From: Vibrio coralliilyticus ATCC BAA-450
GTDB taxonomy: Bacteria > Pseudomonadota > Gammaproteobacteria > Enterobacterales > Vibrionaceae
DNA length: 64,000 nt
Reading direction: 5' to 3'
Assembly: GCF_000176135.1 (NCBI RefSeq)
Contig: NZ_ACZN01000017.1
Location: 1 to 64,000, forward strand
The notes under the pieces are model-generated. The model was not told the origin of the DNA and did no database searches. It saw only the letters and a list, made by a program, of their open reading frames with translations. Numbering within the stretch: the stretch's first letter is position 1; every line of letters starts with the position of its first letter. The position numbers were made by a program, and so were the translations under genes. This document shows positions 1 through 64,000 of the stretch, one piece after another.

Positions 1-33
1 GCCTAAAATTGTGATGTTATCTAAGGAAGTCTA

Positions 34-453
34 ATGAATATTATCTGGAGCCCTGCAACGGTTCCACCGCCAGCGGCTAACTACCACCAATGTGCGATGA
101 TTCCATCAGGTTCGACACGACTTCATATTGCAGGGCAATTGGGTATCAATGAGCTTATCGAAGTACCGGAGAGTGCTGAGGATCAGATTGTACTGGCTTG
201 GCAAAATGTACGTGGAGTGTTGCAAGCCAATAGAATGGACATACAGGACCTGATTAGCGTTCGGATTTACATGGTAAATCGTGAAGATCTTGAAGGTTAT
301 CAGAGAGCTAAGGAGCGCATTCCATTTGATGTTGGCGCTTTACCTACGACGTTTTTATTCGTAAATGGCCTGTTTGACAAAAATTGGAAAGTAGAGATAG
401 AAGCTGAAGCGGCCAAACGCTTTCAAGGCAGCGACATACTGAGGCATTTTTGA
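34..453 (+). CDS. Rid (YjgF/YER057c/UK114) family protein
   Basis: 139 residues, the usual size for a single Rid domain. The C-terminal signature (VEIEAEA near residues 124-130) is clear. Rid proteins form trimers; the RidA branch hydrolyses reactive enamine/imine intermediates. In RidA the catalytic Arg sits in a P-A-R-S stretch; here the aligned segment reads P-T-T-F, so that Arg appears to be Thr. This suggests one of the non-RidA subfamilies, without demonstrated imine deaminase activity. The start is supported by AAGGAAG 6-7 bases upstream of the ATG. It converges on the sulfurtransferase gene. The family is certain; the substrate is unknown. Confidence 0.85.
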   Translation: MNIIWSPATVPPPAANYHQCAMIPSGSTRLHIAGQLGINELIEVPESAEDQIVLAWQNVRGVLQANRMDIQDLISVRIYMVNREDLEGYQRAKERIPFDVGALPTTFLFVNGLFDKNWKVEIEAEAAKRFQGSDILRHF

Positions 454-476
454 TTATATGTTCAGTAGAAAAAAGA

Positions 477-503
477 AAAGGCAGCCGTTATTGGCTGCCT
501 TTG
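477..503 (-). terminator. Rho-independent terminator between converging genes
   Basis: A GGCAGCC/GGCTGCC stem with a 6-base loop. The run of T lies on the minus-strand side (TTTTCTTTT), so it mainly serves the sulfurtransferase gene. It may also slow transcripts from the Rid gene. Confidence 0.8.
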
Positions 504-516
504 TGGGAAACAACCT

Positions 517-1344
517 TTAGCTGATGGGTAAACTGTCGTCTGCGCCCCATTCGGTCCAAGAACCGTCATACACTGACAAGTTTTGATATCCGGAAAGTTG
601 TGCAGCGAGAAGAACAATAGCCGCCGTCACCCCTGAACCACAGCTGAAAATGTGTTGAGATTTATTGCTATCCATTGAGCTTTCCAAAATCGACTTTAGA
701 TCGCTAGCAGGTTTGAGCTTGTGACCTTCCATCAATTCAGCGAATGGCTGGCATACTGAATTTGGAATGTGGCCAGCTCGCACGCCTGGTCTTGGCTCGG
801 CGACTTCTGCATTGAAACGAGCATGAGAGCGTGCATCAACGGTTTGATTAGACGCATTCTCGATTTGGTTAAGTACGTATTGCGCATCAACAAAGAAAGA
901 AGGGTCGAGTTTGCCGTTAAAGTTACCTTCAGTATCGGCCTTTTTGTAAGAAGTGACAGTGTCATATCCAGCTAGCTTCCACTCGGTCAGGCCACCATTC
1001 AAGATATAGACCTCTTTATGTCCCATTGCTCTTAGCATCCACCATGCACGCGGAGAGGCAAAAGTTCCGCTGTTGTCGTAGACCACAATAATGGAATCTT
1101 GATTGAGTCCAATGCTTTTTGCTAGCTGGTTGAAGCGTTCTTCTGAAGGCATCATATGAGGAAGCGAAGCGTCAGGATCGCAAAATACAGAGTCGTAATC
1201 AAAGCGAATAGTATTTGGAATTAAGTTCTCATTGTCTTTTTCCGGCTCTGATGGGATCTGAAATTCAATGCTTGTATCTAGTACAACCAACTTTCCCGTT
1301 TGTTGTAGTTCAGTGAGCTCTTTTGGAGTGATCAACGGTGACAT
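517..1344 (-). CDS. sseA: 3-mercaptopyruvate/thiosulfate sulfurtransferase, two rhodanese domains
   Basis: 275 residues, matching SseA-type enzymes with an inactive N-terminal rhodanese domain (about 10-140) and a catalytic C-terminal one (about 160-270). The active-site loop reads CGSGVTA with Cys235, the form typical of 3-mercaptopyruvate sulfurtransferases; thiosulfate rhodaneses have a CRxGx[RT] loop. The enzyme moves sulfur from 3-mercaptopyruvate to cyanide or thiol acceptors. The start is supported by AAGGAAG 6 bases upstream. It is a single gene with its own terminator. It lies near molybdenum-cofactor genes, but the MITE-like element and a small membrane-protein gene come between, so a shared role in sulfur transfer is only a guess. 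Confidence 0.9.
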   Translation of the reverse strand: MSPLITPKELTELQQTGKLVVLDTSIEFQIPSEPEKDNENLIPNTIRFDYDSVFCDPDASLPHMMPSEERFNQLAKSIGLNQDSIIVVYDNSGTFASPRAWWMLRAMGHKEVYILNGGLTEWKLAGYDTVTSYKKADTEGNFNGKLDPSFFVDAQYVLNQIENASNQTVDARSHARFNAEVAEPRPGVRAGHIPNSVCQPFAELMEGHKLKPASDLKSILESSMDSNKSQHIFSCGSGVTAAIVLLAAQLSGYQNLSVYDGSWTEWGADDSLPIS

Positions 1345-1420
1345 AATACTTCCTTATATAAGTTTATGAATTTTATGCAACTAATTTACAACAGGGCTGT
1401 AGAGGTCACAACAGAGACAG

Positions 1421-1741
1421 TTAATGTTTATTTGTATAGGTGTTGCACTGTATATAGCGATAGCTGATAGCGTCAGAAAAGAGTGAGGATTTCTTGTCAA
1501 GTTCCACGATGGAATTGGCAGGGCATTCAGTTTGAGGCGGGATGCTAATCATAGTTTGGTCACCATCGCTAAATTCAATATTCAGAAAGCGTCTGTTTCC
1601 ATCAAGTGACTGGGTGAGAGTTTGAGTTAAGACGAGCGCTTGAACTCTAGTGGTTTGCTTTGGCTTGTTGAGCGCTATCAGTCCAAGCAGGACCAGTGAT
1701 AAGAGGAGCAGGGCGGCCAGAAATATTTTGGGGTTGTTCAT
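1421..1741 (-). CDS. Small membrane-anchored protein of unknown function
   Basis: 106 residues from the chosen ATG at 1741. Residues about 5-24 form one strong hydrophobic helix (Leu/Ala rich), followed by a polar domain of about 80 residues with two Cys (in TECPAN and IQCNT), so an inner-membrane anchored protein with a periplasmic domain is likely. An upstream in-frame ATG at 1846 would add 35 basic residues, but that stretch lies inside the MITE-like repeat, so I rejected it. The ribosome binding site for 1741 (AAAAGG, 12 bases away) falls in the terminal repeat of that element. I do not recognise the family. Confidence 0.6.
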   Translation of the reverse strand: MNNPKIFLAALLLLSLVLLGLIALNKPKQTTRVQALVLTQTLTQSLDGNRRFLNIEFSDGDQTMISIPPQTECPANSIVELDKKSSLFSDAISYRYIQCNTYTNKH

Positions 1742-1742
1742 G

Positions 1743-2006
1743 GGGTCTGTTGACCTTTTGCGGTTAAATTTTGTTCGAGATAAAAGCGTTTTAGTCGCGG
1801 CGAGAGGTTTGTCGCCTAGTGACCTAAGCAAAACACCTCTCAACAAAGAGTAAAACGCTTTTAGCCGAACCCTCTGGGCAGCGTTTGTGGTTCCTTTCTA
1901 CTGCGTTATCGGCTTATCAGGTAGGGCAACTACATTTCAAACCCTCTGCCTTGTATAAAGAACCCACAAACTGCTGCAAAAATCAGCTCAAAAGGTCAAC
2001 AGATCC
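1743..2006. mobile_element. MITE-like palindromic repeat element (264 bp, non-coding)
   Basis: The two ends are inverted repeats of 18 bases: GGGTCTGTTGACCTTTTG at 1743-1760 and its near-perfect complement at 1989-2006 (1 mismatch). Inside are two large sub-hairpins: AAAAGCGTTTTA near 1783 pairs with TAAAACGCTTTTA near 1851, enclosing GAGAGGT/ACCTCTC; and GTTTGTGGTTC near 1884 pairs with GAACCCACAAAC near 1960. There is no open frame of its own and no obvious target duplication. I recall similar multicopy intergenic sequences in Vibrio genomes, but no second copy lies in this window. It separates the small membrane-protein gene from moeB. Confidence 0.7.
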
Positions 2007-2042
2007 TAATAACCTTTGTACTCCTGACCGTTTATGGTGAGT

Positions 2043-2801
2043 TTAGCTACAAACGGGGCAATTCGGCATTTTCATCAGATTCATTTCTCGCCATGACATG
2101 GTTATCGCATCGAGGATCAAAACCTTACCTTCTTTCGCCTGTCCATAATTGGCGATAACTTTGATGGCTTCCATGGCTTGTACCGCGCCGATGATGCCGA
2201 CAACTGGCGCCATGACTCCGGCTTCAACACAGCTTAATGCTGCTGAGCCAAATAGCGAGCTTAAACACTGGTAGCAAGGTTGTGCTTTATCCTGATAAGT
2301 GAAGACACTGACTTGGCCTTCCATTCTGATCGCTGCACCAGAAACAAGCGGTGTTTTTAACTCATAGCAGAGGCGGTTAAGCTGATTTCGAGTCTCTACG
2401 TTATCCGATGCGTCGAGCACTAGCGTATGCTGCTCAATTTCTGTTTTTAAATCCTCATCACTCAAACGTTGATCTATCGTTCGCACTTCTAGGTGAGGGT
2501 TCAGTTGTTGCAGAGATTCAGACGCAGAGAGGACTTTCTTCTTACCAACGTCAGCATCATAATGAAGTACTTGGCGTTGCAGATTAGACAGTTCGACAAC
2601 GTCATCATCAATTAAGGTCAGAGAGCCGACCCCCGCTGTTGCAAGGTATTGGCTTGACGCACAGCCAAGGCCACCAGCACCAAGAATCAAAATAGAGCTT
2701 TGCTTTAGTGCTTCTTGGCCATCAAAATCAAATTGCTTCAATATGATTTGACGGTTGTAGCGAAGCATCTCTTGATCGGAAAGGATCTCCAATGTGCTCA
2801 C
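2043..2801 (-). CDS. moeB: Molybdopterin-synthase adenylyltransferase MoeB
   Basis: 252 residues, full length for MoeB. The ThiF/E1-like fold shows the nucleotide-binding GAGGLG near residue 41, the SNLQRQ segment near 71, and two zinc CxxC pairs (CYQC near 178 and CPVC at the C-terminus). The enzyme adenylates the C-terminus of MoaD so it can be loaded with sulfur for molybdopterin synthase. It starts 2 bases after the stop of moeA, so the pair is a tightly coupled operon transcribed moeA-moeB. ThiF is a close relative, but the partner and C-terminal cysteines favour MoeB. Confidence 0.93.
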   Translation of the reverse strand: MSTLEILSDQEMLRYNRQIILKQFDFDGQEALKQSSILILGAGGLGCASSQYLATAGVGSLTLIDDDVVELSNLQRQVLHYDADVGKKKVLSASESLQQLNPHLEVRTIDQRLSDEDLKTEIEQHTLVLDASDNVETRNQLNRLCYELKTPLVSGAAIRMEGQVSVFTYQDKAQPCYQCLSSLFGSAALSCVEAGVMAPVVGIIGAVQAMEAIKVIANYGQAKEGKVLILDAITMSWREMNLMKMPNCPVCS

Positions 2802-2803
2802 TC

Positions 2804-4039
2804 CTAATAGAGGGTTGAATTGAACAACTGGATATTCACGGTTTCACCGACTTCAACACGGCCTCGCTCACGTTCCAAAACGACAAAACAATTTGCCAAG
2901 CTCATAGAGCGGAAAGCCCCAGAACTTTGGTTTCCTGTCGTTTCTACAACAAACTTGCCATCTTCAATGGTGTAAACACCGCGTTGGTAATCTGTGCGTC
3001 CTGGCGCTTTCTTAAATGCAGTTCGAGTTGTGGCCGGTATAGACTCAGGCGCTTTCCACTCAGCGTGTCCAGCGAGTTTCGCTAACATTGGCTGAACCAA
3101 AACGTACATTGTAAGTACTGCTGAAACAGGGTTACCTGGAAGTCCACAGAACCAAGCGGTCGATAACTTACCAAATGCAAATGGCTTACCCGGCTTGATG
3201 GCAAGCTTCCAGAAGCCGATTTGGCCGAGTTCTTCCAATATATCTTTGGTGTAGTCAGCTTCACCGACACTCACACCACCCGATGTCACAACGACGTCAG
3301 CTAAAGTCTGCGCTTTTTCAAACGTTGCTTTTAGTTCTTCCGGGCAATCAGGAATAATACCGAGATCGACAGGTTCGCAGCCGAAGTTTTCAATCAGAGG
3401 TTTTATGCCGTAACGATTACTGTCGTATATCTGGCCAGCTTCGAGAGGCTCACCAAGAGGCTTCAGCTCATCACCTGTTGAGAAGAAGGCAACGCGAGGC
3501 TTACGAACGACAGTGACATGACTGATGCCCAAAGTAGCAATCATCGGGATATCTCGAGCGGTAAGGCGTGCACCTTTGGGCAGCACGACATCATCTTTGC
3601 AAATGTCATCACCTGTAGGGCGAATGTTATTCTGCGGCTTCACATCGGTCTGATTGAACTGCACGCCTTGTTCTGTCTGCTCAGTGTTTTCCTGCATGAT
3701 GACGGCATCACAGCCTTCAGGAATTTGAGCGCCAGTCATAATGCGAACGCATGTACCTTTGGGCCATTCGCCCTCAAAAGGTTGGCCTGCAAAAGATTTA
3801 CCCGCCAAAGGCAGAACATTATTGTTGGTTAAATCGGCAATACGAATCGCGTATCCGTCCATTGCTGAGTTATCAAAAGGCGGAACGAAAATAGGGGAAA
3901 GTATATCTTCAGCAAGAACATAGCCAATGGCTTCGGCAAGAGGCAGTTGTAAGGTGGTTTGGATTGGTTTAATTGGCGACAGCATTTGTTCCATCGCATC
4001 TTCGATTGGCATCAAGCCAGGAGCATCACAGCAACCCAT
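2804..4039 (-). CDS. moeA: Molybdopterin molybdotransferase MoeA
   Basis: 411 residues, matching MoeA. Order: N-terminal domain with [12 protein letters not shown] near residue 54, the MoCF/MogA-like domain with FFSTGDEL near 186 and [12 protein letters not shown] near 251, then the C-terminal beta domain (about 330-411). MoeA inserts molybdate into adenylated molybdopterin, the last step of basic cofactor synthesis. It is the first gene of moeA-moeB and is divergent from folE across 263 bases. Both pathways start from GTP-derived pterins, and this arrangement is common in Vibrio. Confidence 0.95.
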
Positions 4040-4302
4040 AATAGTGTCCTAAATCGTTATTATATTAGCTTTTAATAAAAATCACTTTATCACAGAAATC
4101 GTAGCCAGAATAATGACCACGGATAAAATATGGGTGTAATTATTCAAAAATCCGAGTATCCTTGTCAGCCATCCGAAAGGGGTAAATCCCTTTATTTACG
4201 GGTATGTTAAGTTGCTCAGTGGTGAGCCAAGAGTTTGTCTGTGGCCTCAATCAAATCAAGTGGTTGAAGTTTAAATGGCAAGGTTATGTAAGAGGAAGTG
4301 GA
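4040..4302 (+). promoter_or_regulatory. Divergent moeA/folE promoter region with two leader hairpins
   Basis: The intergenic region holds two small perfect hairpins on the folE side: AAAGGG-GTAAAT-CCCTTT at 4176-4193 and GCTCA-GTGG-TGAGC at 4214-4227, both 75-130 bases before the folE start. I could not match them to the molybdenum-cofactor or tetrahydrofolate riboswitch consensus. Promoters for both genes must lie here, but I cannot place them with confidence. Confidence 0.4.
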
Positions 4303-4956
4303 ATGTCAGGTCTTAGCGAATCCGCGAAGTTGGTAAAAGATGCGCTAGAAAGCCGCGGTTTGGAGACACCAATGTCACCGAACCAAATCAGTCGAGAAGA
4401 GAAAAAAGAAAAGATTCAGCATCACATGCGTGAAATTCTTTCTCTACTTGAGCTGGACCTTACCGATGACAGTCTTGAAGAAACGCCGCATCGTATTGCG
4501 AAGATGTACGTTGACGAGATTTTCTCTGGCCTTGATTACGCCAACTTCCCAAAAATTACGGTGATTGAAAACAAGATGGATGTGAGTGAAATGGTGCGCG
4601 TAAAAGGCATAACGCTGACAAGCACTTGTGAGCATCACCTAGTAACGATTGATGGCCGTGCGACTGTGGCGTATATTCCTCGCGGAAAAATCATTGGCTT
4701 GTCTAAGATTAACCGCATCGTCCGTTTCTTCGCGCAGCGCCCTCAAGTGCAAGAGCGCATGACTCAACAAATTCTAGTCGCATTACAAACTCTCTTAGAG
4801 TCTGATGATGTTGCAGTAACCATTGATGCCACTCACTATTGCGTGAAATCTCGTGGAGTGATGGATGCAACAAGCGAAACCACCACCACTGCGTTAGGTG
4901 GTATTTTTAAGAGCAACCCGGCTACGCGCCACGAGTTCCTACACGGAATTCGTTAG
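4303..4956 (+). CDS. folE: GTP cyclohydrolase I
   Basis: 217 residues from ATG 4303, like E. coli FolE (222). The zinc site is visible as TCEHH near residue 109 and HYCVKSRG near 180; HLVTIDG and the [21 protein letters not shown] stretch (split here as SKINR and RPQVQERMT, residues 133-155) are diagnostic. It converts GTP to dihydroneopterin triphosphate, the entry to folate. An in-frame ATG at 4204 would add 33 residues with no family match, whereas 4303 has AGAGGAAG just upstream. It is monocistronic, with a strong terminator after it. Confidence 0.95.
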
Positions 4957-4984
4957 AGCAGCCGATACGCTTTACGGATTATTC

Positions 4985-5014
4985 AAAACCGCTTCCTTGT
5001 TGAAGCGGTTTTTA
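4985..5014 (+). terminator. folE terminator
   Basis: AACCGCTTC-CTTGTT-GAAGCGGTT followed by TTTT. The stem is 9 base pairs and perfect. Confidence 0.9.
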
Positions 5015-5068
5015 CTTTTTAACTGCTTACGGATCTACATTCGTTAGCCATCCTTGAAGGATACACTT

Positions 5069-6445
5069 GTGACAACCTCATTTAAGAGCCTGAATCTTAG
5101 AAGTGAACTGATAGAGACACTGAACAGCCTTAACTACACGGAAATGACGCCGATACAACAACAGGCGTTGCCGATTGTTCTTGAAGGTAAAGACGTGATT
5201 GGACAGGGCAAGACAGGATCGGGTAAAACAGCGGCGTTTACACTTGGGTTACTAAGTAATTTGAGCGTTAAACGCTTCCGTGTTCAGACCTTGGTACTGT
5301 GTCCAACTCGCGAGCTCGCCGATCAGGTAGCGAAAGAGGTTCGTACGCTGGCAAGAGGTATTCACAACATCAAAGTGCTCACGTTGTGTGGTGGCATGCC
5401 GATGGGGCCTCAAATTGGCTCGTTAGAGCATGGCGCGCATATCTTGGTGGGTACGCCTGGGCGTATTTTGGATCACCTTTCTAAAGGTCGTATCAATCTA
5501 GCTGAGATGAACACTTTGGTTCTGGATGAAGCTGATCGAATGTTGGAAATGGGCTTTGAAGAGGCTATTGACGCCATCATTGACGAAGCACCTCAAGACA
5601 GACAAACCTTATTGTTTAGTGCGACGTTCCCGAAAAACATTGAGTCATTAGCATCTAAAGTGATGCGTGATCCTCAAATGATCAAAGTGGAATCAACGCA
5701 TCAGACAACCACCATCGAGCAGCGATTCTACAAGTTAAACGCAACAGAAGAGCGTGATGATGCTCTGGAAGCGCTATTATTGACACACAAACCTGAGTCG
5801 TCAGTTGTGTTCTGTAATACCAAGAAAGAAGTCCAGAAGGTGACCGATGAGCTAAGCCACCGTGGGTTCAGCGTTGTTGAGATTCATGGTGATATGGAGC
5901 AGCGTGAACGCGAACAGGCATTAACCATGTTTGCTAACAAAAGTGTCTCGATTCTTGTAGCGACCGACGTTGCTGCACGTGGCCTTGATGTAGATAACCT
6001 AGATGCGGTGTTCAATTTTGAATTGTCACGTGACCCTGAAGTGCACGTCCACCGAATTGGCCGTACTGGTCGTGCAGGTTCTAAAGGTGTTGCGTTCAGC
6101 TTCTACAGTGAGAAAGAAGAATATCGTGTCGCACGTATTGATGAATACATGGATATCGCTATCTCTCCAGCTGTACTACCAGAAAAACCAGTTGAGAGAC
6201 CTTTCTACCCTAAGATGCAGACGATTCAAATCCTTGGCGGTAAGAAGCAGAAAGTTCGTGCTGGAGACATATTAGGTGCTCTAACGAAACAGGCTGGGCT
6301 GGATGGTAAGAAAATCGGCAAGATCAACATTCTTCCAATGGTTTCGTATGTGGCTGTTGAACACGAGATTGTAAAGCCAGCATTGAAGCAGCTTCAAAAC
6401 GGTAAAATGAAAGGGCGTAACTTTAAAGCTCGTGTGATGAAGTAA
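5069..6445 (+). CDS. dbpA: ATP-dependent RNA helicase DbpA
   Basis: 458 residues, the length of E. coli DbpA (457). All DEAD-box motifs are present: Q motif (MTPIQQQA), GKTGSGKT, PTRELA, DEAD, SAT and HRIGRTGRAG. The last ~75 residues form the DbpA RNA-binding domain that directs the enzyme to hairpin 92 of 23S rRNA, so the role is 50S subunit assembly. Start choice: a TTG at 5054 would add five residues, but GAAGGA at 5056-5061 is spaced correctly (7-8 bases) for the GTG at 5069. A terminator follows. It is distinct from the RhlE-like helicase at 11 kb, which lacks this C-terminal domain. Confidence 0.93.
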   Translation: MTTSFKSLNLRSELIETLNSLNYTEMTPIQQQALPIVLEGKDVIGQGKTGSGKTAAFTLGLLSNLSVKRFRVQTLVLCPTRELADQVAKEVRTLARGIHNIKVLTLCGGMPMGPQIGSLEHGAHILVGTPGRILDHLSKGRINLAEMNTLVLDEADRMLEMGFEEAIDAIIDEAPQDRQTLLFSATFPKNIESLASKVMRDPQMIKVESTHQTTTIEQRFYKLNATEERDDALEALLLTHKPESSVVFCNTKKEVQKVTDELSHRGFSVVEIHGDMEQREREQALTMFANKSVSILVATDVAARGLDVDNLDAVFNFELSRDPEVHVHRIGRTGRAGSKGVAFSFYSEKEEYRVARIDEYMDIAISPAVLPEKPVERPFYPKMQTIQILGGKKQKVRAGDILGALTKQAGLDGKKIGKINILPMVSYVAVEHEIVKPALKQLQNGKMKGRNFKARVMK

Positions 6446-6464
6446 CGCTCCCACTAATTCTTTT

Positions 6465-6491
6465 AAAGCCTCCGCACCGGAGGCTTTTTTC
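6465..6491 (+). terminator. dbpA terminator
   Basis: AAAGCCTCCG-CA-CGGAGGCTTTTTT. A strong stem with a short loop, between the converging dbpA and OmpV-family genes. Confidence 0.9.
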
Positions 6492-6496
6492 GTTTG

Positions 6497-7234
6497 CTAC
6501 TCCGTAAATTTGTAAGTAACCCCAAGGCTTACAGACCAGCCGAGATCTCTTTGAATTAACGGGCTGTCCGAGTCATGATGTTCCAACTCAAACTTTGCGA
6601 GCGTTAACCAATCTGGAGTTATGCTGTAGATGCCAATCAGACCTGTTTGATAAACCCAACTGCTACCAGAGCTGTATGTGTTCAGACCTGACGCAGCGGA
6701 TTCTTGAGCTGAGATATCATAGAGATGCTGCGAGAGCTTTTTATCGCGAAAATCGACTTCAACGTAAGGTGTTAGCGTAAATTGCTCAAAAGGGAGATCA
6801 AGGGTTCGTCCTAAATGCAGTTGAATTTCGTATCCATCATGTTCGTTAGTTACATCATGTAAGTAAGTGAGCCGCGCGCCGACGGTACCTATGGTTATAC
6901 CTAGGTCACCGTTACCATCGCGTTCGTTTATCCCGTTGGGAATATCATCAAAATCATCCGAAACTTCAGCGAATCGCCACTGACCTGAAATCCCTACATA
7001 CGGGAGAACAGAGATGTTCACTAGGCTACCATCAACGAATCCGTACTCGCCGTTGTAAAAAAGGTTGGGTTCAAGGGAAAGTGAGCCACCACCATTGTCA
7101 GAGTACACCGACTGGCCATAGGCGCCACTCGCGCCGATAAAGCCGAAATCATAATATTGTTCTTGGGCTGACGCGCTAAAAGCGGTTAATGCTGCACATA
7201 CGGCAAGTAGGGTGGTCGTTTGCTGTAAGTTCAT
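6497..7234 (-). CDS. MipA/OmpV family outer membrane protein
   Basis: 245 residues from ATG 7234, which has a perfect AAGGAGA site 7 bases upstream; a longer frame to 7324 has no such site. Residues 1-21 are a signal peptide (cleavage after ASA). The rest alternates aromatic beta strands and ends in YKFTE, a beta-barrel pattern. GLNTYSSGSSW near residue 186 and the HHDSDSPLIQ stretch near 220 are typical of the MipA/OmpV family, whose members act as osmotic or peptidoglycan-associated porins. The transported solute is unknown. It lies alone between converging dbpA and the msrAB gene upstream. Confidence 0.85.
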   Translation of the reverse strand: MNLQQTTTLLAVCAALTAFSASAQEQYYDFGFIGASGAYGQSVYSDNGGGSLSLEPNLFYNGEYGFVDGSLVNISVLPYVGISGQWRFAEVSDDFDDIPNGINERDGNGDLGITIGTVGARLTYLHDVTNEHDGYEIQLHLGRTLDLPFEQFTLTPYVEVDFRDKKLSQHLYDISAQESAASGLNTYSSGSSWVYQTGLIGIYSITPDWLTLAKFELEHHDSDSPLIQRDLGWSVSLGVTYKFTE

Positions 7235-7344
7235 AAAGGTTCTCCTTATCCACACAAAAGAAGAACGAACTTTTGATGATTGCGTTGCAGCAACGATTAG
7301 AGAAAAAGCGCATAAGATATGCATTTAGTGACGATATAAGAAAG

Positions 7345-7374
7345 AAAAGCCAACCCTTTGTTTAGGTTGGCTTT
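7345..7374 (-). terminator. msrAB terminator
   Basis: AAAGCCAACC/GGTTGGCTTT stem with a 9-10 base loop and TTTTCTTT on the minus-strand side. Confidence 0.8.
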
Positions 7375-7395
7375 GGTCTCGACTGTTTGGATGGA

Positions 7396-8532
7396 TTAAC
7401 TGTCGAATAGATACATGTACTCACCGTAGCCTTGTTCTTCCAGTTCCTCGACCGGAATAAACCTCATGGCAGCTGAATTCATGCAATAGCGCAGGCCCGT
7501 TGGTGCGGGACCATCTTTAAAAACGTGGCCCAAGTGAGAGTCAGCAAATCGACTTCTAACTTCTGTTCTTGGGTAGACCAAATGGAAATCCGTTTTAGTA
7601 ACGATGTACGCCTCATTAATAGGTTTGGTAAAACTAGGCCATCCTGTCCCCGACTTGTACTTATCAGTAGAAGAAAACAGAGGCTCACCCGACACGATGT
7701 CTACGTAAATGCCGTGTTGTTTGTTATCCCAATACTCGTTGCTGAAAGCTCGCTCGGTTCCTTCTTCCTGAGTAACGTAATACTGGAGATCCGTTAACTT
7801 AGCTTTAATCTGTTTTTCAGAAGGCTTGCTGTAAGGTTTTACGTTTGAAACGGCCTTGTGATCATCAATCAGCTGGCGCAGTGTCTTAGGATTCTTTTCT
7901 CGATCATCACCAAAAATGTCATCCAGGTACTGATCGCGGCCTGATGCGTAACGATAGTAGTTGTAACGGATCTTGTTACGTTTGTAGTAATCCTGATGAT
8001 AGTTCTCTGCTGGCCAGAACTTGGTGAACTGAATCAGCTCGGTTTTGAGCGGCTTTTTGAAAATTCCAAGCGCTTCGATTTCTGCCATAAAGTTTTCTGC
8101 GATCTGCTTTTGCTCATCGTTATGGTAGAAAATTGCAGGGCGGTACTGAGGACCACGGTCAACAAAGGATCCTTTGTTGTCTGTTGGGTCTATATGACGG
8201 AAGAATTGGTCAAGGACTTGTTCGTAACTCACGGCTTCTGGGTCATATTTTACTTCGATCACTTCAATATGACCGGACTTACCAGATGAGACCTGCTTGT
8301 AGGTCGGGTTTTCTAGCTCGCCACCAGCATAACCAGAAACGACATCGATAACACCATGCAGTTTTTCCAAGTCGGATTCTGTACACCAGAAGCAGCCACC
8401 CGCTAATGTAGCGACCTGGTAGTCGCCGTAAGCCGAGCTTCTTGTTACGTCGCTATTTGCTGTGCCAAAAAACGACGCTAGTACGGCTGTTAGGGCAATA
8501 GCGGAAAACACTATCTTCGACTTCACTTTCAT
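7396..8532 (-). CDS. Exported bifunctional methionine sulfoxide reductase MsrA-MsrB
   Basis: 378 residues from ATG 8532 (GAGG 6 bases upstream). Residues 1-27 form a signal peptide or membrane anchor. MsrA follows with catalytic GCFWC (Cys47, Cys50) and ends near residue 190. MsrB occupies about 225-370 with [15 protein letters not shown] and catalytic Cys350 in RYCMNSA. The two CxxC zinc pairs found in many MsrB proteins are absent. The enzyme reduces both S- and R-methionine sulfoxide and so repairs oxidised envelope proteins. It resembles the MsrA-MsrB part of Neisseria PilB but lacks the thioredoxin-like N-terminal domain, so an outside electron donor is needed. Confidence 0.93.
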
Positions 8533-8634
8533 ATCAACCTCTTCGATTGCTTTGTCTTTGATTAATAAGAAAGGCAAGTCGTAAGAAAAATTGCATTAGA
8601 TCTCATTTTTCTAGAGATTTTTGGTTTAGAAAGT

Positions 8635-8663
8635 AAAAAGGGCAGCTTTCAAGCTGCCCTTTA
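8635..8663 (-). terminator. tyrP terminator
   Basis: AAAGGGCAGC/GCTGCCCTTT stem with a 6-base loop. The minus-strand tail is TTTTTACTTTC. Confidence 0.85.
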
Positions 8664-8678
8664 AGTGAAGAAGTGAAA

Positions 8679-9884
8679 TTAGCCTAGTGACGGCAAAACG
8701 CCCATAGTGATGAGCAGCTGGGCCGCGATGATTACAAAGCCAACTGTACCGCTGATCATCAAGCCTGCTGTACCACCAAACACTTGGTAGCCACCTTGAG
8801 TTTCCTCAGCAACACGAGCTTTCTTCACCATCATAATAGGCAGGAATATGGCTAGAATCGCTAGCGCAATCGCTGCGTATCCAAGAGCCATAATAAAGCC
8901 CTGTGGGTAGAACAGTGCGAAGCCCATTGGCGGGACAAAGGTAATAGCACCAACGACGATGCGGCTAGAAGCGGCTTTCTTCTTGTTGAAGCTATCGCCT
9001 AGGAATTCAAACAAACCCAAACTCACGCCTAAGAAAGAAGTCAGCAGTGCTAAGTCAGCAAAAACACCGATTGTCTGACCAAGGCCTGACTGGTGAACTT
9101 TGGTCGAAAGCGTGGAAATTAGCCCGCTTAGACCTTGGTTATCAACCAACGCATCCTGGCTTACCACACCTAGGGTTACAACTTGCCAGAAAACATAAAT
9201 GATCAAAGGGATAGAGGAGCCAACAATAATTGCTTTACGTAGAGATGGTGTATTGCCATCTAGGTAGTTCACGATAGCAGGGATACTGCCGTGGAATCCG
9301 AAAGACGTAAAGATGACCGGAATAGCTGCGACGACAAGGCCTTGTTCAACAGGCATGCTCAGCAGGTACGACTCAGTCACATTCGGTGCAAGGAACGTTA
9401 GAACCATCGCCATCGCGATAAGTTTGATAGCGAATAGTACACGATTCACTTTGTCGACCGTACCAGTGCCGATGGTCACCACAGCGGCTACAACTATCGT
9501 AAAGATGACTGTTGAGGTCATTCCCGAGATTTCGACACCAGTAAATTGCGAAATTCGCTCACCGAACTGTGCACCACCGCCGGCGATGTACGCAGCACAA
9601 AGTGAGTAGAACAAAAACAACATAGAAAAGCTGGCAACCCATTTGCCTTTTTTCCCTAGAAATTGCTTGGCGAGAGTATGCAATGTTGCACTCGCGTCTG
9701 CGTGTTGGTGGAGTTCAACCATCAGTAGAGCGGTATACGCCATTAGTGCCCAAAGCGCGACCATGATGATGAGTGAAGTAGTGAAGCCAATTCCGGCAGA
9801 AGCAAGAGGTAGAGCGAGCATACCTGCACCGATAGTAGTGCCGGCGATGATCAAAGTACTACCCAGAACCTTTGATTTAGTCAT
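8679..9884 (-). CDS. tyrP: Tyrosine-specific permease (aromatic amino acid transporter family)
   Basis: 401 residues, about 11 membrane helices. The sequence tracks E. coli TyrP closely along its length: GTTIGAGMLALP near residue 15, PVIFTSFGFHGS near 189, FADLALLTSFLGVSLGLF near 271 and FALFYPQGF near 323. It is an inner-membrane proton symporter for tyrosine. Mtr and TnaB are relatives, but the match is best to TyrP. It is transcribed alone, with a long upstream region holding a weak TyrR-type box and a LacI/PurR-type palindrome. Confidence 0.9.
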   Translation of the reverse strand: MTKSKVLGSTLIIAGTTIGAGMLALPLASAGIGFTTSLIIMVALWALMAYTALLMVELHQHADASATLHTLAKQFLGKKGKWVASFSMLFLFYSLCAAYIAGGGAQFGERISQFTGVEISGMTSTVIFTIVVAAVVTIGTGTVDKVNRVLFAIKLIAMAMVLTFLAPNVTESYLLSMPVEQGLVVAAIPVIFTSFGFHGSIPAIVNYLDGNTPSLRKAIIVGSSIPLIIYVFWQVVTLGVVSQDALVDNQGLSGLISTLSTKVHQSGLGQTIGVFADLALLTSFLGVSLGLFEFLGDSFNKKKAASSRIVVGAITFVPPMGFALFYPQGFIMALGYAAIALAILAIFLPIMMVKKARVAEETQGGYQVFGGTAGLMISGTVGFVIIAAQLLITMGVLPSLG

Positions 9885-10029
9885 GTATATATTTCTTTAC
9901 GGTTTTTGTTTGATTTGGATTTTATAGCTGGAATAAATGCATATTCCGATGCAAAAAATCTACTATTTGGGCATTTTGTGGAATTAAAACGATAATTTCA
10001 AGCTAAATGTACATATAAATAACCATTAG

Positions 10030-10047
10030 TGTATTTAATTGTTTACG
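10030..10047. promoter_or_regulatory. Possible TyrR box
   Basis: TGTATT-TAATTG-TTTACG against the TyrR consensus TGTAAA-N6-TTTACA (9 of 12 fixed bases). It lies about 150 bases upstream of tyrP. TyrR control of tyrP is established in E. coli; this single weak box is suggestive only. Confidence 0.3.
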
Positions 10048-10076
10048 ATTGGTCCGATTTTAGATGAGATTCAGTA

Positions 10077-10092
10077 ATGCAAACGTTTACTT
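10077..10092. promoter_or_regulatory. PurR/LacI-type operator palindrome
   Basis: ATGCAAACGTTTACTT fits every fixed position of the E. coli PurR box (ANGMAAACGKTTNCNT). LacI-family relatives share the central AAACGTTT, so the true regulator may be PurR or another family member. It could act on tyrP, on the small gene at 10240, or on both. Confidence 0.5.
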
Positions 10093-10239
10093 GCGATAAA
10101 AATCATATCGCATTGATTATTTACTTTGTTCTTTCAAAAAACTGTCATATAAGTGGTTTAAAAAGGAGCAATAGACCTTATATTCATGTTGAGACTTGAA
10201 AACAGGTCTATAAAGTTGTTTGTAATTAAGGAGGTCAGA

Positions 10240-10362
10240 ATGAGTGACCAAACATTGAACGAAGAATGCCTTGAATTGCTAGATGCTATGGAGATTGGTT
10301 TTGAACTGTCAGATTATGAACAGTCAATCGAAGAGCTAGCAGAAGAAATCTTCAATAAATAA
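10240..10362 (+). CDS. Acidic 40-residue microprotein, unknown function
   Basis: A short frame of 40 codons preceded by TAAGGAGGT, a perfect anti-16S match 6 bases before the ATG, and followed by a Rho-independent terminator. The protein is strongly acidic, with one Cys at position 10, and looks helical throughout (LELLDAME and SIEELAEEIF segments). It has no signal peptide or membrane helix. An in-frame ATG at 10186 would add 18 basic residues but has no well-spaced binding site. I do not recognise the family; a small regulator or partner-binding peptide is possible. Confidence 0.7.
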   Translation: MSDQTLNEECLELLDAMEIGFELSDYEQSIEELAEEIFNK

Positions 10363-10396
10363 TCGTTCGTTGAAATCAACAATCACGTTGATACCA

Positions 10397-10433
10397 GAAA
10401 GAGCCAGTGCAAATGCGCTGGCTTTGTGCTTTT
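10397..10433 (+). terminator. Terminator of the microprotein gene
   Basis: GCCAGTGC-AAAT-GCGCTGGC stem (one G-T pair) followed by TTTGTGCTTTT. Confidence 0.75.
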
Positions 10434-10464
10434 ATGAAACTAATGTTTTGTACTAGTTAGCACT

Positions 10465-11040
10465 ATGAATTACCTCGCCCACCTTCACATAGCACAGCAC
10501 TGCGAATCGAGCATGCTGGGAAATTTACTCGGGGACTTTGTAAAAGGTAACCCTGAACACCAATATTCAGCCGATATCGTCCAAGGAATAAAGCTGCATC
10601 GGTTTGTCGACAGTACGATCGACAGCCATGCACTGATGTTACAAGCCAGAGAATACTTTCCCGGAAAGAGTCGGCGTTTTTCAGGAATAGCATTGGATAT
10701 GTTCTGGGATCACTGTCTGGCGTCTGAGTGGCGAAAGTACCATGCCACTAGCTTGCGAGATTTTTGTCTTGATGCCGAAAGTAAAGTCCTTGCTGAATAC
10801 CCAGAAACACTTCCCGAGCGTTTTACGGCTGTCAGCGGGGCGATGTGGAAAGGTCGGTGGCTGGAATCTTATAAGGAAATTGAGAATATCGAGTACGCGC
10901 TGCAAAGAATGTCGACTCGTTCGCCAAGAATGGGGGAGCTATCGCGTTGTTTTTATACGTTAGAGCAGCGTTATCAACCATTGAAAGAAATATTCCATAC
11001 CTTGTACCCAGAGATACTAAACGCTGCGAAAAGATTCTGA
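10465..11040 (+). CDS. acpH: Acyl carrier protein phosphodiesterase
   Basis: 191 residues, the normal AcpH length. The N-terminus MNYLAHLHIA and GNLLGDFVKG near residue 25, with HRFVDSTIDSH near 45 and DMFWDH near 75, are family hallmarks related to HD-type metal sites. AcpH removes 4'-phosphopantetheine from acyl carrier protein. No strong ribosome binding site is visible. It is 36 bases from the helicase gene downstream on the same strand, so co-transcription is possible. Confidence 0.9.
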   Translation: MNYLAHLHIAQHCESSMLGNLLGDFVKGNPEHQYSADIVQGIKLHRFVDSTIDSHALMLQAREYFPGKSRRFSGIALDMFWDHCLASEWRKYHATSLRDFCLDAESKVLAEYPETLPERFTAVSGAMWKGRWLESYKEIENIEYALQRMSTRSPRMGELSRCFYTLEQRYQPLKEIFHTLYPEILNAAKRF

Positions 11041-11076
11041 TAGAATCGGCGACCCTGTTTCATTCGGAAAGTTACC

Positions 11077-12339
11077 ATGTCTTCATTTCAACATCTGGGC
11101 CTGTCTCAAGCACTTGCATCTACTGTAGAAAAATTAGGTTTTGACACGCCAACGCCTATTCAGGAGCAAGCCATTCCTCACGTACTTGAAGGAAAAGATG
11201 TGCTGGCGGGAGCTCAGACAGGAACAGGGAAAACTGCTGCCTTTGGCTTGCCACTACTCAACAAGCTACTTGATCAGGAAGCGTCGAGAGATCCTCAATC
11301 AAATGATGTCTTAGCCTTGGTGGTCGTTCCTACACGTGAGTTGGCGCAGCAAGTTTTTGACAGCTTAACGGCTTATGCGAGTGCGGCTGAGATTAAAATT
11401 GTGACCGCTTATGGCGGTACCAGTATGAATGTTCAGACACAAAATCTGAGGCAGGGTTGTGACGTATTGATCGCCACACCAGGACGTTTACTGGATCACC
11501 TCTACTGCAAAAATATCAACCTTAGAAAAACCAGCTATTTGGTACTGGATGAAGCCGATCGCATGTTAGATATGGGATTCATGCCAGATATCCAACGCAT
11601 ATTGAAAAAGCTCAACCCTGAGCGTCAGACTCTGTTTTTCTCGGCGACATTTGATAAGCGTATTAAGACTATTGCTCATAAATTGATGAATGAGCCAGTC
11701 GAGGTTCAGGTAACGCCATCAAATAGTACAGCTGAGAAGGTTAAACAGATGGTTTATCCTGTCGACAAAAAGCGTAAAGCTGAACTTCTTGCCTATTTAA
11801 TTGGTTCACGAAACTGGCAGCAGGTGCTCGTGTTCACGAAGACTAAGCAGGGCAGCGATGCGCTTGCGAAAGAGCTTAAACTTGACGGAATCAAAGCTGC
11901 GTCGATCAATGGGGATAAAAGCCAAGGTGCACGTCAGAAAGCATTAGACGATTTTAAATCGGGCACAATTAGGGCATTGATTGCAACCGATGTAGCGGCG
12001 AGAGGGTTGGATATTAATCAGCTAGAGCAAGTGGTTAACTTTGATATGCCTTACAAAGCCGAAGACTATGTTCATCGTATTGGTCGTACTGGTCGAGCTG
12101 GTCAGGAAGGTCTGGCGGTATCGCTGATGAGTAAAGACGAAGAATACTTGCTTGAAGCGATAGAGCGGCTTCTTGATGCGCGTTTACCACAAGAGTGGCT
12201 ACAGGGCTTTGAACCAAGTATTGAAGAGCCAACTGAAAATGAACGCGAGCGTGGTGGAAGACGAAAAAGCCGCTCTTCGGAAAAACGAAAGATGAAAGCG
12301 AAGCTCAAGATTCATGCGAACAGAGGCAAGAAGAAGTAG
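11077..12339 (+). CDS. DEAD-box RNA helicase, RhlE-like
   Basis: 420 residues. Q motif (PTPIQEQA), AQTGTGKT, PTRELAQQ, GGTSMN, DEAD, SAT and HRIGRTGRAG are all present in about the first 345 residues. The C-terminal tail from residue 390 is rich in Arg/Lys/Ser (GGRRKSRSSEKRKMK), an unstructured RNA-binding extension of the RhlE type. Likely role: ribosome assembly or RNA turnover. It lacks the DbpA-specific domain. RhlE subgroup naming is uncertain because Vibrio carries several paralogues. Confidence 0.88.
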   Translation: MSSFQHLGLSQALASTVEKLGFDTPTPIQEQAIPHVLEGKDVLAGAQTGTGKTAAFGLPLLNKLLDQEASRDPQSNDVLALVVVPTRELAQQVFDSLTAYASAAEIKIVTAYGGTSMNVQTQNLRQGCDVLIATPGRLLDHLYCKNINLRKTSYLVLDEADRMLDMGFMPDIQRILKKLNPERQTLFFSATFDKRIKTIAHKLMNEPVEVQVTPSNSTAEKVKQMVYPVDKKRKAELLAYLIGSRNWQQVLVFTKTKQGSDALAKELKLDGIKAASINGDKSQGARQKALDDFKSGTIRALIATDVAARGLDINQLEQVVNFDMPYKAEDYVHRIGRTGRAGQEGLAVSLMSKDEEYLLEAIERLLDARLPQEWLQGFEPSIEEPTENERERGGRRKSRSSEKRKMKAKLKIHANRGKKK

Positions 12340-12354
12340 TTAGCCAAATTATTA

Positions 12355-12381
12355 AGAGCCGCAGAGATGCGGCTTTTTTTA
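12355..12381 (+). terminator. Terminator after the RhlE-like gene
   Basis: AGCCGC-AGAGAT-GCGGCT followed by seven T. Confidence 0.9.
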
Positions 12382-12471
12382 TGCCTGATTAACAAATCAT
12401 CAATATAAACATAGGATTAACTGCTTTTGAGCGATATATTGATCGTGGGCATTATTCATAAAGGACTTGAT

Positions 12472-12978
12472 ATGCAGCTTGAGTTACTCAAAGAAGGTGA
12501 TGCTGAGAAACTTCTTGAGTTTGAGATTCAAAACAGAGAATGGTTTGAAGCCAATATTCCCCCGCGTGAGACAGATTTCTATTCACTCGAAGGTGTAAAA
12601 GAACACATTCAGGTATTCCTACTGGAGTTTGCCGCGAAAACTTTGGTTCCAATGTTAATCGTTGACGAGAGCGGATCCATTCTTGGCCGCGTAAATGTAT
12701 CTAACATTAGCCGTCGCAGGAAAATTGCCCATATTGGCTATCGAGTTGGGAAGTCCTTCACCAACCGTGGTGTTGCGAAGTTTGCCGTCTCCAACATTAT
12801 TCGAGTTGTTGAAAAAATGGGCGTTGAAAAGTTGGTAGCTTACGCATCTACTGAAAACTTGGCGTCACAGAAGGTATTAACTGCTAACGGATTTCGGCCA
12901 ATGAAGGTAGTAAACAATTACGCGGAAATGCACGGAAAGCTGATTGACTGTATTGAGTATCAATTACGAATCAATTGA
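12472..12978 (+). CDS. GNAT-family N-acetyltransferase (RimJ/RimL type)
   Basis: 168 residues from ATG 12472, supported by AAAGGA 6-7 bases upstream; a TTG at 12427 lacks such support. The acetyl-CoA binding region is IGYRVGKSFTNRGVAK near residue 95, followed by AYASTENLASQKVL, where an Asn and Ser resemble the RimJ/RimL pattern. Substrate could be a protein N-terminus or a small amine; the sequence does not tell. It heads an operon with two GFA-family genes, the first only 10 bases away. Confidence 0.85.
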   Translation: MQLELLKEGDAEKLLEFEIQNREWFEANIPPRETDFYSLEGVKEHIQVFLLEFAAKTLVPMLIVDESGSILGRVNVSNISRRRKIAHIGYRVGKSFTNRGVAKFAVSNIIRVVEKMGVEKLVAYASTENLASQKVLTANGFRPMKVVNNYAEMHGKLIDCIEYQLRIN

Positions 12979-12988
12979 GGAGCAATGG

Positions 12989-13384
12989 ATGATTAAGCAA
13001 GTAGGTACTACACAAATCAAAGAATACCACAAGGCAACTTGCCACTGTGGAAGTGTTGAATTGGAGCTGCACCTTCCACACGGGATCGATAAACCCAGGC
13101 GGTGCGACTGTTCGATTTGCCGAAGAAAAGGTGCTATTGTCGCTTCGGTAAAACTGGATGGAATTCGTATACTTAAAGGCCAAGAGTTGCTTAAGCTTTA
13201 CCAATTTAATACAGGAACGGCTAAGCACTACTTTTGCTCTGAATGCGGTATTTACACGCACCACCAACGACGCTCAGACCCAACGGAATATGGCTACAAT
13301 GTAGGGTGTTTAGAAGGGGTAAATCCTTTTGATTTGGGTGACGTTGTCACTAATGATGGTGTCAATCATCCAGCAGATCGTTGA
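12989..13384 (+). CDS. GFA (CENP-V/Gfa) family zinc protein, copy 1
   Basis: 131 residues from ATG 12989 with GAGGAG 6 bases upstream. The zinc-binding cysteines of the GFA fold are present: CHCGS near residue 17, CDCSICRRKG near 37 and CSECGIYTH near 80. The family includes glutathione-dependent formaldehyde-activating enzyme Gfa and CENP-V-like S-(hydroxymethyl)glutathione binders, but most members have no proven reaction. Middle gene of a GNAT-GFA-GFA operon. Confidence 0.85.
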   Translation: MIKQVGTTQIKEYHKATCHCGSVELELHLPHGIDKPRRCDCSICRRKGAIVASVKLDGIRILKGQELLKLYQFNTGTAKHYFCSECGIYTHHQRRSDPTEYGYNVGCLEGVNPFDLGDVVTNDGVNHPADR

Positions 13385-13403
13385 GTCTCAGTAAGGAGTT
13401 ATC

Positions 13404-13817
13404 ATGGAATTTCCAATCAAAGCGTCTTGCCAGTGTGGGCAGCTTTCCTATCAACTCAAAGCTGCACCTTTAAAAGTCATTGCATGCCACTGTCAAGAAT
13501 GTCAGAAATTGTCGACTAGCCCGTATAGCGTAACAGCTATTGTTAAGACTGAAGATATTGAATTTCAGGGGAAGTTGAATGAGTGGCAGCGTATAGCGGA
13601 AAGTGGCAATAAAAACTTTGCTAAATTCTGTGGCGACTGTGGCAACCGTGTTTATCATTACAATCCAGATGACACGGCAACCATTAAGCTTAAACTCAAG
13701 CCTGCAGGGGTTGAGTATAGCGCCCTCTTTGAGCCACAAATGCATGTTTGGCTGAGTGAGAAGCAAAGCTGGGTCGAAATACCAAAAGACATCCCATGCT
13801 TTGATAAGCAACCTTAA
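13404..13817 (+). CDS. GFA family zinc protein, copy 2
   Basis: 137 residues with TAAGGAG upstream. Cysteines: CQCGQL near residue 9, CHCQECQKLS near 28 and CGDCGNRVYH near 75. It is clearly in the same family as the preceding gene, but identity outside the cysteines is low, so the pair is an old duplication or two separate acquisitions. Ends the operon at a strong terminator. Function unknown. Confidence 0.85.
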   Translation: MEFPIKASCQCGQLSYQLKAAPLKVIACHCQECQKLSTSPYSVTAIVKTEDIEFQGKLNEWQRIAESGNKNFAKFCGDCGNRVYHYNPDDTATIKLKLKPAGVEYSALFEPQMHVWLSEKQSWVEIPKDIPCFDKQP

Positions 13818-13820
13818 GAA

Positions 13821-13845
13821 GAGGAGCCTGTAGGCTCCTTTTTTG
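13821..13845 (+). terminator. Terminator of the GNAT-GFA-GFA operon
   Basis: AGGAGCC-TGTA-GGCTCCT followed by TTTTT. Confidence 0.9.
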
Positions 13846-14027
13846 CTGCGAAACACTTGGCTTTTTATATTGATTATAAAGTCATTAAAAGCAAAGGGTT
13901 GGGTTGTTTTTTTGAACAGGAAGCCTTTTCTGCCTAGCTTCAGCCGCCTTGACTTAGTCATTTCATGCACTATTACTTACCGATAGCACCACGTAATGCT
14001 GATGGAACAGTATTTGGAGTTATCACT

Positions 14028-14801
14028 ATGAAAAAAACCTTAACTTTGCTTTGTGCGGTTATGGCCTCGACTTCGGTCTTTGCAGCAAGCGATGTCACTG
14101 TTTACGGTGACGATTCATACCCTCCTTATTCCTACGTTGAAAGCGGTAGAGTAACGGGGATTTACACCGTTATCTTGGAACGTATTTTTTCTAAAATGCC
14201 AGACTACAGTGTGACCATCAAAGGAGTACCTTGGAAACGAGGCTTGTCCGAAGTAGAAGGCGGTAAAATTTTTGCCCTTTATCCACCGTATAAACGCCCT
14301 GATCAACGTCCTTACATGGAATACGACATGCCAATACTCGATGAAAAACTGGTTGTGGTTTGTCAGAAGTCAGTATTAAGTAGCCCAAAACCTAATTGGC
14401 CTGGAGACTACATGGGCTTAACGATAGGTAACAATGCTGGGTTTTCTGCAGGTGGCGATGAGTTCAGAGCGGCAGTCAAAGCCGGAAAGATCAAACTGAA
14501 TGAAACGAAAGGCACACCTAAAAATCTGCTCAAATTGATCGCTGGGCGTGTTGACTGCTATATGAATGATGCACTTTCCATTCAATGGGAGCTTAAAAAG
14601 CTTCAAAATGAAGGCAAGTACGATGGTCAAAGCGTTGTAGAGGGTGCCACCATCAGTTCAGAGCAGGGTTTCTTAGGCTTTGCGACCAATGGCGGGAAAT
14701 TCCCATTTAAAGATGATTTCAAAGCGCAATATCATAAAATTTTGTCTGAAATGAAAGAAAGCGGAGAAGTTGATCAGATAGTGAACGACTTTATTAAATA
14801 A
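14028..14801 (+). CDS. Periplasmic solute-binding protein, family 3 (amino-acid type)
   Basis: 257 residues from ATG 14028 (GGAG 8 bases upstream). Signal peptide 1-21 with cleavage after VFA. The mature protein opens with VTVYGDDSYPPYSYVE, the standard family 3 beginning, and has the second-lobe segment RVDCYMND near residue 175. No permease or ATPase gene is adjacent, so it is an orphan that may feed another transporter or act as a sensor. The usual Arg/Asp pair for amino-acid binding is not clearly readable, so the ligand is open. Confidence 0.85.
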   Translation: MKKTLTLLCAVMASTSVFAASDVTVYGDDSYPPYSYVESGRVTGIYTVILERIFSKMPDYSVTIKGVPWKRGLSEVEGGKIFALYPPYKRPDQRPYMEYDMPILDEKLVVVCQKSVLSSPKPNWPGDYMGLTIGNNAGFSAGGDEFRAAVKAGKIKLNETKGTPKNLLKLIAGRVDCYMNDALSIQWELKKLQNEGKYDGQSVVEGATISSEQGFLGFATNGGKFPFKDDFKAQYHKILSEMKESGEVDQIVNDFIK

Positions 14802-14823
14802 GCGACTATTGACATAATAATAA

Positions 14824-14851
14824 AACGGAAGCAACAAGCTTCCGTTTTTCT
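14824..14851 (+). terminator. Terminator after the solute-binding protein
   Basis: AACGGAAGC-AACAA-GCTTCCGTT followed by TTTCTTTT. Confidence 0.9.
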
Positions 14852-15374
14852 TTTCCGATAAAATCTATTGTATGTATTTTGACCGCTTGAGAAACAAATA
14901 ATCATTTAGGTATATTCAGAAAGAGAGATAATGCATTGATTTGTTAAATGCGTGTCACCTTGTAATATTCAGTAAATCTCATTTCGCTAACAAAAATGAC
15001 ATAAGCTGTGATTGTTGTATAAGTAAAGTTCAATAAATATCAATGATATATGCAACGAGGAGAGGTGAAAGCGCACAGTGATATTTTCTTCTCAAAACGA
15101 GTGATTTATTTCTATAATCTATCCCATTTTTAAGACACGCTGTTTATAATACTCATCAACTATTTATAATTGATGAATAAAAGCGCTGGGCAAAAGCGTT
15201 ATTTATTGTGTGTAAAATATGAGCGCTAAGCATTTGTTGGTAACGACAGTGGTTCTGTCTATTTGCAGTAGTATTTTATGGTGGTGTGTTTATCAGCTCG
15301 CTAGCCAAGCGTAGTACAGCTTTCGACAAATAAGGATCCCGAATGGAACACTGGCGATTTTCGGTGTTACAAAT
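14852..15374. other. AT-rich gap, no firm gene
   Basis: About 520 bases without a convincing coding frame. It is very AT rich, has several short inverted patches (for example around AATAAAAGCGC near 15177 and GCGTTATTTATT near 15197), and one possible tiny membrane-peptide frame at 15219-15314. I see no tRNA, attachment site or clear sRNA with its own terminator. Confidence 0.4.
15219..15314 (+). CDS. Possible 31-residue single-helix membrane peptide
   Basis: ATG 15219 to TAG 15314 would give 31 residues, nearly all one hydrophobic helix (HLLVTTVVLSICSS then ILWWCVYQLA), with a Lys at position 4 that would favour an N-in orientation. There is no recognisable ribosome binding site, and chance frames of this size are common. 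Listed as a candidate only. Confidence 0.25.
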   Translation: MSAKHLLVTTVVLSICSSILWWCVYQLASQA

Positions 15375-15401
15375 GAAAAAGCCACCTAATCAGGTGGCTT
15401 T
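15375..15401 (-). terminator. Terminator of the desaturase gene
   Basis: AAGCCACC/GGTGGCTT stem with a 6-base loop, minus-strand tail TTTTTC. Confidence 0.8.
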
Positions 15402-15406
15402 GATGT

Positions 15407-16534
15407 TTATGCGTAGCGGGCGACGAGTAATTCCCAGCTCCGTCGTTGCGCTTTGAAGTCTTGCTTCATCTGCTGGTAACGGACTTTTAGAACGGAATGC
15501 TCATACTTCTTTGCTAAATCACTTTTCTTGCTCTCAAGGACTTCTTTCTTCAGTGCGTAATAGTCTGACATCTTACTCATCAGCACATCGAACTCCTTGT
15601 TTAACGTTTCATTAAGCAATGATGCATTTGGAAGCTTACTGACATTCTGAGAGGCTTTCGCTAAGGCTTGCTTTGCCATCGCTTTTTCAATCTTCATCTT
15701 TGGAGTCACACGTAGCTTTTTCGTTAGCCCAAGCCACGAACAAGATTTGATCAACCACTTAGTTGGATCGTATTGCCACCAGTGAATACCGTTACGGTAA
15801 TCGTTCTCAAAGATATGATGGTAGTTGTGGTAACCCTCACCAAAAGTGAATACTGCTAGGACGGCATTGTCACGCGCTGTATTTTTATCAGTGTAAGGTT
15901 GAGAACCCCAGATATGGGCAAGCGAGTTGATAAAAAATGTCGAATGGTGACTCAATACTAAACGAACCACACACACCATAAGTAGCATTCCCCAGATGTC
16001 TTGGTAAATCACACCAAGCAGTAGTGGTACGCCAATGTTCATCAAAATGGCTAGTAGCAAGTAGTGCTTATGTTGCCACATAACAATTTTGTCTTTCTGC
16101 AGATCGCGGCAGTTGCCGTAATCTGAATAAGTCGCAGGGTTGTAGTGTCTTAGCATCCAACCAATGTGGGAGAACCAGAAACCACGCTTCGCAGAATAAG
16201 GGTCCTTATCATTGTTATCGACATGCTTGTGATGAACACGGTGATCAGAGCTCCAGTGCAACGCACTATTTTGCAGAGCGAATGCACCGCCAAGAGCAAA
16301 AAGTAATCTTAAAGACCAATGAGCATCGTATGTTTTGTGGGACCACAGGCGGTGATAGCCCGCTGTGATTGAAAGGTTACAAAAAGAAAAGGTGATCAGC
16401 AGCCAAAGCCAATGCTCTGCCTCGTATCCGAATTCAAAGCCATACCAAGGAGCAACGACAACAGCCACGATAAAACTAGAGAGAAAAAGCGTAACATTTA
16501 GCCATATTAGCGGTGGCTTTTCCTTTACAGACAT
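15407..16534 (-). CDS. Membrane fatty-acid (acyl-CoA delta-9 type) desaturase
   Basis: 375 residues. Three histidine boxes for the di-iron centre are present: HRLWSH (61-66), HRVHH (98-102) and GYHNYHH near 238, with about four membrane helices. The reaction is oxygen-dependent introduction of a cis double bond, which adjusts membrane fluidity. The last ~95 residues form a Lys/Glu/Ala-rich likely coiled coil (from MKIEKAMAKQALAKA onward) seen in marine bacterial members and absent from shorter desaturases. A FabR/DesT-like palindrome lies about 45 bases upstream of the start, fitting control by unsaturated-lipid status. Confidence 0.92.
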   Translation of the reverse strand: MSVKEKPPLIWLNVTLFLSSFIVAVVVAPWYGFEFGYEAEHWLWLLITFSFCNLSITAGYHRLWSHKTYDAHWSLRLLFALGGAFALQNSALHWSSDHRVHHKHVDNNDKDPYSAKRGFWFSHIGWMLRHYNPATYSDYGNCRDLQKDKIVMWQHKHYLLLAILMNIGVPLLLGVIYQDIWGMLLMVCVVRLVLSHHSTFFINSLAHIWGSQPYTDKNTARDNAVLAVFTFGEGYHNYHHIFENDYRNGIHWWQYDPTKWLIKSCSWLGLTKKLRVTPKMKIEKAMAKQALAKASQNVSKLPNASLLNETLNKEFDVLMSKMSDYYALKKEVLESKKSDLAKKYEHSVLKVRYQQMKQDFKAQRRSWELLVARYA

Positions 16535-16575
16535 TTCAATTATCCATTCAGCTAACAGTTGTGCGCCAGAATATC

Positions 16576-16593
16576 AGCGTACATGTGTAAGTC
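16576..16593 (-). promoter_or_regulatory. FabR/DesT-like operator upstream of the desaturase
   Basis: AGCGTACATGTGTAAGTC contains the TACA-TG-TGTA core and the AGCGTACA half recognised by FabR at fabA and fabB in gamma-proteobacteria. It lies 42 bases upstream of the desaturase start, a good place for repression. Confidence 0.5.
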
Positions 16594-16800
16594 AAATGAA
16601 AGTTAAGTGTCGTGTGAGCTCAATGAAGGATTAATTTGTTAGAACTTATAAACCGAATGCTCAATAAGAATCATTGCGAGGAAATCGAAGTAGCCGTGGC
16701 AAATAATGTTGGATTTTCTCTAGTATGATTGGCTTTTAGTTAAATGTTTTATAGTATGAAGAGATAAACAATCCTTACAGGAAGTAATAAGGAACTATAA

Positions 16801-17361
16801 ATGGAATTAAAAGTAGCTGAATATAGCGACTACGAACGTATAGCCTCTCTACACACTCAAAGCTGGAAGAAATTCTATCAAGGCTTACTTGCCGCTGACT
16901 ATCTTAAGCACGATGTTCAGGATGAACGACTAGCCATTTGGCAAACACGATTGATCAACCCTCCTTTTAATCAGCACGTTCTTTTGCTTGAAGAAGGTGG
17001 TCTGTTGTGTGGCTTTATCTGCGCTTTTGGCAATCACGACTTCGAAAAGGGCACCATCATCGATGCTTTACACATTGACGAGGCCTATCGTGGTAGAGGG
17101 TTGGGCGTCAAGCTAATTGCTGAAATGGCAAAGTGGATTGCACAGCATTTCCCCGACAATGGCGTATATTTGGAAGTAATTAAAGATAACCAGCAAGCGG
17201 TGAAGTTCTATGATCACATCGGTGGTCAACTTTTGCAGGAGCGAATGTGGAAAGCACCTTGCGGCAGTCAGGTTCCTGAATTGGTTTACGCTTGGAAATC
17301 TGGCGCTGATCTGCTCAAACGTATTAGCATTCACACTCAGACAGAAGTCGTAACAGATTGA
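16801..17361 (+). CDS. GNAT-family N-acetyltransferase
   Basis: 186 residues with TAAGGAA upstream. The central block shows IIDALHIDEAYRGRGLG near residue 84, with the RGxG acetyl-CoA loop, and VYLEVIKDNQQAVKFYDHIG near 122, the classic GNAT C-terminal pattern. Substrate unknown. It appears monocistronic. Confidence 0.88.
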   Translation: MELKVAEYSDYERIASLHTQSWKKFYQGLLAADYLKHDVQDERLAIWQTRLINPPFNQHVLLLEEGGLLCGFICAFGNHDFEKGTIIDALHIDEAYRGRGLGVKLIAEMAKWIAQHFPDNGVYLEVIKDNQQAVKFYDHIGGQLLQERMWKAPCGSQVPELVYAWKSGADLLKRISIHTQTEVVTD

Positions 17362-17410
17362 TACACTTAAGTCCGTTCTTCTGATAATTCTCGGACAATA
17401 CCCACAAGAT

Positions 17411-17454
17411 CGTTAGGTAGTTTGGCGTCAGCCTCTTTCTCAATTTACCTAACG
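17411..17454 (+). promoter_or_regulatory. Inverted repeat in the RND operon leader
   Basis: CGTTAGGTA at 17411-17419 and TACCTAACG at 17446-17454 are exact complements, 26 bases apart, ending 9 bases before the adaptor start codon. The repeat could be a double operator half-site or an RNA hairpin that covers the start. Confidence 0.45.
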
Positions 17455-17463
17455 GTCTATTTA

Positions 17464-18582
17464 ATGAAAAAAACGTTATTATTCACCGCGTTATCTGGCG
17501 CGTTATTTCTTTCAGGATGTGGAGAGCAAAGTCAGGGACAGAAGAACATACCAGCGTCACTCGTTGTCGCTGAACAAGCCATCGTTATTCCTCATCAACA
17601 GAGTAAGTCTTACATTGGACGCGTTGAAGCTGTTGAAGACACGAACATCACCGCTCAGGTCACCGGTTATCTAAAATCGCGACATTTCGAAGAAGGACAG
17701 ATGGTCGAGAAAGGCCAACTTCTATTCACTATCGAGCCTTCGTCTTTTGAAGCTCAAGTTGCCAGCGCTAAAGCGACATTAGCACAAGCGAAAGCCGAGC
17801 TGAAAAAAGCAGAGCTCGATTTCGAACGTGGCAAAAACTTGCTTCCTAAAGGTAGCATTTCTCAATCTGAATTCGACAATCTCAATGCTGCATTACTCGG
17901 AGCTCAAGCACAAGTTGAAGCAGGTAATGCTCAACTTAACCTAGCTGAAGTCAACTTATCTTACACCCAAATTCGCGCGCCTTTTGCAGGACGAATCAGT
18001 GAAAGCAAGCTGAGCACAGGTGATCTTGTCTCTCCTCAGTCAGGCGTTCTCACCACGTTGGTTAGCTTAGATCCTGTACATACCAGTTTCAGTGTCAGTG
18101 AGCGAGAGCGATTAGAAATGGGCATCGACAGAATTAAGGGAGATGGTTCAGCCGGTTCCGTAGAAGTTCAGGTTGTATTAGAAAACGGTCAGCCCTTTGA
18201 ACATCTGGGGCGTCTCGACTTTCTTGGTAATCGCATAGATTTGAATACAGGCACCATAGCCATGCGTGCAGAAGTACCCAACCCAGAGTACCGACTGCTT
18301 CCAGGTCAGCATATTCGCGTTGAACTGAGGGAGAAGCAGTCTACTGACGTTGTCGTTATTCCTCGTCGCGCAGTTCAGACCGATCTGGAAGGTAACTTTG
18401 TCATGATCGTTGCCGAAGGCAATATCGCAGAGCGCCGTAATGTCGAATTAGGGCGTCAGATTGAAGAAGGCATCATTGTAACTAGTGGTGTGAACTCTGA
18501 CGAGCAGGTCATCACGCAGGGACTGCAACGAGTGAGAAATGGTGTTCCAGTACGTTTCAACGAAAAAACAGACGTTGAGTAA
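17464..18582 (+). CDS. RND efflux periplasmic adaptor (membrane-fusion lipoprotein)
   Basis: 372 residues from ATG 17464. Signal peptide with lipobox LSGC, acylated at Cys20. Order: barrel-sandwich/lipoyl halves (TGYLKSRHFEEGQMVEKGQL segment near 70-90 and IRAPFAGRIS near 165) around a coiled-coil hairpin (about 95-155, AKATLAQAKAELKKAELD-type heptads), then beta-barrel domains. It links the inner-membrane pump to an outer-membrane channel. The pump gene starts 10 bases downstream. No TolC-type channel gene is adjacent, so the shared TolC is likely used. Ribosome binding site is weak. Confidence 0.93.
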   Translation: MKKTLLFTALSGALFLSGCGEQSQGQKNIPASLVVAEQAIVIPHQQSKSYIGRVEAVEDTNITAQVTGYLKSRHFEEGQMVEKGQLLFTIEPSSFEAQVASAKATLAQAKAELKKAELDFERGKNLLPKGSISQSEFDNLNAALLGAQAQVEAGNAQLNLAEVNLSYTQIRAPFAGRISESKLSTGDLVSPQSGVLTTLVSLDPVHTSFSVSERERLEMGIDRIKGDGSAGSVEVQVVLENGQPFEHLGRLDFLGNRIDLNTGTIAMRAEVPNPEYRLLPGQHIRVELREKQSTDVVVIPRRAVQTDLEGNFVMIVAEGNIAERRNVELGRQIEEGIIVTSGVNSDEQVITQGLQRVRNGVPVRFNEKTDVE

Positions 18583-18592
18583 AGGAGCTTAA

Positions 18593-21500
18593 ATGTTAAG
18601 TCGTTTCTTTATCCAGCGCCCTAAGTTTGCGCTGGTCATCTCCATTATATTAACGCTTGCAGGGGCAATTTCACTTGCCGTTTTACCTGTGGCAGAGTAT
18701 CCAAGAATCAGTCCTCCTTCTGTCAGTGTTTCCGCTTTTTATACTGGTGCGAGTGCAGAAGCGGTCGAACAGGCCATTGCTGACCCCATAGAAACGTCCG
18801 TCAACGGTGTCGAAGATATGATCTATATGTCGTCGAAAAGCGCCAATGATGGATCTTACAACCTAAATGTAACGTTTGACGTTGGTACCGATCCTGATAT
18901 GGCTCAGGTCAACGTACAAAACCGAGTGGCTCAGATTGAGTCTAAACTTCCACAAGAAGTTCGTATGGTAGGCGTCACGGTCAAAAAACGTTCTCCGGAC
19001 CTACTGATGGTTCTGAACTTCTATTCACCAAACGGGAAGTATAACGACCAGTTCCTCATTAACTACGTAAACCTGAATCTGAAAGACCAGCTGGCTCGTG
19101 TTAAGGGCATCAGTGAAGTAAACGTGCTGGGTGGCGGTGAGTTCGCGATGCGCGTCTGGCTTGATCCTGAAAAGATGGCGAACCTAAACCTGACAACCAG
19201 CGATGTTCATTCTGCCCTTGCGGAGCAGAACGTTCAGGTAGCGGCGGGGCGTGTGGGCTCAGCTCCATACAGCAGTGCGCAGGAAGTTCAGTTTAACCTT
19301 GTCACTAAAGGCAGGCTAGAAAGTGTCGATGAATTTGAAAACGTTGTACTTCGTGCTAACAGCGATGGCTCGACCATTTACCTCAAAGATGTTGCCCGCG
19401 TTGAACTAGGTAAGAAGTTTTACGACGGAACGGGTAAATTCCGAAGCCAAGATGCCTCTATCGTGACATTGTCACTTCAATCTGGCGCTAATGCGTTGGA
19501 AAGTGGTAAAGAAGTGATGGAACTGCTTGAAGATCTCAGTGTGAATTTCCCTGAAGGCCTGGCTTATGAAACTAGCTATGACACAACGGTCTTTGTTGCT
19601 GAATCCATTAAGGGCGTTGTTAAAACACTGGTAGAAGCGATATTGCTGGTTATTGCGGTCACCTATCTTTTCCTTGGTAGTGCCCGTGCGACGCTGATTC
19701 CTGTTATAGCTATCCCGGTATCTTTGATTGGTACATTTGCTTTCATGCAGCTGACCGGTTTTACGATAAATACAGTGACGCTGTTTGGTTTGATACTGGC
19801 AATTGGTATCGTGGTGGATGACGCTATTCTTGTCATCGAGAACGTCGATACGACAATGGCCAAAGATCCTTCGATAAGTCCGCGCAAAGCAACTCTGATT
19901 GCAATGAAAGAAGTGACGGGGCCTATCATTACCTCGACTCTGGTGCTACTTGCAGTGTTCTTGCCTGTTGCGATGTTGCCTGGGATCACTGGCATCATGT
20001 ATCGCCAGTTTGCATTGACGATCTGTATTTCTGTGGTCATCTCGTCTATCAACGCCTTAACGCTTTCACCAGCACTTTGTTCGTTAGTGCTGAAGCAAGG
20101 AGGTGGAAACACCGCACGTTGGTTCAAGGCGTTTAACGGAGGGCTTGAGCGCGTCACGAATCGCTATGGCCAAGTGGCGGGATATTTGGTTAAGAAATCC
20201 CTGTTGCTAGTCGTATTCTTCGTTGTCGCTGTGGCGGCGGTGAGTTTTTTCGCAAAAACAACTTCTACAGCTTTTGTACCTCAAGAAGATAAAGGCATCT
20301 TGCTGGTTAACGTCCAATTACCTGACTCTGCGTCTTTATCACGTACAGAAGCAACGACTGCCCAACTGGCTAAGATGATTGAGCAAGAGCCGGGTATTGA
20401 TGGCATCACAGTAGCAAATGGCTATTCGCTTCTAACCGGCGCGGCTTCGTCGAATGGTGCGACTCTATTTATCAAACTCCATGACTGGGAAACCCGAAAC
20501 GGATTTGAAGGAGAACACTCAGCATCGGCGATTGCCAACCGAATCAACGGTCGGTCGATGATGCAACTGCCCCAAGCTGTCGTATTCGCGATGGGCCCTC
20601 CAGCTGTTCCAGGTATGGGCGCCGCATCGGGTTTCGAGTTTGTACTGGAAGATACATTGGGCCGAAGCCGTAGCGATTTAGCTGTAGTGATGAATCAAGT
20701 CATCGAAGAAGCGAACAAGCAACCGGAAATTGCCCGTAGCTTTAGTACGTTCCGAGCGAACGTGCCTCACTACTATGTCGATATTGATCGTGAGAAAGCG
20801 CAGCAGTTAGGCATACCACTATCTAGCATCTTCCAAACGCTACAGGGTAACTTGGGCTCCTTGTACGTCAACGACTTTACCATGTTTGGTAAGAACTTCC
20901 GTGTAACAATGCAGGCTGATGCTGAACATCGCACCGGAATGGAAGATCTTGAACGTTTCCATGTGCGTTCGTCGGCAGGAGAGATGATTCCCCTCAGTAC
21001 TTTGGTTAGTTACGAACAGATCTTCGAACCTGACGTAGCTTGGCGATACAATATGTACCGCAGTGCAATTATTCAGGGGCAGCCTGCACCTGGCTATTCA
21101 AGTGGTGATGCGCTCGAAGCAATGGAGCGTGTAGCTGCAGAAATATTGCCGCAAGGTTATCAGTATGAATGGACTGGTATGGCATATCAGGAAGTGCTTG
21201 CAGGCAACCAAGCGATTTTCGCTTTCGCCTTGGCATTAATATTTATCTACCTGTTCATGGTAGCGCAGTATGAAAGTTGGAGTATTCCACTAGCGATCAT
21301 TCTTGTAGTTCCGATAGCAACATTGGGCTCATTTTTAGCCTTGAACCTAACAGGAACGCCACTCAACTTGTACGCGCAGATTGGTTTAGTGCTCTTGATA
21401 GCTCTCGCAGCCAAGAACGCGATCCTCATTGTTGAGTTTGCGAAAGTTGAGCGTGAGGATAAAGATGCCGCTATTAATGATGCCGCTGTAAAAGGGGGTA

Positions 21501-21745
21501 AGCTGCGCTTCCGTGCCGTAAATATGACTTCTTGGTCGTTTATTTTGGGTATCTTCCCATTGATATTTGCAGCAGGAGCTGGGCACGTAAGCCAGAACTC
21601 ATTGGGTATTTCACTGATTGGCGGTTTACTGTGTGTGCTACTTGCAGGAACATTCCTGATTCCTGGCTTCTACGCACTGGTGCAGCGTCAACGTGAGAAA
21701 ATTCATGGCGGTAGCACTAAACTGATTCCGTTAGATGACGACTAA
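18593..21745 (+). CDS. RND multidrug efflux pump, HAE1 (AcrB) family
   Basis: 1050 residues, full length, with TAAAGGAG upstream. N-terminus [13 protein letters not shown] and the porter-domain order are AcrB-like. The proton-relay residues are visible: paired Asp in VVDDAIL near 407-408 and Lys in [13 protein letters not shown] near 940. Twelve membrane helices flank two large periplasmic loops. It exports hydrophobic compounds by proton antiport. Substrate range cannot be read from sequence, and Vibrio has several paralogues, so I give no Vex name. No local repressor gene is present. Confidence 0.95.
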
Positions 21746-21761
21746 TCGAACTTAATGCGAT

Positions 21762-21796
21762 AATCCCCTCAGCTCTTTAAGCGAGGGGATTTTTTC
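21762..21796 (+). terminator. RND operon terminator
   Basis: AATCCCCTC and GAGGGGATT pair around a 12-base loop, followed by TTTTT. Confidence 0.85.
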
Positions 21797-21805
21797 TAGG
21801 ACGAT

Positions 21806-22201
21806 ATGAAAAGTCAGAAAATTGGTTACATGGCATTGGTGGTGGATGAGTATGATGAAGCCATCGAGTTTTATACTAAAAGGCTTGGTTTTGAGTTAGT
21901 TGAAGACACAAATCTAGGCGTAGGTAAGCGGTGGGTCTTGGTTTCTCCACCTGGTTCCGACGGTAGCTGTTTGCTGTTGGCTAAAGCAAGCAATGAAAAG
22001 CAACTTTCTAGGGTTGGGAATCAAACGGGTGGGCGAGTCTTCCTATTTCTTCATACCGATGACTTCTGGCGCGACTACAAGGATATGCAGAAAAATGGCA
22101 TAGAGTTTTGCGAGGAGCCACGAGTAGAAGAATACGGCACTGTCGTTGTGTTTAAAGACCTATATGGAAACAAATGGGATCTTCTTCAATTGAAGAAGTA
22201 G
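21806..22201 (+). CDS. VOC (glyoxalase/dioxygenase) superfamily protein
   Basis: 131 residues. The two beta-alpha-beta-beta-beta halves are visible: YMALVVDEYDEAIEFYTKRLGFEL at about 8-31 (read in pieces) and the C-terminal GTVVVFKDLYGNKWDLLQ near 112. The final DLYGNKWDL is the common VOC ending. Possible metal ligands are limited, so the reaction (glyoxalase, resistance or other) is open. AGGA precedes the ATG. It shares a transcript with the small gene 9 bases downstream. Confidence 0.85.
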   Translation: MKSQKIGYMALVVDEYDEAIEFYTKRLGFELVEDTNLGVGKRWVLVSPPGSDGSCLLLAKASNEKQLSRVGNQTGGRVFLFLHTDDFWRDYKDMQKNGIEFCEEPRVEEYGTVVVFKDLYGNKWDLLQLKK

Positions 22202-22210
22202 GGAGAGGTA

Positions 22211-22429
22211 ATGCGAATTCTATTTGACGTTTTTGGAACCAAGATGTCCGTTGAACGTCGTAATGATGAGTGGATTCTGTATCGAGAATCTGAAACAGGA
22301 ATGCGAGTAAAAATTTACGACGTTTATATTCCTTCAGAGCTAGCTGAGAATGAGCTGCTCACGTTTCTTGACGACATGTACCATGAACATGCAACCGCTA
22401 CCCAGACCAAAGTGCTTCGGCTCAAGTAA
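22211..22429 (+). CDS. Small conserved Vibrio-type protein (DUF7661-like)
   Basis: 72 residues with GGGAGAGG upstream. It opens MRILFDVFGTKMSVER, alternates basic and acidic residues, and has IPSELAENELLTFLDDMYHE near 40-58. I recall similar proteins of about 70 residues annotated as DUF7661, but this is from memory. Soluble, no Cys. Second gene after the VOC protein. Function unknown. Confidence 0.7.
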   Translation: MRILFDVFGTKMSVERRNDEWILYRESETGMRVKIYDVYIPSELAENELLTFLDDMYHEHATATQTKVLRLK

Positions 22430-22456
22430 AAAGCTCTGTTTAACAGAGCTTTTTAT
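22428..22456. terminator. Shared terminator between converging genes
   Basis: AAAAAGCTCTG-TTTAA-CAGAGCTTTTT, with A and T runs on both sides, so it can serve both the small gene and dsdA. Confidence 0.85.
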
Positions 22457-22463
22457 GGGTAGT

Positions 22464-23771
22464 TTATTTAGCCAGATATTTGTCCATTTCCTCAGTCGGC
22501 ACCATTCCGCCTCCCGTTGCCCAGACCAGATGAGTCGAGTTTTCAAGCTGTTTGTCGGAAAGGTCAAGCCGAGTTAAATATTCTTTATCTTCTGAGACGA
22601 TAACCGGCCCTTTCATCCCAGCCAATGCAGAGGGCTCAAGCTTAATGTCTTCTGTCTGGTTCAGCCTTCTAAGGTGGGAAAACAAGGTTTCATCTGAAAC
22701 CGTGTAATAGCCGTCGATCATGCGCTCCATCGCTCTACCTACAAAGCCAGATGCTCTACCAACTGCCAAACCGTCCGCTGCCGTGAAATTATCCAGCCCA
22801 ATTTCCTGAACTGAAATTTCATCATGTAAGCCGGTATGGACACCTAACATCATGCAAGGTGAGTGTGTGGGCTCGGCAAAAAGACAATGTACGTGATCCC
22901 CAAATGCTAGTTTCAGTCCAAAAGCAACACCTCCCGGACCGCCTCCTACGCCACAAGGTAGGTAAACAAACAGGGGGTGGTCTTCATCAACCTGGATGTT
23001 CATTTCTTCAAACTGCGCTTTGACCCTCTCGCCAGCAACCGAATATCCGAGAAAAAGTGTTTTTGAGTTTTCATCATCAATAAAAAAGCAGTTCGGGTCT
23101 TGTTCTGCTTCAAGGCGCCCCTGCTCAACGGCAACACCATAATCACTATCATATTCTTGAACGATGACACCATGCTCCCGGAGTTTGGCTTTTTTCCACT
23201 CCCTAGCATCGGATGACATATGTACAGTGACGTTAAACCCAAGTTTTGCGCTCATAATACCAATGGATAATCCAAGATTACCCGTTGACCCAACTGCGAT
23301 GCTAAATTGGGAGAAGAACGTTCTTAGCTCAGGAGTATTGAGCTTTTGATAGTTGTCGGCTTTGTTTAACAGCCCATGTTCAAACGCAATTTTTTCCGCG
23401 TGGGTCAGAACTTCATAAATCCCACCACGCGCTTTAATAGAACCGGAAATAGGTAGTTGACTGTCCATCTTAAGTAGCAACTGGCCCGCAATTTTGGTGT
23501 CGTATTCGGCCTCTAAAGCTGATTTCATCGAAGAAATCTCACAAATTGGTGATTCAATGATGCCTTTGCTGGCTTTGGTCTGAGGGAATACGTGTGCCAC
23601 AAATGGTGCAAAACGGTTTAAGCGTGAGGACGCATCATCGACATCTGATTTATCCAATCCTACGTACGGAAGGGCAATTTCAGTCGTTGTAACGGAAGGA
23701 TTGAACCAACTCGTTTCTTTTAGCTTAGTGAGCGTATCAATTAGTGGGTACTGCTCTATAAGATGGCGCAT
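22464..23771 (-). CDS. dsdA: D-serine ammonia-lyase
   Basis: 435 residues, near E. coli DsdA (442). The PLP lysine is in SGSIKARGG near residue 113, the glycine-rich phosphate loop is [14 protein letters not shown] near 275, and [12 protein letters not shown] near 80 is family-specific. It converts D-serine to pyruvate and ammonia. Divergent from a DsdC-type regulator, the same arrangement as in E. coli, though no dsdX transporter gene is here. Induction by D-serine through that regulator is expected. Confidence 0.95.
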
Positions 23772-23944
23772 AATCTGTTATTGGCTTAAGAGTGATGGTT
23801 TGATTAAACCTTTGTTCAACAAGACTAGCAAATGATCAATAATCACTTATGGTTGAATTTATTTCACTCAAAATAAGAAAGAGTTATCGGTTTAGTTAGT
23901 TTAAGATAAAATTATTCACTTTAAGCAAAGCCAACATTAACAGA

Positions 23945-24886
23945 ATGAAGATTGATACAAGCACGCGCATCAATACCCAATTGAACGGAATTCAGCTTTC
24001 TAAGCTTTATACATTCGAAGTCGCCGCACGTTTGGGCTCTTTCGCTTTGGCTGCGCATGAGCTTTGTTTAACACCTAGTGCAGTCTCTCATCAGATAAGC
24101 AAATTGGAGAATGAGCTAAAGCTTCAGTTGTTTGAACGTCAGCATCGTAAGGTCACGCTGACTGCTGATGGTGAGCAATTATTTACGTCTGTGACGTTAG
24201 CCTTGTCTCAATTGAATAGCAGTATTGAACAGGTAAAAAGTGGTCATATTTCGGGTGGTTTGACTATTTATGCTAGACCTTCCTTTGCACATGACTGGTT
24301 GGCTCCAAGGTTGCACGATTTCTGCGAACAGTACCCGTCAATCGACATCAAACTAATCACGGGAAACGACACGCTTGATTTAAATCGGCATGGTATTGAT
24401 CTCGCTATCTACTATAGCAATGTGACCCCAGACGCCAGTTGGAGCTTAAAGCTAAATGAAGAGCATGTGATCCCAGTTTGCTCGCCACATTATGCTAATC
24501 AATACGCTCTAAACGATGAGACTCGTGATCTCTCACATTGCACGCTATTGCATGACAATCAGGCATGGCACATTCACTCTCAGCTCGATGAATGGAAATA
24601 TTGGCATGAACATTACGCTGAGTTTGATATACAAAATTGTCGGTCAGTCGGATTTGATCAGTCGACTCTTGCAGTAAGTGCAGCAAAACATGGGGCAGGG
24701 ATTGCGATGGGGAGATGGAGTTTGGTGAAGGAAGACATAGAGCGAGGAGACCTTGTGATGCCTTTTCCTAACCGATTGATTAAATCAGGTTATTATTATT
24801 ACCTTATTGGAGTGCAAAGAACGATATCTGCCAAGCAGAAGTGTTTTGCGGATTGGATCTCCCGCCAGCTACAAATATGCAAATAA
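23945..24886 (+). CDS. dsdC: LysR-family regulator of D-serine catabolism
   Basis: 313 residues. The N-terminal winged helix reads TFEVAARLGSFALAAHEL near 28 and LTPSAVSHQISKLE near 47. The effector domain has YARPSFAHDWLAP near 111 and the segment CTLLHDNQAWH near 199 that also occurs in E. coli DsdC, to which the whole protein aligns well. It should activate dsdA in response to D-serine and probably binds the 173-base divergent region. No clear ribosome binding site. Confidence 0.92.
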   Translation: MKIDTSTRINTQLNGIQLSKLYTFEVAARLGSFALAAHELCLTPSAVSHQISKLENELKLQLFERQHRKVTLTADGEQLFTSVTLALSQLNSSIEQVKSGHISGGLTIYARPSFAHDWLAPRLHDFCEQYPSIDIKLITGNDTLDLNRHGIDLAIYYSNVTPDASWSLKLNEEHVIPVCSPHYANQYALNDETRDLSHCTLLHDNQAWHIHSQLDEWKYWHEHYAEFDIQNCRSVGFDQSTLAVSAAKHGAGIAMGRWSLVKEDIERGDLVMPFPNRLIKSGYYYYLIGVQRTISAKQKCFADWISRQLQICK

Positions 24887-24914
24887 AAAAGCGCTTTGTT
24901 TAAAAGCGCTTTTT
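24884..24914. terminator. Shared terminator of dsdC and the chemoreceptor gene
   Basis: AAAAAGCGCTTT-TGTT-AAAGCGCTTTTT-type hairpin, with A and T runs on both sides. Confidence 0.85.
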
Positions 24915-24929
24915 ACCTGTTGTCTAATT

Positions 24930-26693
24930 CTACTTTGATGTTTGGAATTCTGCTACGGCTTGGTCCATCTCACTCGCTTGCAAAGAAACTTTGTCGACTT
25001 CATTCAGGCAGTTTTGAGCAGAGTGCATGTTCCCTTCGGAGATGCTATTAAGCTCTGTAATCGACTCACTTACTTGGTTCATAACGATGCCTTGCTCTTC
25101 AATCGCAGAAGCTATTCTTTCCGAGTTAGCTTGAATATTGGTCATGTCAGTAATGATCTGACCTAAGCTTTCATCCAATGTTTCTGAAGCTCCTAGTGTT
25201 TGTTGTCCTTGCTCGTTACATTGATCTATATTGGTCACAACTGTTGCCATTTGGGTCTGGATAGCGGTGACGACTTTTGTAATTTCTTCAGTAGATTGAT
25301 GTGTTCTACTTGCAAGCGCGCGAACCTCGTCGGCAACAACCGCAAAGCCTCGTCCTTGTTCACCAGCACGCGCCGCCTCGATAGCAGCATTAAGCGCTAA
25401 TAAGTTGGTTTGCTCTGCAATACCTTGGATGATATTAACCGCATCACCAATTTTATCTACATGATCGTTTAAGGAGCTGATTGAACCTTGGCTATCAGAC
25501 AGAATCGACGATAACTGGCCGATGTTTTTAACCGTTTCTTCTACAACTTCTCGGCCATGTTGAGCGTTGACAGAAGCCTGTTGAACGCCTTCGACCGCCA
25601 CTGCAGTGCTTTCTGAAATTTCATTAATGGTCGATACCATTTCTTGTACAGAAGTCGCCATTGTCGATGTGTGATCAGCTTGTACGTGGAACTGCTCAAT
25701 AACACTCTGTAACTCGTTGTGCATACTTTGAGTACTTTGTGAAAGTTCAGAAGACTTGGATTGCGTACCAGAAATAAGTGCTTCTAGTTTGTCCAGTAAT
25801 CGGTTGAAGTAATTACCAATGGATACGAGTTCATTTTTTCCTGAAAGTTGAGAGCGAAGGGCAACATTATTTGAGCGAGCGATTTCCTGAATTATGGAAA
25901 GTAGGGCTGCGACTTGTAGGTTAATCGAACGAGAAATTTGGAAGATAAAGCCGAGAATAAACACCACGACAGCAATACTGACGCCTTGTTTGATTAACGT
26001 TAGCTCTTTTCTGGTAATTTCACTTTGTTCATCGAGTGCTGCTGCGAATGTTTTAAACTGTGTTTCTACTGCATGGGACAACCCGCGAGCATCTCCGAGT
26101 AAACCTTCGTTATATTTGAGACCGATAGTTTTCTTCTGAGCAACAACTTGATTAGCTGCAGCGATTAACTGGCTCGCATTGCCCGGTAATAATTGGGCTT
26201 GGACTTCACCCTTAGCAACGTTTTTGTCGAATTCGAACAGGTTAACTAATTGTTCGCTGGATAGTGAAGGTTTGAGTTCTTTCAATTCTGTGTTGTATTT
26301 TCCAAGGAGCTTCTCTTCTGGTTTTAGTCCAAGTGCATCAAAAGCATTAACGAGGTTGGTAAACCCACTTTGATACTTCAAGATATCTTGCCTGACCTGG
26401 GAGCTTGAAGGCAGATCATTATCATCCAAAACAGGAGCTAGTTCAGACTCGAGATCAAGAAAGATATCCATATTCTTGTTGAACTTATCAAGGTACTTCA
26501 TGTCCTTCCTAAGAAGGAAATCCTTTTCATTTCTCCTTAGATTAAGAAGGCGAATTTCCAGCTTCGCTACAAGTAGATTAGCGTTATTAAGTTGATTGGT
26601 GGTTTGGGCGAAATGAGAGGTTGTTAAGAGTAATGATACAACCCCTAAAATGGCGACTGCACCTAATGAATACAGTTTATTCTTGATATTCAT
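24930..26693 (-). CDS. Methyl-accepting chemotaxis protein with helical ligand domain
   Basis: 587 residues. Transmembrane helix at about 8-29, an all-helical periplasmic domain (about 30-230) with [13 protein letters not shown] near 52 typical of HBM (bimodular) sensors, a second membrane helix near 232-255, a degenerate HAMP-like linker, then the signalling domain with hairpin tip [21 protein letters not shown] (read in parts; near 420-445). HBM receptors of other bacteria sense organic acids, but the ligand here is unknown. No CheB/CheR-binding pentapeptide at the C-terminus. AGGT lies upstream of the ATG. Confidence 0.92.
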
Positions 26694-26832
26694 GAGACTA
26701 CCTGAGTTAATTGAGCGGTTAGTTTTATTTACTTCTTTTTGAAGAGTAGTTGCTATTTATAGATATATCAATTGATCTGGTCTGGCCAGAAAAATATGGA
26801 TACTAACAATGTTAAAGGTGGGAAATATCAGA

Positions 26833-27438
26833 ATGTTGAAACAATTGGAGCGATATCAAGGTTTAATCTTTGATATGGACGGAACCTTAATAGATACCAT
26901 GCCGTCACACCTAAAAGCATGGGAGATAACGGCCACTGAATTTGGATTTCCTTTTACACAAGAATGGCTTCATAGCTTAGGTGGTATGCCAAGCTATAAA
27001 ATAGCGGCGGAAGTCAATAAGAAGCATGGTTTAGCACTGGACCCTATGGCTGTTTCTGCTTTCAAGATGAAGGCGTTCAGTGAGCTGGAGAATTTTGGAT
27101 TACCTATTGAGTCTACTAACGAAGTTCTCGAGCATTTTTATGGTAAAAAGAAAATCGCGGTAGGAACGGGGAGCCAACGCGAAAGCGCAATGCGGTTACT
27201 GTCAGAAAGCCAAATCCTCGATAAGCTGGATACTGTCGTGACGGCGACAGATGTTAAACACCACAAACCGAATCCAGATACGTTTTTGATTGCAGCTCAA
27301 GAGCTTAACTTATTGCCAAGTGAATGCGTGGTTTTTGAAGATACAGAGCTAGGTAAACAAGCCGCACACGCAGCGAAAATGGACTGCGTCATGGTAGAAA
27401 GCAGTGGGTTGGTTTTCTATCCGTGCCCACAAGAATAA
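26833..27438 (+). CDS. HAD-superfamily sugar phosphatase, YqaB-like
   Basis: 201 residues from ATG 26833 (GGTGGG upstream); an ATG at 26809 has no binding site. HAD motifs: FDMDGTLIDT near 13, GTGSQ near 109, VKHHKPNPDTF near 142 and FEDTELG near 172. The sequence follows E. coli YqaB (fructose-1-phosphate and 6-phosphogluconate phosphatase) along its length, including the beta-phosphoglucomutase-like cap. Exact substrate is inferred. It converges on gsk. Confidence 0.85.
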   Translation: MLKQLERYQGLIFDMDGTLIDTMPSHLKAWEITATEFGFPFTQEWLHSLGGMPSYKIAAEVNKKHGLALDPMAVSAFKMKAFSELENFGLPIESTNEVLEHFYGKKKIAVGTGSQRESAMRLLSESQILDKLDTVVTATDVKHHKPNPDTFLIAAQELNLLPSECVVFEDTELGKQAAHAAKMDCVMVESSGLVFYPCPQE

Positions 27439-27440
27439 GG

Positions 27441-27468
27441 AAAGAGCCGCATAAATGCGGCTCTTTTT
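27441..27468. terminator. Shared terminator of the YqaB-like gene and gsk
   Basis: AAAGAGCCGC-ATAAAT-GCGGCTCTTTTT, with A and T runs on both sides. Confidence 0.9.
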
Positions 27469-27474
27469 CGTTTG

Positions 27475-28779
27475 TTATCTGTCCCAATACGTTTCTTCGA
27501 GGCTGTCTTCACGTTCAGGCAGTGCACGTGTTAAACGAGGTGAATGCTGGGTCAACACTTCGTAGCTTACGCGGTTCGCGTACTTACAGATCTGAGACAA
27601 AGAAGAATATGTCAGATAAGGCTGATCATGCTTCGATGAGTTTGGCACGTTTACTTGGTGGTGGCTATTAGCCGCCATATCATGTAAAAGTGCCGACAGT
27701 GCCGCGTCTCCAGCGCCGTTGGTATTCTTGATTTCTAGTGGTCCACCTAGGTATGGGCCAATATGAGAATATACTTTTACAGGTTTCGCACAGTCGCTTT
27801 TACGCATCGCTCGGCTAAATTCGTACTTATTGAACTCTGGAATGTTACCTGGTAGTAGAGGGAGCTCAGTGGTACGCTTGACGGAATCTTCTGTATAGCC
27901 CGCCATATATAAACCTACTGGGCCAGACGTACACAATACAAGATCAACCCATTCCAGTGCTTTATCTGCTGCAAGGAGAGGATCTTTTTCACCGGTGAGG
28001 GCTTCACCTTCTTCTTCGTTCATTGCAACGATAGAAATGTTTTCTTTAATGTAGTTTTGCCACCATTCCGCATTGCCTTCAATGACCCACTTTGTACCAA
28101 GAGTCAGTACAACAGGTACGTTTTTAGATTTAGCAATTTCGATCGCTCGCGCAACGGCTTGCGGCATTGGATCTTCTGGGTTACCACGCATCAGGTATGA
28201 AGACACAACTAAAGCGGATGCTTTATCAAATACGTCTTCAGGAATACTATCCGGACGCAGTTTGTTCATGTGACCTTCATTAATAGCAAACGTGCGCTCG
28301 CCATTTTCTGATATTAGTGTGTAACAGCGACCGATAGAGCCTTCTACCATTTGGAGATGGTTTAGGTTCATACGAGAAGAAGTACGGCATAGATAGCGGT
28401 ATGCAAAAGAGCCTACTTCAATATTCTTAGACATTACGCCCAGCAACACAGATTTGCTGTCAGCTAATACTGAGTAGTTGTGAAGTGTGTTACCAATCGT
28501 ATCACCAGGGTATTGGTGAGTAATGAGTTCACGCTTTACCAGCTCTTCATACAATGCGTCCGCTTTGCTCTCTTCTAAGACCAGAGAATGTCCCTTACTC
28601 AAGTCGTACTTAGCTAGGAAGTCATCGTCTACGCGAGCTTCGATATCAACAATTGTTTGGCCAACGCCGACAATGATAGGTCGGTAAAGCTTTGGAGTTT
28701 GCTTCATTTGGTTGACAAGTGGATCACGAGCGTGAGTAGGGAAGTAGTGCTTAGATTTGCGCTGTCCAGGAAACTTCAT
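27475..28779 (-). CDS. gsk: Inosine-guanosine kinase
   Basis: 434 residues, the length of E. coli Gsk (434). A PfkB-family kinase: the ATP/catalytic motif is NTNGAGDAALSALLHD near 348, and the N-terminal KFPGQRKSKHYFP is Gsk-specific. It phosphorylates guanosine and inosine to their monophosphates for purine salvage. Monocistronic, with the HAD phosphatase converging on it. Confidence 0.95.
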   Translation of the reverse strand: MKFPGQRKSKHYFPTHARDPLVNQMKQTPKLYRPIIVGVGQTIVDIEARVDDDFLAKYDLSKGHSLVLEESKADALYEELVKRELITHQYPGDTIGNTLHNYSVLADSKSVLLGVMSKNIEVGSFAYRYLCRTSSRMNLNHLQMVEGSIGRCYTLISENGERTFAINEGHMNKLRPDSIPEDVFDKASALVVSSYLMRGNPEDPMPQAVARAIEIAKSKNVPVVLTLGTKWVIEGNAEWWQNYIKENISIVAMNEEEGEALTGEKDPLLAADKALEWVDLVLCTSGPVGLYMAGYTEDSVKRTTELPLLPGNIPEFNKYEFSRAMRKSDCAKPVKVYSHIGPYLGGPLEIKNTNGAGDAALSALLHDMAANSHHQVNVPNSSKHDQPYLTYSSLSQICKYANRVSYEVLTQHSPRLTRALPEREDSLEETYWDR

Positions 28780-28852
28780 TTTTAGAATGGGGTTGGAAAT
28801 TTTCGCGCATCATATCACATCAATGTAAGATTGCTTTCATTTTTATTACATA

Positions 28853-28887
28853 AAAAAGAGCCAAACTGGTACGTTTGGCTCTTTTTT
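28853..28887 (-). terminator. creA terminator
   Basis: AAAAAAGAGCCAAAC-TGGTAC-GTTTGGCTCTTTTTT. A very strong hairpin upstream of gsk and just after creA. Confidence 0.9.
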
Positions 28888-28890
28888 CAA

Positions 28891-29361
28891 CTACTTTTCA
28901 GCGGTATGGATGCCATAGGCTTTAGTACCCCATAGTGGCACCGTCGAAAGGCTGTGTTTGAAGCTACCCGATGTCTCTTTAGTAGAATAAGACAGGTACA
29001 TCAGAGTTTGGTTTTCCGAGTCGAAAATCCGACGAACTTTCATACTTTTAAAGAAAATACTTTTAGACTTTTTAAATACAACTTCGCCATTTTTTGACTT
29101 ATCAATTGCCGCGATCATTTCCGGTGTGATTTCACCCGTTTGACGACAAGAAATAGAGCTATCACTTGGGTCTGCCAAGCTGAAGTCAGCCTCAATGGAA
29201 GCGATATGGCATGTAACCCCCGTAACAACGGGATCTTTGAGGTGATTGAGCTTGATGTCTTTCATGGTGAATAAACCCAGGCTGACATCGCCAACTTCGT
29301 TATTGTCACAGGCGGTTAAGCCGAGAGCTAAAAGAGATATGGTCGCAACTTTCCTTAACAT
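28891..29361 (-). CDS. creA: CreA family protein, lipoprotein form
   Basis: 156 residues. The signal peptide ends at lipobox LTAC, so Cys18 is predicted to be acylated; E. coli CreA has an ordinary signal peptide instead. GVTCHIA near 49, SISCRQTGEI near 71, GEVVFKKSKSIFFKSMKV near 90 and YLSYSTK near 122 match CreA. The two Cys may form a disulfide. Its function is unproven in any organism despite the old name linking it to carbon control. It lies upstream of gsk on the same strand, with a terminator between. Confidence 0.88.
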   Translation of the reverse strand: MLRKVATISLLALGLTACDNNEVGDVSLGLFTMKDIKLNHLKDPVVTGVTCHIASIEADFSLADPSDSSISCRQTGEITPEMIAAIDKSKNGEVVFKKSKSIFFKSMKVRRIFDSENQTLMYLSYSTKETSGSFKHSLSTVPLWGTKAYGIHTAEK

Positions 29362-29508
29362 GGTGTTATTTGTCCCAATGATGAAATTCCGTTAGTCAAT
29401 TGAGCTAGTTTGACACAGAAATCGCCAGATATCCTTAAAATACTTGAGACATCAGATCGTTATCGCTAAGCTTCACGGTAATCCCGTTAGAAAGCAGCGT
29501 TTACTGAT

Positions 29509-30009
29509 ATGAGCAATAGTGCGATTTCGATTGTTGAAACTAAAAACCAATGGCTAAGCCAGCATATTGATGTTGAGTTTCCAACTAAAGAAAGCTTAGC
29601 GGGTCGACAGCTATATTTAGCGAAAAGCCAAGATAGTCAGTTTGAAAGATTGGTAGGCCTTCCTGAGCCAAGTACAATATTTTCAGAGCAAGACATCTTT
29701 AAAGTCGATTTTCATCGCCTCACCGTCATGTTCTCTCTGCTTCAGTCTAAAAGGTGGGAAGAACAGAATGAGCAAGAGTTAATCGTTGAGTTTTTAAGTC
29801 AGATAATTTTCTCTGAACCTTGTGATCTTTATGTCGGTTTTCAAAATGGAGAACCGTCCGCCGCTGCAATCATTACTAAAAATGGCAAAGAGCTCTTAGT
29901 TTCTGACGTTGTCAACTTATCTGGTAACAACGATGAGTTTGTAGCTTCCTTGTTAACGCATTCAACGTTAGAAGCAACAAATTGCGAAGCGATATATATT
30001 GAGTCTTAA
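29509..30009 (+). CDS. Protein of unknown function, 166 residues
   Basis: No family is recognisable to me. The protein is soluble, mildly acidic, has two Cys, and seems mixed alpha/beta. The segment LYVGFQNGEPSAAAIITKNG (about 106-125) followed by LLVSDVVNL resembles the middle strands of a GNAT acetyltransferase, but the acetyl-CoA loop is absent. It stands alone between creA (divergent) and the next HAD gene, with no strong ribosome binding site. Good codon structure over the whole length makes it a real gene. Confidence 0.7.
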   Translation: MSNSAISIVETKNQWLSQHIDVEFPTKESLAGRQLYLAKSQDSQFERLVGLPEPSTIFSEQDIFKVDFHRLTVMFSLLQSKRWEEQNEQELIVEFLSQIIFSEPCDLYVGFQNGEPSAAAIITKNGKELLVSDVVNLSGNNDEFVASLLTHSTLEATNCEAIYIES

Positions 30010-30265
30010 CTTCACTTTCCTGTAGCCTCTAGTGTTTTCTAAAAATCTATAATAGCTAACCAGTGTTGCGCCATCTCGCCTAGTCCAGTTCTGAAGCTAT
30101 TTATGTCATTAGTATTAAATTCATGTAATTAGGGCATAAATTAGTGACAAGCTCGGGGTTTTTACCATGAATTAAGTTACATTTATTTGAAGTGTTAACC
30201 CCATCATTTCAATCTCTATAGCGTGGAATAGTATTTTACTTAGTACGTTAAGAAAGGAAGGCGGA

Positions 30266-30913
30266 ATGGGTAAACCTCAAACTCAATGTGTGATATTTGA
30301 TTGCGACGGTACTCTAGTCGATAGCGAACGGTTGTGCTGTCAGGCTTTATGCGATGTCTTTAATCGTTATGATGTCCACCTGTCGTTAGATATGGCGATA
30401 GAGCACTTTGAGGGAGGTAAGCTTGCCGATATTCTTACCGATATGCGAGACCGGCTTGGTCTTTCAGTTTCTCTTGATGAACTTGAGCCAGTTTACCGCG
30501 AAGTGCTCGAGCAACTGTTTGAAGCTCACTTGAAGCCAATGGACGGCGTGTTTGATGTCATTAAATACCTTGAAGCAAGGGGAATCGAGTATTGCGTTGC
30601 GTCTAATGGCCCAAAAAACAAAATAGAAAAAACATTACGAATCACCGGATTACTGCCTTACTTCAAAGGCAAAATTTTCTCAGCATTTGATACCAATAGT
30701 TGGAAACCTGAACCTGATTTAGTGAAGTACAGTGCAATGAATATGGGCTTTACACTTAACGAATGCATCTATGTAGACGATACACCAAAAGGTCTCGAAG
30801 CGGGAGTTCGCGCTGGTGTTAAAACCGTCCATTTAGTTGGTCTTAACGATAAAATACATTCGGAAAAAGTTGTGAGGATTAAAGGTCTGAGAGATCTAGA
30901 AGCTCTAATCTAA
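30266..30913 (+). CDS. HAD-superfamily phosphatase, YieH-like
   Basis: 215 residues with AAGGAAGG upstream. HAD motifs: FDCDGTLVDSERLC near 10, VASNGPKNKI near 112, WKPEPDL near 150 and YVDDTPKGLEAG near 171. The N-x-N-K stretch after SNGP and the WKP motif match E. coli YieH (6-phosphogluconate and related phosphatase). Substrate inferred. It converges on the zinc-ribbon gene with a 3-base gap. Confidence 0.85.
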   Translation: MGKPQTQCVIFDCDGTLVDSERLCCQALCDVFNRYDVHLSLDMAIEHFEGGKLADILTDMRDRLGLSVSLDELEPVYREVLEQLFEAHLKPMDGVFDVIKYLEARGIEYCVASNGPKNKIEKTLRITGLLPYFKGKIFSAFDTNSWKPEPDLVKYSAMNMGFTLNECIYVDDTPKGLEAGVRAGVKTVHLVGLNDKIHSEKVVRIKGLRDLEALI

Positions 30914-30916
30914 CCG

Positions 30917-31114
30917 TTAAATTGCATATTGATTAACACTGATGTGTTTGGTCAATTTTGGAGTCACAATAGGCTGTGTGACTACTACCTGCTTAATATC
31001 TTCGAAAAATGTACCACATTGAGCACATAACATACTGTCTGTTTCTGACAGAAGGTATTCCTCACTACCACATAGCGGGCAACACAGTACTTGTTCGTCT
31101 TGGTTTGATTCCAT
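30917..31114 (-). CDS. Small zinc-ribbon protein
   Basis: 65 residues from ATG 31114 (GGGAG 7 bases upstream). It has a clean four-Cys ribbon: CPLC near 12 and CAQC near 30, each at the knuckle of a short beta hairpin, followed by a polar tail ending NQYAI. Such proteins often bind RNA, DNA or a partner protein, but nothing here says which. Monocistronic. No family name recognised. Confidence 0.75.
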   Translation of the reverse strand: MESNQDEQVLCCPLCGSEEYLLSETDSMLCAQCGTFFEDIKQVVVTQPIVTPKLTKHISVNQYAI

Positions 31115-31350
31115 GAATGCTCCCGCAGCAAAAAGGACCAAAATTCTGAGCCCTATTAAGTCTTTTTAGTTATTGTTAATCAGCTTAATAGCTAGATTAT
31201 CTGTATGCAATGCTATTCTAGTTGAACAATCTCTTGAATATGCTCGGTTTAAGAGATTTTCATTAACTATGAGAGTGAATTCATAAAATTGACCGCGTTG
31301 GTCAGCGAATATGGGTAGAACAGGGTTGAAGCTATAGGTATTTGGAAATG
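31115..31350. other. Intergenic stretch, nothing recognised
   Basis: About 235 bases between the zinc-ribbon gene and the sugar-acid operon. An open frame of 73 codons on the minus strand has no ribosome binding site and no family pattern. I see no RNA gene. Confidence 0.3.
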
Positions 31351-31374
31351 GCACGCTCCATAATTGGAGCGTGC
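31351..31374 (-). terminator. Hairpin downstream of the PTS-kinase-aldolase operon
   Basis: GCACGCTCCA-TAAT-TGGAGCGTGC: a perfect 10-base-pair stem with a 4-base loop, 17 bases after the eda stop. The T run on the minus side is poor (CATTTCC), so it may be an mRNA 3' protector as much as a terminator. Confidence 0.6.
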
Positions 31375-31391
31375 AAATGAGTATCAATGCT

Positions 31392-32018
31392 CTATTTAAC
31401 TAATTGAACTGCCTCACGTGTAAGTCTGGCGAGCTCATCCCAGTTTTTCTCTTCAACAAGCTTTTTGTCGACCATCCATGTACCACCACAAGCTAAGACC
31501 CTTGGAATCGAAAGATAGTCTTGGATATTGTTAGTATTAATACCACCTGTAGGCATAAGGCTTACATCAGAATACGGAGCAAGCAAAGCTTTCACCATGT
31601 TCACGCCACCTGAAGCTTCCGCTGGGAAAAACTTCAGTGTCGTAAGGCCCATTTCTAGAGCCGCTTCAATGGTACTTGGGTTATTTACACCCGGTATAAT
31701 ATCGATTCCAATTTCCTGGCAAGCCTTTACGGTATTAGGATTAAATCCTGGTGAGACAATAAAAGTTGCACCTGCTTCCTTAGCGGCAATAGCCTGTTCT
31801 CTATTTAATACGGTGCCTGCGCCGATCAGCATCTCGGGTTGAGATTCTCTTAGTAAACGTATTGCTTCAATAGCGGCGTCTGATCGAAACGTAATTTCAG
31901 CTGCTGGTAACCCGTTGTCTGCCAGTACTTTTCCTAGAGGGACAATATCTTTTGCATCTTCAATAGCGATTACTGGAATGACTTTGAGTTTTTTTAATTG
32001 TTCGTTGATAAGTGACAT
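31392..32018 (-). CDS. eda: KDPG/KHG aldolase
   Basis: 208 residues, standard Eda length. The Schiff-base lysine lies in TLKFFPAEASGG near 130, the catalytic glutamate in PAAEITFRSDAA near 38, and the phosphate loop in MPTGGIN near 158. It cleaves 2-keto-3-deoxy-6-phosphogluconate to pyruvate and glyceraldehyde-3-phosphate. Last gene of PTS-kdgK-eda, 12 bases after the kinase gene, so it is committed to this pathway and is probably not the only eda in the genome. Confidence 0.93.
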   Translation of the reverse strand: MSLINEQLKKLKVIPVIAIEDAKDIVPLGKVLADNGLPAAEITFRSDAAIEAIRLLRESQPEMLIGAGTVLNREQAIAAKEAGATFIVSPGFNPNTVKACQEIGIDIIPGVNNPSTIEAALEMGLTTLKFFPAEASGGVNMVKALLAPYSDVSLMPTGGINTNNIQDYLSIPRVLACGGTWMVDKKLVEEKNWDELARLTREAVQLVK

Positions 32019-32030
32019 CGTTTTACCTTA

Positions 32031-32981
32031 TTAAATGAGTGCGAGCTGGGTGTGCTTAGGGTCAATAATAGCTCCCCGATGCTGGATAACAATGCTCGCC
32101 AATTTGTTACCCATTTTACATGCTTGTTCTAATTTTGAACCATTTAAATAAGCCGCTAAGAACGCGCCATTGAATGAGTCGCCTGCTGACGTTGTATCAA
32201 CAACATTCTTAACTGGTGTAGTTGTGATACTCTGGGTTTTCTTACCGTTTTGAGACAAAAGACAGCCTTCGCTCCCAAGTTTTACGACTACGTTTTTAAT
32301 GCCTTGATCTTTTAATCGCATCATTGTTTCTTCAGAGTTTTTGTCGCCCCACAGAGCTTGTTCATCTTCATAAGTAACAATCGCCGTATCGGTAATAGAA
32401 TACATCGCGTTATAAGCTGACATTACTGATTGGTTTTGGTCATTTGGCCAAAGTGCAGGGCGGAAATTACTGTCAAAACATAATTCAACGCCCTTTACTT
32501 TCAACTCCTTGAGTAAGCAGAGTAATTTATGCCTGTCTTGCTCCGGTAGTATCGCAAGTGTTATACCACTGATATATACCATGTCGACATCAACAAGCTG
32601 CGACGCGATAGATTCAAAGTGAGGGTGCTGAATCAGCCAACGCGCCGCAGAGTCATTACGCCAATACATAAATGTACGTTCGCCTTCTTCGTCTAGTTGG
32701 ATCAAGTAAAGGCCGGGTGTTTTGTTTTCACAGGTCAACACATACTCAGTATTAATCCCTTCTTTCTTCCATGCGTCTACCATACCTTGGCTGATGGAAT
32801 CGGTACCTACAGCGGTAACGTAAGATACTTTCGCCGATTCGCCTGATGTAAAAGCTCTCTGAGCGCGATTTAGATAGATAGCTGTGTTAAGCGTATCTCC
32901 ACCATAGGCTTGTTGCATGTTTCCAAATGGTGATCCGTTAAGCTCAATCATACATTCCCCGATAATGGCGATATGTTTCAT
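32031..32981 (-). CDS. kdgK: 2-keto-3-deoxygluconate kinase (PfkB family)
   Basis: 316 residues from ATG 32981 (TGAGGA, 7 bases upstream); the longer frame to 33017 lacks a site. N-terminal IGECMIEL, the gly-rich AYGGDTLNTA near 33 and catalytic DTTSAGDSFNGAF near 265 mark the KdgK subgroup of sugar kinases. Expected reaction: KDG plus ATP to KDPG, the direct substrate of the aldolase next to it. Middle gene of a three-gene operon. Confidence 0.9.
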   Translation of the reverse strand: MKHIAIIGECMIELNGSPFGNMQQAYGGDTLNTAIYLNRAQRAFTSGESAKVSYVTAVGTDSISQGMVDAWKKEGINTEYVLTCENKTPGLYLIQLDEEGERTFMYWRNDSAARWLIQHPHFESIASQLVDVDMVYISGITLAILPEQDRHKLLCLLKELKVKGVELCFDSNFRPALWPNDQNQSVMSAYNAMYSITDTAIVTYEDEQALWGDKNSEETMMRLKDQGIKNVVVKLGSEGCLLSQNGKKTQSITTTPVKNVVDTTSAGDSFNGAFLAAYLNGSKLEQACKMGNKLASIVIQHRGAIIDPKHTQLALI

Positions 32982-33053
32982 GTAGGAGTCCTCATATTGA
33001 GATAAAGAAAGCCGCAAGTGAGGGACAAGCGGCTTGTTTTCAGGAGATAACGC

Positions 33054-34493
33054 TTATTTAGCTTCTATTTTCACGAATGCCATCGTTAACGCAAAAGACA
33101 GAATAAACACGCCACATACACCGAGAATGGCTTGGATGAAGTTCTGTGTTCCGCCAGACAAGTATGCCGGAAGACTGAAAACAGACGACAAGATATAGCT
33201 AGTTAGGTGGGTATCAAGAGTTACTGATATTGCACCAAAGATGCCAGCAGCTAAGCTCGCCATAAACAGGGCCTTAGTATAATTCGTCAATACACCAAAC
33301 AGAGCTGGCTCGGTGATACCAAGAATAGCGGTTACCCCGGAACTAGCTGTAATTGAAGAGTTTTCTTTAGAAACGAACTTACGCTGCTTGTACCACACCG
33401 CAAACGTAGCACCAGCAATAGCAAGGTTACCAAGACACATGATCGGCATGAGCAGGTCTTTACCATAAAGTGCGAAGTTGTTTAAGCTGATTGGCGTCAT
33501 GCTATGGTGGATACCAAATACTATGGTAATTGGACGCGTAATCCCAAAAACAAAGCCAGTTAAAGTCGGTGAAATTTCTAGTAATGAACTCACGATCCAC
33601 CCAGCTCCATTGCTCAACCAAATACCTAGAGGTCCAACAAAAGAGAGTGTGAGTGTTGATGTGATAGCAAACGCTAATAGGGGGGTGATAACAGGCTTAG
33701 CCGCTGATGGAACAATACTGTCAACAAGTGGTGTAACTTTTGAAAGCAACCATACTGCCAAGATCACAGGAACTATCGCTCCGCCATAGTTTAGCAATTC
33801 AATAGGGACAGCCCCTAAAACCGTTAATTCAGCTGGTATGTTTGCTTCTTTTAACGCAGCGGCTTTTTCTATTAGCTTCGGTGACAGCATTGCAGCTGCC
33901 ACAGCAACAGCGATGTATTCGTTAACACGAAACATTTTCGCGGCCGAGAAAGAGACCAAAATAGGTAGAAAGAAGAATACGGCTACAGAAATAGATCGAA
34001 AGAAGAAAACGGTATCGGAGTTTTCTGAGATCACCTCAGTCGCTATAAGGCCTGAAAGTAAACCCATAAGCATACCAGCCCCCGCAATTGCAGGAACAAT
34101 CGGACCAAAGATGCCTGCTACTATACGCATTGCGCCTTGGAAAAGTTTGCCATCTTCTTTAGTAGAACCAGCGCTATTAGAGTCCGAACTAGGTTGGCTT
34201 GTGGGAAGGGCTTTAAACCATTTCTCAACGTCTACGCCAATAATAACCTGAACTTGGCCTTGCTTAATTACTACGCCTTTGACGCCTTGCAGCGACTTCA
34301 GTGTGTTTTCCTTCACTAGAGACTCGTCTTTTAGCTTAAAACGCAGGCGAGTCATACAGTGTGTAGAATCAGTTATGTTGGTTGTTCCACCAAGGGATTC
34401 AATCAGATACTGTACTTTCTCTTTGATACTACTCGTTTTATTAGGGCCAATATTGCTTGGATCTAATGCACCTACAGATTCATCTATCTTCAT
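33054..34493 (-). CDS. PTS transporter EIIBC, glucose/sucrose superfamily
   Basis: 479 residues. A 20-residue N-terminal extension precedes EIIB, whose phosphorylated Cys46 sits in STHCMTRLRF; EIIB ends near 95. EIIC (about 115-475) has some ten hydrophobic segments and a GIHHSMTPI motif near 326, as in sucrose/trehalose/beta-glucoside systems. No EIIA domain or gene is present, so the phosphoryl donor should be the glucose EIIA (Crr). First gene of PTS-kdgK-eda; by context it brings in a sugar acid or sugar-acid precursor. A CRP-like site lies about 80 bases upstream. Confidence 0.9.
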   Translation of the reverse strand: MKIDESVGALDPSNIGPNKTSSIKEKVQYLIESLGGTTNITDSTHCMTRLRFKLKDESLVKENTLKSLQGVKGVVIKQGQVQVIIGVDVEKWFKALPTSQPSSDSNSAGSTKEDGKLFQGAMRIVAGIFGPIVPAIAGAGMLMGLLSGLIATEVISENSDTVFFFRSISVAVFFFLPILVSFSAAKMFRVNEYIAVAVAAAMLSPKLIEKAAALKEANIPAELTVLGAVPIELLNYGGAIVPVILAVWLLSKVTPLVDSIVPSAAKPVITPLLAFAITSTLTLSFVGPLGIWLSNGAGWIVSSLLEISPTLTGFVFGITRPITIVFGIHHSMTPISLNNFALYGKDLLMPIMCLGNLAIAGATFAVWYKQRKFVSKENSSITASSGVTAILGITEPALFGVLTNYTKALFMASLAAGIFGAISVTLDTHLTSYILSSVFSLPAYLSGGTQNFIQAILGVCGVFILSFALTMAFVKIEAK

Positions 34494-34573
34494 ATACGAC
34501 TACCGCTATTAATTAATCTACTTGATTGGGACTCATACTATAGATATTAGTCTGTCTTCCAAATGGCTGAAAC

Positions 34574-34589
34574 TGAGAGTTTTGTCACA
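34574..34589 (-). promoter_or_regulatory. CRP-like site upstream of the PTS operon
   Basis: TGAGA-GTTTTG-TCACA matches the CRP consensus TGTGA-N6-TCACA in 9 of 10 fixed positions, with AAA before and ATT after. It lies 81 bases from the EIIBC start, a sensible distance for catabolite activation. The site is symmetric and might also serve the divergent dehydratase gene. Confidence 0.5.
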
Positions 34590-34628
34590 ATTAAAGTCAA
34601 GTTGAATCAAATTCTAATTATTTTTTCC

Positions 34629-34675
34629 AATTGGTCTGTTTTTCATTGAAAACTATAACAATTAACGAACCAATT
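34629..34675. promoter_or_regulatory. Inverted AATTGGT/ACCAATT pair, candidate GntR operator
   Basis: AATTGGT (34629-34635) and ACCAATT (34669-34675) face each other in the divergent PTS/dehydratase region, each next to a copy of AATTATTTTTT. The nearby UTRA-type GntR regulator would be a natural ligand, but its target is unknown. Confidence 0.35.
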
Positions 34676-34757
34676 ATTTTTTTAATAATATTAGGGCTTG
34701 AAAACGAAAAATTTAAATTGTTATATAAGGAAAATTCTGAGTAAGAGTCGTTTAATC

Positions 34758-35957
34758 GTGAACACAACAATTATCACTGATGTAGAATGCATCATTACAA
34801 AACCAGATAGACATAATTTAATTACCGTTATAGTTCATACTAATAATGGTACAGTAGGTTATGGGTGTGCAACATTTCAGCAACGTCCTTTAGCTGTTAA
34901 GACTATGGTTGATGAATATTTAAAACCATTACTTATAGGTAAAGATGCTAACAATATTGAAGACTTGTGGCAGATGATGATGGTAAATGCATATTGGCGG
35001 AATGGCCCTGTGATTAATAACGCGGTATCAGGAGTTGATATGGCCTTATGGGACATTAAAGCCAAGCAAGCAAAAATGCCACTTCACCAATTGTTCGGTG
35101 GAAAATCACGTGATGCGATTGCGGTGTACACACATGCAACCAGTGACTCTATGGAAGGTTTATACGAGTCGATCGATAACTATTTGAAACAGGGTTATCG
35201 ACACATACGTTGCCAGTTAGGCTTTTATGGCGGTGTTCCTGAGGCATTACATACCACACAAAACCCAACTGTTGGTTCATACTATGATCAAGACCAATAC
35301 GTAGAGAACACTGTCACCATGTTTAAATTACTTCGTGAAAAATATGGAAACCAATTCCATATTCTTCATGATGTGCACGAACGATTATTTCCCAACCAAG
35401 CGGTTCAGTTTGCTAAAGACGTAGAAAAATACAAACCCTATTTTATAGAAGATATCCTTCCACCTAATCAAACCGAATGGCTGGATAATATCCGTAGCCA
35501 AACATCAGTTTCTCTTGGCCTAGGCGAGTTATTTAACAATCCTGAAGAGTGGAAATCTCTAATTATTAATCGTCGGATAGATTTTATTCGCTGCCACGTA
35601 TCTCAAATTGGTGGTATTACTCCAGCGTTGAAACTTGGTCACCTATGTCAGACATTTGGAGTAAGGATTGCGTGGCACTGCCCGCCAGACATGACACCTA
35701 TAGGCGCTGCAGTCAATACGCATCTAAACGTTCATCTACACAATGCTGCTATTCAGGAACATGTCGAATATAAAGAAAATACGCGCAAAGTTTTTCCTGG
35801 TGCGAGTGAACCTAAAAATGGCTACCTTTATGCATCTGAGTTGAGCGGCATAGGCGTTGAAATCGATACAGAAGTTGCTGCCGATTTCCCAGTGACTTAT
35901 AGGCCCCATGAGTGGACGCAGAGCCGTCTACCAGATGGTACTATCCACACACCTTAA
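34758..35957 (+). CDS. Mandelate racemase/enolase superfamily dehydratase (RspA/ManD-like)
   Basis: 399 residues from GTG 34758. The fold matches the D-mannonate dehydratase (RspA) family: N-terminal capping domain with AYWRNGPV near 78, metal ligands in HDVHER near 203, EDILPP near 231 and GELFNN near 256, and [11 protein letters not shown] near 306. Family members dehydrate D-mannonate or D-gluconate to KDG, often slowly. That product is exactly what the divergent kinase and aldolase would use. Start is unclear: there is no ATG in the first 90 bases; TTG 34698 and a non-standard CTG 34737 behind AAGGA are alternatives. Confidence 0.85.
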
Positions 35958-35988
35958 AAAAATAGCCGCTTTAGCGGCTATTTTTTTC
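35957..35988. terminator. Bidirectional terminator overlapping the end of the GntR gene
   Basis: AAAAAAATAGCCGC-TTTA-GCGGCTATTTTTTT. The hairpin includes the last codons and stop of the GntR gene (stop at 35971-35973), so the stem is partly coding. Confidence 0.85.
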
Positions 35989-36684
35989 TCTAAATTCAAT
36001 GTCTTCAGTATTGAAAGGGGTATGGTAAGTACATTGGTAATCGATATCGATAACATTGCTGACAATAAACACTTCACCGGACTTTAAAAAACCGCGATTG
36101 GTAATGTTCATTGCAGCAGTGGATCGTTTACAGCCAAATAGTTTGGCGTCCTCAGCAGAGATGTTTATCGCTCGATAAGTGGTGAGATACTTTTCAATCT
36201 TTAGCCCAAGCTCTATGGCATGCTTTTGTAGAGAATGTTCTACAATCTCATCACTCATTTTGGGGAACATTTTCACAGGTATTTTAGTTTCTTCAATCTG
36301 AGTGACTTTACCATCAATTAACCTTAGCCTTTTTAAATTCCATATATAATCATTGTCATCAAGTAGAAATGCTTGTTTTTCTTGGCTGTCGGTTAATCTT
36401 TTGTTTATCTTTATTTTCTTATAAGAAATTTCATTGAAACGTTTTTCAGTAATAGAGTTATATATTAGCGGGCTGCTGTCCAAGTTTTTGTATATGTAAA
36501 TTCCTGAACCAGATTTTATATATATAATACCAATTGATTGAAGCTTTTCTAAAGCCTTTCTAATGGTAAATCTAGATACGTTATAAGATTCAGATAATTC
36601 TCTTTCAGTAGGTAATTTCTCGGATATTAATTTTTGAGAAATTTTACTAATAATATCTTGAACAACAAATTCATATTTCTTCAT
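35971..36684 (-). CDS. GntR-family regulator, HutC/UTRA type
   Basis: 237 residues. The winged helix is at about 1-66 (LPTERELSESYNVSRFTIRKALE, read as LPTERELSE and SRFTIRKALE near 24-46), then a UTRA ligand-binding domain (about 85-230) ending in YQCTYHTPF. UTRA regulators usually bind a phosphorylated sugar or an acidic metabolite and release DNA. By position it controls the divergent PTS operon and dehydratase gene. Base composition is clearly more AT rich than flanking genes, a sign of transfer. No strong ribosome binding site. Confidence 0.88.
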   Translation of the reverse strand: MKKYEFVVQDIISKISQKLISEKLPTERELSESYNVSRFTIRKALEKLQSIGIIYIKSGSGIYIYKNLDSSPLIYNSITEKRFNEISYKKIKINKRLTDSQEKQAFLLDDNDYIWNLKRLRLIDGKVTQIEETKIPVKMFPKMSDEIVEHSLQKHAIELGLKIEKYLTTYRAINISAEDAKLFGCKRSTAAMNITNRGFLKSGEVFIVSNVIDIDYQCTYHTPFNTEDIEFREKNSR

Positions 36685-36796
36685 CGATTACATTTCCGGA
36701 ATATGAAGCCAACGAATACTGTTAATTTTAACACAACTGGGCAGGCTTTTATTTGAGTGGGAGGACTTAATGATACAAAGCCCTCCTAAGAAAACT

Positions 36797-37252
36797 TTAT
36801 GTTCGATCTGCAAGATAAGCTTCGTAATCTGGGATTTCGATGTCGACTTCGGATTCAATTAAGTCAGACTCGATTAGGAAGTTTGCCGTTGCGCGGTTAG
36901 TGGCGACTGGGATGTTCCATACACTGGCGATACGGAGTAGGGCTTTTACATCAGGGTCATGCGGTACAGCATTGAGTGGATCCCAGAAGAAGATAAGCAT
37001 ATCGATTTTTCCTTCCGAAATCAGAGCGCCAAGTTGTTGGTCACCGCCCATCGGTCCGGAAATCATGCTCTTTATCGCTAGGCCTGTTTCTTTACTCAGC
37101 ATGGAGCCTGTTGTGCCGGTCGCGTACAGAAAATGGCGCTGAAGCTTTTCTTTGTGCTCAGTAACCCAGCGAAGTAGCTCTGGTTTACAGTTGTCATGCG
37201 CAACAAGAGCAACATGTTTGTGTGCAGGCATAGTGCGAGTTGTTTTCTGCAT
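36797..37252 (-). CDS. mgsA: Methylglyoxal synthase
   Basis: 151 residues, E. coli MgsA has 152. HDNCKPE near 19, GTTGSM near 46, [11 protein letters not shown] near 65 with the catalytic Asp, FFWDPL near 88 and [10 protein letters not shown] near 117 are all intact. It turns dihydroxyacetone phosphate into methylglyoxal and phosphate, a bypass when sugar phosphates accumulate. It lies 22 bases downstream of torT on the same strand, so co-transcription is likely, an unexpected pairing. Confidence 0.95.
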
Positions 37253-37274
37253 TCTAGATTGTTCCCTAATATTT

Positions 37275-38276
37275 CTAATTATTTACGTAAAATGTTGGTC
37301 GATACTCTGATGGAGACAAAGAATCCGATATCACCTGAGGTTTTAAGTTTTCAGGTGTCAATGCCTCAATGATTGGAGCTTCACTTTTCTCGTAAGGTTC
37401 ACCTTTCAGATAGCTTACCGCTTGTTTTACAGATAATCGACCTTGTTTAACCATTTTGTCAGTAGGCGCAAATTCTACGCGATTTCTCAGCAGGCCGCGG
37501 TAAACGCCGTGACTGAGGTAAGTTGAAATTAGTCCTATCTGATCCGTTTTTCCTGCTGTCCTTAATTCGCTGATCGCCGCTTCAATCGCTACAGCACTGC
37601 CAACTATATAATCTAGGTCTTCACGCTCGATTGATTGCTGTACAAGGTTTCGCTGAAGCTCTTTGTCATTATCTGCCCAGTAGGTTTCAACAATCTGAAT
37701 ATCACTGTCTTCAATAGCACTGAGAAAGCCACGGATAACAGGCTTAGTTCCACCACTAGAATCCGGACCTGGGAGTAAAACAATATTTTTAGTCCCAGAA
37801 CCTCGGGGGTGTTTATCCTTCAAATACTGCCCCGTGTAATAACCCATCCAATACCAATCGACGCCAACTTCGCCTTTGAGCTGTTCTCTTGAATGGCTAC
37901 CCAAAATCAGTTCATTAACACTCGCAAAAACAGGAATATCAACTGCGAATTGGCGCAAATTGTTCATGTATAGATCAGGGGCGACTGTGCCCAAGATAAT
38001 GGCGTCCGCTTTCCATCGCTGGCAGTTCTGAAGTTGTTCTTTTTGTTTAATCTGATTTGGGTATCCGCCGGCTTCAAACACTTTTAAATCAACCCCTAGC
38101 TTTTTAGCCTCGTCTACCATGCCATAGTTAACAGAAAGCCAATAAGAGTCTTTAAGGTGGGGGTAAAGCGCGCACAGTCTTAGAGGTGCTTCAGCGGCAG
38201 ACAAAGAAGTCGGTAAGAAGGAGTATACCGCAATGGCCATTACAAACAGTCGTTTTAGGGAGAAAGCTGGAAGCAT
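37275..38276 (-). CDS. torT: TMAO-sensing periplasmic binding protein TorT
   Basis: 333 residues. Signal peptide of about 27 (cleavage after LSA), then a periplasmic-binding-protein fold of the LacI/ribose type. [19 protein letters not shown] near 35, [14 protein letters not shown] near 140 and [10 protein letters not shown] near 165 match TorT. It binds trimethylamine N-oxide and presents it to TorS. Divergent from torS across 80 bases. It may be co-transcribed with mgsA. Confidence 0.9.
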
Positions 38277-38356
38277 GATGTATATCGTTGGTATTCGTTA
38301 CATAAACACTGCAAAATATAGCGTATTCCCACAGTGCAAAGAAGTGTATTTACTTA

Positions 38357-41233
38357 ATGTTACTTGCTAAAGCCAGTATTGGTCGGAAGTTGTTGTTTGC
38401 TTTTCTCGCAATGGCGCTGTTAGTACTCATTTCCGCGTTGATTGGTGTGTTCGGCTTCTCCTCGGTCGCCAAGACCGAAAGGAATGTTGTGAATTCCGCA
38501 ATCCCTTCAATGATTGAAGCTAGACAAGTGTCTGAACTGAGTTCACGAATCATAGCTTCTGTGCAAACTCTCTCAAATTCTAAATCCGAACTTCAGCGCC
38601 AAAAGGCGGGTAAAGAGTTGTTTTCTCAGCTGGAAAGTTTACTTCAACATATCAAACAGCTCGGTTCAGATTCTTTTGATTCCAAACTATTAAGCACACT
38701 GGAAGCTGACGTTCAAACCGTAATCGATACTTTGGTCGAGCTGGGTATCGTTGTAGAGAAGAAACTGGTTCTTGAAAAAGAATTAAGCACGCGGACAGTG
38801 GAACTTCGTGAGCAAGCATCTGAACTAGAAGAGTTGACGCGTACGCAGGTTTCCAATACTAGTACTATTGCCATTGCGAATGTCACCCATATTTACGATT
38901 TGATAGAAAATGCCCAAACGTCCCAAGCATACCAAGCTTTAGACACGCTCGTTGAAGTGGATTTAGATCTAGCAGAAAGGCTGCACGAATTACACTTACT
39001 TGCATTTAAAATGCTTAACCACATTGAAGAAGCGCGCACAATTTCGGATATCGATCGTATCCATACGGTTAGAGAAGAGTTTGTCAGTAACCTTGAGATC
39101 ATGAAACGCCGAGTGCGAGCGGTAGAAGATCCAACACGTTCGATACAAATGGCTGAACTATTAACGCAATTGGAAAAAGGTGAGGTCGTCTTTGACGTTT
39201 TGCATCAACGCTACCAAAACGAACGAGCATCACAACAGCTAATGCAGGACACACTGATACAATTTTCAGCTTTGAATACGACCGTAAACAAATTGGTCGA
39301 TGATTCAAACCAAGCTACGACACGAGCAGTGGACAAGCTCAAAACGACATTAAATTATGCTCAACTCAGTCTGACGATCATTACGGTATTGGGTATGCTG
39401 ATCGTCATTTTGATCGTTTGGAAAGTGGTTTATGTATCTGTACTTAAACGCTTAGCAGAATATTCGTCGGCTTTGTCGTCTATTGCGCAGGGGCAACTGA
39501 ATGTCGATATCACAGTGAAAGGCAATGATGAATTAGCCCATATGGGCCAAGCTATCATTACAGCAAGAAACACGGCTCAATCATTAAAAGTGGTCGCAGA
39601 AAGTGAAGCAAAAGCGAAGCGAGAGTTGCAAGAGCATAAAGAACATCTTGAAGAGCTTGTTACAGAGCGTACCCACCAATTGCAAGATACTAACAAACGC
39701 CTAAATCACGAAGTACTCAACCATGCGAAAGCGCGCCGACAAGCAGAGCAAGCGAGCCGAGCAAAAACTGCGTTCTTAGCAACAATGAGCCATGAAATTC
39801 GCACACCAATGAACGGGGTGCTTGGTACAGCTAGATTGCTTAAAGAGACTGGGTTGAACTCGAAACAAGGCCATTTTGTGGATGTGATCAATCGTAGCGG
39901 TACCACATTACTTGCGATCCTGAATGATGTGCTTGATTATTCGAAGATTGAAGCGGGCCACCTAGAAATACGGCCAGTGGACTTCAACCTTTTTGACATG
40001 GTGAAAGACGTTCAGCAGTTGCTTGATGGCAGAGCTAAAGAAAAAAACATCGAAATCAGTACCTTGATAGAAAGCGATGTCAGTCAGTTTTTATATGGTG
40101 ACGTAACTCGTATTAGCCAAGTGTTAACCAATCTAGTCGGCAATGCTGTTAAATTTACAGAGCAAGGCCACGTTGATATTTACGTAACCTATGATCCTGG
40201 CCAAGACGGTCAGGTGTTGTTCGAAGTTTCTGATACTGGCATAGGTATCAGTCAGGAAGAGCAAGAGACTTTGTTCGATGCGTTTACTCAGGCTTCTGGT
40301 GGTATGAGTAGCAAAGGTGGCACGGGCCTTGGTCTCGCTATTAGCAAACGTATTGTCGAAGCCATGGGAGGATTCCTGCAGCTCGAATCTGAAGTAGGAC
40401 AGGGGAGCCGATTCAGTTTTAGTGTTCCTTTGTCCCAAGGCAGCAAGGTTCAATCTAAAGATCTTAATGTTGGCTCAACGCTAAAAGCGAAAGTACTGCT
40501 GGTGGAAGATAACCCAGTTAATTGCCTAGTAGCGGAAGGATTTTTAGAAAGTCTAGGTCACGAAGTCACGACGGCGAATGATGGCAATTCCGCTGAGGAG
40601 ATTTATTCTCAGCATGATTTTGATATCGCTTTGCTTGATATCAACCTCCCTGACTGCAATGGCGTAGAGCTGTTAGATAAATTGAAACGAATTAAAAGTG
40701 ACAATGTCACTCCAGTGATTGCAATTTCAGCTCACGTTTACGATGAAGAAGTGCAAAGCTACCTTGCTGCAGGGTTCGATGGCTACCTGCCTAAACCTTT
40801 AGATAAAGATGCACTTTGTCATATGATTAACTCCAGTCTGCAAGGTCACTCGCTGTTACTTGAGCAATCGGATCTTGCGCCAAGTTACCCGCCCGTGACC
40901 TCACGCATCATCGATATAAGCGTTGTCAGTAAAGATTCTCTCATTCTTGGGAACGAAAAAATGAAAGAAATCATCACCCTGTTTGATAAGAGTGCTGACG
41001 AAACATTGAATCTTATGCAAACAGCCGCTGAGCAAGATGACCCGAATCAAATAAAACAACTCGCACACAAGTTGAAAGGTTCAGCAGGAAGCTTGGGTCT
41101 GCTAGCATTGTTTGACGCTTGTTTGGGTATAGAGAAATCTCAGCAGCCAGTTAGTGATTATTTGGCGGATAAAGATCAGCTTTTATCGCTGATAGAAAGC
41201 TCAAAACAAGCGTTGAATCAATTGGTTGACTAG
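38357..41233 (+). CDS. torS: Hybrid sensor histidine kinase TorS
   Basis: 958 residues. Membrane helices near 12-34 and 330-352 flank a helical periplasmic sensor; then HAMP (about 352-405), a coiled coil, the kinase with phospho-His in MSHEIRTPMNG near 478, HATPase (about 590-700) with GTGLGLAI, receiver with phospho-Asp in LLDINLPD near 760, and an HPt domain with His in HKLKGSAGSLG near 903. This unorthodox His-Asp-His layout is that of TorS, which with TorT drives TorR and the TMAO reductase genes. No torR or torCAD is in the window. Confidence 0.92.
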   Translation: MLLAKASIGRKLLFAFLAMALLVLISALIGVFGFSSVAKTERNVVNSAIPSMIEARQVSELSSRIIASVQTLSNSKSELQRQKAGKELFSQLESLLQHIKQLGSDSFDSKLLSTLEADVQTVIDTLVELGIVVEKKLVLEKELSTRTVELREQASELEELTRTQVSNTSTIAIANVTHIYDLIENAQTSQAYQALDTLVEVDLDLAERLHELHLLAFKMLNHIEEARTISDIDRIHTVREEFVSNLEIMKRRVRAVEDPTRSIQMAELLTQLEKGEVVFDVLHQRYQNERASQQLMQDTLIQFSALNTTVNKLVDDSNQATTRAVDKLKTTLNYAQLSLTIITVLGMLIVILIVWKVVYVSVLKRLAEYSSALSSIAQGQLNVDITVKGNDELAHMGQAIITARNTAQSLKVVAESEAKAKRELQEHKEHLEELVTERTHQLQDTNKRLNHEVLNHAKARRQAEQASRAKTAFLATMSHEIRTPMNGVLGTARLLKETGLNSKQGHFVDVINRSGTTLLAILNDVLDYSKIEAGHLEIRPVDFNLFDMVKDVQQLLDGRAKEKNIEISTLIESDVSQFLYGDVTRISQVLTNLVGNAVKFTEQGHVDIYVTYDPGQDGQVLFEVSDTGIGISQEEQETLFDAFTQASGGMSSKGGTGLGLAISKRIVEAMGGFLQLESEVGQGSRFSFSVPLSQGSKVQSKDLNVGSTLKAKVLLVEDNPVNCLVAEGFLESLGHEVTTANDGNSAEEIYSQHDFDIALLDINLPDCNGVELLDKLKRIKSDNVTPVIAISAHVYDEEVQSYLAAGFDGYLPKPLDKDALCHMINSSLQGHSLLLEQSDLAPSYPPVTSRIIDISVVSKDSLILGNEKMKEIITLFDKSADETLNLMQTAAEQDDPNQIKQLAHKLKGSAGSLGLLALFDACLGIEKSQQPVSDYLADKDQLLSLIESSKQALNQLVD

Positions 41234-41241
41234 GTAGAACT

Positions 41242-41766
41242 ATGATAGAAATTTCATCTCCTCGACTTTCGATGCGTCAGATTACAGAAACAGATTGGCC
41301 ACTTTTCTTACGCTTACACCAAGAAGAAGAAGTGATTCGTTACGCGTTTGACCAACCTGAACTTGATGACATTCGCCAACGATTTGAATCGAGATTACCT
41401 GTGTGGGAGTGGGGAAGCGGACATTGGCTATGCCTTGTTATTAGAGATAGCCAAAACAATCAGCCCATAGGCGTAACAGGTTTGTGCATTGAAGATGAAT
41501 CTGATGATTCTGTAGAAATAGGCTATTTACTGCTTCCAGAGTTTCATGGAAAAGGTATAGGGACAGAGTCTTTACTGGCATTAATCGCTCACGTAAAGAG
41601 CTCTCTACCTGCGGTAAAGAATATTAACGCTATCGTGACTGATGGTAACGTAGCTTCGTGCAAAGTGCTTGAAAAGGCAGGATTTGAGTTAGTAGAAAGG
41701 GAAGAAAACGCGTATCGAATTGGTGGCAAACTCTATGATGATTTGATTTATCGTTTCCACTTATAA
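41242..41766 (+). CDS. GNAT acetyltransferase, RimJ/RimL type
   Basis: 174 residues, starting 8 bases after torS, so likely on the same transcript. EIGYLLLPEFHGKGIGTESL near 94 is the acetyl-CoA binding block, and VASCKVLEKAGFELVERE near 139 is the usual RimJ-type end (SxKVLEKxGF). Substrate unknown. It converges on the yhhN-like gene with a 3-base gap. Confidence 0.85.
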   Translation: MIEISSPRLSMRQITETDWPLFLRLHQEEEVIRYAFDQPELDDIRQRFESRLPVWEWGSGHWLCLVIRDSQNNQPIGVTGLCIEDESDDSVEIGYLLLPEFHGKGIGTESLLALIAHVKSSLPAVKNINAIVTDGNVASCKVLEKAGFELVEREENAYRIGGKLYDDLIYRFHL

Positions 41767-41769
41767 TTC

Positions 41770-42411
41770 TTAAGCTCTGTAGGCAACGACAGATAATGTC
41801 AGCAACAATTGTGCGGTGTAGTAGGTAATCATAATCACATGACGCGAGAAAGCTGAACTGGATCGGAATCGGTCTACGGCTAACACAATGTCTGAGGTTA
41901 TAAAAATCAACGCGCCCATGACAGCAAACGCTGCTGACTGTGCATGATCCACTCGCCAATACTCAATCGCAGCCCAAGCCATCCCGAGAATACCTAATGA
42001 ATAGAAGGCTACAGGAAGCTTCATGTTTCCGAGCGTGGGGAGCAGTAGTAAGAAAACAATAATACCAACCGATAAAAGTAGTAGTGGTAGCCACCAATTT
42101 ATCAATCCATCGAGTTGAGTATAAAAAGCGAGAGAGTAGATAAAGTGTACCAGTAGGAAAACCGTTAACCCTTGGACAAATCTATCTTTCGGTTGCATGA
42201 GTAGTAGGTCGCCAACAACAGAAACAAGTAATCCTACTGCCATCCATAAAGCGTATTGACCAACCACCTCATACAGTGAGATTGACACAATAGCCATGAG
42301 TAAAATTGGTAAAGTTTTGGTGGCATAAAACAGCCACCGAGGGCCACGCTCAATACTCCAGACATGTACAGCACACAGTGTTAGGATCAGCAGCCACATT
42401 TCTCTTTTCAC
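41770..42411 (-). CDS. YhhN/TMEM86 family membrane protein (lysoplasmalogenase-like)
   Basis: 213 residues, about eight membrane helices. The conserved acidic residues of the family are visible in GDLLLMQP near 67 and SDIVLAVDRF near 172. Eukaryotic relatives (TMEM86) hydrolyse lysoplasmalogen vinyl ethers; bacterial function is less clear. Start is a GTG at 42411; an internal ATG at 42399 is a possible alternative. Confidence 0.85.
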   Translation of the reverse strand: MKREMWLLILTLCAVHVWSIERGPRWLFYATKTLPILLMAIVSISLYEVVGQYALWMAVGLLVSVVGDLLLMQPKDRFVQGLTVFLLVHFIYSLAFYTQLDGLINWWLPLLLLSVGIIVFLLLLPTLGNMKLPVAFYSLGILGMAWAAIEYWRVDHAQSAAFAVMGALIFITSDIVLAVDRFRSSSAFSRHVIMITYYTAQLLLTLSVVAYRA

Positions 42412-42417
42412 CCATAT

Positions 42418-42445
42418 AAAAAAAGCAGCAATATTGCTGCTTTTT
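42418..42445 (-). terminator. yqhD terminator
   Basis: AAAAGCAGCAATATTGCTGC, a perfect palindrome followed by TTTTT on either strand. It sits between yqhD and the yhhN-like gene, both on the minus strand. Confidence 0.85.
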
Positions 42446-42466
42446 AGCGTACTAACAGGGTGTTAA

Positions 42467-43615
42467 CTAAGCAATAGCCTGAGTCAATATTTCGCGGCTT
42501 TCCTTTAGAGTGATCGCTTGATTTTCACCTAATGCTTTCATGCCATGAAGTTCTAACTGACTCACTACCGAGTCAATCGCGCTTTGTTTATCACTGCCAT
42601 GCTCAGTTAACTGTGTTGAGACTGTCATTGTCTGGTAGAAACTTTCTATTGCATCGATGGTACGCTCGGCTAGGTCATCCCCCAGTTCTAGACCAAATAC
42701 ATTCACGCCCATTTGTTCCAGTTTGGCACGTTTGTGAACCAATTGGTTGCGAAGAAGAGAAGGCTGTACGATGGCCAGAGAGCGAGCGTGGTCCACACCC
42801 CAAAGCGCAGTCAGCTCGTGGCCGATCATGTGAGTCGCCCAGTCTTGCGGTACACCGCTGCCGATGAGACCATTCAGAGCCTGGTTTGCTGACCACATTA
42901 GATTTGCACGCCATGCGTCATCGTCACGATTGTCAAAGTCTTCACCGAGCTTCTTAAGAGTGCGAAGTAGAGTCTCTGCATATCCATCTTGAACCATTGC
43001 GCCATGTTTTGTAGTCAGGTATTGCTCACATACGTGTACCCAAGCATCAACAATACCGTTGATTAGTTGCTTTTCAGGCAGAGTCTTCATCACATCCGGG
43101 TCCATAACCGCAAATTTTGGCTGTACAAATGGGCTAAGGAACGCGAGCTTATCCTGCGTTTCAGCTTTTGTAATCACAGCACCCATATTGGATTCGGAGC
43201 CAGTTGCTGGAAGTGTTAATACTGCGCCAAGTGGTGTTGCTTCAGAAACTTGATGCTTGCCCGTTAGGATATCCCAGCCGTCACCATCATACTTGGCAGC
43301 CGCCGCAATGTATTTAGAGCCATCAATAACAGAACCGCCACCAACAGCAAGGATGAAGTTAATGCCTTGCTCTTTAACAATCGCGACCGCTTTATCAAGT
43401 GTTTCTTTTGTTGGGTTTGGTTCAACGCCTGAAAACTCAACCCATTGATGACCGTTCAGTGCCTCAGAAACCTGATCATAAACGCCGTTACGTTTAATAG
43501 AACCTCCGCCGTAAATGACAAGAACTTTATCTTGCGGTTGAATCGATGATTGAATGGCACTGATTTGACCTTGACCAAACAGAATCTGGGTAGGGTTAGC
43601 GTAAGTAAATTGCAT
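42467..43615 (-). CDS. yqhD: NADPH-dependent broad-range aldehyde reductase (iron-containing alcohol dehydrogenase)
   Basis: 382 residues from ATG 43615, which has AAGAGGA 6 bases upstream; longer frames to 43690 add unmatched residues. Nucleotide-binding GGGS motifs lie near 38 and 96, the metal ligands in NGIVDAWVHVCEQY near 188 and GHELTALWGVDHARS near 265. It follows E. coli YqhD closely along its length. It reduces many short aldehydes, including methylglyoxal-type and lipid-derived ones, with NADPH. Divergent from a YqhC-type regulator, as in E. coli. Confidence 0.93.
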   Translation of the reverse strand: MQFTYANPTQILFGQGQISAIQSSIQPQDKVLVIYGGGSIKRNGVYDQVSEALNGHQWVEFSGVEPNPTKETLDKAVAIVKEQGINFILAVGGGSVIDGSKYIAAAAKYDGDGWDILTGKHQVSEATPLGAVLTLPATGSESNMGAVITKAETQDKLAFLSPFVQPKFAVMDPDVMKTLPEKQLINGIVDAWVHVCEQYLTTKHGAMVQDGYAETLLRTLKKLGEDFDNRDDDAWRANLMWSANQALNGLIGSGVPQDWATHMIGHELTALWGVDHARSLAIVQPSLLRNQLVHKRAKLEQMGVNVFGLELGDDLAERTIDAIESFYQTMTVSTQLTEHGSDKQSAIDSVVSQLELHGMKALGENQAITLKESREILTQAIA

Positions 43616-43802
43616 TGTCATTCCTCTTGCTTCAGTTGAACGCCTGATAGGGCAGACTGATCTTGTGTCCCGAGCTTGGAAACACTTCATTGTTTGAATG
43701 CATAATAGTACTGAAAAGTCGTTTTAAAAATATCGAATCCTCTGTTTATGTTGCCTATTCCTACTTTTTGTATATTCTTATTGAAAATTGACAGGAGGTG
43801 AT

Positions 43803-44690
43803 ATGACACTCGCCCGATTAATGCAGCAGTATGTTGATACCCATAATCTGAATGACCTCGAAGGGGTAAGAAAGACCGATCTTGATGGAGTTTGGTTTTA
43901 TCGCAGTAGCACTGGAAACACTCGCCAGCCTTTTATTTATCAGTCTGGTGTGATTGTGTTGGGGCAAGGAAACAAGATTATTCATATTGGCAGTGAGCCG
44001 GTAAAGTATGGGCCAAATGACTACTTAGTCGTTGGTGTGCCTATGCCTTTAGAGTGTGAGGCGTTCCCAACAAATGGCGAGCCGCTTCTTGGGTTAACTG
44101 TCGATATTGACCCTCAGATGTTACATCGTCACGTTAATAAGCTTGAATCACTTGGATATGCTCCTCACAAAGAGCAACCACATTACACCTGTGGTTTGCG
44201 TTCTGTCAGTATGGAAGATTCTATGCTGGATACCTGCAAACGAATCATGCGCGCGTTGTGTAATCCAATTGAGCTATCACTGTTAGGTGAATCTCTCAAA
44301 GAAGAGTTGGCCTATCGTGCCTTGACTAGTAGTGAAGGGCATGTGTTGTTTGATTTAGCCCACCATGAAGGTCAATATGCTCGCGTCGCCAAAGCTTTGG
44401 ATAAAGTCCATAGAAGCTATAGCGAAACACTCTCTGTACAACACCTTGCTGAAGAGGCCAACATGAGTATGTCTGCCTTCCACAGCGCTTTTCGTCAGAT
44501 CACACTTGAATCACCTATTCAGTACATTAAAAAGGTGCGTTTAAACAAAGCGAAAGAACTCATCCAGCTAGAAGGTAAGAAAGTGAATGATGCAGCAAGA
44601 CTAGTTGGTTATAACAGTGTTTCTCAATTCTCGCGTGAGTACAAAAGACACTTTAATGAAACACCGACAGGATTAAAGCTGGTGAGTTGA
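43803..44690 (+). CDS. yqhC: AraC-family regulator, YqhC-like
   Basis: 295 residues from ATG 43803 with ACAGGAGGTG, an almost perfect binding site. N-terminal AraC_N sensor domain (about 20-170), then two HTH motifs at about 195-290 (LAEEANMSMSAFHSAFR and DAARLVGYNSVSQFSREYKR, read in parts) and the common ending NETPTGLK. YqhC activates yqhD when aldehydes are present in E. coli; position and family support the same here. Confidence 0.88.
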   Translation: MTLARLMQQYVDTHNLNDLEGVRKTDLDGVWFYRSSTGNTRQPFIYQSGVIVLGQGNKIIHIGSEPVKYGPNDYLVVGVPMPLECEAFPTNGEPLLGLTVDIDPQMLHRHVNKLESLGYAPHKEQPHYTCGLRSVSMEDSMLDTCKRIMRALCNPIELSLLGESLKEELAYRALTSSEGHVLFDLAHHEGQYARVAKALDKVHRSYSETLSVQHLAEEANMSMSAFHSAFRQITLESPIQYIKKVRLNKAKELIQLEGKKVNDAARLVGYNSVSQFSREYKRHFNETPTGLKLVS

Positions 44691-44833
44691 AAACACAAAA
44701 GAGGAAAAGGACAGTTAAATAATTACTGTTTTTTTATCAAACCAGTAACAGCATAATTCCTCGAGTAAACAAAACAACATACAAGTTTTTGATTTACATA
44801 CCCCTATAGGAGATCTAGTCAGTCTCTTAAATC

Positions 44834-44873
44834 AGCCCTCTTAAACTCGATGAGATTAAGAGGGCTATTTTTT
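44834..44873 (+). terminator. Hairpin terminator between yqhC and glgC
   Basis: AGCCCTCTTAA and TTAAGAGGGCT pair exactly around an 11-base loop, followed by ATTTTTT on the plus strand only. It lies 140 bases after yqhC, further than usual, and on the minus side lacks a T run for glgC. A weaker hairpin ACAGT/ACTGT with TTTTTTT is near 44712-44736. Confidence 0.6.
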
Positions 44874-44876
44874 AAC

Positions 44877-46094
44877 TTAAGAAAATTGATAGTTCTCAGG
44901 AACAACGACAACACCTTTTTCCGAAACATGGAACCGTTTGGCGTCTTCAATTTTGTTAATTCCAATTTGAGTGTATGGTGGAACCTTAACGTGTTTATCA
45001 ATAATACAGTTGACTAACTGGCTTCCTTCTCCAACTTCAACATCATCAAAAAGAATACTGTCGACCACAGTAGCGCTGTCGTTAATTCGAACATTGGGTG
45101 ATACCACGGAATGCTGAACAGACCCACCCGAATTAATTACGCCATTCGCAATGATTGAATTAATAAAAATCCCTTCATTTCCAGTTGCAGAAGAAACAGT
45201 GCGGGCAGGAGGGCATTGCGCTTCATAAGTTCTTACTGCCCAATCAGGCTGATAAAGGTTCATGGGCGGAACCGGCTCAAGCAAATCCATATTGGCTTCA
45301 TAAAACGAATCTAGTGTTCCAACGTCTCGCCAGTAGCAATCTTTCGCTACTCGACCTTTATCATTACAAAAATCGTAAGCGTAAACCGACTCTGTCTTGA
45401 TAAGTTTAGGAATAATGTCTTTACCAAAGTCATGACTTGAGTCAGGACATTCAGCATCGTCATCGAGTGCGGCTCTTAATACATCCATATCAAAGATGTA
45501 GATTCCCATGGATGCCAAACTGCGATCAGGTTTGCCAGGAATCGATGGTGGGTCGAGAGGCTTTTCAACAAATGAAGTAATTAGGCCGTTGTCATCAGTA
45601 TCCATGACACCAAATTGAGTGGCCTCATCACGGCTTACATCCATGCAAGCGATGGTGAGCTTGGCATTATTTTGCTTATGTTCTTCGAGCATTGCAGCGT
45701 AATCCATTCGATAGATGTGATCGCCAGACAAAACAACAACATACTTTGCATCACTGCGGGAAAGTAGCCATAAATTGTGGTAGATGGCATCGGCAGTACC
45801 TTCATACCATTTACCGCCTCCTCTCATTTGCGGCGGAACTACAGAAATGAACTCGCCAAGTTCCGGATTGAATATCGACCAACCATCACGTAAATGCTTT
45901 TGAAGTGAGTGGGATTTGTATTGGGTAAGAACGAGAATTTTTCTAAGGCCGGAGTGTAGGCAATTGGTGAGTGTAAAATCTATGATTCGATACTTGCCTC
46001 CAAATGGAACGGCTGGCTTTGCTCTATCGTCAGTCAAAGGGCTCAATCTCGAACCCATCCCACCTGCTAGGACTACCGCTAGTGTATCTTGCAT
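44877..46094 (-). CDS. glgC: Glucose-1-phosphate adenylyltransferase (ADP-glucose pyrophosphorylase)
   Basis: 405 residues. Nucleotide site LAGGMGSRLSPLT near 9, then KPAVPFGGKYRIIDF near 27, SGDHIYRMDY near 122, and a left-handed beta-helix C-terminal domain (about 290-400). It forms ADP-glucose, the committed step of glycogen synthesis. GGGAGAAAGG lies just upstream of the ATG. No other glycogen gene is adjacent. From memory V. cholerae has two glgC paralogues, one on chromosome II, so this may be the second. Confidence 0.93.
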   Translation of the reverse strand: MQDTLAVVLAGGMGSRLSPLTDDRAKPAVPFGGKYRIIDFTLTNCLHSGLRKILVLTQYKSHSLQKHLRDGWSIFNPELGEFISVVPPQMRGGGKWYEGTADAIYHNLWLLSRSDAKYVVVLSGDHIYRMDYAAMLEEHKQNNAKLTIACMDVSRDEATQFGVMDTDDNGLITSFVEKPLDPPSIPGKPDRSLASMGIYIFDMDVLRAALDDDAECPDSSHDFGKDIIPKLIKTESVYAYDFCNDKGRVAKDCYWRDVGTLDSFYEANMDLLEPVPPMNLYQPDWAVRTYEAQCPPARTVSSATGNEGIFINSIIANGVINSGGSVQHSVVSPNVRINDSATVVDSILFDDVEVGEGSQLVNCIIDKHVKVPPYTQIGINKIEDAKRFHVSEKGVVVVPENYQFS

Positions 46095-46249
46095 GCCTTT
46101 CTCCCTGAAATAGTGCGTTTATGTGCTTTCAGAAAGACTACTTCAAGTTTCAAGCCAATATTCAACTTGTTGAGTTTTCGCGCTCTGCCAACGATTCGTA
46201 TTAAAAAAATGCACCACCCATTGCACCAACAAAATGCATTGCACCAAAG

Positions 46250-48151
46250 TTAGGCAACAGTACCCATCTCTTCAGAGTCAAGAATCGATACACAATTTCT
46301 ACCCAATGACTTAGATTCATACAATGCCACGTCAGCACGCTTGTAGGTATTTTCGACAGAACCATCCATATCAGTTACCCCAACACTGACCGTAATTTGC
46401 TCGTCGTGTTGAAGCGATACCGATGTGCGCAGGCGGTTTGTGACGATTTCCGCTTCTTGAATGCGAGTGTGGGGCATAATGATCGCAAACTCTTCGCCAC
46501 CGATTCGTGCAATGAAGTCTGTTTCTCGAAGATGATCACTTAAGACTGTTCCGACAGATTTAATAATTTTATCGCCTTCATCGTGACCCAATCTATCATT
46601 TACACGCTTGAAGTGGTCGATATCGACAATAGCAAAACAAGTAGGTTCAGCATGGCTATAGCGCTTACTTTTTGCACATTGCGCCGCCATTTCTTGATCA
46701 AACTTACGTCTATTCCATAAACCAGTCATAGAGTCTTTCTCACTCATCTCTCTCAGGCGATTTTCGAGTTCTTTACGGTGAGAGATGTCGACAAAAGAGG
46801 CAACATAAAACTGAATTACCCCATTGTTGTCGGTCACTGTCTGAATACGCAGTATCTCGGTAATATGAGAACCATCGCGACGCTTGTTAACGACTTCGCC
46901 TTCCCACAAGCCTTCTTTTTCTAAAATCTTCCACATATTAATGTAGAACTCTTGTTCATGTTTATTAGCAGCAAAGAAAGAAGGCTGCTTTCCTTTGACC
47001 TCTTCAAAGGTATAACCACTGACTCGAGTAAACTCTTCATTCGTCTTAATAATTCGGTTCTGACGATCGGTGATCAGCATAGCTGACATACCATTCATTG
47101 CAGCACGGGCAATTTGGCTTTCCAGACTATTTTTGGTGTGATTGTAATTCCACGTAACAAAACTGAACGCGATGAGTAAAATGATCATGTATACAGAAGC
47201 GGCTTGAATTGAGAGTTCAGTCTTACGCTCAAGGTAAAGCTGAGCCGCGTCGTACTGAGAGACTTCAGCGACGAGGATAAAGTGCAGTGGTCTATCAAGG
47301 GTATTGAGTTCTGCTTTAACGTAAGATAACCATTTGCCTTGTTCAAATAGGGTCCCATGCTCATTGAATTGAAGTTGGCGCCACAACTTAGGGTAGAGCT
47401 TACTTAATTTAAACTCTGAGTTTTCTTTCGCAATGTGGCCCATTATGTTTGTCATGTTTTTAGCCATGACGTAATAGCCATCAGAATTGAAGACATCCGG
47501 TAAATCGTCATTCACTTTGTTATACGCTAAGCGTTGATACAAATAGTCAAAGTCAAGATTTGCAATAAAGTAGCCACGACGCTCTGAATGAATGTCGATG
47601 GGGACGATTACCCTTAAACTGGGTGTAAGCGGCTGGGCAATTTGATTATTTTCTCGCTCTAAATCAATACCAAAAGTTCCGACCGTATTTACAGGCAGGT
47701 TTTGAGCGAACTTGAAATAATCCCGATGGAATTTGTTTTGTAAGAACTCTTCAGGAACAACAACACTCGCGCGTTGACCATGATTAATTCGCACCAACTC
47801 TTGGCCATGGTTGTCCAAATAGCGAAGTTGCGAAAAGTAGCCTTGAGTACGGGCTACTAACAGCCAAAAGTCCTGTAATGCCCCGCGATTCATATCGTTT
47901 GGCTCCAACACCGCACGATGGAAGATGCCATTACTCGAAAGGAATTTTACGGATTTAAGAATTTTAGAAGAGTGCGATTTTAATTCAGAGCGCGCATATT
48001 CTAGTTTTGTTTGTGTCAGGCGATCGACTTGTTGACGAGCATCTTCTTCGACCTTAGAAAGCTCGTTCGCAAAATAAAGTGTTGGCACGAAGGCTAGGGT
48101 GATGAATACAAGCATGAACTGCAGGAGAATGCGGGAATTTATCTTGAACAT
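46250..48151 (-). CDS. Membrane PAS-GGDEF diguanylate cyclase
   Basis: 633 residues from ATG 48151. Membrane helix near 8-30, a periplasmic sensor domain of about 270 residues (double-PAS/Cache type), a second membrane helix near 305-330, a cytoplasmic PAS (about 350-465), then GGDEF with active GGEEF near 549. The inhibitory RxxD site is intact as RETD, five residues before GGEEF. So it should make cyclic-di-GMP under product inhibition. The ligand of the sensor domain is unknown. Upstream of glgC on the same strand, 155 bases apart. Confidence 0.92.
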   Translation of the reverse strand: MFKINSRILLQFMLVFITLAFVPTLYFANELSKVEEDARQQVDRLTQTKLEYARSELKSHSSKILKSVKFLSSNGIFHRAVLEPNDMNRGALQDFWLLVARTQGYFSQLRYLDNHGQELVRINHGQRASVVVPEEFLQNKFHRDYFKFAQNLPVNTVGTFGIDLERENNQIAQPLTPSLRVIVPIDIHSERRGYFIANLDFDYLYQRLAYNKVNDDLPDVFNSDGYYVMAKNMTNIMGHIAKENSEFKLSKLYPKLWRQLQFNEHGTLFEQGKWLSYVKAELNTLDRPLHFILVAEVSQYDAAQLYLERKTELSIQAASVYMIILLIAFSFVTWNYNHTKNSLESQIARAAMNGMSAMLITDRQNRIIKTNEEFTRVSGYTFEEVKGKQPSFFAANKHEQEFYINMWKILEKEGLWEGEVVNKRRDGSHITEILRIQTVTDNNGVIQFYVASFVDISHRKELENRLREMSEKDSMTGLWNRRKFDQEMAAQCAKSKRYSHAEPTCFAIVDIDHFKRVNDRLGHDEGDKIIKSVGTVLSDHLRETDFIARIGGEEFAIIMPHTRIQEAEIVTNRLRTSVSLQHDEQITVSVGVTDMDGSVENTYKRADVALYESKSLGRNCVSILDSEEMGTVA

Positions 48152-48313
48152 TTCGCCCCAATGACGCCACAAATTTACTTAATAATACTGTGAATAATTA
48201 TATGAGCTTTTATTGATTTTACTGTGAGCAGTGTGGAATATCCCACGATATTGATTCAGATGCTGGGCAATATGATGCATTGATTAATGGTAAGTATTTA
48301 AAAATTCGGGAAT

Positions 48314-48342
48314 AAAAAAGCCCTACTCAATGAGTAGGGCTT
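48314..48342 (-). terminator. fruBKA terminator
   Basis: AAGCCCTACTCA-TT-GAGTAGGGCTT on the minus strand, followed by TTTTATT. Confidence 0.9.
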
Positions 48343-48377
48343 GAGCCAAGTCGATTGGGGGAGACTGGCTTACAAGT

Positions 48378-50114
48378 TTAAGCGGCAGCGGTTTCTGCTT
48401 TACCTTGATTTGAACGATTCTTCAAAAATGCATAACCAAAGCCAGTGAGTGCAGTACCTGCCGTAATGGCAACTAGATACATCAGAACAGGAGTTATAGC
48501 GTTAGGAATAAGCAATACAAACAAACCACCATGAGGAGCCATCAGTTTTGCGCCAAACAACATTGAAAGGGCACCTGTTAATGCGCCACCTGCCATACAG
48601 GCTGGGATAACACGCATCGGATCTTTCGCTGCAAAAGGAATAGCGCCTTCAGAGATAAAGCAAAGCCCTAATACGAAGGAAGCTTTACCTGCTTCACGTT
48701 CACTCGGCTCAAACTTATCTCGCGCTAAGAATGTGGCCAGCCCCATACCCAAGGCAGGTACCATACCAGCCGCCATGATCGCTGCCATAGGAGCGTAAGT
48801 TTGAGATGCAAGCAAGCCAACACCAAACGTGTACGCGGCTTTGTTTATCGGACCACCAAGGTCAAAACACATCATTGCACCTAAGATAACGCCAAGTAGT
48901 ACCGCGTTAGCAGAACCCATGTTATTCAAGAACTCTGTCATCGCAGCCATAATGCCAGAAACCGGACCACCAACGATGTAGATCATTACTAGGCCAGTGA
49001 ACAAACTTGCAACAAAAGGAATGATCAGAATCGGCTTCAGTGCTTCCATCGATTGAGGAAGTTGGACTTTGTCGGCGATGAGCTTCGCTGAGTAACCAGC
49101 AATAAAACCAGCTGCGATCCCGCCAAGGAAGCCGGCACCCGTTGAACTGGCAAGCATGCCACCAATTAAGCCTGGTGCAAGACCTGGGCGATCGGCAATT
49201 GAGAATGCAATAAAACCAGCAAGCACTGGAATCATCAGAGCAAAGGCAGAACCTCCACCAATGGTCATGAGCGCCGCGGCAAGCGTACCTTCTTCTTTAA
49301 ATGCTTCAATACCAAATACGAATGAAAGCGCGATGATCAAACCGCCAGCAACAACGACAGGCAACATATGCGAAACACCTGTCATCAGATGCTTATAGAC
49401 ACCTTTTTTCTCTTCAACTGTCGCAGACTCGCCAGAACCTGTATGCTGGTAAATAGTGGCTTCAGAGAAGGCTTTATTTAGCTCTTGCTCAGTCTTTTTA
49501 AGTGCTGGCCCCGTCTTAGTGCGGTACATAGGTTTGCCATTGAAGCGATCAAGTGGCACTTCAATATCCGCAGCGATGATAACCAGATCAGCGTCAGAAA
49601 TGTCAGCCTCAGTCAGTTGGTTTTTCGCACCGACTGAGCCGCGAGTTTCGACTTTGATTTGGTGGCCCTGACGTTTAGCTTCATCTTCTAGTGCTTCGGC
49701 AGCCATGAAGGTGTGAGCCACGCCTGTAGGGCAGGCAGTAATAGCGACAATCTTCTTAGTGGAAACGTTTGTAGACAATGCTACAGACTGAACACTCTCA
49801 ACATTTAACTCGGTTGCATTGCTAACCGCGTGTTGAAGAAAATCCGCCGGGTTTTCGGTGACTTCATTGATAGAGGCTTGATACACCTTTTTACCAACAA
49901 AACGCGACGTGTCGACAGGAGTATTGGTTGCAATGACCACTACATCTGCTTTAGCAATATCTTCCGCGTTTAGTGTGTAACCAGCTAATACGCTGGACTG
50001 GCATTCTATTTTGGCGCTGAACTTGAGTTGATTAGCGGCTTTTTCTAAAAGCCCGGCAGCTATGATGCTATTTGCAACCCCGCTAGGGCAAGCTGTAATA
50101 ATTGCAATATTCAT
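48378..50114 (-). CDS. fruA: Fructose PTS EIIB'BC
   Basis: 578 residues. Two EIIB-like domains in tandem: the degenerate B' with ITACPSGVANS near 6-16 and the active B with ITACPTGVAHT near 125 holding the phosphorylated Cys, then EIIC (about 235-570) with ten or so membrane segments and GGPINKAAYTFGVG near 425. It imports fructose as fructose-1-phosphate. Last gene of fruB-fruK-fruA. Confidence 0.95.
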   Translation of the reverse strand: MNIAIITACPSGVANSIIAAGLLEKAANQLKFSAKIECQSSVLAGYTLNAEDIAKADVVVIATNTPVDTSRFVGKKVYQASINEVTENPADFLQHAVSNATELNVESVQSVALSTNVSTKKIVAITACPTGVAHTFMAAEALEDEAKRQGHQIKVETRGSVGAKNQLTEADISDADLVIIAADIEVPLDRFNGKPMYRTKTGPALKKTEQELNKAFSEATIYQHTGSGESATVEEKKGVYKHLMTGVSHMLPVVVAGGLIIALSFVFGIEAFKEEGTLAAALMTIGGGSAFALMIPVLAGFIAFSIADRPGLAPGLIGGMLASSTGAGFLGGIAAGFIAGYSAKLIADKVQLPQSMEALKPILIIPFVASLFTGLVMIYIVGGPVSGIMAAMTEFLNNMGSANAVLLGVILGAMMCFDLGGPINKAAYTFGVGLLASQTYAPMAAIMAAGMVPALGMGLATFLARDKFEPSEREAGKASFVLGLCFISEGAIPFAAKDPMRVIPACMAGGALTGALSMLFGAKLMAPHGGLFVLLIPNAITPVLMYLVAITAGTALTGFGYAFLKNRSNQGKAETAAA

Positions 50115-50131
50115 AATCTCGACCTTTGTCC

Positions 50132-51082
50132 TTAAGCTTTCTGATCAGAGAGCAGGTTGATTTTGATTTGTTCTTGTAGGGTATGTACTTGTTTAATATC
50201 TGGGACGCCAACGCCGACTTGGCTCACAGCCAAGGCTGAAAGTGCGGTAGCGAAAGACAAGAGTTCAGTTTTCGTCATCGATTTCATGTGGCCCCAGCAC
50301 AAACCGGCAACCAGCGTATCGCCTGCACCCACGGTGCTGACGACGTCCATTCTAGGCGGCTGAGCTTGAATCCATTGATTCTGGTTTAACCACATTACGC
50401 CTTCAGCGCCCATGGAAACGACCACGTTTTCTATTCCGCGCTGACTTAGGTTTTCAGCAACTTCCTGACACTCAAAGGCAGAAGTTAATGTTTTTCCAGC
50501 ATAGTCAGACAGCTCTTCATCATTAGGCTTAATCAACCAAGGGGCGGATTCGATACCAGCTTTTAGCGCCTCTCGGCTCGAATCAAACAAGACTTTTTTG
50601 CCTTTTTTCTCAAGGAAGGAAACCCATGAAGCGCAACGCTGTGGAGTGACGCCTTTTGGCAGACTTCCTGCCAGCACAAAGTAGTCGTGGTGCTCAGCAA
50701 GTTCTTCTAGTTTGGCTTCAAATTGACTCAGTGCCGCTTCGTCGATGCTGATACCTGGAAAATTGATGTCACTTACGCTGCCATTCTCTTCGACAAGTTT
50801 GACGTTGATACGTGTAGCACCGCAGACTCTAATGAACTGGTCATTAGCGCCCATCTCTTCAAACAGCTGACAGAACATTTCCTGATTGTCTTTGCCAAGA
50901 AAGCCAGTCACTGTAACTTCTGCACCTAAATCGGATAGCACTCTAGCAACGTTTACACCTTTGCCTGCGGCGTGGAGTGAACTCTGATTAACTAAGCTAA
51001 CGGAACCCTGTTTAAGAGTTGATAAACTGCCTGTAAGGTCAAGTGCCGGATTCAACGTGATGGTAACGACTTTGTTCGTCAT
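50132..51082 (-). CDS. fruK: 1-phosphofructokinase
   Basis: 316 residues. PfkB family: N-terminal TLNPALDLTG, HAAGKGVNVARVLSDLG near 39, and catalytic STVGAGDTLVAG near 248. It phosphorylates fructose-1-phosphate to fructose-1,6-bisphosphate. AAGGAA lies 6 bases before the ATG. Middle gene of the fru operon, 9 bases after fruB and 17 before fruA. Confidence 0.95.
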   Translation of the reverse strand: MTNKVVTITLNPALDLTGSLSTLKQGSVSLVNQSSLHAAGKGVNVARVLSDLGAEVTVTGFLGKDNQEMFCQLFEEMGANDQFIRVCGATRINVKLVEENGSVSDINFPGISIDEAALSQFEAKLEELAEHHDYFVLAGSLPKGVTPQRCASWVSFLEKKGKKVLFDSSREALKAGIESAPWLIKPNDEELSDYAGKTLTSAFECQEVAENLSQRGIENVVVSMGAEGVMWLNQNQWIQAQPPRMDVVSTVGAGDTLVAGLCWGHMKSMTKTELLSFATALSALAVSQVGVGVPDIKQVHTLQEQIKINLLSDQKA

Positions 51083-51091
51083 AATGATTCC

Positions 51092-52228
51092 TTAGCTCTC
51101 GCCCAGGCCAGCGTCGATGGCTGCACCAATAGACGCAAGAGCTTGCTGTGCATCTGCACCATCCGCAGTAAACTGAAGTTGATGACCCTTTTTGACACCT
51201 AAAGCGATCACCTTCATCAAGCTTTTAGCGTTAACCGTAGAACCATCACCATCAAGGTTGGCAACTTTGATGGTTGATTCGAATTTTTTGGCTTCAGCGA
51301 CAAGCATTGCGCCAGGTCTTGCATGCAAGCCATGGGCATTTCGAATAACAAAGACAGCGCTGTTATCGCTCCCTTCACTGGAAGGGAGCTCGGTTTCATT
51401 TGACTTAAATAAGTTGAGCAATTGATCTGTCGTCGCGTCGGTGAGTACGTTTTGCTTACCTTCGAAAACAATTTGGCTAAGAGTATCCAACTGGGATTTA
51501 TGACTATCGTTACACGCAGCAAACGCGATAAGTGCTTTGACTTCTTTGCCTTCATACTCACAATGGTTGGCTGTTGAAACAAAAGCCATTCCAGTGCGCA
51601 TAACGGCTTTATCTGAACTTGCGAGCCAAACTCCACGGCCAAGATGGGTTGGGGCAGTAGTGACTAGGCTGGCAACAAACTCGCTATCAGCACAACCAGT
51701 ATTTTTGAGCAATCCACCCGCAACTGCTGACATCTGAACCATATCGCTGGCAGGGAAGTTGAGTTGAATGAGAGACGGATCAAAATCAATCTCCAATTGC
51801 GTTTCTCCATTCAGAAGCGCAATAATTTCATCTTCAGTTTTTGCTTGTTTAAGCTTGGCTTCAATGCCATCTGCAGATAGCACTTTTGTGAGTTGCTTCA
51901 ATATCCCCAAGTGCTCATCAGACTTGGCGGCGATTCCAATCGCAACGTAAGCAGTGTTGCCATCCCCCCAATCAACACCTTCAGGAAAGTGGGCAATAGA
52001 CACGCCCGTTGTTTTAACCAATGCACGGGTATCGGTAGTACCGTGAGGAATAGCAATACCGTTGCCTAGGAAAGTAGAGTTTTGGTTTTCTCTGTTCAGC
52101 ATACCCTCGACGTAGCCATTCTCGACCAAACCCTTACTCGTCAGTGCTTCAGCAAGAAATGTAATTGCACTTTTCTTATCAGAGAAAGATTGCTGCAGCG
52201 AAATATCTTTTGTTGTTAACTTGAGCAT
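51092..52228 (-). CDS. fruB: Fructose PTS diphosphoryl transfer protein (EIIA-M-HPr)
   Basis: 378 residues from ATG 52228 (GAGGCG upstream). EIIA domain with phosphorylated His62 in GIAIPHGTTD; a central M region (about 150-270) that resembles a second, degenerate EIIA; then an HPr-like domain with His near 302 in GLHARPGA. It passes phosphate from enzyme I to FruA. First gene of the operon; three Cra operators stand upstream, so release by fructose-1-phosphate is expected. Confidence 0.94.
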   Translation of the reverse strand: MLKLTTKDISLQQSFSDKKSAITFLAEALTSKGLVENGYVEGMLNRENQNSTFLGNGIAIPHGTTDTRALVKTTGVSIAHFPEGVDWGDGNTAYVAIGIAAKSDEHLGILKQLTKVLSADGIEAKLKQAKTEDEIIALLNGETQLEIDFDPSLIQLNFPASDMVQMSAVAGGLLKNTGCADSEFVASLVTTAPTHLGRGVWLASSDKAVMRTGMAFVSTANHCEYEGKEVKALIAFAACNDSHKSQLDTLSQIVFEGKQNVLTDATTDQLLNLFKSNETELPSSEGSDNSAVFVIRNAHGLHARPGAMLVAEAKKFESTIKVANLDGDGSTVNAKSLMKVIALGVKKGHQLQFTADGADAQQALASIGAAIDAGLGES

Positions 52229-52277
52229 AAGCGCCTCAATTCGTTTATTTATCCAATTCAGTAGCATTCAATGCATA

Positions 52278-52293
52278 GCTGAATCGTTTCAGC
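52278..52293. promoter_or_regulatory. Cra (FruR) operator O1, next to fruB
   Basis: GCTGAATCGTTTCAGC, a perfect palindrome close to the Cra consensus GCTGAAACGTTTCAAG. It is 50 bases upstream of the fruB start. Confidence 0.85.
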
Positions 52294-52384
52294 AAATTAT
52301 TAAAAAAATTCAGCAAACCAAAAACAATAGATTTTCATTTGCTGTGTTATTCAAAATTCGAATCGTTATCAAATTTTCAATTTT

Positions 52385-52400
52385 GCTGAATCCTTTCAGC
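52385..52400. promoter_or_regulatory. Cra operator O2
   Basis: GCTGAATCCTTTCAGC. It differs from O1 at one central base. Confidence 0.8.
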
Positions 52401-52406
52401 TTTTAT

Positions 52407-52422
52407 GCTGAATCGTTTCAGT
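52407..52422. promoter_or_regulatory. Cra operator O3, next to the cra promoter
   Basis: GCTGAATCGTTTCAGT, 22 bases from O2 start to start (two helical turns). It ends just before TATAAT at 52424-52429, a likely -10 element for cra, so cra is probably autoregulated. Confidence 0.85.
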
Positions 52423-52492
52423 TTATAATGCAAATATTGTCAGGATCATCATTAAGGATTTTTGATCCAATGCACAGAATATGTAGGTTCAT

Positions 52493-53473
52493 ATGACACT
52501 AGATGAAATAGCCAAACTGGCTGGAGTATCCAAAACGACCGCCAGTTATGTCATCAACGGCAAGGCGCAAAAGTATCGAATCAGTGAGAAAACACAGAAG
52601 AAGGTGATGGCAGTTGTAGATGAGCACAATTACCGTCCTGATCTTGCTGCAAGTACTTTGAGAGCGGGGCAGAGCCGTTCGTTTGGTTTAATTATTCCTG
52701 ACTTAGAAAACACCAGTTATGCTCGGTTAGCCAAACTGCTAGAACAGAACTCCCGCGCGGCCGGATACCAAATATTGATTGCATGCTCGGATGATGAGCC
52801 CTCAACAGAAAAAAGCGTTGTTCAAGCTTTAGTAAGCCGCAAAGTTGATGCGCTTTTTGTTGCGAGTGCCATTCCTGAAGCCAGTGACTTTTATCGAGAT
52901 TTACAAAAGAAAGGCACACCCGTTATCGCAATTGACCGTCCGTTGGATGATGAACACTTTTCTTGTGTCATCAGTGAAGATTTTGGCGCGGCATTTGAAC
53001 TTACGTCCTCAATAATTAGTGACGGCGTAACTAAAGTGGGTCTAATCGGTGCTTTGCCTGAACTAAACATTTCCCGAGAGCGTGAGCTTGGCTTTCGTTC
53101 AGTTGCACAGAGAGGTGACTTAGAAACGGTAGTGGGTTATGGCGAACACTTCAATAGAGAAGATGGCCGCAAAGTGTTGGAAGGTTGGATCGCTGATGGA
53201 AATCTTCCTCAAGCAATCATCACGACATCATACACCTTGCTAGAGGGTGTACTTGACGTTTTATTGGATAAGCCTGAAGTAATGGAACAAGTTAAGTTAT
53301 CCACCTTTGGTGACAATCGCCTGCTGGACTTCTTACCTGTTAAAATCAACTCATTACCTCAACAGTTTGAGCTAATAGCCGATAGTGCTCTCGCACTGGC
53401 ACTAAATGCAACGGCTAAGCGTTATCAACCAGGTGTTGAGCTTGTGCCTAGAAAGATTATTGTCAGGCAATAA
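52493..53473 (+). CDS. cra: Catabolite repressor/activator Cra (FruR), LacI family
   Basis: 326 residues. HTH at the N-terminus (MTLDEIAKLAGVSKTTASY), hinge near 45-58, then a periplasmic-binding-protein-like effector domain; DLENTSYARLAKLLEQ near 71 and the C-terminal PRKIIVRQ match Cra/FruR. It binds fructose-1-phosphate or fructose-1,6-bisphosphate. Whether it is a global Cra or a local FruR in Vibrio is not shown by sequence; local fructose control is clear from the operators. AGGTTC lies before the ATG. Confidence 0.93.
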   Translation: MTLDEIAKLAGVSKTTASYVINGKAQKYRISEKTQKKVMAVVDEHNYRPDLAASTLRAGQSRSFGLIIPDLENTSYARLAKLLEQNSRAAGYQILIACSDDEPSTEKSVVQALVSRKVDALFVASAIPEASDFYRDLQKKGTPVIAIDRPLDDEHFSCVISEDFGAAFELTSSIISDGVTKVGLIGALPELNISRERELGFRSVAQRGDLETVVGYGEHFNREDGRKVLEGWIADGNLPQAIITTSYTLLEGVLDVLLDKPEVMEQVKLSTFGDNRLLDFLPVKINSLPQQFELIADSALALALNATAKRYQPGVELVPRKIIVRQ

Positions 53474-53501
53474 AAAGCCCGGCTACTCGCTGGGCTTTGG
53501 G
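53473..53501 (-). terminator. Hairpin between converging cra and the envelope-protein gene
   Basis: AAAGCCC-N11-GGGCTTT. The minus-strand tail is TTTTTATTG, so it best serves the envelope-protein gene. Confidence 0.65.
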
Positions 53502-53518
53502 AATTGAAAGTCGTGGTG

Positions 53519-54037
53519 TTAGTACTGGAAGCGTACTGACATAGTAATCTGAGGACCATATAGGCCATTGTTACGTGTTTCAGCAGATAGTGACAGTTGC
53601 TCCGTTGAGTGGAAGCGTACACCTGCATGGAACACAGAGCTGTCATCATTGCGGCCAATTCTACCTGTTGCCTCAATCTGATCGGCAAGCCACATGCGGA
53701 AGCCAATGTTTACTTCTGCCACAGTATCTGTTTCACCGCCTGCTTCCTCAGTAAATTTCGTCTGATGTACAAGTAATTGACCATAAACGTCAGCAAACTG
53801 ACTAATTGGTCCATTAAAGCCGATACCACCTGCCAAATCGTAGTCGTTGTCGAACTGCGTGTCTGCTCTCAGAATAAAGTGAGAGTTATCAGTGAAGAGT
53901 GTGCTGAATTCAACGCCGCTCATTTCAGGGTTCACCGCTGTACGCACTTCAAAGAAATTATAATTAAAGTTGTTCGCATTTGCCGCGCCAGCGAAACCAG
54001 CACAAATTAGCGCACTGGTTAGGATGATCTTTTTCAA
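53519..54037 (-). CDS. Small exported beta-rich protein, probable outer-membrane barrel
   Basis: 172 residues from TTG 54037, chosen because GGAG sits 8 bases upstream and the residue order KKIILTSALICAGFAGA then gives a clean signal peptide cut after ANA. The mature part alternates polar and hydrophobic residues in beta-strand style and ends in SVRFQY, with a terminal aromatic as in outer-membrane barrels. Eight strands would fit the length. A terminator hairpin lies 38 bases upstream, so expression may depend on read-through from the YgiW-like gene. Family not recognised. Confidence 0.75.
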   Translation of the reverse strand: MKKIILTSALICAGFAGAANANNFNYNFFEVRTAVNPEMSGVEFSTLFTDNSHFILRADTQFDNDYDLAGGIGFNGPISQFADVYGQLLVHQTKFTEEAGGETDTVAEVNIGFRMWLADQIEATGRIGRNDDSSVFHAGVRFHSTEQLSLSAETRNNGLYGPQITMSVRFQY

Positions 54038-54074
54038 GGGTAGTACTCCGACTAGCATCAAGTTTTTGACTATA

Positions 54075-54099
54075 AAAAAGGCTTGCAATAAGCAAGCCA
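54075..54099 (-). terminator. Terminator or attenuator between the YgiW-like and envelope-protein genes
   Basis: On the minus strand GGCTTGC-TTATT-GCAAGCC-TTTTTT. A perfect intrinsic terminator placed inside what otherwise looks like a two-gene operon. Confidence 0.85.
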
Positions 54100-54134
54100 A
54101 ATATTAACGCAGTGGGAGTTAAATTACTTTATCT

Positions 54135-54503
54135 TTAAAGTAGTTGAATACGATCAACTTCAATTTCTGGAGTATTTCCGCCTTCAAACTCACCGAAGAT
54201 ACGCAGGTTTGTTGTTGCATCTATGGCTTGGTTCAGGTGGATATCATCATCAATCTCGATTTGAATTTCGCTCTTACCATCAGAAAACACAAAGGTGTCT
54301 CCTTTAATTTGGCGTACGATGTTGCCATCAATAACAACATTCTTCTCAGTAAACATGTTGCTCTCAGCAATTAGGGAATCGACTGTTGTCAGGTCAACGG
54401 GGCCATTAAACTGGATGCCTGACGCCGATTGGCCTTCTTTTGCGAATACTAGAGTAGGTGAAAGTACTAGAGCAGCAGCGGTAGCCAAAATAACTTTTTT
54501 CAT
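54135..54503 (-). CDS. YgiW/YdeI-family periplasmic OB-fold (BOF) protein
   Basis: 122 residues. Signal peptide 1-21 (cut after VFA), then an OB-fold: GIQFNGPVDLTTVDSLI near 29, VVIDGNIVRQIKGDTFVFSDG near 56-76 (read in parts) and IEIDDDI near 81, ending in EIEVDRIQLL. This is the YgiW/YdeI/NirD-like stress-tolerance family, linked to peroxide, acid and peptide resistance in enteric bacteria and to signalling by some two-component systems. AAGGAAA lies upstream of the ATG. Confidence 0.88.
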   Translation of the reverse strand: MKKVILATAAALVLSPTLVFAKEGQSASGIQFNGPVDLTTVDSLIAESNMFTEKNVVIDGNIVRQIKGDTFVFSDGKSEIQIEIDDDIHLNQAIDATTNLRIFGEFEGGNTPEIEVDRIQLL

Positions 54504-54673
54504 GATGTTTCCTTTTTAGACAGGTTTCGTTGTTGATGGTGCTATTAAGCCATAGCTATTTTGAATAACCTCTGAGGAGAGTATTCATATTCGATTCATT
54601 TATTGAGTCAACAAACCTAAAGAGGCTATGATTAGACAATACTCAGTAAAAAGACTCGAAAAATTAATAGATT

Positions 54674-56137
54674 ATGCAACCAGCATTACAAGCATTGATG
54701 GTTCAGGGCACGACATCCGATGCCGGAAAAAGTGTATTAGTGGCAGCTTTATGCCGTGTATTGGCCAGAAAAGGAGTCAGAGTTGCACCTTTCAAGCCCC
54801 AAAATATGGCGCTCAACAGTGCGGTCACATCAGATGGCGGTGAAATTGGTCGTGCTCAAGCAGTACAAGCCAGTGCCGCGAATGTTGAAACTTCAGTACA
54901 TATGAATCCAGTCCTACTCAAACCCAATTCGGATACTGGGGCTCAGGTAATCCTGCAAGGCAAAGCTCTCAGTAACATGGAAGCTGTGGGATATCAAAAC
55001 TACAAGCAAATTGCTTTACCTACCGTGCTTGAGTCTTTTTCAATACTCCAAGAGCAATTTGAATCTGTCATGATTGAGGGAGCCGGTAGTCCAGCGGAAA
55101 TTAACTTACGTGAAAATGACATTGCGAATATGGGGTTTGCTGAAGAGGCAGATGTTCCCGTCATCATCATTGCTGATATTGACCGCGGGGGTGTTTTTGC
55201 GCATTTGGTTGGCACCCTAGATTTACTTTCGCCATCAGAGCAAAACCGAGTGATTGGTTTCGTTATTAATCGATTTCGCGGCGACATATCGTTGCTTCAG
55301 TCAGGGTTAGATTGGCTTGAAGAAAAAACAGGCAAGCCAGTCCTTGGCGTTTTGCCTTATCTTCACGGCTTTGACCTTGAAGCAGAGGATGCCATAAATA
55401 ATCAACAAAATACTGGTGAGTCGGTCAAGCTAAACGTCGTCGTCCCCGTACTCACCAGAATCAGCAATCACACCGATTTTGATGTGCTAAGGCAAAATCC
55501 AGACATTAACTTTCGCTATGTAGGTAAAGGTCAAAAGCTTGATAAAGCAGATTTGATAATTCTACCAGGCACCAAATCCGTGAGAGCCGATCTCGACTAT
55601 TTACGAAGCCAAGGTTGGGATAAAGATATCGCCCGACACTTAAGATTAGGTGGAAAGGTGATAGGAATTTGTGGCGGGTACCAGATGTTAGGACGTCATA
55701 TTAGCGATCCTTTAGGCGTAGAAAGCGTTGCTGGTGAATCACAAGGCCTCGATTATTTACCTGTTTCCACAGAGTTAACCAAAGAAAAAGCACTGACAAT
55801 CGTATCCGGAGTGCTGGAGTTGAATAATCAAACTGCACCAGTGAAAGGGTATGAAATTCATGTCGGTAGAACATTAGGGAATGGCAGTTCTCCAGTCTCC
55901 TTAGAATCCGGTTCAGCAGATGGTGCTATCAGTGACTGTAATCAAATCTTTGGGACTTATTTACATGGTATTTTGGATACCCCACAAGCGTTAGCATTGA
56001 TTTGTCAGTGGGCGGGGGCGGAAAGTATTGCTTCTATTGACCATCAACAGAATCAAGAAAATGCAATCAACCGAATAGCCGATGCTGTCGAACAACACAT
56101 GAAGCTAGACTTAATCTGGCCGGAACTTTATACCTGA
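54674..56137 (+). CDS. cobQ: Cobyric acid synthase
   Basis: 487 residues. N-terminal ATP-dependent domain with [14 protein letters not shown] near 9 (P-loop-like) and [11 protein letters not shown] near 39; C-terminal triad glutamine amidotransferase domain with catalytic Cys in [10 protein letters not shown] near 335 and His in FGTYLHGIL near 428. It amidates adenosyl-cobyrinic acid a,c-diamide at four side chains using glutamine. It starts an operon with modABC (5 bases to modA). No other cobalamin gene and no recognisable cobalamin riboswitch is here. Weak ribosome binding site. Confidence 0.93.
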
Positions 56138-56142
56138 TATCG

Positions 56143-56889
56143 ATGAAATTATTTACTCAGCGACTCTTTTGCACCTTTTTGACTTTCATTTTCTCTGCGA
56201 CAGTTCATGCCTCAGTGAACGTTTATGCTGCGTCGTCCATGACTAATGTGATTAAAGCATTAGCTGAGAAATACCAAGCAGAAACAGGCGTAAAAGTTAC
56301 GCCCGTTTTCGCAGGTTCTTCTTCTCTTGCACGGCAAATATTGAGTGGGGCGCCTGCTGATCTCTATATATCAGCCAATACTAAATGGAGTGATTATCTA
56401 GTTCAACAAGGAGTAATTAATGGTGACGCTGTCACATATATTGCTCATAATCAGTTAGTCGTGATCTCACCGAAGGCCGATGCAGCACCACTGGAGTTAG
56501 AGAGCCTAGAACAATGGTCAAAACGCTTGTCAGGTCAAAGACTAGCGATTGGTCAAACCAATTCCGTGCCTGCAGGAGTGTATGCCAAAGAAGCCCTTGA
56601 GTCGCTTGGCTTATGGGGTGGTTTAAATGGGCAACTCGCCCCCGTCAACAATGTAAGAGTTGCACTTACTTTAGTTGAACGTGGCGAAACACCACTTGGG
56701 ATTGTTTATAAGACGGACGCGCTAGTGAGTGATAAAGTAAAAGTCATTGGTACGTTTCCGGCTTCGAGCCACACGGCTATTACGTACCCCATGGCAGAGC
56801 TGAACGACAAGCAAACTACCAAGGACTTTGCTGCCTTTATAGAAAGCGCCCAAGCTCAGGCAGTGTTTAAACAAAACGGATTTAACTAG
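56143..56889 (+). CDS. modA: Molybdate ABC transporter, periplasmic binding protein
   Basis: 248 residues. Signal peptide 1-24 (cut after VHA), then VYAASSMTNVIKAL, the usual ModA opening with oxyanion-binding Ser, and FAGSSSLARQILSGAPADLYISA near 56-78 (read in parts). It captures molybdate or tungstate. First of modABC, 5 bases after cobQ, with translational coupling probable because its own binding site is weak. Confidence 0.94.
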   Translation: MKLFTQRLFCTFLTFIFSATVHASVNVYAASSMTNVIKALAEKYQAETGVKVTPVFAGSSSLARQILSGAPADLYISANTKWSDYLVQQGVINGDAVTYIAHNQLVVISPKADAAPLELESLEQWSKRLSGQRLAIGQTNSVPAGVYAKEALESLGLWGGLNGQLAPVNNVRVALTLVERGETPLGIVYKTDALVSDKVKVIGTFPASSHTAITYPMAELNDKQTTKDFAAFIESAQAQAVFKQNGFN

Positions 56890-56900
56890 GATTATCTTCA

Positions 56901-57593
56901 TTGCTTTCTGATTACGAATATCAGGCGCTAATGCTTAGCCTGAAAGTAGCGTTTTATACTATCTGTTGGCTGATTCCTATCGGGATCGGATTTGGTTGGT
57001 TGCTGGCTAAAAAGCAGTTTATCGGTAAAAGCTGGCTCGACAGTTTAATTCACCTTCCTTTGGTACTTCCTCCTGTTGTTATAGGTTATTTACTCCTCAT
57101 TTCAATGGGACGCCAAGGTTTTATTGGCCAATGGTTGTATGAATATTTCGGATTGGTCTTCTCTTTTAGCTGGAAAGGGGCTGTACTTGCGTGCGTGATC
57201 GTTGCTCTACCTTTGATGGTTCGCTCAATTCGCCTCAGCTTAGAGAGTGTGGATCCTAAACTTGAGCAAGCAGCCGCGACCCTTGGTGCCTCTCCGCTTA
57301 AAATATTCTTTACTATCACATTACCGCTGACAATTCCCGGAATCATCACAGGGACGATGCTTTCATTCGCACGTAGCCTCGGGGAGTTCGGAGCAACAAT
57401 CAGCTTTGTGTCGAATATTCCGGGTGAAACGCAGACAATCCCCTTGGCGATGTTTACTTTTATTGAAACTCCCGGAGCAGAGCTCGAAACGATGCGTTTA
57501 TGCATTATCTCCATTGTCATTGCCTTAGCCTCATTACTTGGCTCAGAAGTCCTGACTCGTCATTGTGCTAGAAGACTGGGGACACAGCGATGA
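56901..57593 (+). CDS. modB: Molybdate ABC transporter, permease
   Basis: 230 residues from TTG 56901, with TAGGA about 9 bases upstream. Five membrane helices. The coupling (EAA) loop is AATLGASPLKIFFTITLP near 125, and SLGEFGATISF near 156 is characteristic of ModB. It overlaps the start of modC by four bases. Confidence 0.93.
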   Translation: MLSDYEYQALMLSLKVAFYTICWLIPIGIGFGWLLAKKQFIGKSWLDSLIHLPLVLPPVVIGYLLLISMGRQGFIGQWLYEYFGLVFSFSWKGAVLACVIVALPLMVRSIRLSLESVDPKLEQAAATLGASPLKIFFTITLPLTIPGIITGTMLSFARSLGEFGATISFVSNIPGETQTIPLAMFTFIETPGAELETMRLCIISIVIALASLLGSEVLTRHCARRLGTQR

Positions 57594-58696
57594 GTGATAT
57601 TCGAATTCAGTTTAAACAAACATTAGGCGAGCAGAAGTTTGATATCGATGTTTCAGTGCCAGAAAAAGGCATTACCGCAATTTTTGGTCGTTCCGGAGCA
57701 GGTAAAACTTCACTTATAGACGTGATTGCAGGCTTGAGAACACCTGATCAAGGTGAGATTACTGTCTCAGGAAAAACTCTTTATAGCTCGCAATCAAAAA
57801 TAAACGTTGCTGCCCATAAACGCCGGGTAGGTTACGTTTTTCAGGAATCGAGGTTATTCCCACATTATCGGGTCAAAGGCAATCTTGTGTATGGTGTGCG
57901 TGAATTGGATCAACAGCATTTTGACAAGGTAATCAAATTATTGGCGTTAGAACCTCTTCTTAAACGATACCCGATACAGCTATCCGGGGGAGAGAAACAA
58001 CGCGTAGCAATCGGTCGAGCACTACTTTCTAAACCAGAAATACTCTTGATGGATGAACCTCTGGCATCTCTAGATATTCCGCGTAAGCGCGAAGTATTGC
58101 CATTTTTAGAGCAGCTTGCCAGTGAGATTGAAATTCCTATCATTTATGTTTCGCATAGCCTCAATGAAGTTGTACGCTTGGCAAACCACATTGTTGTTAT
58201 CGATGATGGCAAAGTGGTAACTTCAGGTAACCTAGAAGATGTTTGGTCATCTAGAGCTATGAGGCCATGGCAATCCTTCTCGGACCAAAGTTCATTGTTT
58301 GAAGGCACTGTTGTTCAACACAACACAAACTATGCTCTGTCTAAAGTGAAACTGGCGGATAATGTGTGTATTTGGGTGCAGCGTTTAGAAATTGCGCCAG
58401 AAGCGAAAGTGAGACTGCAGGTGAGAGCGAGTGATGTGTCGATCGCCTTGGATAAGCCTAAAAAGAGTTCAATTCGGAATATTCTCAAAGCGAAGATTGC
58501 TCAAATTCAAAGCCATTCTCAAGGCACAAATCGACAGAGCGTATCGGTTAAATTAGAACTCAGTGAAAACTGCTATTTATGGGCGACGATCACCGCTTGG
58601 GCTAAGGACGAGCTGGAACTCCAAGAAGGGATGGTAGTCTTTGCCCAGATTAAAGGGGTAAGTGTGACACAAAGAGATGTGGTATTGAGCCATTAA
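57590..58696 (+). CDS. modC: Molybdate ABC transporter, ATPase
   Basis: 368 residues. Walker A GRSGAGKTS near 31, Q-loop VFQESRLFPHY near 83, signature LSGGEKQR near 129 and Walker B LLMDEPLASLD near 149, followed by a C-terminal TOBE/MOP molybdate-binding domain (about 290-365). It powers ModB. The ATG overlaps the modB stop, showing tight coupling. Transcription ends at a strong terminator. No ModE regulator is encoded here. Confidence 0.95.
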   Translation: MSDIRIQFKQTLGEQKFDIDVSVPEKGITAIFGRSGAGKTSLIDVIAGLRTPDQGEITVSGKTLYSSQSKINVAAHKRRVGYVFQESRLFPHYRVKGNLVYGVRELDQQHFDKVIKLLALEPLLKRYPIQLSGGEKQRVAIGRALLSKPEILLMDEPLASLDIPRKREVLPFLEQLASEIEIPIIYVSHSLNEVVRLANHIVVIDDGKVVTSGNLEDVWSSRAMRPWQSFSDQSSLFEGTVVQHNTNYALSKVKLADNVCIWVQRLEIAPEAKVRLQVRASDVSIALDKPKKSSIRNILKAKIAQIQSHSQGTNRQSVSVKLELSENCYLWATITAWAKDELELQEGMVVFAQIKGVSVTQRDVVLSH

Positions 58697-58725
58697 AAAA
58701 CGCCGCGTAATGCGGCGTTTTTTTT
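58695..58725. terminator. Shared terminator of modC and the DUF3069-like gene
   Basis: AAAAAACGCCGC-GTAAT-GCGGCGTTTTTTTT, usable from both sides. Confidence 0.9.
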
Positions 58726-58735
58726 GTTAATTGAC

Positions 58736-59173
58736 TTATTTTACAAATACATCAGTAAAGTCACGCTTTAGCACAGGGTCACGACGTGCTTTCTTAATCT
58801 GCTTAACCATATCTTTCACACAGTTGTGAAGAACTTGATCTAGTAGCTGTGCGCGGTATTCTTCTTTCTGCTCATCAGTCATATCTTCAGGTAGTTTAAG
58901 CGTAGGAAACTCTTCCATTACATTAATACCTGCAAACGCCTGACTTACAGAGATAAGAGCATGGAACTGCTCAAAGTTATCAAGAACATTTTGAGCACTC
59001 TTTGGCAGCTCATCCCAAGCTTCTCGAACGGCTTCCTCTGACACTTCATGAATAGAAGTTACCATGAAGTGCATTGCTTCAGGAACGCCATCAAATTCAA
59101 TCACTTGACGAAGTTCTGCTGAAACAGTCGAAAGGTCGACTTTAGGTTGTTCTGTTTGATTAGCGTCAGACAT
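58736..59173 (-). CDS. DUF3069-like cytoplasmic protein
   Basis: 145 residues, all-helical and acidic in the first half, basic at the end (VKQIKKARRDPVLKRDF). I recall this as the DUF3069 family of Vibrio and relatives; no function is established. No signal peptide, one Cys. It converges on modC and is divergent from the response regulator gene. Confidence 0.75.
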   Translation of the reverse strand: MSDANQTEQPKVDLSTVSAELRQVIEFDGVPEAMHFMVTSIHEVSEEAVREAWDELPKSAQNVLDNFEQFHALISVSQAFAGINVMEEFPTLKLPEDMTDEQKEEYRAQLLDQVLHNCVKDMVKQIKKARRDPVLKRDFTDVFVK

Positions 59174-59327
59174 TAGTTTTATCTCATAAATTGTACGTGT
59201 TTAACGGCGCTATCCTAAAAAATCCTCATTAAATGTCAACCATAGTGGAGGAATTGTCGCCCTTAGAGTATTCTTTTCTATAACCAGCTGATTTTTAGGC
59301 CAGTTTACATACAAAAAGGTAGAACAA

Positions 59328-60281
59328 GTGGAACTATCTGGATCTTCGATGAAAATTCTTCTAGTCGATGACGTGCAAATGGAGCGCATGCAGTTGGCTA
59401 TTCGTTTAAAGCAGCTGGGCCATACCGTAGAAATGGCAGCTTCCGGTGAACAAGCTCTAGAAATGTATCCCTCATTTGAGCCTGAACTTATCTTACTCGA
59501 TATTTCCATGCCTGAAATGGATGGTTTTGAAGTATCTCAGCGAATCCGTGCTAACTACAAAGAATGGATACCAATCATTTTCCTTAGTAGCCACGATGAA
59601 CCTGCCATGATAGCTCATGCAATTGAAGCAGGCGGTGACGATTACCTTACTAAACCGGTAGATAAGCTTGTTCTTTCCTCTAAGCTTATTGCAATGCAAC
59701 GAATTGCATTTATGCGTCGTGAGCTCAACCAAAAAACTGCCGAGTTGGCAAAAGCTAATAAAGAGTTAGAAAAACTCGCGAGTGAAGATGGACTTACAAA
59801 AGTTAAAAATCGCCGCTACATTGATGAAAAATTAAAAGAGATGATTGCGGTTCATGGTCGCCATGGATTGCCTTTAAGTTTAATACTACTCGATGTCGAC
59901 CACTTTAAGTTATACAACGACAACTATGGTCACATAGAAGGGGATAAATGCCTTGTTGAAATTGCCCAGTCCCTCACATCACTGTTTTCTCGAAGCGGAG
60001 AAATAGTAGGTCGTTATGGTGGCGAAGAGTTTGTCGTAGTGCTAGGGCACACCGATGCTGAACATGCAAAGAAGCACGCCATGCGAGTTCAATCAACACT
60101 AGAAGCTCTCGCTATCAAACACGAGTATAGCTCCACAGCAGAATATGTGACGGTGTCACAGGGTGTGTGTGGTTTTAACCCTACTGGAAAAGAGACACCT
60201 GACGAAATGTACTCGAAAGCTGACGAGGGGCTCTATCGCTCTAAAAGTGAAGGCCGAAATCGCTTTACGTACATAGATTGA
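59328..60281 (+). CDS. Response regulator with GGDEF output (diguanylate cyclase)
   Basis: 317 residues from GTG 59328, which has AAAAAGGT 8-9 bases upstream; an internal ATG at 59349 is an alternative. Receiver domain with acidic pair VDDVQ, phospho-Asp in LLDISMPEMDG near 64 and Lys in YLTKPVDK near 113; then a coiled coil (about 128-152) and GGDEF with GGEEF near 231. The RxxD inhibition site is changed to RSGE. Predicted to make cyclic-di-GMP when phosphorylated. No partner kinase is adjacent. PleD-like in logic but with one receiver. Confidence 0.9.
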   Translation: MELSGSSMKILLVDDVQMERMQLAIRLKQLGHTVEMAASGEQALEMYPSFEPELILLDISMPEMDGFEVSQRIRANYKEWIPIIFLSSHDEPAMIAHAIEAGGDDYLTKPVDKLVLSSKLIAMQRIAFMRRELNQKTAELAKANKELEKLASEDGLTKVKNRRYIDEKLKEMIAVHGRHGLPLSLILLDVDHFKLYNDNYGHIEGDKCLVEIAQSLTSLFSRSGEIVGRYGGEEFVVVLGHTDAEHAKKHAMRVQSTLEALAIKHEYSSTAEYVTVSQGVCGFNPTGKETPDEMYSKADEGLYRSKSEGRNRFTYID

Positions 60282-60299
60282 CCATCTGTTATAGACTAT

Positions 60300-60333
60300 A
60301 AAAAAGGTTCAGCTTATAGGCTGAACCTTTTTT
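60300..60333. terminator. Shared terminator between two converging cyclase genes
   Basis: AAAAAAGGTTCAGC-TTATAG-GCTGAACCTTTTTTT, symmetrical. Confidence 0.9.
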
Positions 60334-60348
60334 TATTTTTACCAGAAG

Positions 60349-61584
60349 TCAGGCCGATTCAATACGGTTACGCCCAGCACGCTTTGCTTTATATAAAGCG
60401 GCGTCAGCGCACTTCATGACCTCAGAAACACTATCAGCATTCTCATGGTCAGCCACACCAATACTAATCGTTACATTTACATGATCGTGTGAGTTAGATT
60501 TACGACGTTTTTTAGCGCCAGATTTATCGTCTTTTGGTCGAGACTTCTCATTGCGAACCACCATTTCATATTCTTCAATCGAAGAACGCAAGAGCTCAAG
60601 GTGATCTAGGGCCTCATCGACGTCTTTGTTCTTAAACAACACCGTGAACTCTTCGCCGCCGTAACGGTAGACTTTAGCTCGGCCACCGACTCTCTGCATT
60701 TTACTGGCGACAAGCTTCAGAACATCGTCACCAGTTTCATGTCCGTAAGTGTCATTAAATGATTTGAAGTGATCAATGTCGAGCATTGCTATTGTGTAAC
60801 GTTTTCCTAAATGACGCAGATCTGACTCTAACGCGAGTCGCCCTGGTATATCTGTCAACCGATCTTTAAATGCGAGCTCATAACTTGCCGAAAGCATATA
60901 AATCAGTAACAAGAACCCAGAGAGGGTAAACATGGTGCTGGAAACATACTGAACGTGGAAAAATGTAAACGTCACGGAAGAGAGTGTGATCGCAGAATAC
61001 ACGACCACATCAATAATACGATTAACCCGAAGAACAACAATCGCACTCAACAATATTGCACCAACCGAATACAAAACGAGAATTAACGGCAGTCGCGAAA
61101 CGCTGGGCTCAGAGTAAAGAAATGTCTCGTCGAAATTTTGGAATCCGCCTTCATAAAAGTAGGCAAGAATAAGGTAACACCAAATAGCAATAAGTGACAA
61201 TGTCACAATATAGACAATGAACGCTCGGCTTAAAACACCTCTTTCCTTGTATGGATAGACTAATGCACAAGCAATAGGGACTACAAATGCAAGCAGAGAA
61301 AGCTCAAGAAGGGTTGAGCCAGTAGAGAGCGAGCTTTGCAGATATTCTTGTATGTACCAATAAACAACAAGCATGGTCAGCGCAACCATAGCAATACGAC
61401 ATTGTTTAAACGCGTGACCTAAGCCAATGACACAGAAGAATAAAAAATAAGGGAGATTAGAAGTAATACCTAAGTTTGCTTGCGTTAGATTGATGACATT
61501 GTTCATACCAAAGCCGATCATTGCTAACAGCAGCACCGGAAACGTCAAACGAAACCAATTTGTTGTCACCAAAGAAAACGACAT
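60349..61584 (-). CDS. Multi-spanning membrane GGDEF diguanylate cyclase
   Basis: 411 residues. About seven to eight membrane helices in the first 240 residues with little periplasmic domain (MASE-like sensor), then GGDEF with GGEEF near 311. The RxxD position reads GGRA, so product inhibition at that site is probably lost. A Lys/Arg/Ser-rich insert (KSRPKDDKSGAKKRRK, near 350) interrupts the domain between the active loop and the final strands. The sensed signal is unknown. Converges on the response regulator gene. Confidence 0.9.
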   Translation of the reverse strand: MSFSLVTTNWFRLTFPVLLLAMIGFGMNNVINLTQANLGITSNLPYFLFFCVIGLGHAFKQCRIAMVALTMLVVYWYIQEYLQSSLSTGSTLLELSLLAFVVPIACALVYPYKERGVLSRAFIVYIVTLSLIAIWCYLILAYFYEGGFQNFDETFLYSEPSVSRLPLILVLYSVGAILLSAIVVLRVNRIIDVVVYSAITLSSVTFTFFHVQYVSSTMFTLSGFLLLIYMLSASYELAFKDRLTDIPGRLALESDLRHLGKRYTIAMLDIDHFKSFNDTYGHETGDDVLKLVASKMQRVGGRAKVYRYGGEEFTVLFKNKDVDEALDHLELLRSSIEEYEMVVRNEKSRPKDDKSGAKKRRKSNSHDHVNVTISIGVADHENADSVSEVMKCADAALYKAKRAGRNRIESA

Positions 61585-61805
61585 CTATCTAGCCTAGCCT
61601 TATTAATTAACTTCTTAATATACAAGTCTTAGAATACTTTGATTTGATGATTTTCCAAGCTTTTTACTAAACTAATGAATGAAAAGTGAGTGTTAGTATG
61701 AACAATGGTCAAAAAGTGATGAGAAAGCACCCTTAAATCGATTTTGTGTTTTATAGTTAACTGATACTCATAAGAAAAGTCTGAATCTTAAAGGAGTTAA
61801 GATTT

Positions 61806-62177
61806 ATGCAAATTAGTGTTGATGTTCACAACTACATGGAGACCCTTGTAGGTCAGGTGTTAGCTGACAGTCAGTACACTGATAGGTTTGATCATGAACA
61901 GCTCGCAGATTTAGCCTGCTTAGCACTAAGTCAGCTCAGACCTGTTTATATCCGCCACGATATCGACTTTCTGTCTGCGTTATCCGAAGATCGCTTGGTT
62001 GTCCTTAAAAGATACTCAGAGACTGCTGTCGAAGCGGCTCTGACAATGATAGTTGACGATAGAAGAAGAAATCGTAAAGATGAAGTTCCTATCATGTTCA
62101 GCAAACCACGATTCGATGACGATACAGAACTCGAATGGTTTGAAAAACCTCTGGTTATGAATAAACAAATTACCTAA
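61806..62177 (+). CDS. ComFB-family protein, candidate cyclic-di-GMP receptor
   Basis: 123 residues with AAAGGAG upstream. VHNYMETLVGQVLAD near 7, LADLACLALSQLRPVYIRHDIDF near 33-55 (read in parts) match the late-competence ComFB domain, a small helical dimer. Recent work, as I recall it, identified cyanobacterial ComFB proteins as cyclic-di-GMP receptors. The acidic tail (DDDTELEW) is extra. It shares a transcript with the HlyU-like gene 11 bases downstream, and diguanylate cyclase genes lie immediately upstream. Confidence 0.8.
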   Translation: MQISVDVHNYMETLVGQVLADSQYTDRFDHEQLADLACLALSQLRPVYIRHDIDFLSALSEDRLVVLKRYSETAVEAALTMIVDDRRRNRKDEVPIMFSKPRFDDDTELEWFEKPLVMNKQIT

Positions 62178-62188
62178 AGGAGTACTAG

Positions 62189-62470
62189 GTGGGACTATTT
62201 TCTCGTTTGTTTGGTGGCGGTAGTAAAGAGCAAGCTAAAATCGAAGTTGAACCGGTGGAATACAAGGGTTTTCTTATCTATCAAGAGGCCCAGCCGGAAG
62301 GTGGGCAATATCGCATTGCTGGCCGGATAACAAAAGAATTAGAAGGGCAAACTCAAGAACATAGGTTTATCCGTTCAGATGTACTGGCATCCGAGTCCGA
62401 TGCTAATGAATTCATGCTAAAAAAAGCACAAATGTTCATCGATCAGATGGGTGATAATATTTTTAGTTAG
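62189..62470 (+). CDS. HlyU-family (PF10115-type) small protein
   Basis: 93 residues from GTG 62189 with AAAGGAG upstream. The opening MGLFSRLFGGGS, then VEYKGFLIYQEAQPEGGQYRI near 22-42 (read in parts), GRITKELEG near 45, EHRFIRSDVLAS near 57 and FIDQMGDNIFS at the end match this family. It is distinct from the ArsR-type HlyU of V. cholerae haemolysin control despite the shared name. Function in Vibrio is uncertain. Second gene after comFB-like. Confidence 0.82.
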   Translation: MGLFSRLFGGGSKEQAKIEVEPVEYKGFLIYQEAQPEGGQYRIAGRITKELEGQTQEHRFIRSDVLASESDANEFMLKKAQMFIDQMGDNIFS

Positions 62471-62501
62471 TCTTTTCCTAGTTGACGAGCGTCATAAATT
62501 T

Positions 62502-62538
62502 AAGAGCCATTAGTCGTTATGCTGATGGCTCTTTTATT
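62502..62538 (+). terminator. Terminator of the ComFB/HlyU operon
   Basis: AAGAGCCAT and ATGGCTCTT pair around a 13-base loop, followed by TTATTTT. Confidence 0.75.
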
Positions 62539-62606
62539 TTGTGTATTGCATCTATTTGTTTGATTTAATGACAATTAATGGTAACTGGTACGACCTCTCA
62601 TTTTAA

Positions 62607-62656
62607 AATGAAAGCGTTGTTTCATTACCTCGTAATACTCGAAGTGCTTCATTACC
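62607..62656 (+). promoter_or_regulatory. Repeats in the pntA upstream region
   Basis: AATGAAA (62607-62613) and TTTCATT (62620-62626) form a perfect inverted repeat with a 6-base spacer. TTCATTACC occurs twice, at 62621-62629 and 62648-62656. Possible operator; no known consensus fits. Confidence 0.35.
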
Positions 62657-62765
62657 AACGGTTATATGTAATGATATTTTGTATTTTTGTTACAAAGTGC
62701 TTGAAGTTAATGAAACCGTTAGATAAAAACAATTAATCATTGTTGCCAGTAGTCAAGGAATAGCT

Positions 62766-64000
62766 ATGCAAATTGGTGTGCCAAAAGAAATACTCGCGGG
62801 TGAAACGCGAGTGGCTGCCTCGCCCAAGTCGGTAGAGCAGCTGTTAAAGTTAGGATTCGATGTAAATGTCGAATCTAGTGCAGGGGAACTTGCAAGTTTT
62901 GATGATTCTTCTTTTCAATCATCAGGTGCAAGCATTGTTACCAAGGAAGAGGTGTGGCAGTCAGACCTCATTCTTAAAGTCAACGCACCAAGTGACGATG
63001 AAATCGCTCTAATTAAAGAAGGAGCAACACTAGTTAGCTTCATCTGGCCAGCTCAAAACCCAGAGTTAATGGAAAAGCTATCCAGTAAGAACATCAATGT
63101 TATGGCGATGGACTCTGTTCCACGCATCTCGCGTGCGCAAGCTCTCGATGCTCTTTCTTCAATGGCAAATATCGCAGGTTATCGCGCTGTTGTAGAAGCA
63201 GCTCACGAGTTTGGTCGTTTCTTTACGGGTCAGATCACAGCTGCGGGTAAGGTTCCACCAGCGAAAGTTTTGGTTGCGGGGGCTGGTGTTGCAGGCCTTG
63301 CAGCAATCGGGGCTGCTGGTAGCTTAGGCGCAATAGTTCGAGCATTTGACGTTCGACCTGAGGTTAAAGAGCAAGTCCAATCTATGGGTGCCGAGTTCCT
63401 TGAAGTCGATTTCAAAGAAGACTCTGGCGCAGGTGATGGCTACGCGAAAGAAATGTCTGATGAGTTCAACAAGAAAGCGGAAGAGCTTTACGCTGAACAG
63501 GCCAAAGACGTTGATATCATCATTACGACTGCACTCATCCCTGGTCGTCCAGCTCCTAAGCTGATCACCAAAGAGATGGTGGATAGCATGAAAGCGGGTA
63601 GTGTAGTTGTCGATCTTGCTGCTGCCAATGGCGGTAACTGCGAATACACTCAAGCAGACAAAGTCATTACAACTGCGAATGGCGTTAAGATCGTCGGTTA
63701 CACCGATATGGTTGGTCGCCTTCCAACTCAATCTTCACAGCTTTACGCAACTAACTTAGTCAACTTGTTGAAACTGCTATGTAAAGAAAAAGATGGCAAC
63801 ATTGACATCGATTTCGAAGATGTCGTATTACGTGGCGTGACCGTTATTAAAGAAGGTGAAGTCACTTGGCCTGCACCACCAATTAAAGTATCGGCTCAGC
63901 CTGAGCAAAAACCAGCAGAACCAGTAAAAGCAGAAGAAAAAGTCGAAGAACCCGTTTCTCCGGTTAAGAAACTGGCTGCTCTAGCGGTTGGTGTTGGTGC
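62766..64000 (+). CDS. pntA: NAD(P) transhydrogenase subunit alpha, cut by the window end
   Basis: 411 complete codons are visible before the window ends, out of about 510-520 expected. Start MQIGVPKEILAGETRVAAS with AAGGA 6 bases upstream. The dI domain shows GQITAAGKVPPAKVLVAGAGVAGLAAIG near 156-183 (read in parts) and the loop VVDLAAANGGNCE near 279; a Pro/Glu/Lys/Val linker follows from 375, then the start of the membrane part. With PntB it couples proton entry to NADPH formation. pntB should follow outside the window. Confidence 0.95.
   Translation, partial: MQIGVPKEILAGETRVAASPKSVEQLLKLGFDVNVESSAGELASFDDSSFQSSGASIVTKEEVWQSDLILKVNAPSDDEIALIKEGATLVSFIWPAQNPELMEKLSSKNINVMAMDSVPRISRAQALDALSSMANIAGYRAVVEAAHEFGRFFTGQITAAGKVPPAKVLVAGAGVAGLAAIGAAGSLGAIVRAFDVRPEVKEQVQSMGAEFLEVDFKEDSGAGDGYAKEMSDEFNKKAEELYAEQAKDVDIIITTALIPGRPAPKLITKEMVDSMKAGSVVVDLAAANGGNCEYTQADKVITTANGVKIVGYTDMVGRLPTQSSQLYATNLVNLLKLLCKEKDGNIDIDFEDVVLRGVTVIKEGEVTWPAPPIKVSAQPEQKPAEPVKAEEKVEEPVSPVKKLAALAVGVG

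What the first reader, a model, noticed from the sequence alone, without database searches (positions are those of the whole stretch)
31351..36684. AT-rich sugar-acid island whose parts do not make an obvious textbook pathway
A PTS EIIBC, KDG kinase, KDPG aldolase, RspA/ManD-like dehydratase and UTRA GntR regulator sit together, with visibly higher AT content in the regulator and promoter region than in flanking genes. If the PTS phosphorylates a hexonate on entry, dehydration would give KDPG directly and the kinase would be unneeded; if the dehydratase works on a free hexonate, the PTS product must first be dephosphorylated or opened. No hydrolase, phosphatase or oxidoreductase is inside the unit. 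The true substrate may be an unusual aldonate or aldonate derivative, or the EIIBC may carry it differently from its sucrose-type relatives.
Basis: partly seen in the sequence, partly recalled or inferred. Interest (0 to 1): 0.55.

Follow-up and report, generated by a model that had tools for sequence, protein, structure and literature searches.

The report
PTS-coupled sugar-acid dehydratase cassette
A sugar-importing phosphotransferase permease, an enzyme of the mannonate-dehydratase family and a repressor form a travelling three-gene unit shared by Vibrio, enterobacteria and Firmicutes, and two central-metabolism genes added in some lineages suggest it turns an unknown imported sugar acid into 2-keto-3-deoxygluconate.

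Summary
The five genes are as described, but the unit's core is three: EIIBC, a ManD/RspA-type dehydratase and a UTRA-GntR regulator. Of 156 distinct ManD-family loci, 103 of 104 at or above 60.8% identity to the window enzyme have an EII next door, against 0 of 52 below; the regulator is beside 100 of those 103. The layout and an AATTGG operator pair, most often 40 bp apart, recur in Vibrio, enterobacteria and Firmicutes. Kinase and aldolase are an optional add-on: both lie nearby in 27 of 103 loci, and different pairs, each resembling the end of a KDG-forming operon, were added in Vibrio and in Enterococcus. The linked kinase is under purifying selection (dN/dS about 0.1), so free KDG is probably a real intermediate. 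My preferred answer is that the PTS phosphate sits on a partner sugar, as in streptococcal hyaluronan uptake (PMC6837340); direct dehydration of a 6-phosphohexonate to KDPG is the main rival. The substrate is unknown. The EIIBC is a separate subfamily, not a sucrose or trehalose permease.

The parts
31351..31375 (.). GC-rich hairpin (GCACGCTCC / GGAGCGTGC) just after eda, likely end of the operon
   Evidence: read directly from the sequence; not tested for function
31392..32018 (-). KDPG/KHG aldolase (eda), third gene of the EIIBC-kinase-aldolase operon; optional add-on
   Evidence: NF004325 307.6 bits, cut-off 241; PF01081; close non-island kin (75-86%) lie at the ends of hexuronate operons
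32031..32981 (-). [quoted passage not shown] optional add-on
   Evidence: NF052444 377.4 bits, just under cut-off 400; median dN/dS 0.118 among triad-linked Vibrionaceae copies, 14 pairs
33054..34493 (-). PTS EIIBC, dedicated subfamily, no EIIA domain; core gene
   Evidence: triad EIIs on one side of a 99/97 branch in a 50-row tree; 48 plasmid records with this EIIBC and 48 with the dehydratase at 60% or more
34494..34757 (.). divergent promoter region of EIIBC and the dehydratase, 27.3% GC
34629..34638 (+). operator-like site AATTGGTCTG
   Evidence: pattern found in 88 of 101 EIIBC-dehydratase intergenic regions, 1.8 expected in shuffles; pattern derived from the same data
34666..34675 (-). 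second, inverted operator-like site (AATTGGTTCG on the minus strand); its ACCAA core begins 40 bp after the start of the first site
   Evidence: spacing of 40 bp in 59 and 41 bp in 8 of the 84 plus-strand sites found in the 101 regions
34758..35957 (+). ManD/RspA-type enolase-superfamily dehydratase; core gene
   Evidence: NF043051 376.6 bits, below cut-off 550; closest solved structures 3R25, 3SBF, 4GGH, 3DFH; metal-site and catalytic columns invariant in 103 of 103 PTS-linked sequences
35960..35983 (.). perfect 10-bp hairpin AAATAGCCGC/GCGGCTATTT between the convergent ends of the dehydratase and GntR genes, likely two-way terminator
   Evidence: read directly from the sequence
35971..36684 (-). 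GntR-UTRA regulator, 31.9% GC; core gene
   Evidence: PF00392 and PF07702 above cut-off; beside 100 of 103 PTS-linked dehydratases and 0 of 53 others

Best explanation
This is a horizontally moving catabolic cassette for an unidentified compound that contains a sugar acid. Inducer relieves the GntR repressor from the paired operators between the divergent EIIBC and dehydratase genes (inferred). EIIBC, which has no EIIA of its own and so probably uses the cell's general EIIA-Glc, imports the compound and phosphorylates it, most likely at C6 of a glycosyl unit as its sucrose and beta-glucoside relatives do (inferred from family). The ManD-type enzyme then removes the C2 proton of the aldonate part and eliminates the group on C3. 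The acid part becomes free 2-keto-3-deoxygluconate (KDG), while the phosphate stays on the partner sugar. [quoted passage not shown] in hosts without the add-on, kinase and aldolase genes elsewhere in the genome would do so. Shown: the conserved triad, recurring operator-like sites, intact catalytic residues, a distinct EIIBC subfamily, repeated addition of a KDG-kinase-type gene and an aldolase, and selection that keeps the kinase. Inferred: a composite substrate, the site of phosphorylation, and whether the dehydratase itself releases the phospho-sugar or a general phospho-glycosidase does.
For: EII adjacency switches sharply with the dehydratase clade: 103 of 104 distinct loci at 60.8% identity or more, 0 of 52 below; a recount on raw DNA gave 29 of 29 for L071-L099 and 0 of 51 for L100-L150. 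Lower relatives opened sit with ABC-transporter-like genes (L100) or with an MFS transporter and idnD (L242). In 72,556 plasmid records this EIIBC (E up to 1e-60) occurs in 48 and the dehydratase at 60% or more in 48, in the same genera. No further enzyme recurs across lineages; recurring neighbours are lineage-limited. The Vibrio KdgK-Eda pair resembles the end of a fructuronate-reductase/glucuronate-isomerase operon, which makes free KDG; the Enterococcus pair resembles an Eda-kinase pair beside KduI. Kinase median dN/dS is 0.118 (14 Vibrionaceae pairs) and 0.101 (5 Enterococcus pairs). A KdgK (E up to 1e-50) is in 54 of 54 Vibrionaceae genomes with the dehydratase and 190 of 242 others. Residues including Arg18, Tyr381, Arg382 and His384 are fixed or nearly so in PTS-linked enzymes and rare elsewhere, as expected if the substrate changed with the PTS. 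Precedent: a streptococcal PTS, KdgK and KdgA cluster for a uronate-amino-sugar disaccharide (PMC6837340).
Against: 71 of 103 PTS-linked loci have neither kinase nor aldolase within 7.5 kb, and 3 Enterococcus-family loci keep the aldolase without a kinase, which also fits direct formation of KDPG. One of those genomes (G309) gave no kinase of the Enterococcus type and none beside its other three aldolase genes; another kinase type was not excluded. Both kinases score below the curated KDG-kinase cut-offs, the Enterococcus one clearly, so its substrate is less certain. The linked kinase evolves about twice as fast as the aldolase. Kinase and aldolase were neighbours before capture, so the kinase may have come along. 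No natural 3-O-glycosyl hexonate with this distribution is known to me. The KdgK association is not corrected for phylogeny. I could not measure whether the clade-specific residues reach the active site.
Confidence: 0.4

Rival explanations
1. Direct route: the EIIBC imports a monomeric hexonate (or its lactone) as the 6-phosphate, and the dehydratase acts on that phosphate ester to give KDPG, which Eda cleaves. The kinase is a passenger, or serves KDG from elsewhere.
For: Shortest pathway. PF01081 aldolases are in 56 of the 56 triad genomes chosen for the test; no matched set without the triad was run, and 8 of 14 control genomes also have one. Three Enterococcus-family loci keep the aldolase but not the kinase. 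PTS-clade-specific basic residues Arg18, Arg382 and His384 could bind phosphate. A kinase-less locus in genome G309 with a sorbose-type PTS IIB, a UxuA-family gene and an aldolase shows that such a layout exists (L208).
Against: The kinase is under purifying selection in both lineages that carry it, and every Vibrionaceae genome with the dehydratase has a KdgK. The gene losses seen take the operon-distal end in each lineage (kinase stubs with the aldolase gone in Vibrio L045 and L059; kinase stub in Enterococcus L173), so they do not single out the kinase. Sucrose- and beta-glucoside-type EIIs are not known to me to carry linear hexonates.
Confidence: 0.28
2. The imported phosphohexonate is first dephosphorylated by a phosphatase encoded elsewhere or next door, then dehydrated as a free acid to KDG, which KdgK phosphorylates again.
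For: A HAD gene resembling 6-phosphogluconate phosphatase lies next to the unit here (30266-30913). It explains the kinase. ManD-family enzymes are known for free acids (recalled).
Against: A homologue of the HAD gene lies in 1 of 40 Vibrionaceae stretches and in none of the 35 wider loci shown. The route would spend phosphate twice. PTS-linked enzymes carry clade-specific residues rare in the other relatives.
Confidence: 0.1
3. The dehydratase dehydrates the acid end of a 4- or 6-linked phospho-aldobionate, and a general 6-phospho-glycosidase of the host then releases KDG and a sugar phosphate.
For: Such aldonates (cellobionate, maltobionate, gentiobionate) are common (recalled). Some Enterococcus-family stretches have further EII genes near the triad (L093, L168, L169, L176). 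Kinase and aldolase are explained.
Against: No glycosidase was seen to recur in the triad loci; not every neighbour was put through a family search.
Confidence: 0.13
4. The dehydratase is a poorly active or regulatory member, and the EIIBC carries an ordinary sugar.
For: From recall only, several ManD-subgroup members of this kind showed no activity on the acids tested, and RspA was named for starvation sensing.
Against: Metal-site and catalytic columns are invariant in 103 of 103. Dehydratase median dN/dS is 0.011 in Vibrionaceae, the lowest of the five genes, and 0.025 in Enterococcus, third lowest. No enzyme for an ordinary sugar phosphate was seen to travel with the EIIBC.
Confidence: 0.08

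Closest known systems
D-mannonate/D-gluconate dehydratases of the ManD subgroup, enolase superfamily (PDB 3OW1, 2QJM, 3TW9, 4IHC, 3T6C)
   Same: Family and the columns for metal and catalysis: Asp205, Glu231, Glu257, Arg151, Tyr157, His207, His307, Glu334 (mapping to published residue roles is recalled)
   Different: About 36-40% identity to Vibrio ManD-type genes and 43-51% to the gluconate-type group (group names recalled); below the ManD equivalog cut-off; clade-specific Arg18, Phe156, Tyr196, His326, His328, Ala330, Tyr381, Arg382, His384; partner is a PTS
Solved structures without a functional name: 3R25, 3SBF, 3DFH, 4GGH/4GIR/4GIS, 3S47, 3GY1, 3TJI, 4HNL
   Same: Same clade by score (E 1e-186 or better); YRPHEW motif seen in 3R25, 3SBF, 4GGH and 3S47
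   Different: PDB molecule names give no substrate; this work adds the PTS, regulator and KDG-cap context
Streptococcal hyaluronan cluster (PTS, UGL, DhuI, DhuD, KdgK, KdgA; PMC6837340)
   Same: PTS import of an acid-containing disaccharide, C6 phosphorylation, and a KDG kinase plus KDPG aldolase for the acid half
   Different: EIIA-EIID PTS, a glucuronyl hydrolase and isomerase and reductase steps; no enolase-superfamily enzyme in the scheme read
MurP-MurQ (MurNAc PTS plus etherase)
   Same: A glucose-superfamily EIIBC paired with an elimination enzyme acting on the phosphorylated import (mechanism recalled; the neighbouring genes seen)
   Different: Different EII branch and unrelated lyase family (recalled)
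E. coli plasmid idonate-like cluster with an RspA-like gene (PMC3251573, matched passages seen; L242)
   Same: A ManD relative at about 44% identity in a sugar-acid cluster
   Different: MFS transporter, idnD and SDR; no PTS, kinase or aldolase gene in the stretch

Membership tests
D-mannonate dehydratase (ManD) | Score above the curated equivalog cut-off NF043051 | tested here: not met
   376.6 bits against 550
D-mannonate dehydratase (ManD) | Metal ligands and catalytic Arg/Tyr/His columns present | tested here: met
   Invariant in 103 of 103 PTS-linked sequences and in the 6 Vibrio ManD-type sequences aligned; roles recalled
D-mannonate dehydratase (ManD) | Dehydrates D-mannonate to KDG | not testable with these tools
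   needs enzyme assay
KDG kinase (KdgK), window gene | Score above NF052444 cut-off | tested here: not met
   377.4 against 400 bits, best hit by far; a near miss
KDG kinase (KdgK), window gene | Closest kin lie in KDG pathways | tested here: met
   Five kin at 60-63% lie next to glucuronate isomerase and fructuronate reductase genes, with Eda next in 4 of 5 (isomerase and reductase of L232 above cut-off)
KDG kinase, Enterococcus add-on gene | Score above a KDG-kinase cut-off | tested here: not met
   L092 kinase: 227 against 440 (NF041332) and 108.8 against 400 (NF040938); best hit is the kinase part of an aldolase-kinase fusion model
KDPG aldolase (Eda) | NF004325 and TIGR01182 cut-offs | tested here: met
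   307.6 against 241 and 278.1 against 156.05
Sucrose or trehalose EIIBC | TIGR01996 or TIGR01992 cut-off | tested here: not met
   303.2 against 559.3; 231.2 against 591.95
Beta-glucoside EIIABC | TIGR01995 cut-off | tested here: inconclusive
   353.4 against 614.7, but the model includes an EIIA that this protein lacks; apart from BglF
Glucose-superfamily PTS EIIBC | PTS_EIIB and PTS_EIIC domains | tested here: met
   PF00367 50.5 and PF02378 106.5 bits, above cut-offs
GntR/UTRA regulator | GntR and UTRA domains | tested here: met
   54.6 and 68 bits, above cut-offs; effector not testable
PTS plus KDG-cap disaccharide pathways (hyaluronan type) | Enzyme that splits the acid from the phospho-sugar | tested here: inconclusive
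   No hydrolase seen to recur; whether the dehydratase does it is open

The most novel reading that the evidence does not exclude
The PTS-linked ManD-type enzyme is a phospho-aldobionate lyase: it removes the C2 proton of a 3-O-glycosylated hexonate and expels the 6-phospho-sugar itself, giving KDG plus a sugar 6-phosphate in one step, so that neither glycosidase nor phosphatase is needed. That would be an elimination route for splitting glycosidic bonds in the enolase superfamily.
Probability: 0.15. Interest if true: 0.82.

Novelty: new variant of a known kind. Interest (0 to 1): 0.5.

Why it matters
A group of enolase-superfamily enzymes with eight distinct solved chain sequences and, to my knowledge, no assigned substrate turns out to be tied, in two phyla and on plasmids, to one dedicated PTS permease and one regulator. 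That narrows the search to PTS-transportable, acid-containing compounds, offers an operator to follow, and makes the substrate question directly testable. If the enzyme splits a glycosidic bond by elimination, it would be a new reaction for the superfamily as far as I know.

Tried and rejected
Neighbouring HAD phosphatase as a pathway step: not counted as part of the unit, since a homologue lies in 1 of 40 Vibrionaceae stretches.

Kinase-only loci as proof that the kinase matters more than the aldolase: rejected. The two Vibrio cases first labelled kinase-only (L045, L059) are N-terminal kinase stubs with the aldolase gone, and the Enterococcus stub L173 is the mirror case with the reverse gene order.

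Hence no distance from Arg382 or His384 to the active site.

Insertion site: in THAF190c and V. campbellii the two flanking regions lie hundreds of kilobases apart, so no empty site could be compared.

Literature: searches listed no paper whose title or opening abstract links this dehydratase clade with a PTS; only four papers were opened, none in full. The main ManD paper is not held; what I say of inactive members is recalled.

Rows dropped before counts: L038 and L039 (broken or partial dehydratase) and seven duplicate loci before the 156; five distant loci (L122, L128, L135, L145, L146) were missed there by my ORF caller and were checked on raw DNA (no EII nearby). In the operator count, regions outside 60-600 bp and duplicates were dropped, leaving 101. 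In dN/dS, only pairs with dS 0.15-2.0 were kept.

Confidence in the best explanation was lowered from 0.42 to 0.40, the direct rival raised from 0.27 to 0.28 and the novel case lowered from 0.16 to 0.15, because the Enterococcus kinase falls below the KDG-kinase cut-offs.

Full report
WHAT IS THERE. The unit lies between a HAD gene (30266-30913) and mgsA/torT (36797-38276). On the minus strand run EIIBC (33054-34493), a KDG-kinase homologue (32031-32981) and a KDPG aldolase (31392-32018). The dehydratase (34758-35957) is divergent from EIIBC, and the GntR-UTRA gene (35971-36684) converges on it. The GC claim holds for the regulator, the dehydratase and their promoter, not for the other three genes. 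The window comes from a Vibrio: three named records, Vibrio sp. THAF64, THAF191c and THAF191d, encode a dehydratase 99.5% identical.

THE CORE IS THREE GENES. Of 296 Vibrionaceae genomes, 54 carry a dehydratase of this clade (81% identity or more, counted by me from the list; partial in G140 and broken in G287). In the 33 of these stretches that I fetched at length, GntR is present in 33, EIIBC in 32, and kinase plus aldolase in 16. A scan of named genomes brought 80 loci, the best of at least 579: the 29 closest (L071-L099) have an EII within 4 kb of the dehydratase in 29 and the GntR in 28; the other 51 (L100-L150) have neither in any. The 29 include Vibrio, Pectobacterium, Buttiauxella, Kluyvera, Lelliottia, Kosakonia, Izhakiella, Citrobacter, Clostridium, Mediterraneibacter, Oribacterium, Enterococcus, lactobacilli, Shouchella, Bacillus and a Paenibacillaceae bacterium. 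At E up to 1e-150 the dehydratase is in 27 of 105 genomes of the Enterococcus gallinarum family, 65 of 343 of the Buttiauxella family, 3 of 301 of the Loigolactobacillus family and 3 of 392 of the Mediterraneibacter order, one of which (57%) is the L100 locus without a PTS. Partners were checked in the fetched stretches only: EII and GntR in 20 of 20 for L188-L207. After removing duplicates and two broken or partial genes, 156 distinct loci remain: 103 of 104 at 60.8% identity or more have the EII, 0 of 52 below; GntR 100 of 103 against 0 of 53. The exception at 61.5%, L100, lies beside genes that look like an ABC sugar transporter (by eye).

The unit moves. Flanking genes differ among lineages. 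It is on Cronobacter, Rahnella and Ewingella plasmids and an Enterococcus gallinarum plasmid; three stretches were opened, two with the triad (L240, L241) and one, an E. coli plasmid with a 44% relative, without a PTS. In the plasmid collection the EIIBC type and the dehydratase at 60% or more each occur in 48 records of the same genera; I did not compare every accession. For the Enterococcus EII the nearest outside rows among the 60 listed of 570 are at 37.4% or less and are mostly annotated as beta-glucoside or sucrose permeases.

Neighbours other than the five genes recur only within lineages (up to 8 Vibrionaceae stretches, up to 7 enterobacterial ones outside the ABC and SDR superfamilies) and look like ordinary flanking synteny.

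THE PERMEASE. EIIBC has EIIB and EIIC domains and no EIIA; the E. gallinarum version has an EIIA as well. It scores below the cut-offs for sucrose, trehalose and MurNAc permeases. In a 50-row tree the 38 triad EIIs sampled lie on one side of a branch with 99/97 support, apart from BglF, TreB, MurP and AscF. Only 12 outside rows were used and nine have long branches, so one origin is not excluded rather than proven.

THE DEHYDRATASE. Its closest solved structures (3R25, 3SBF, 3DFH, 4GGH) have no functional name in the PDB list. Metal and catalytic columns are invariant in 103 of 103 PTS-linked members (roles recalled). Residues present in at least 95% of the PTS-linked clade and in at most 8% of the 53 others are Arg18, Leu154, Phe156, Tyr196, His326, Leu327, His328, Ala330, Tyr381, Arg382 and His384. 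Tyr381, Arg382 and His384 are present in 103 of 103. The six near relatives without a PTS (about 60% identical) have other residues at most of these places. This fits a change of substrate together with the PTS; proximity to the active site was not measured.

THE REGULATION. A site AATTGG[AT][ACT][CT]G occurs in 88 of 101 EIIBC-dehydratase intergenic regions, against 1.8 expected in shuffles: 22 of 34 Vibrio-type, 31 of 31 enterobacterial (one Paenibacillaceae locus included) and 35 of 36 Firmicutes. Of 84 plus-strand sites, 72 have a CCAA/CCAG site within 70 bp, 59 of them at 40 bp (16 Vibrio-type, 25 enterobacterial, 18 Firmicutes) and 8 at 41 bp. The pattern was chosen from the same data, so the contrast with shuffles is optimistic; the shared spacing was not part of the choice. 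That the GntR binds there is inferred.

THE ADD-ON. Kinase and aldolase both lie within 7.5 kb in 27 of 103 PTS-linked loci and in 1 of 53 others; aldolase alone in 3 of 103; a kinase-family gene alone in 2 of 103 (L094, L190) and 1 of 53. In Vibrionaceae, five close kin of the kinase lie next to genes labelled UxaC and UxuB (glucuronate isomerase and fructuronate reductase by NCBIfam in L232), with Eda next in four. In Enterococcus a different pair in the reverse order is found; its kin in L220 and L223 lie beside KduI and an SDR gene. L089, a lactobacillus, has a PfkB kinase and a PF01081 aldolase next to its GntR. Loigolactobacillus L094 has KduI, KduD and a PfkB kinase next door, and E. 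innesii L090 a glucuronate isomerase and UxuA, on the far side of the triad. Most of these converge on KDG. The Vibrio kinase narrowly misses the KdgK cut-off; the Enterococcus one falls well below the KDG-kinase cut-offs. Median dN/dS is 0.118 (kinase) and 0.049 (aldolase) in Vibrionaceae and 0.101 and 0.049 in Enterococcus: the kinase evolves about twice as fast as the aldolase but is kept. KdgK (E up to 1e-50) occurs in 54 of 54 Vibrionaceae genomes with the dehydratase and 190 of 242 others (Fisher p 1.4e-5, not corrected for kinship). A PF01081 aldolase is in 56 of 56 triad genomes chosen; no matched control was run. With the Enterococcus kinase as query, 36 of 38 Firmicutes triad genomes have a match; G306 has another kinase type beside an aldolase, and G309 remains open.

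HOW IT PROBABLY WORKS. Separate additions of a KDG-kinase-type gene that stays under selection suggest that unphosphorylated KDG is made. A PTS product carries phosphate. Both hold if the phosphate is on another part of the molecule. This is the logic of streptococcal hyaluronan disaccharide uptake, where PTS, KdgK and KdgA genes share a cluster (PMC6837340; abstract, outline and matched passages seen). Here no hydrolase was seen to recur, which leaves either a general phospho-glycosidase or the dehydratase itself. Elimination at C3 of a 3-O-glycosyl hexonate would release KDG and the sugar phosphate together; this is inference and the boldest reading. The direct 6-phosphohexonate-to-KDPG route is simpler and remains a serious rival, helped by the aldolase-only Enterococcus loci and by the 71 of 103 loci without any add-on.

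LIMITS. No substrate, activity or expression was tested. Phylogenetic correction is missing for the presence counts. Literature statements cover only the held open-access library; the main ManD paper was not available, and what I say of inactive members is recalled.

Noticed in passing
window 30266-30913: HAD phosphatase resembling 6-phosphogluconate phosphatase, just outside the unit; another gene that looks like a HAD hydrolase at 26809-27438 (by eye).
   Followed up: partly
L224:6582-8174 (own genome C4, about 921.6-923.2 kb): Second, divergent Eda and KdgK pair of the same genome, in a neighbourhood that looks by eye like D-amino-acid metabolism.
   Followed up: partly
L208:3239-6838: In genome G309 of the Enterococcus family, a sorbose-type PTS IIB, a UxuA-family gene and a KDPG-aldolase homologue without a kinase: possibly another PTS sugar-acid route that makes KDPG directly.
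   Followed up: partly
L241 (Cronobacter sakazakii pH322_2) and other plasmid records: Dehydratase and EIIBC hits in 30 Cronobacter plasmid records; the one opened is an IncFIB plasmid with the full triad. One listed Cronobacter record calls the dehydratase starvation-sensing protein RspA.
   Followed up: partly
L204: A genome reached through the Buttiauxella-family search (G1387) carries a Vibrio-type triad (dehydratase 82%, EIIBC 75%), suggesting transfer between families.
   Followed up: no
L038, L039: Two Vibrio genomes with a broken or partial dehydratase gene of this clade, so the cassette seems to be decaying there.
   Followed up: no
L231-L235: Vibrio-family hexuronate loci whose kinase-aldolase end resembles the add-on; L231 also has a GH31 glycosidase and a TRAP transporter gene.
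   Followed up: partly
window 56563 (minus strand): A single match to the operator pattern away from the unit, without an inverted partner match nearby; may be chance.
   Followed up: no
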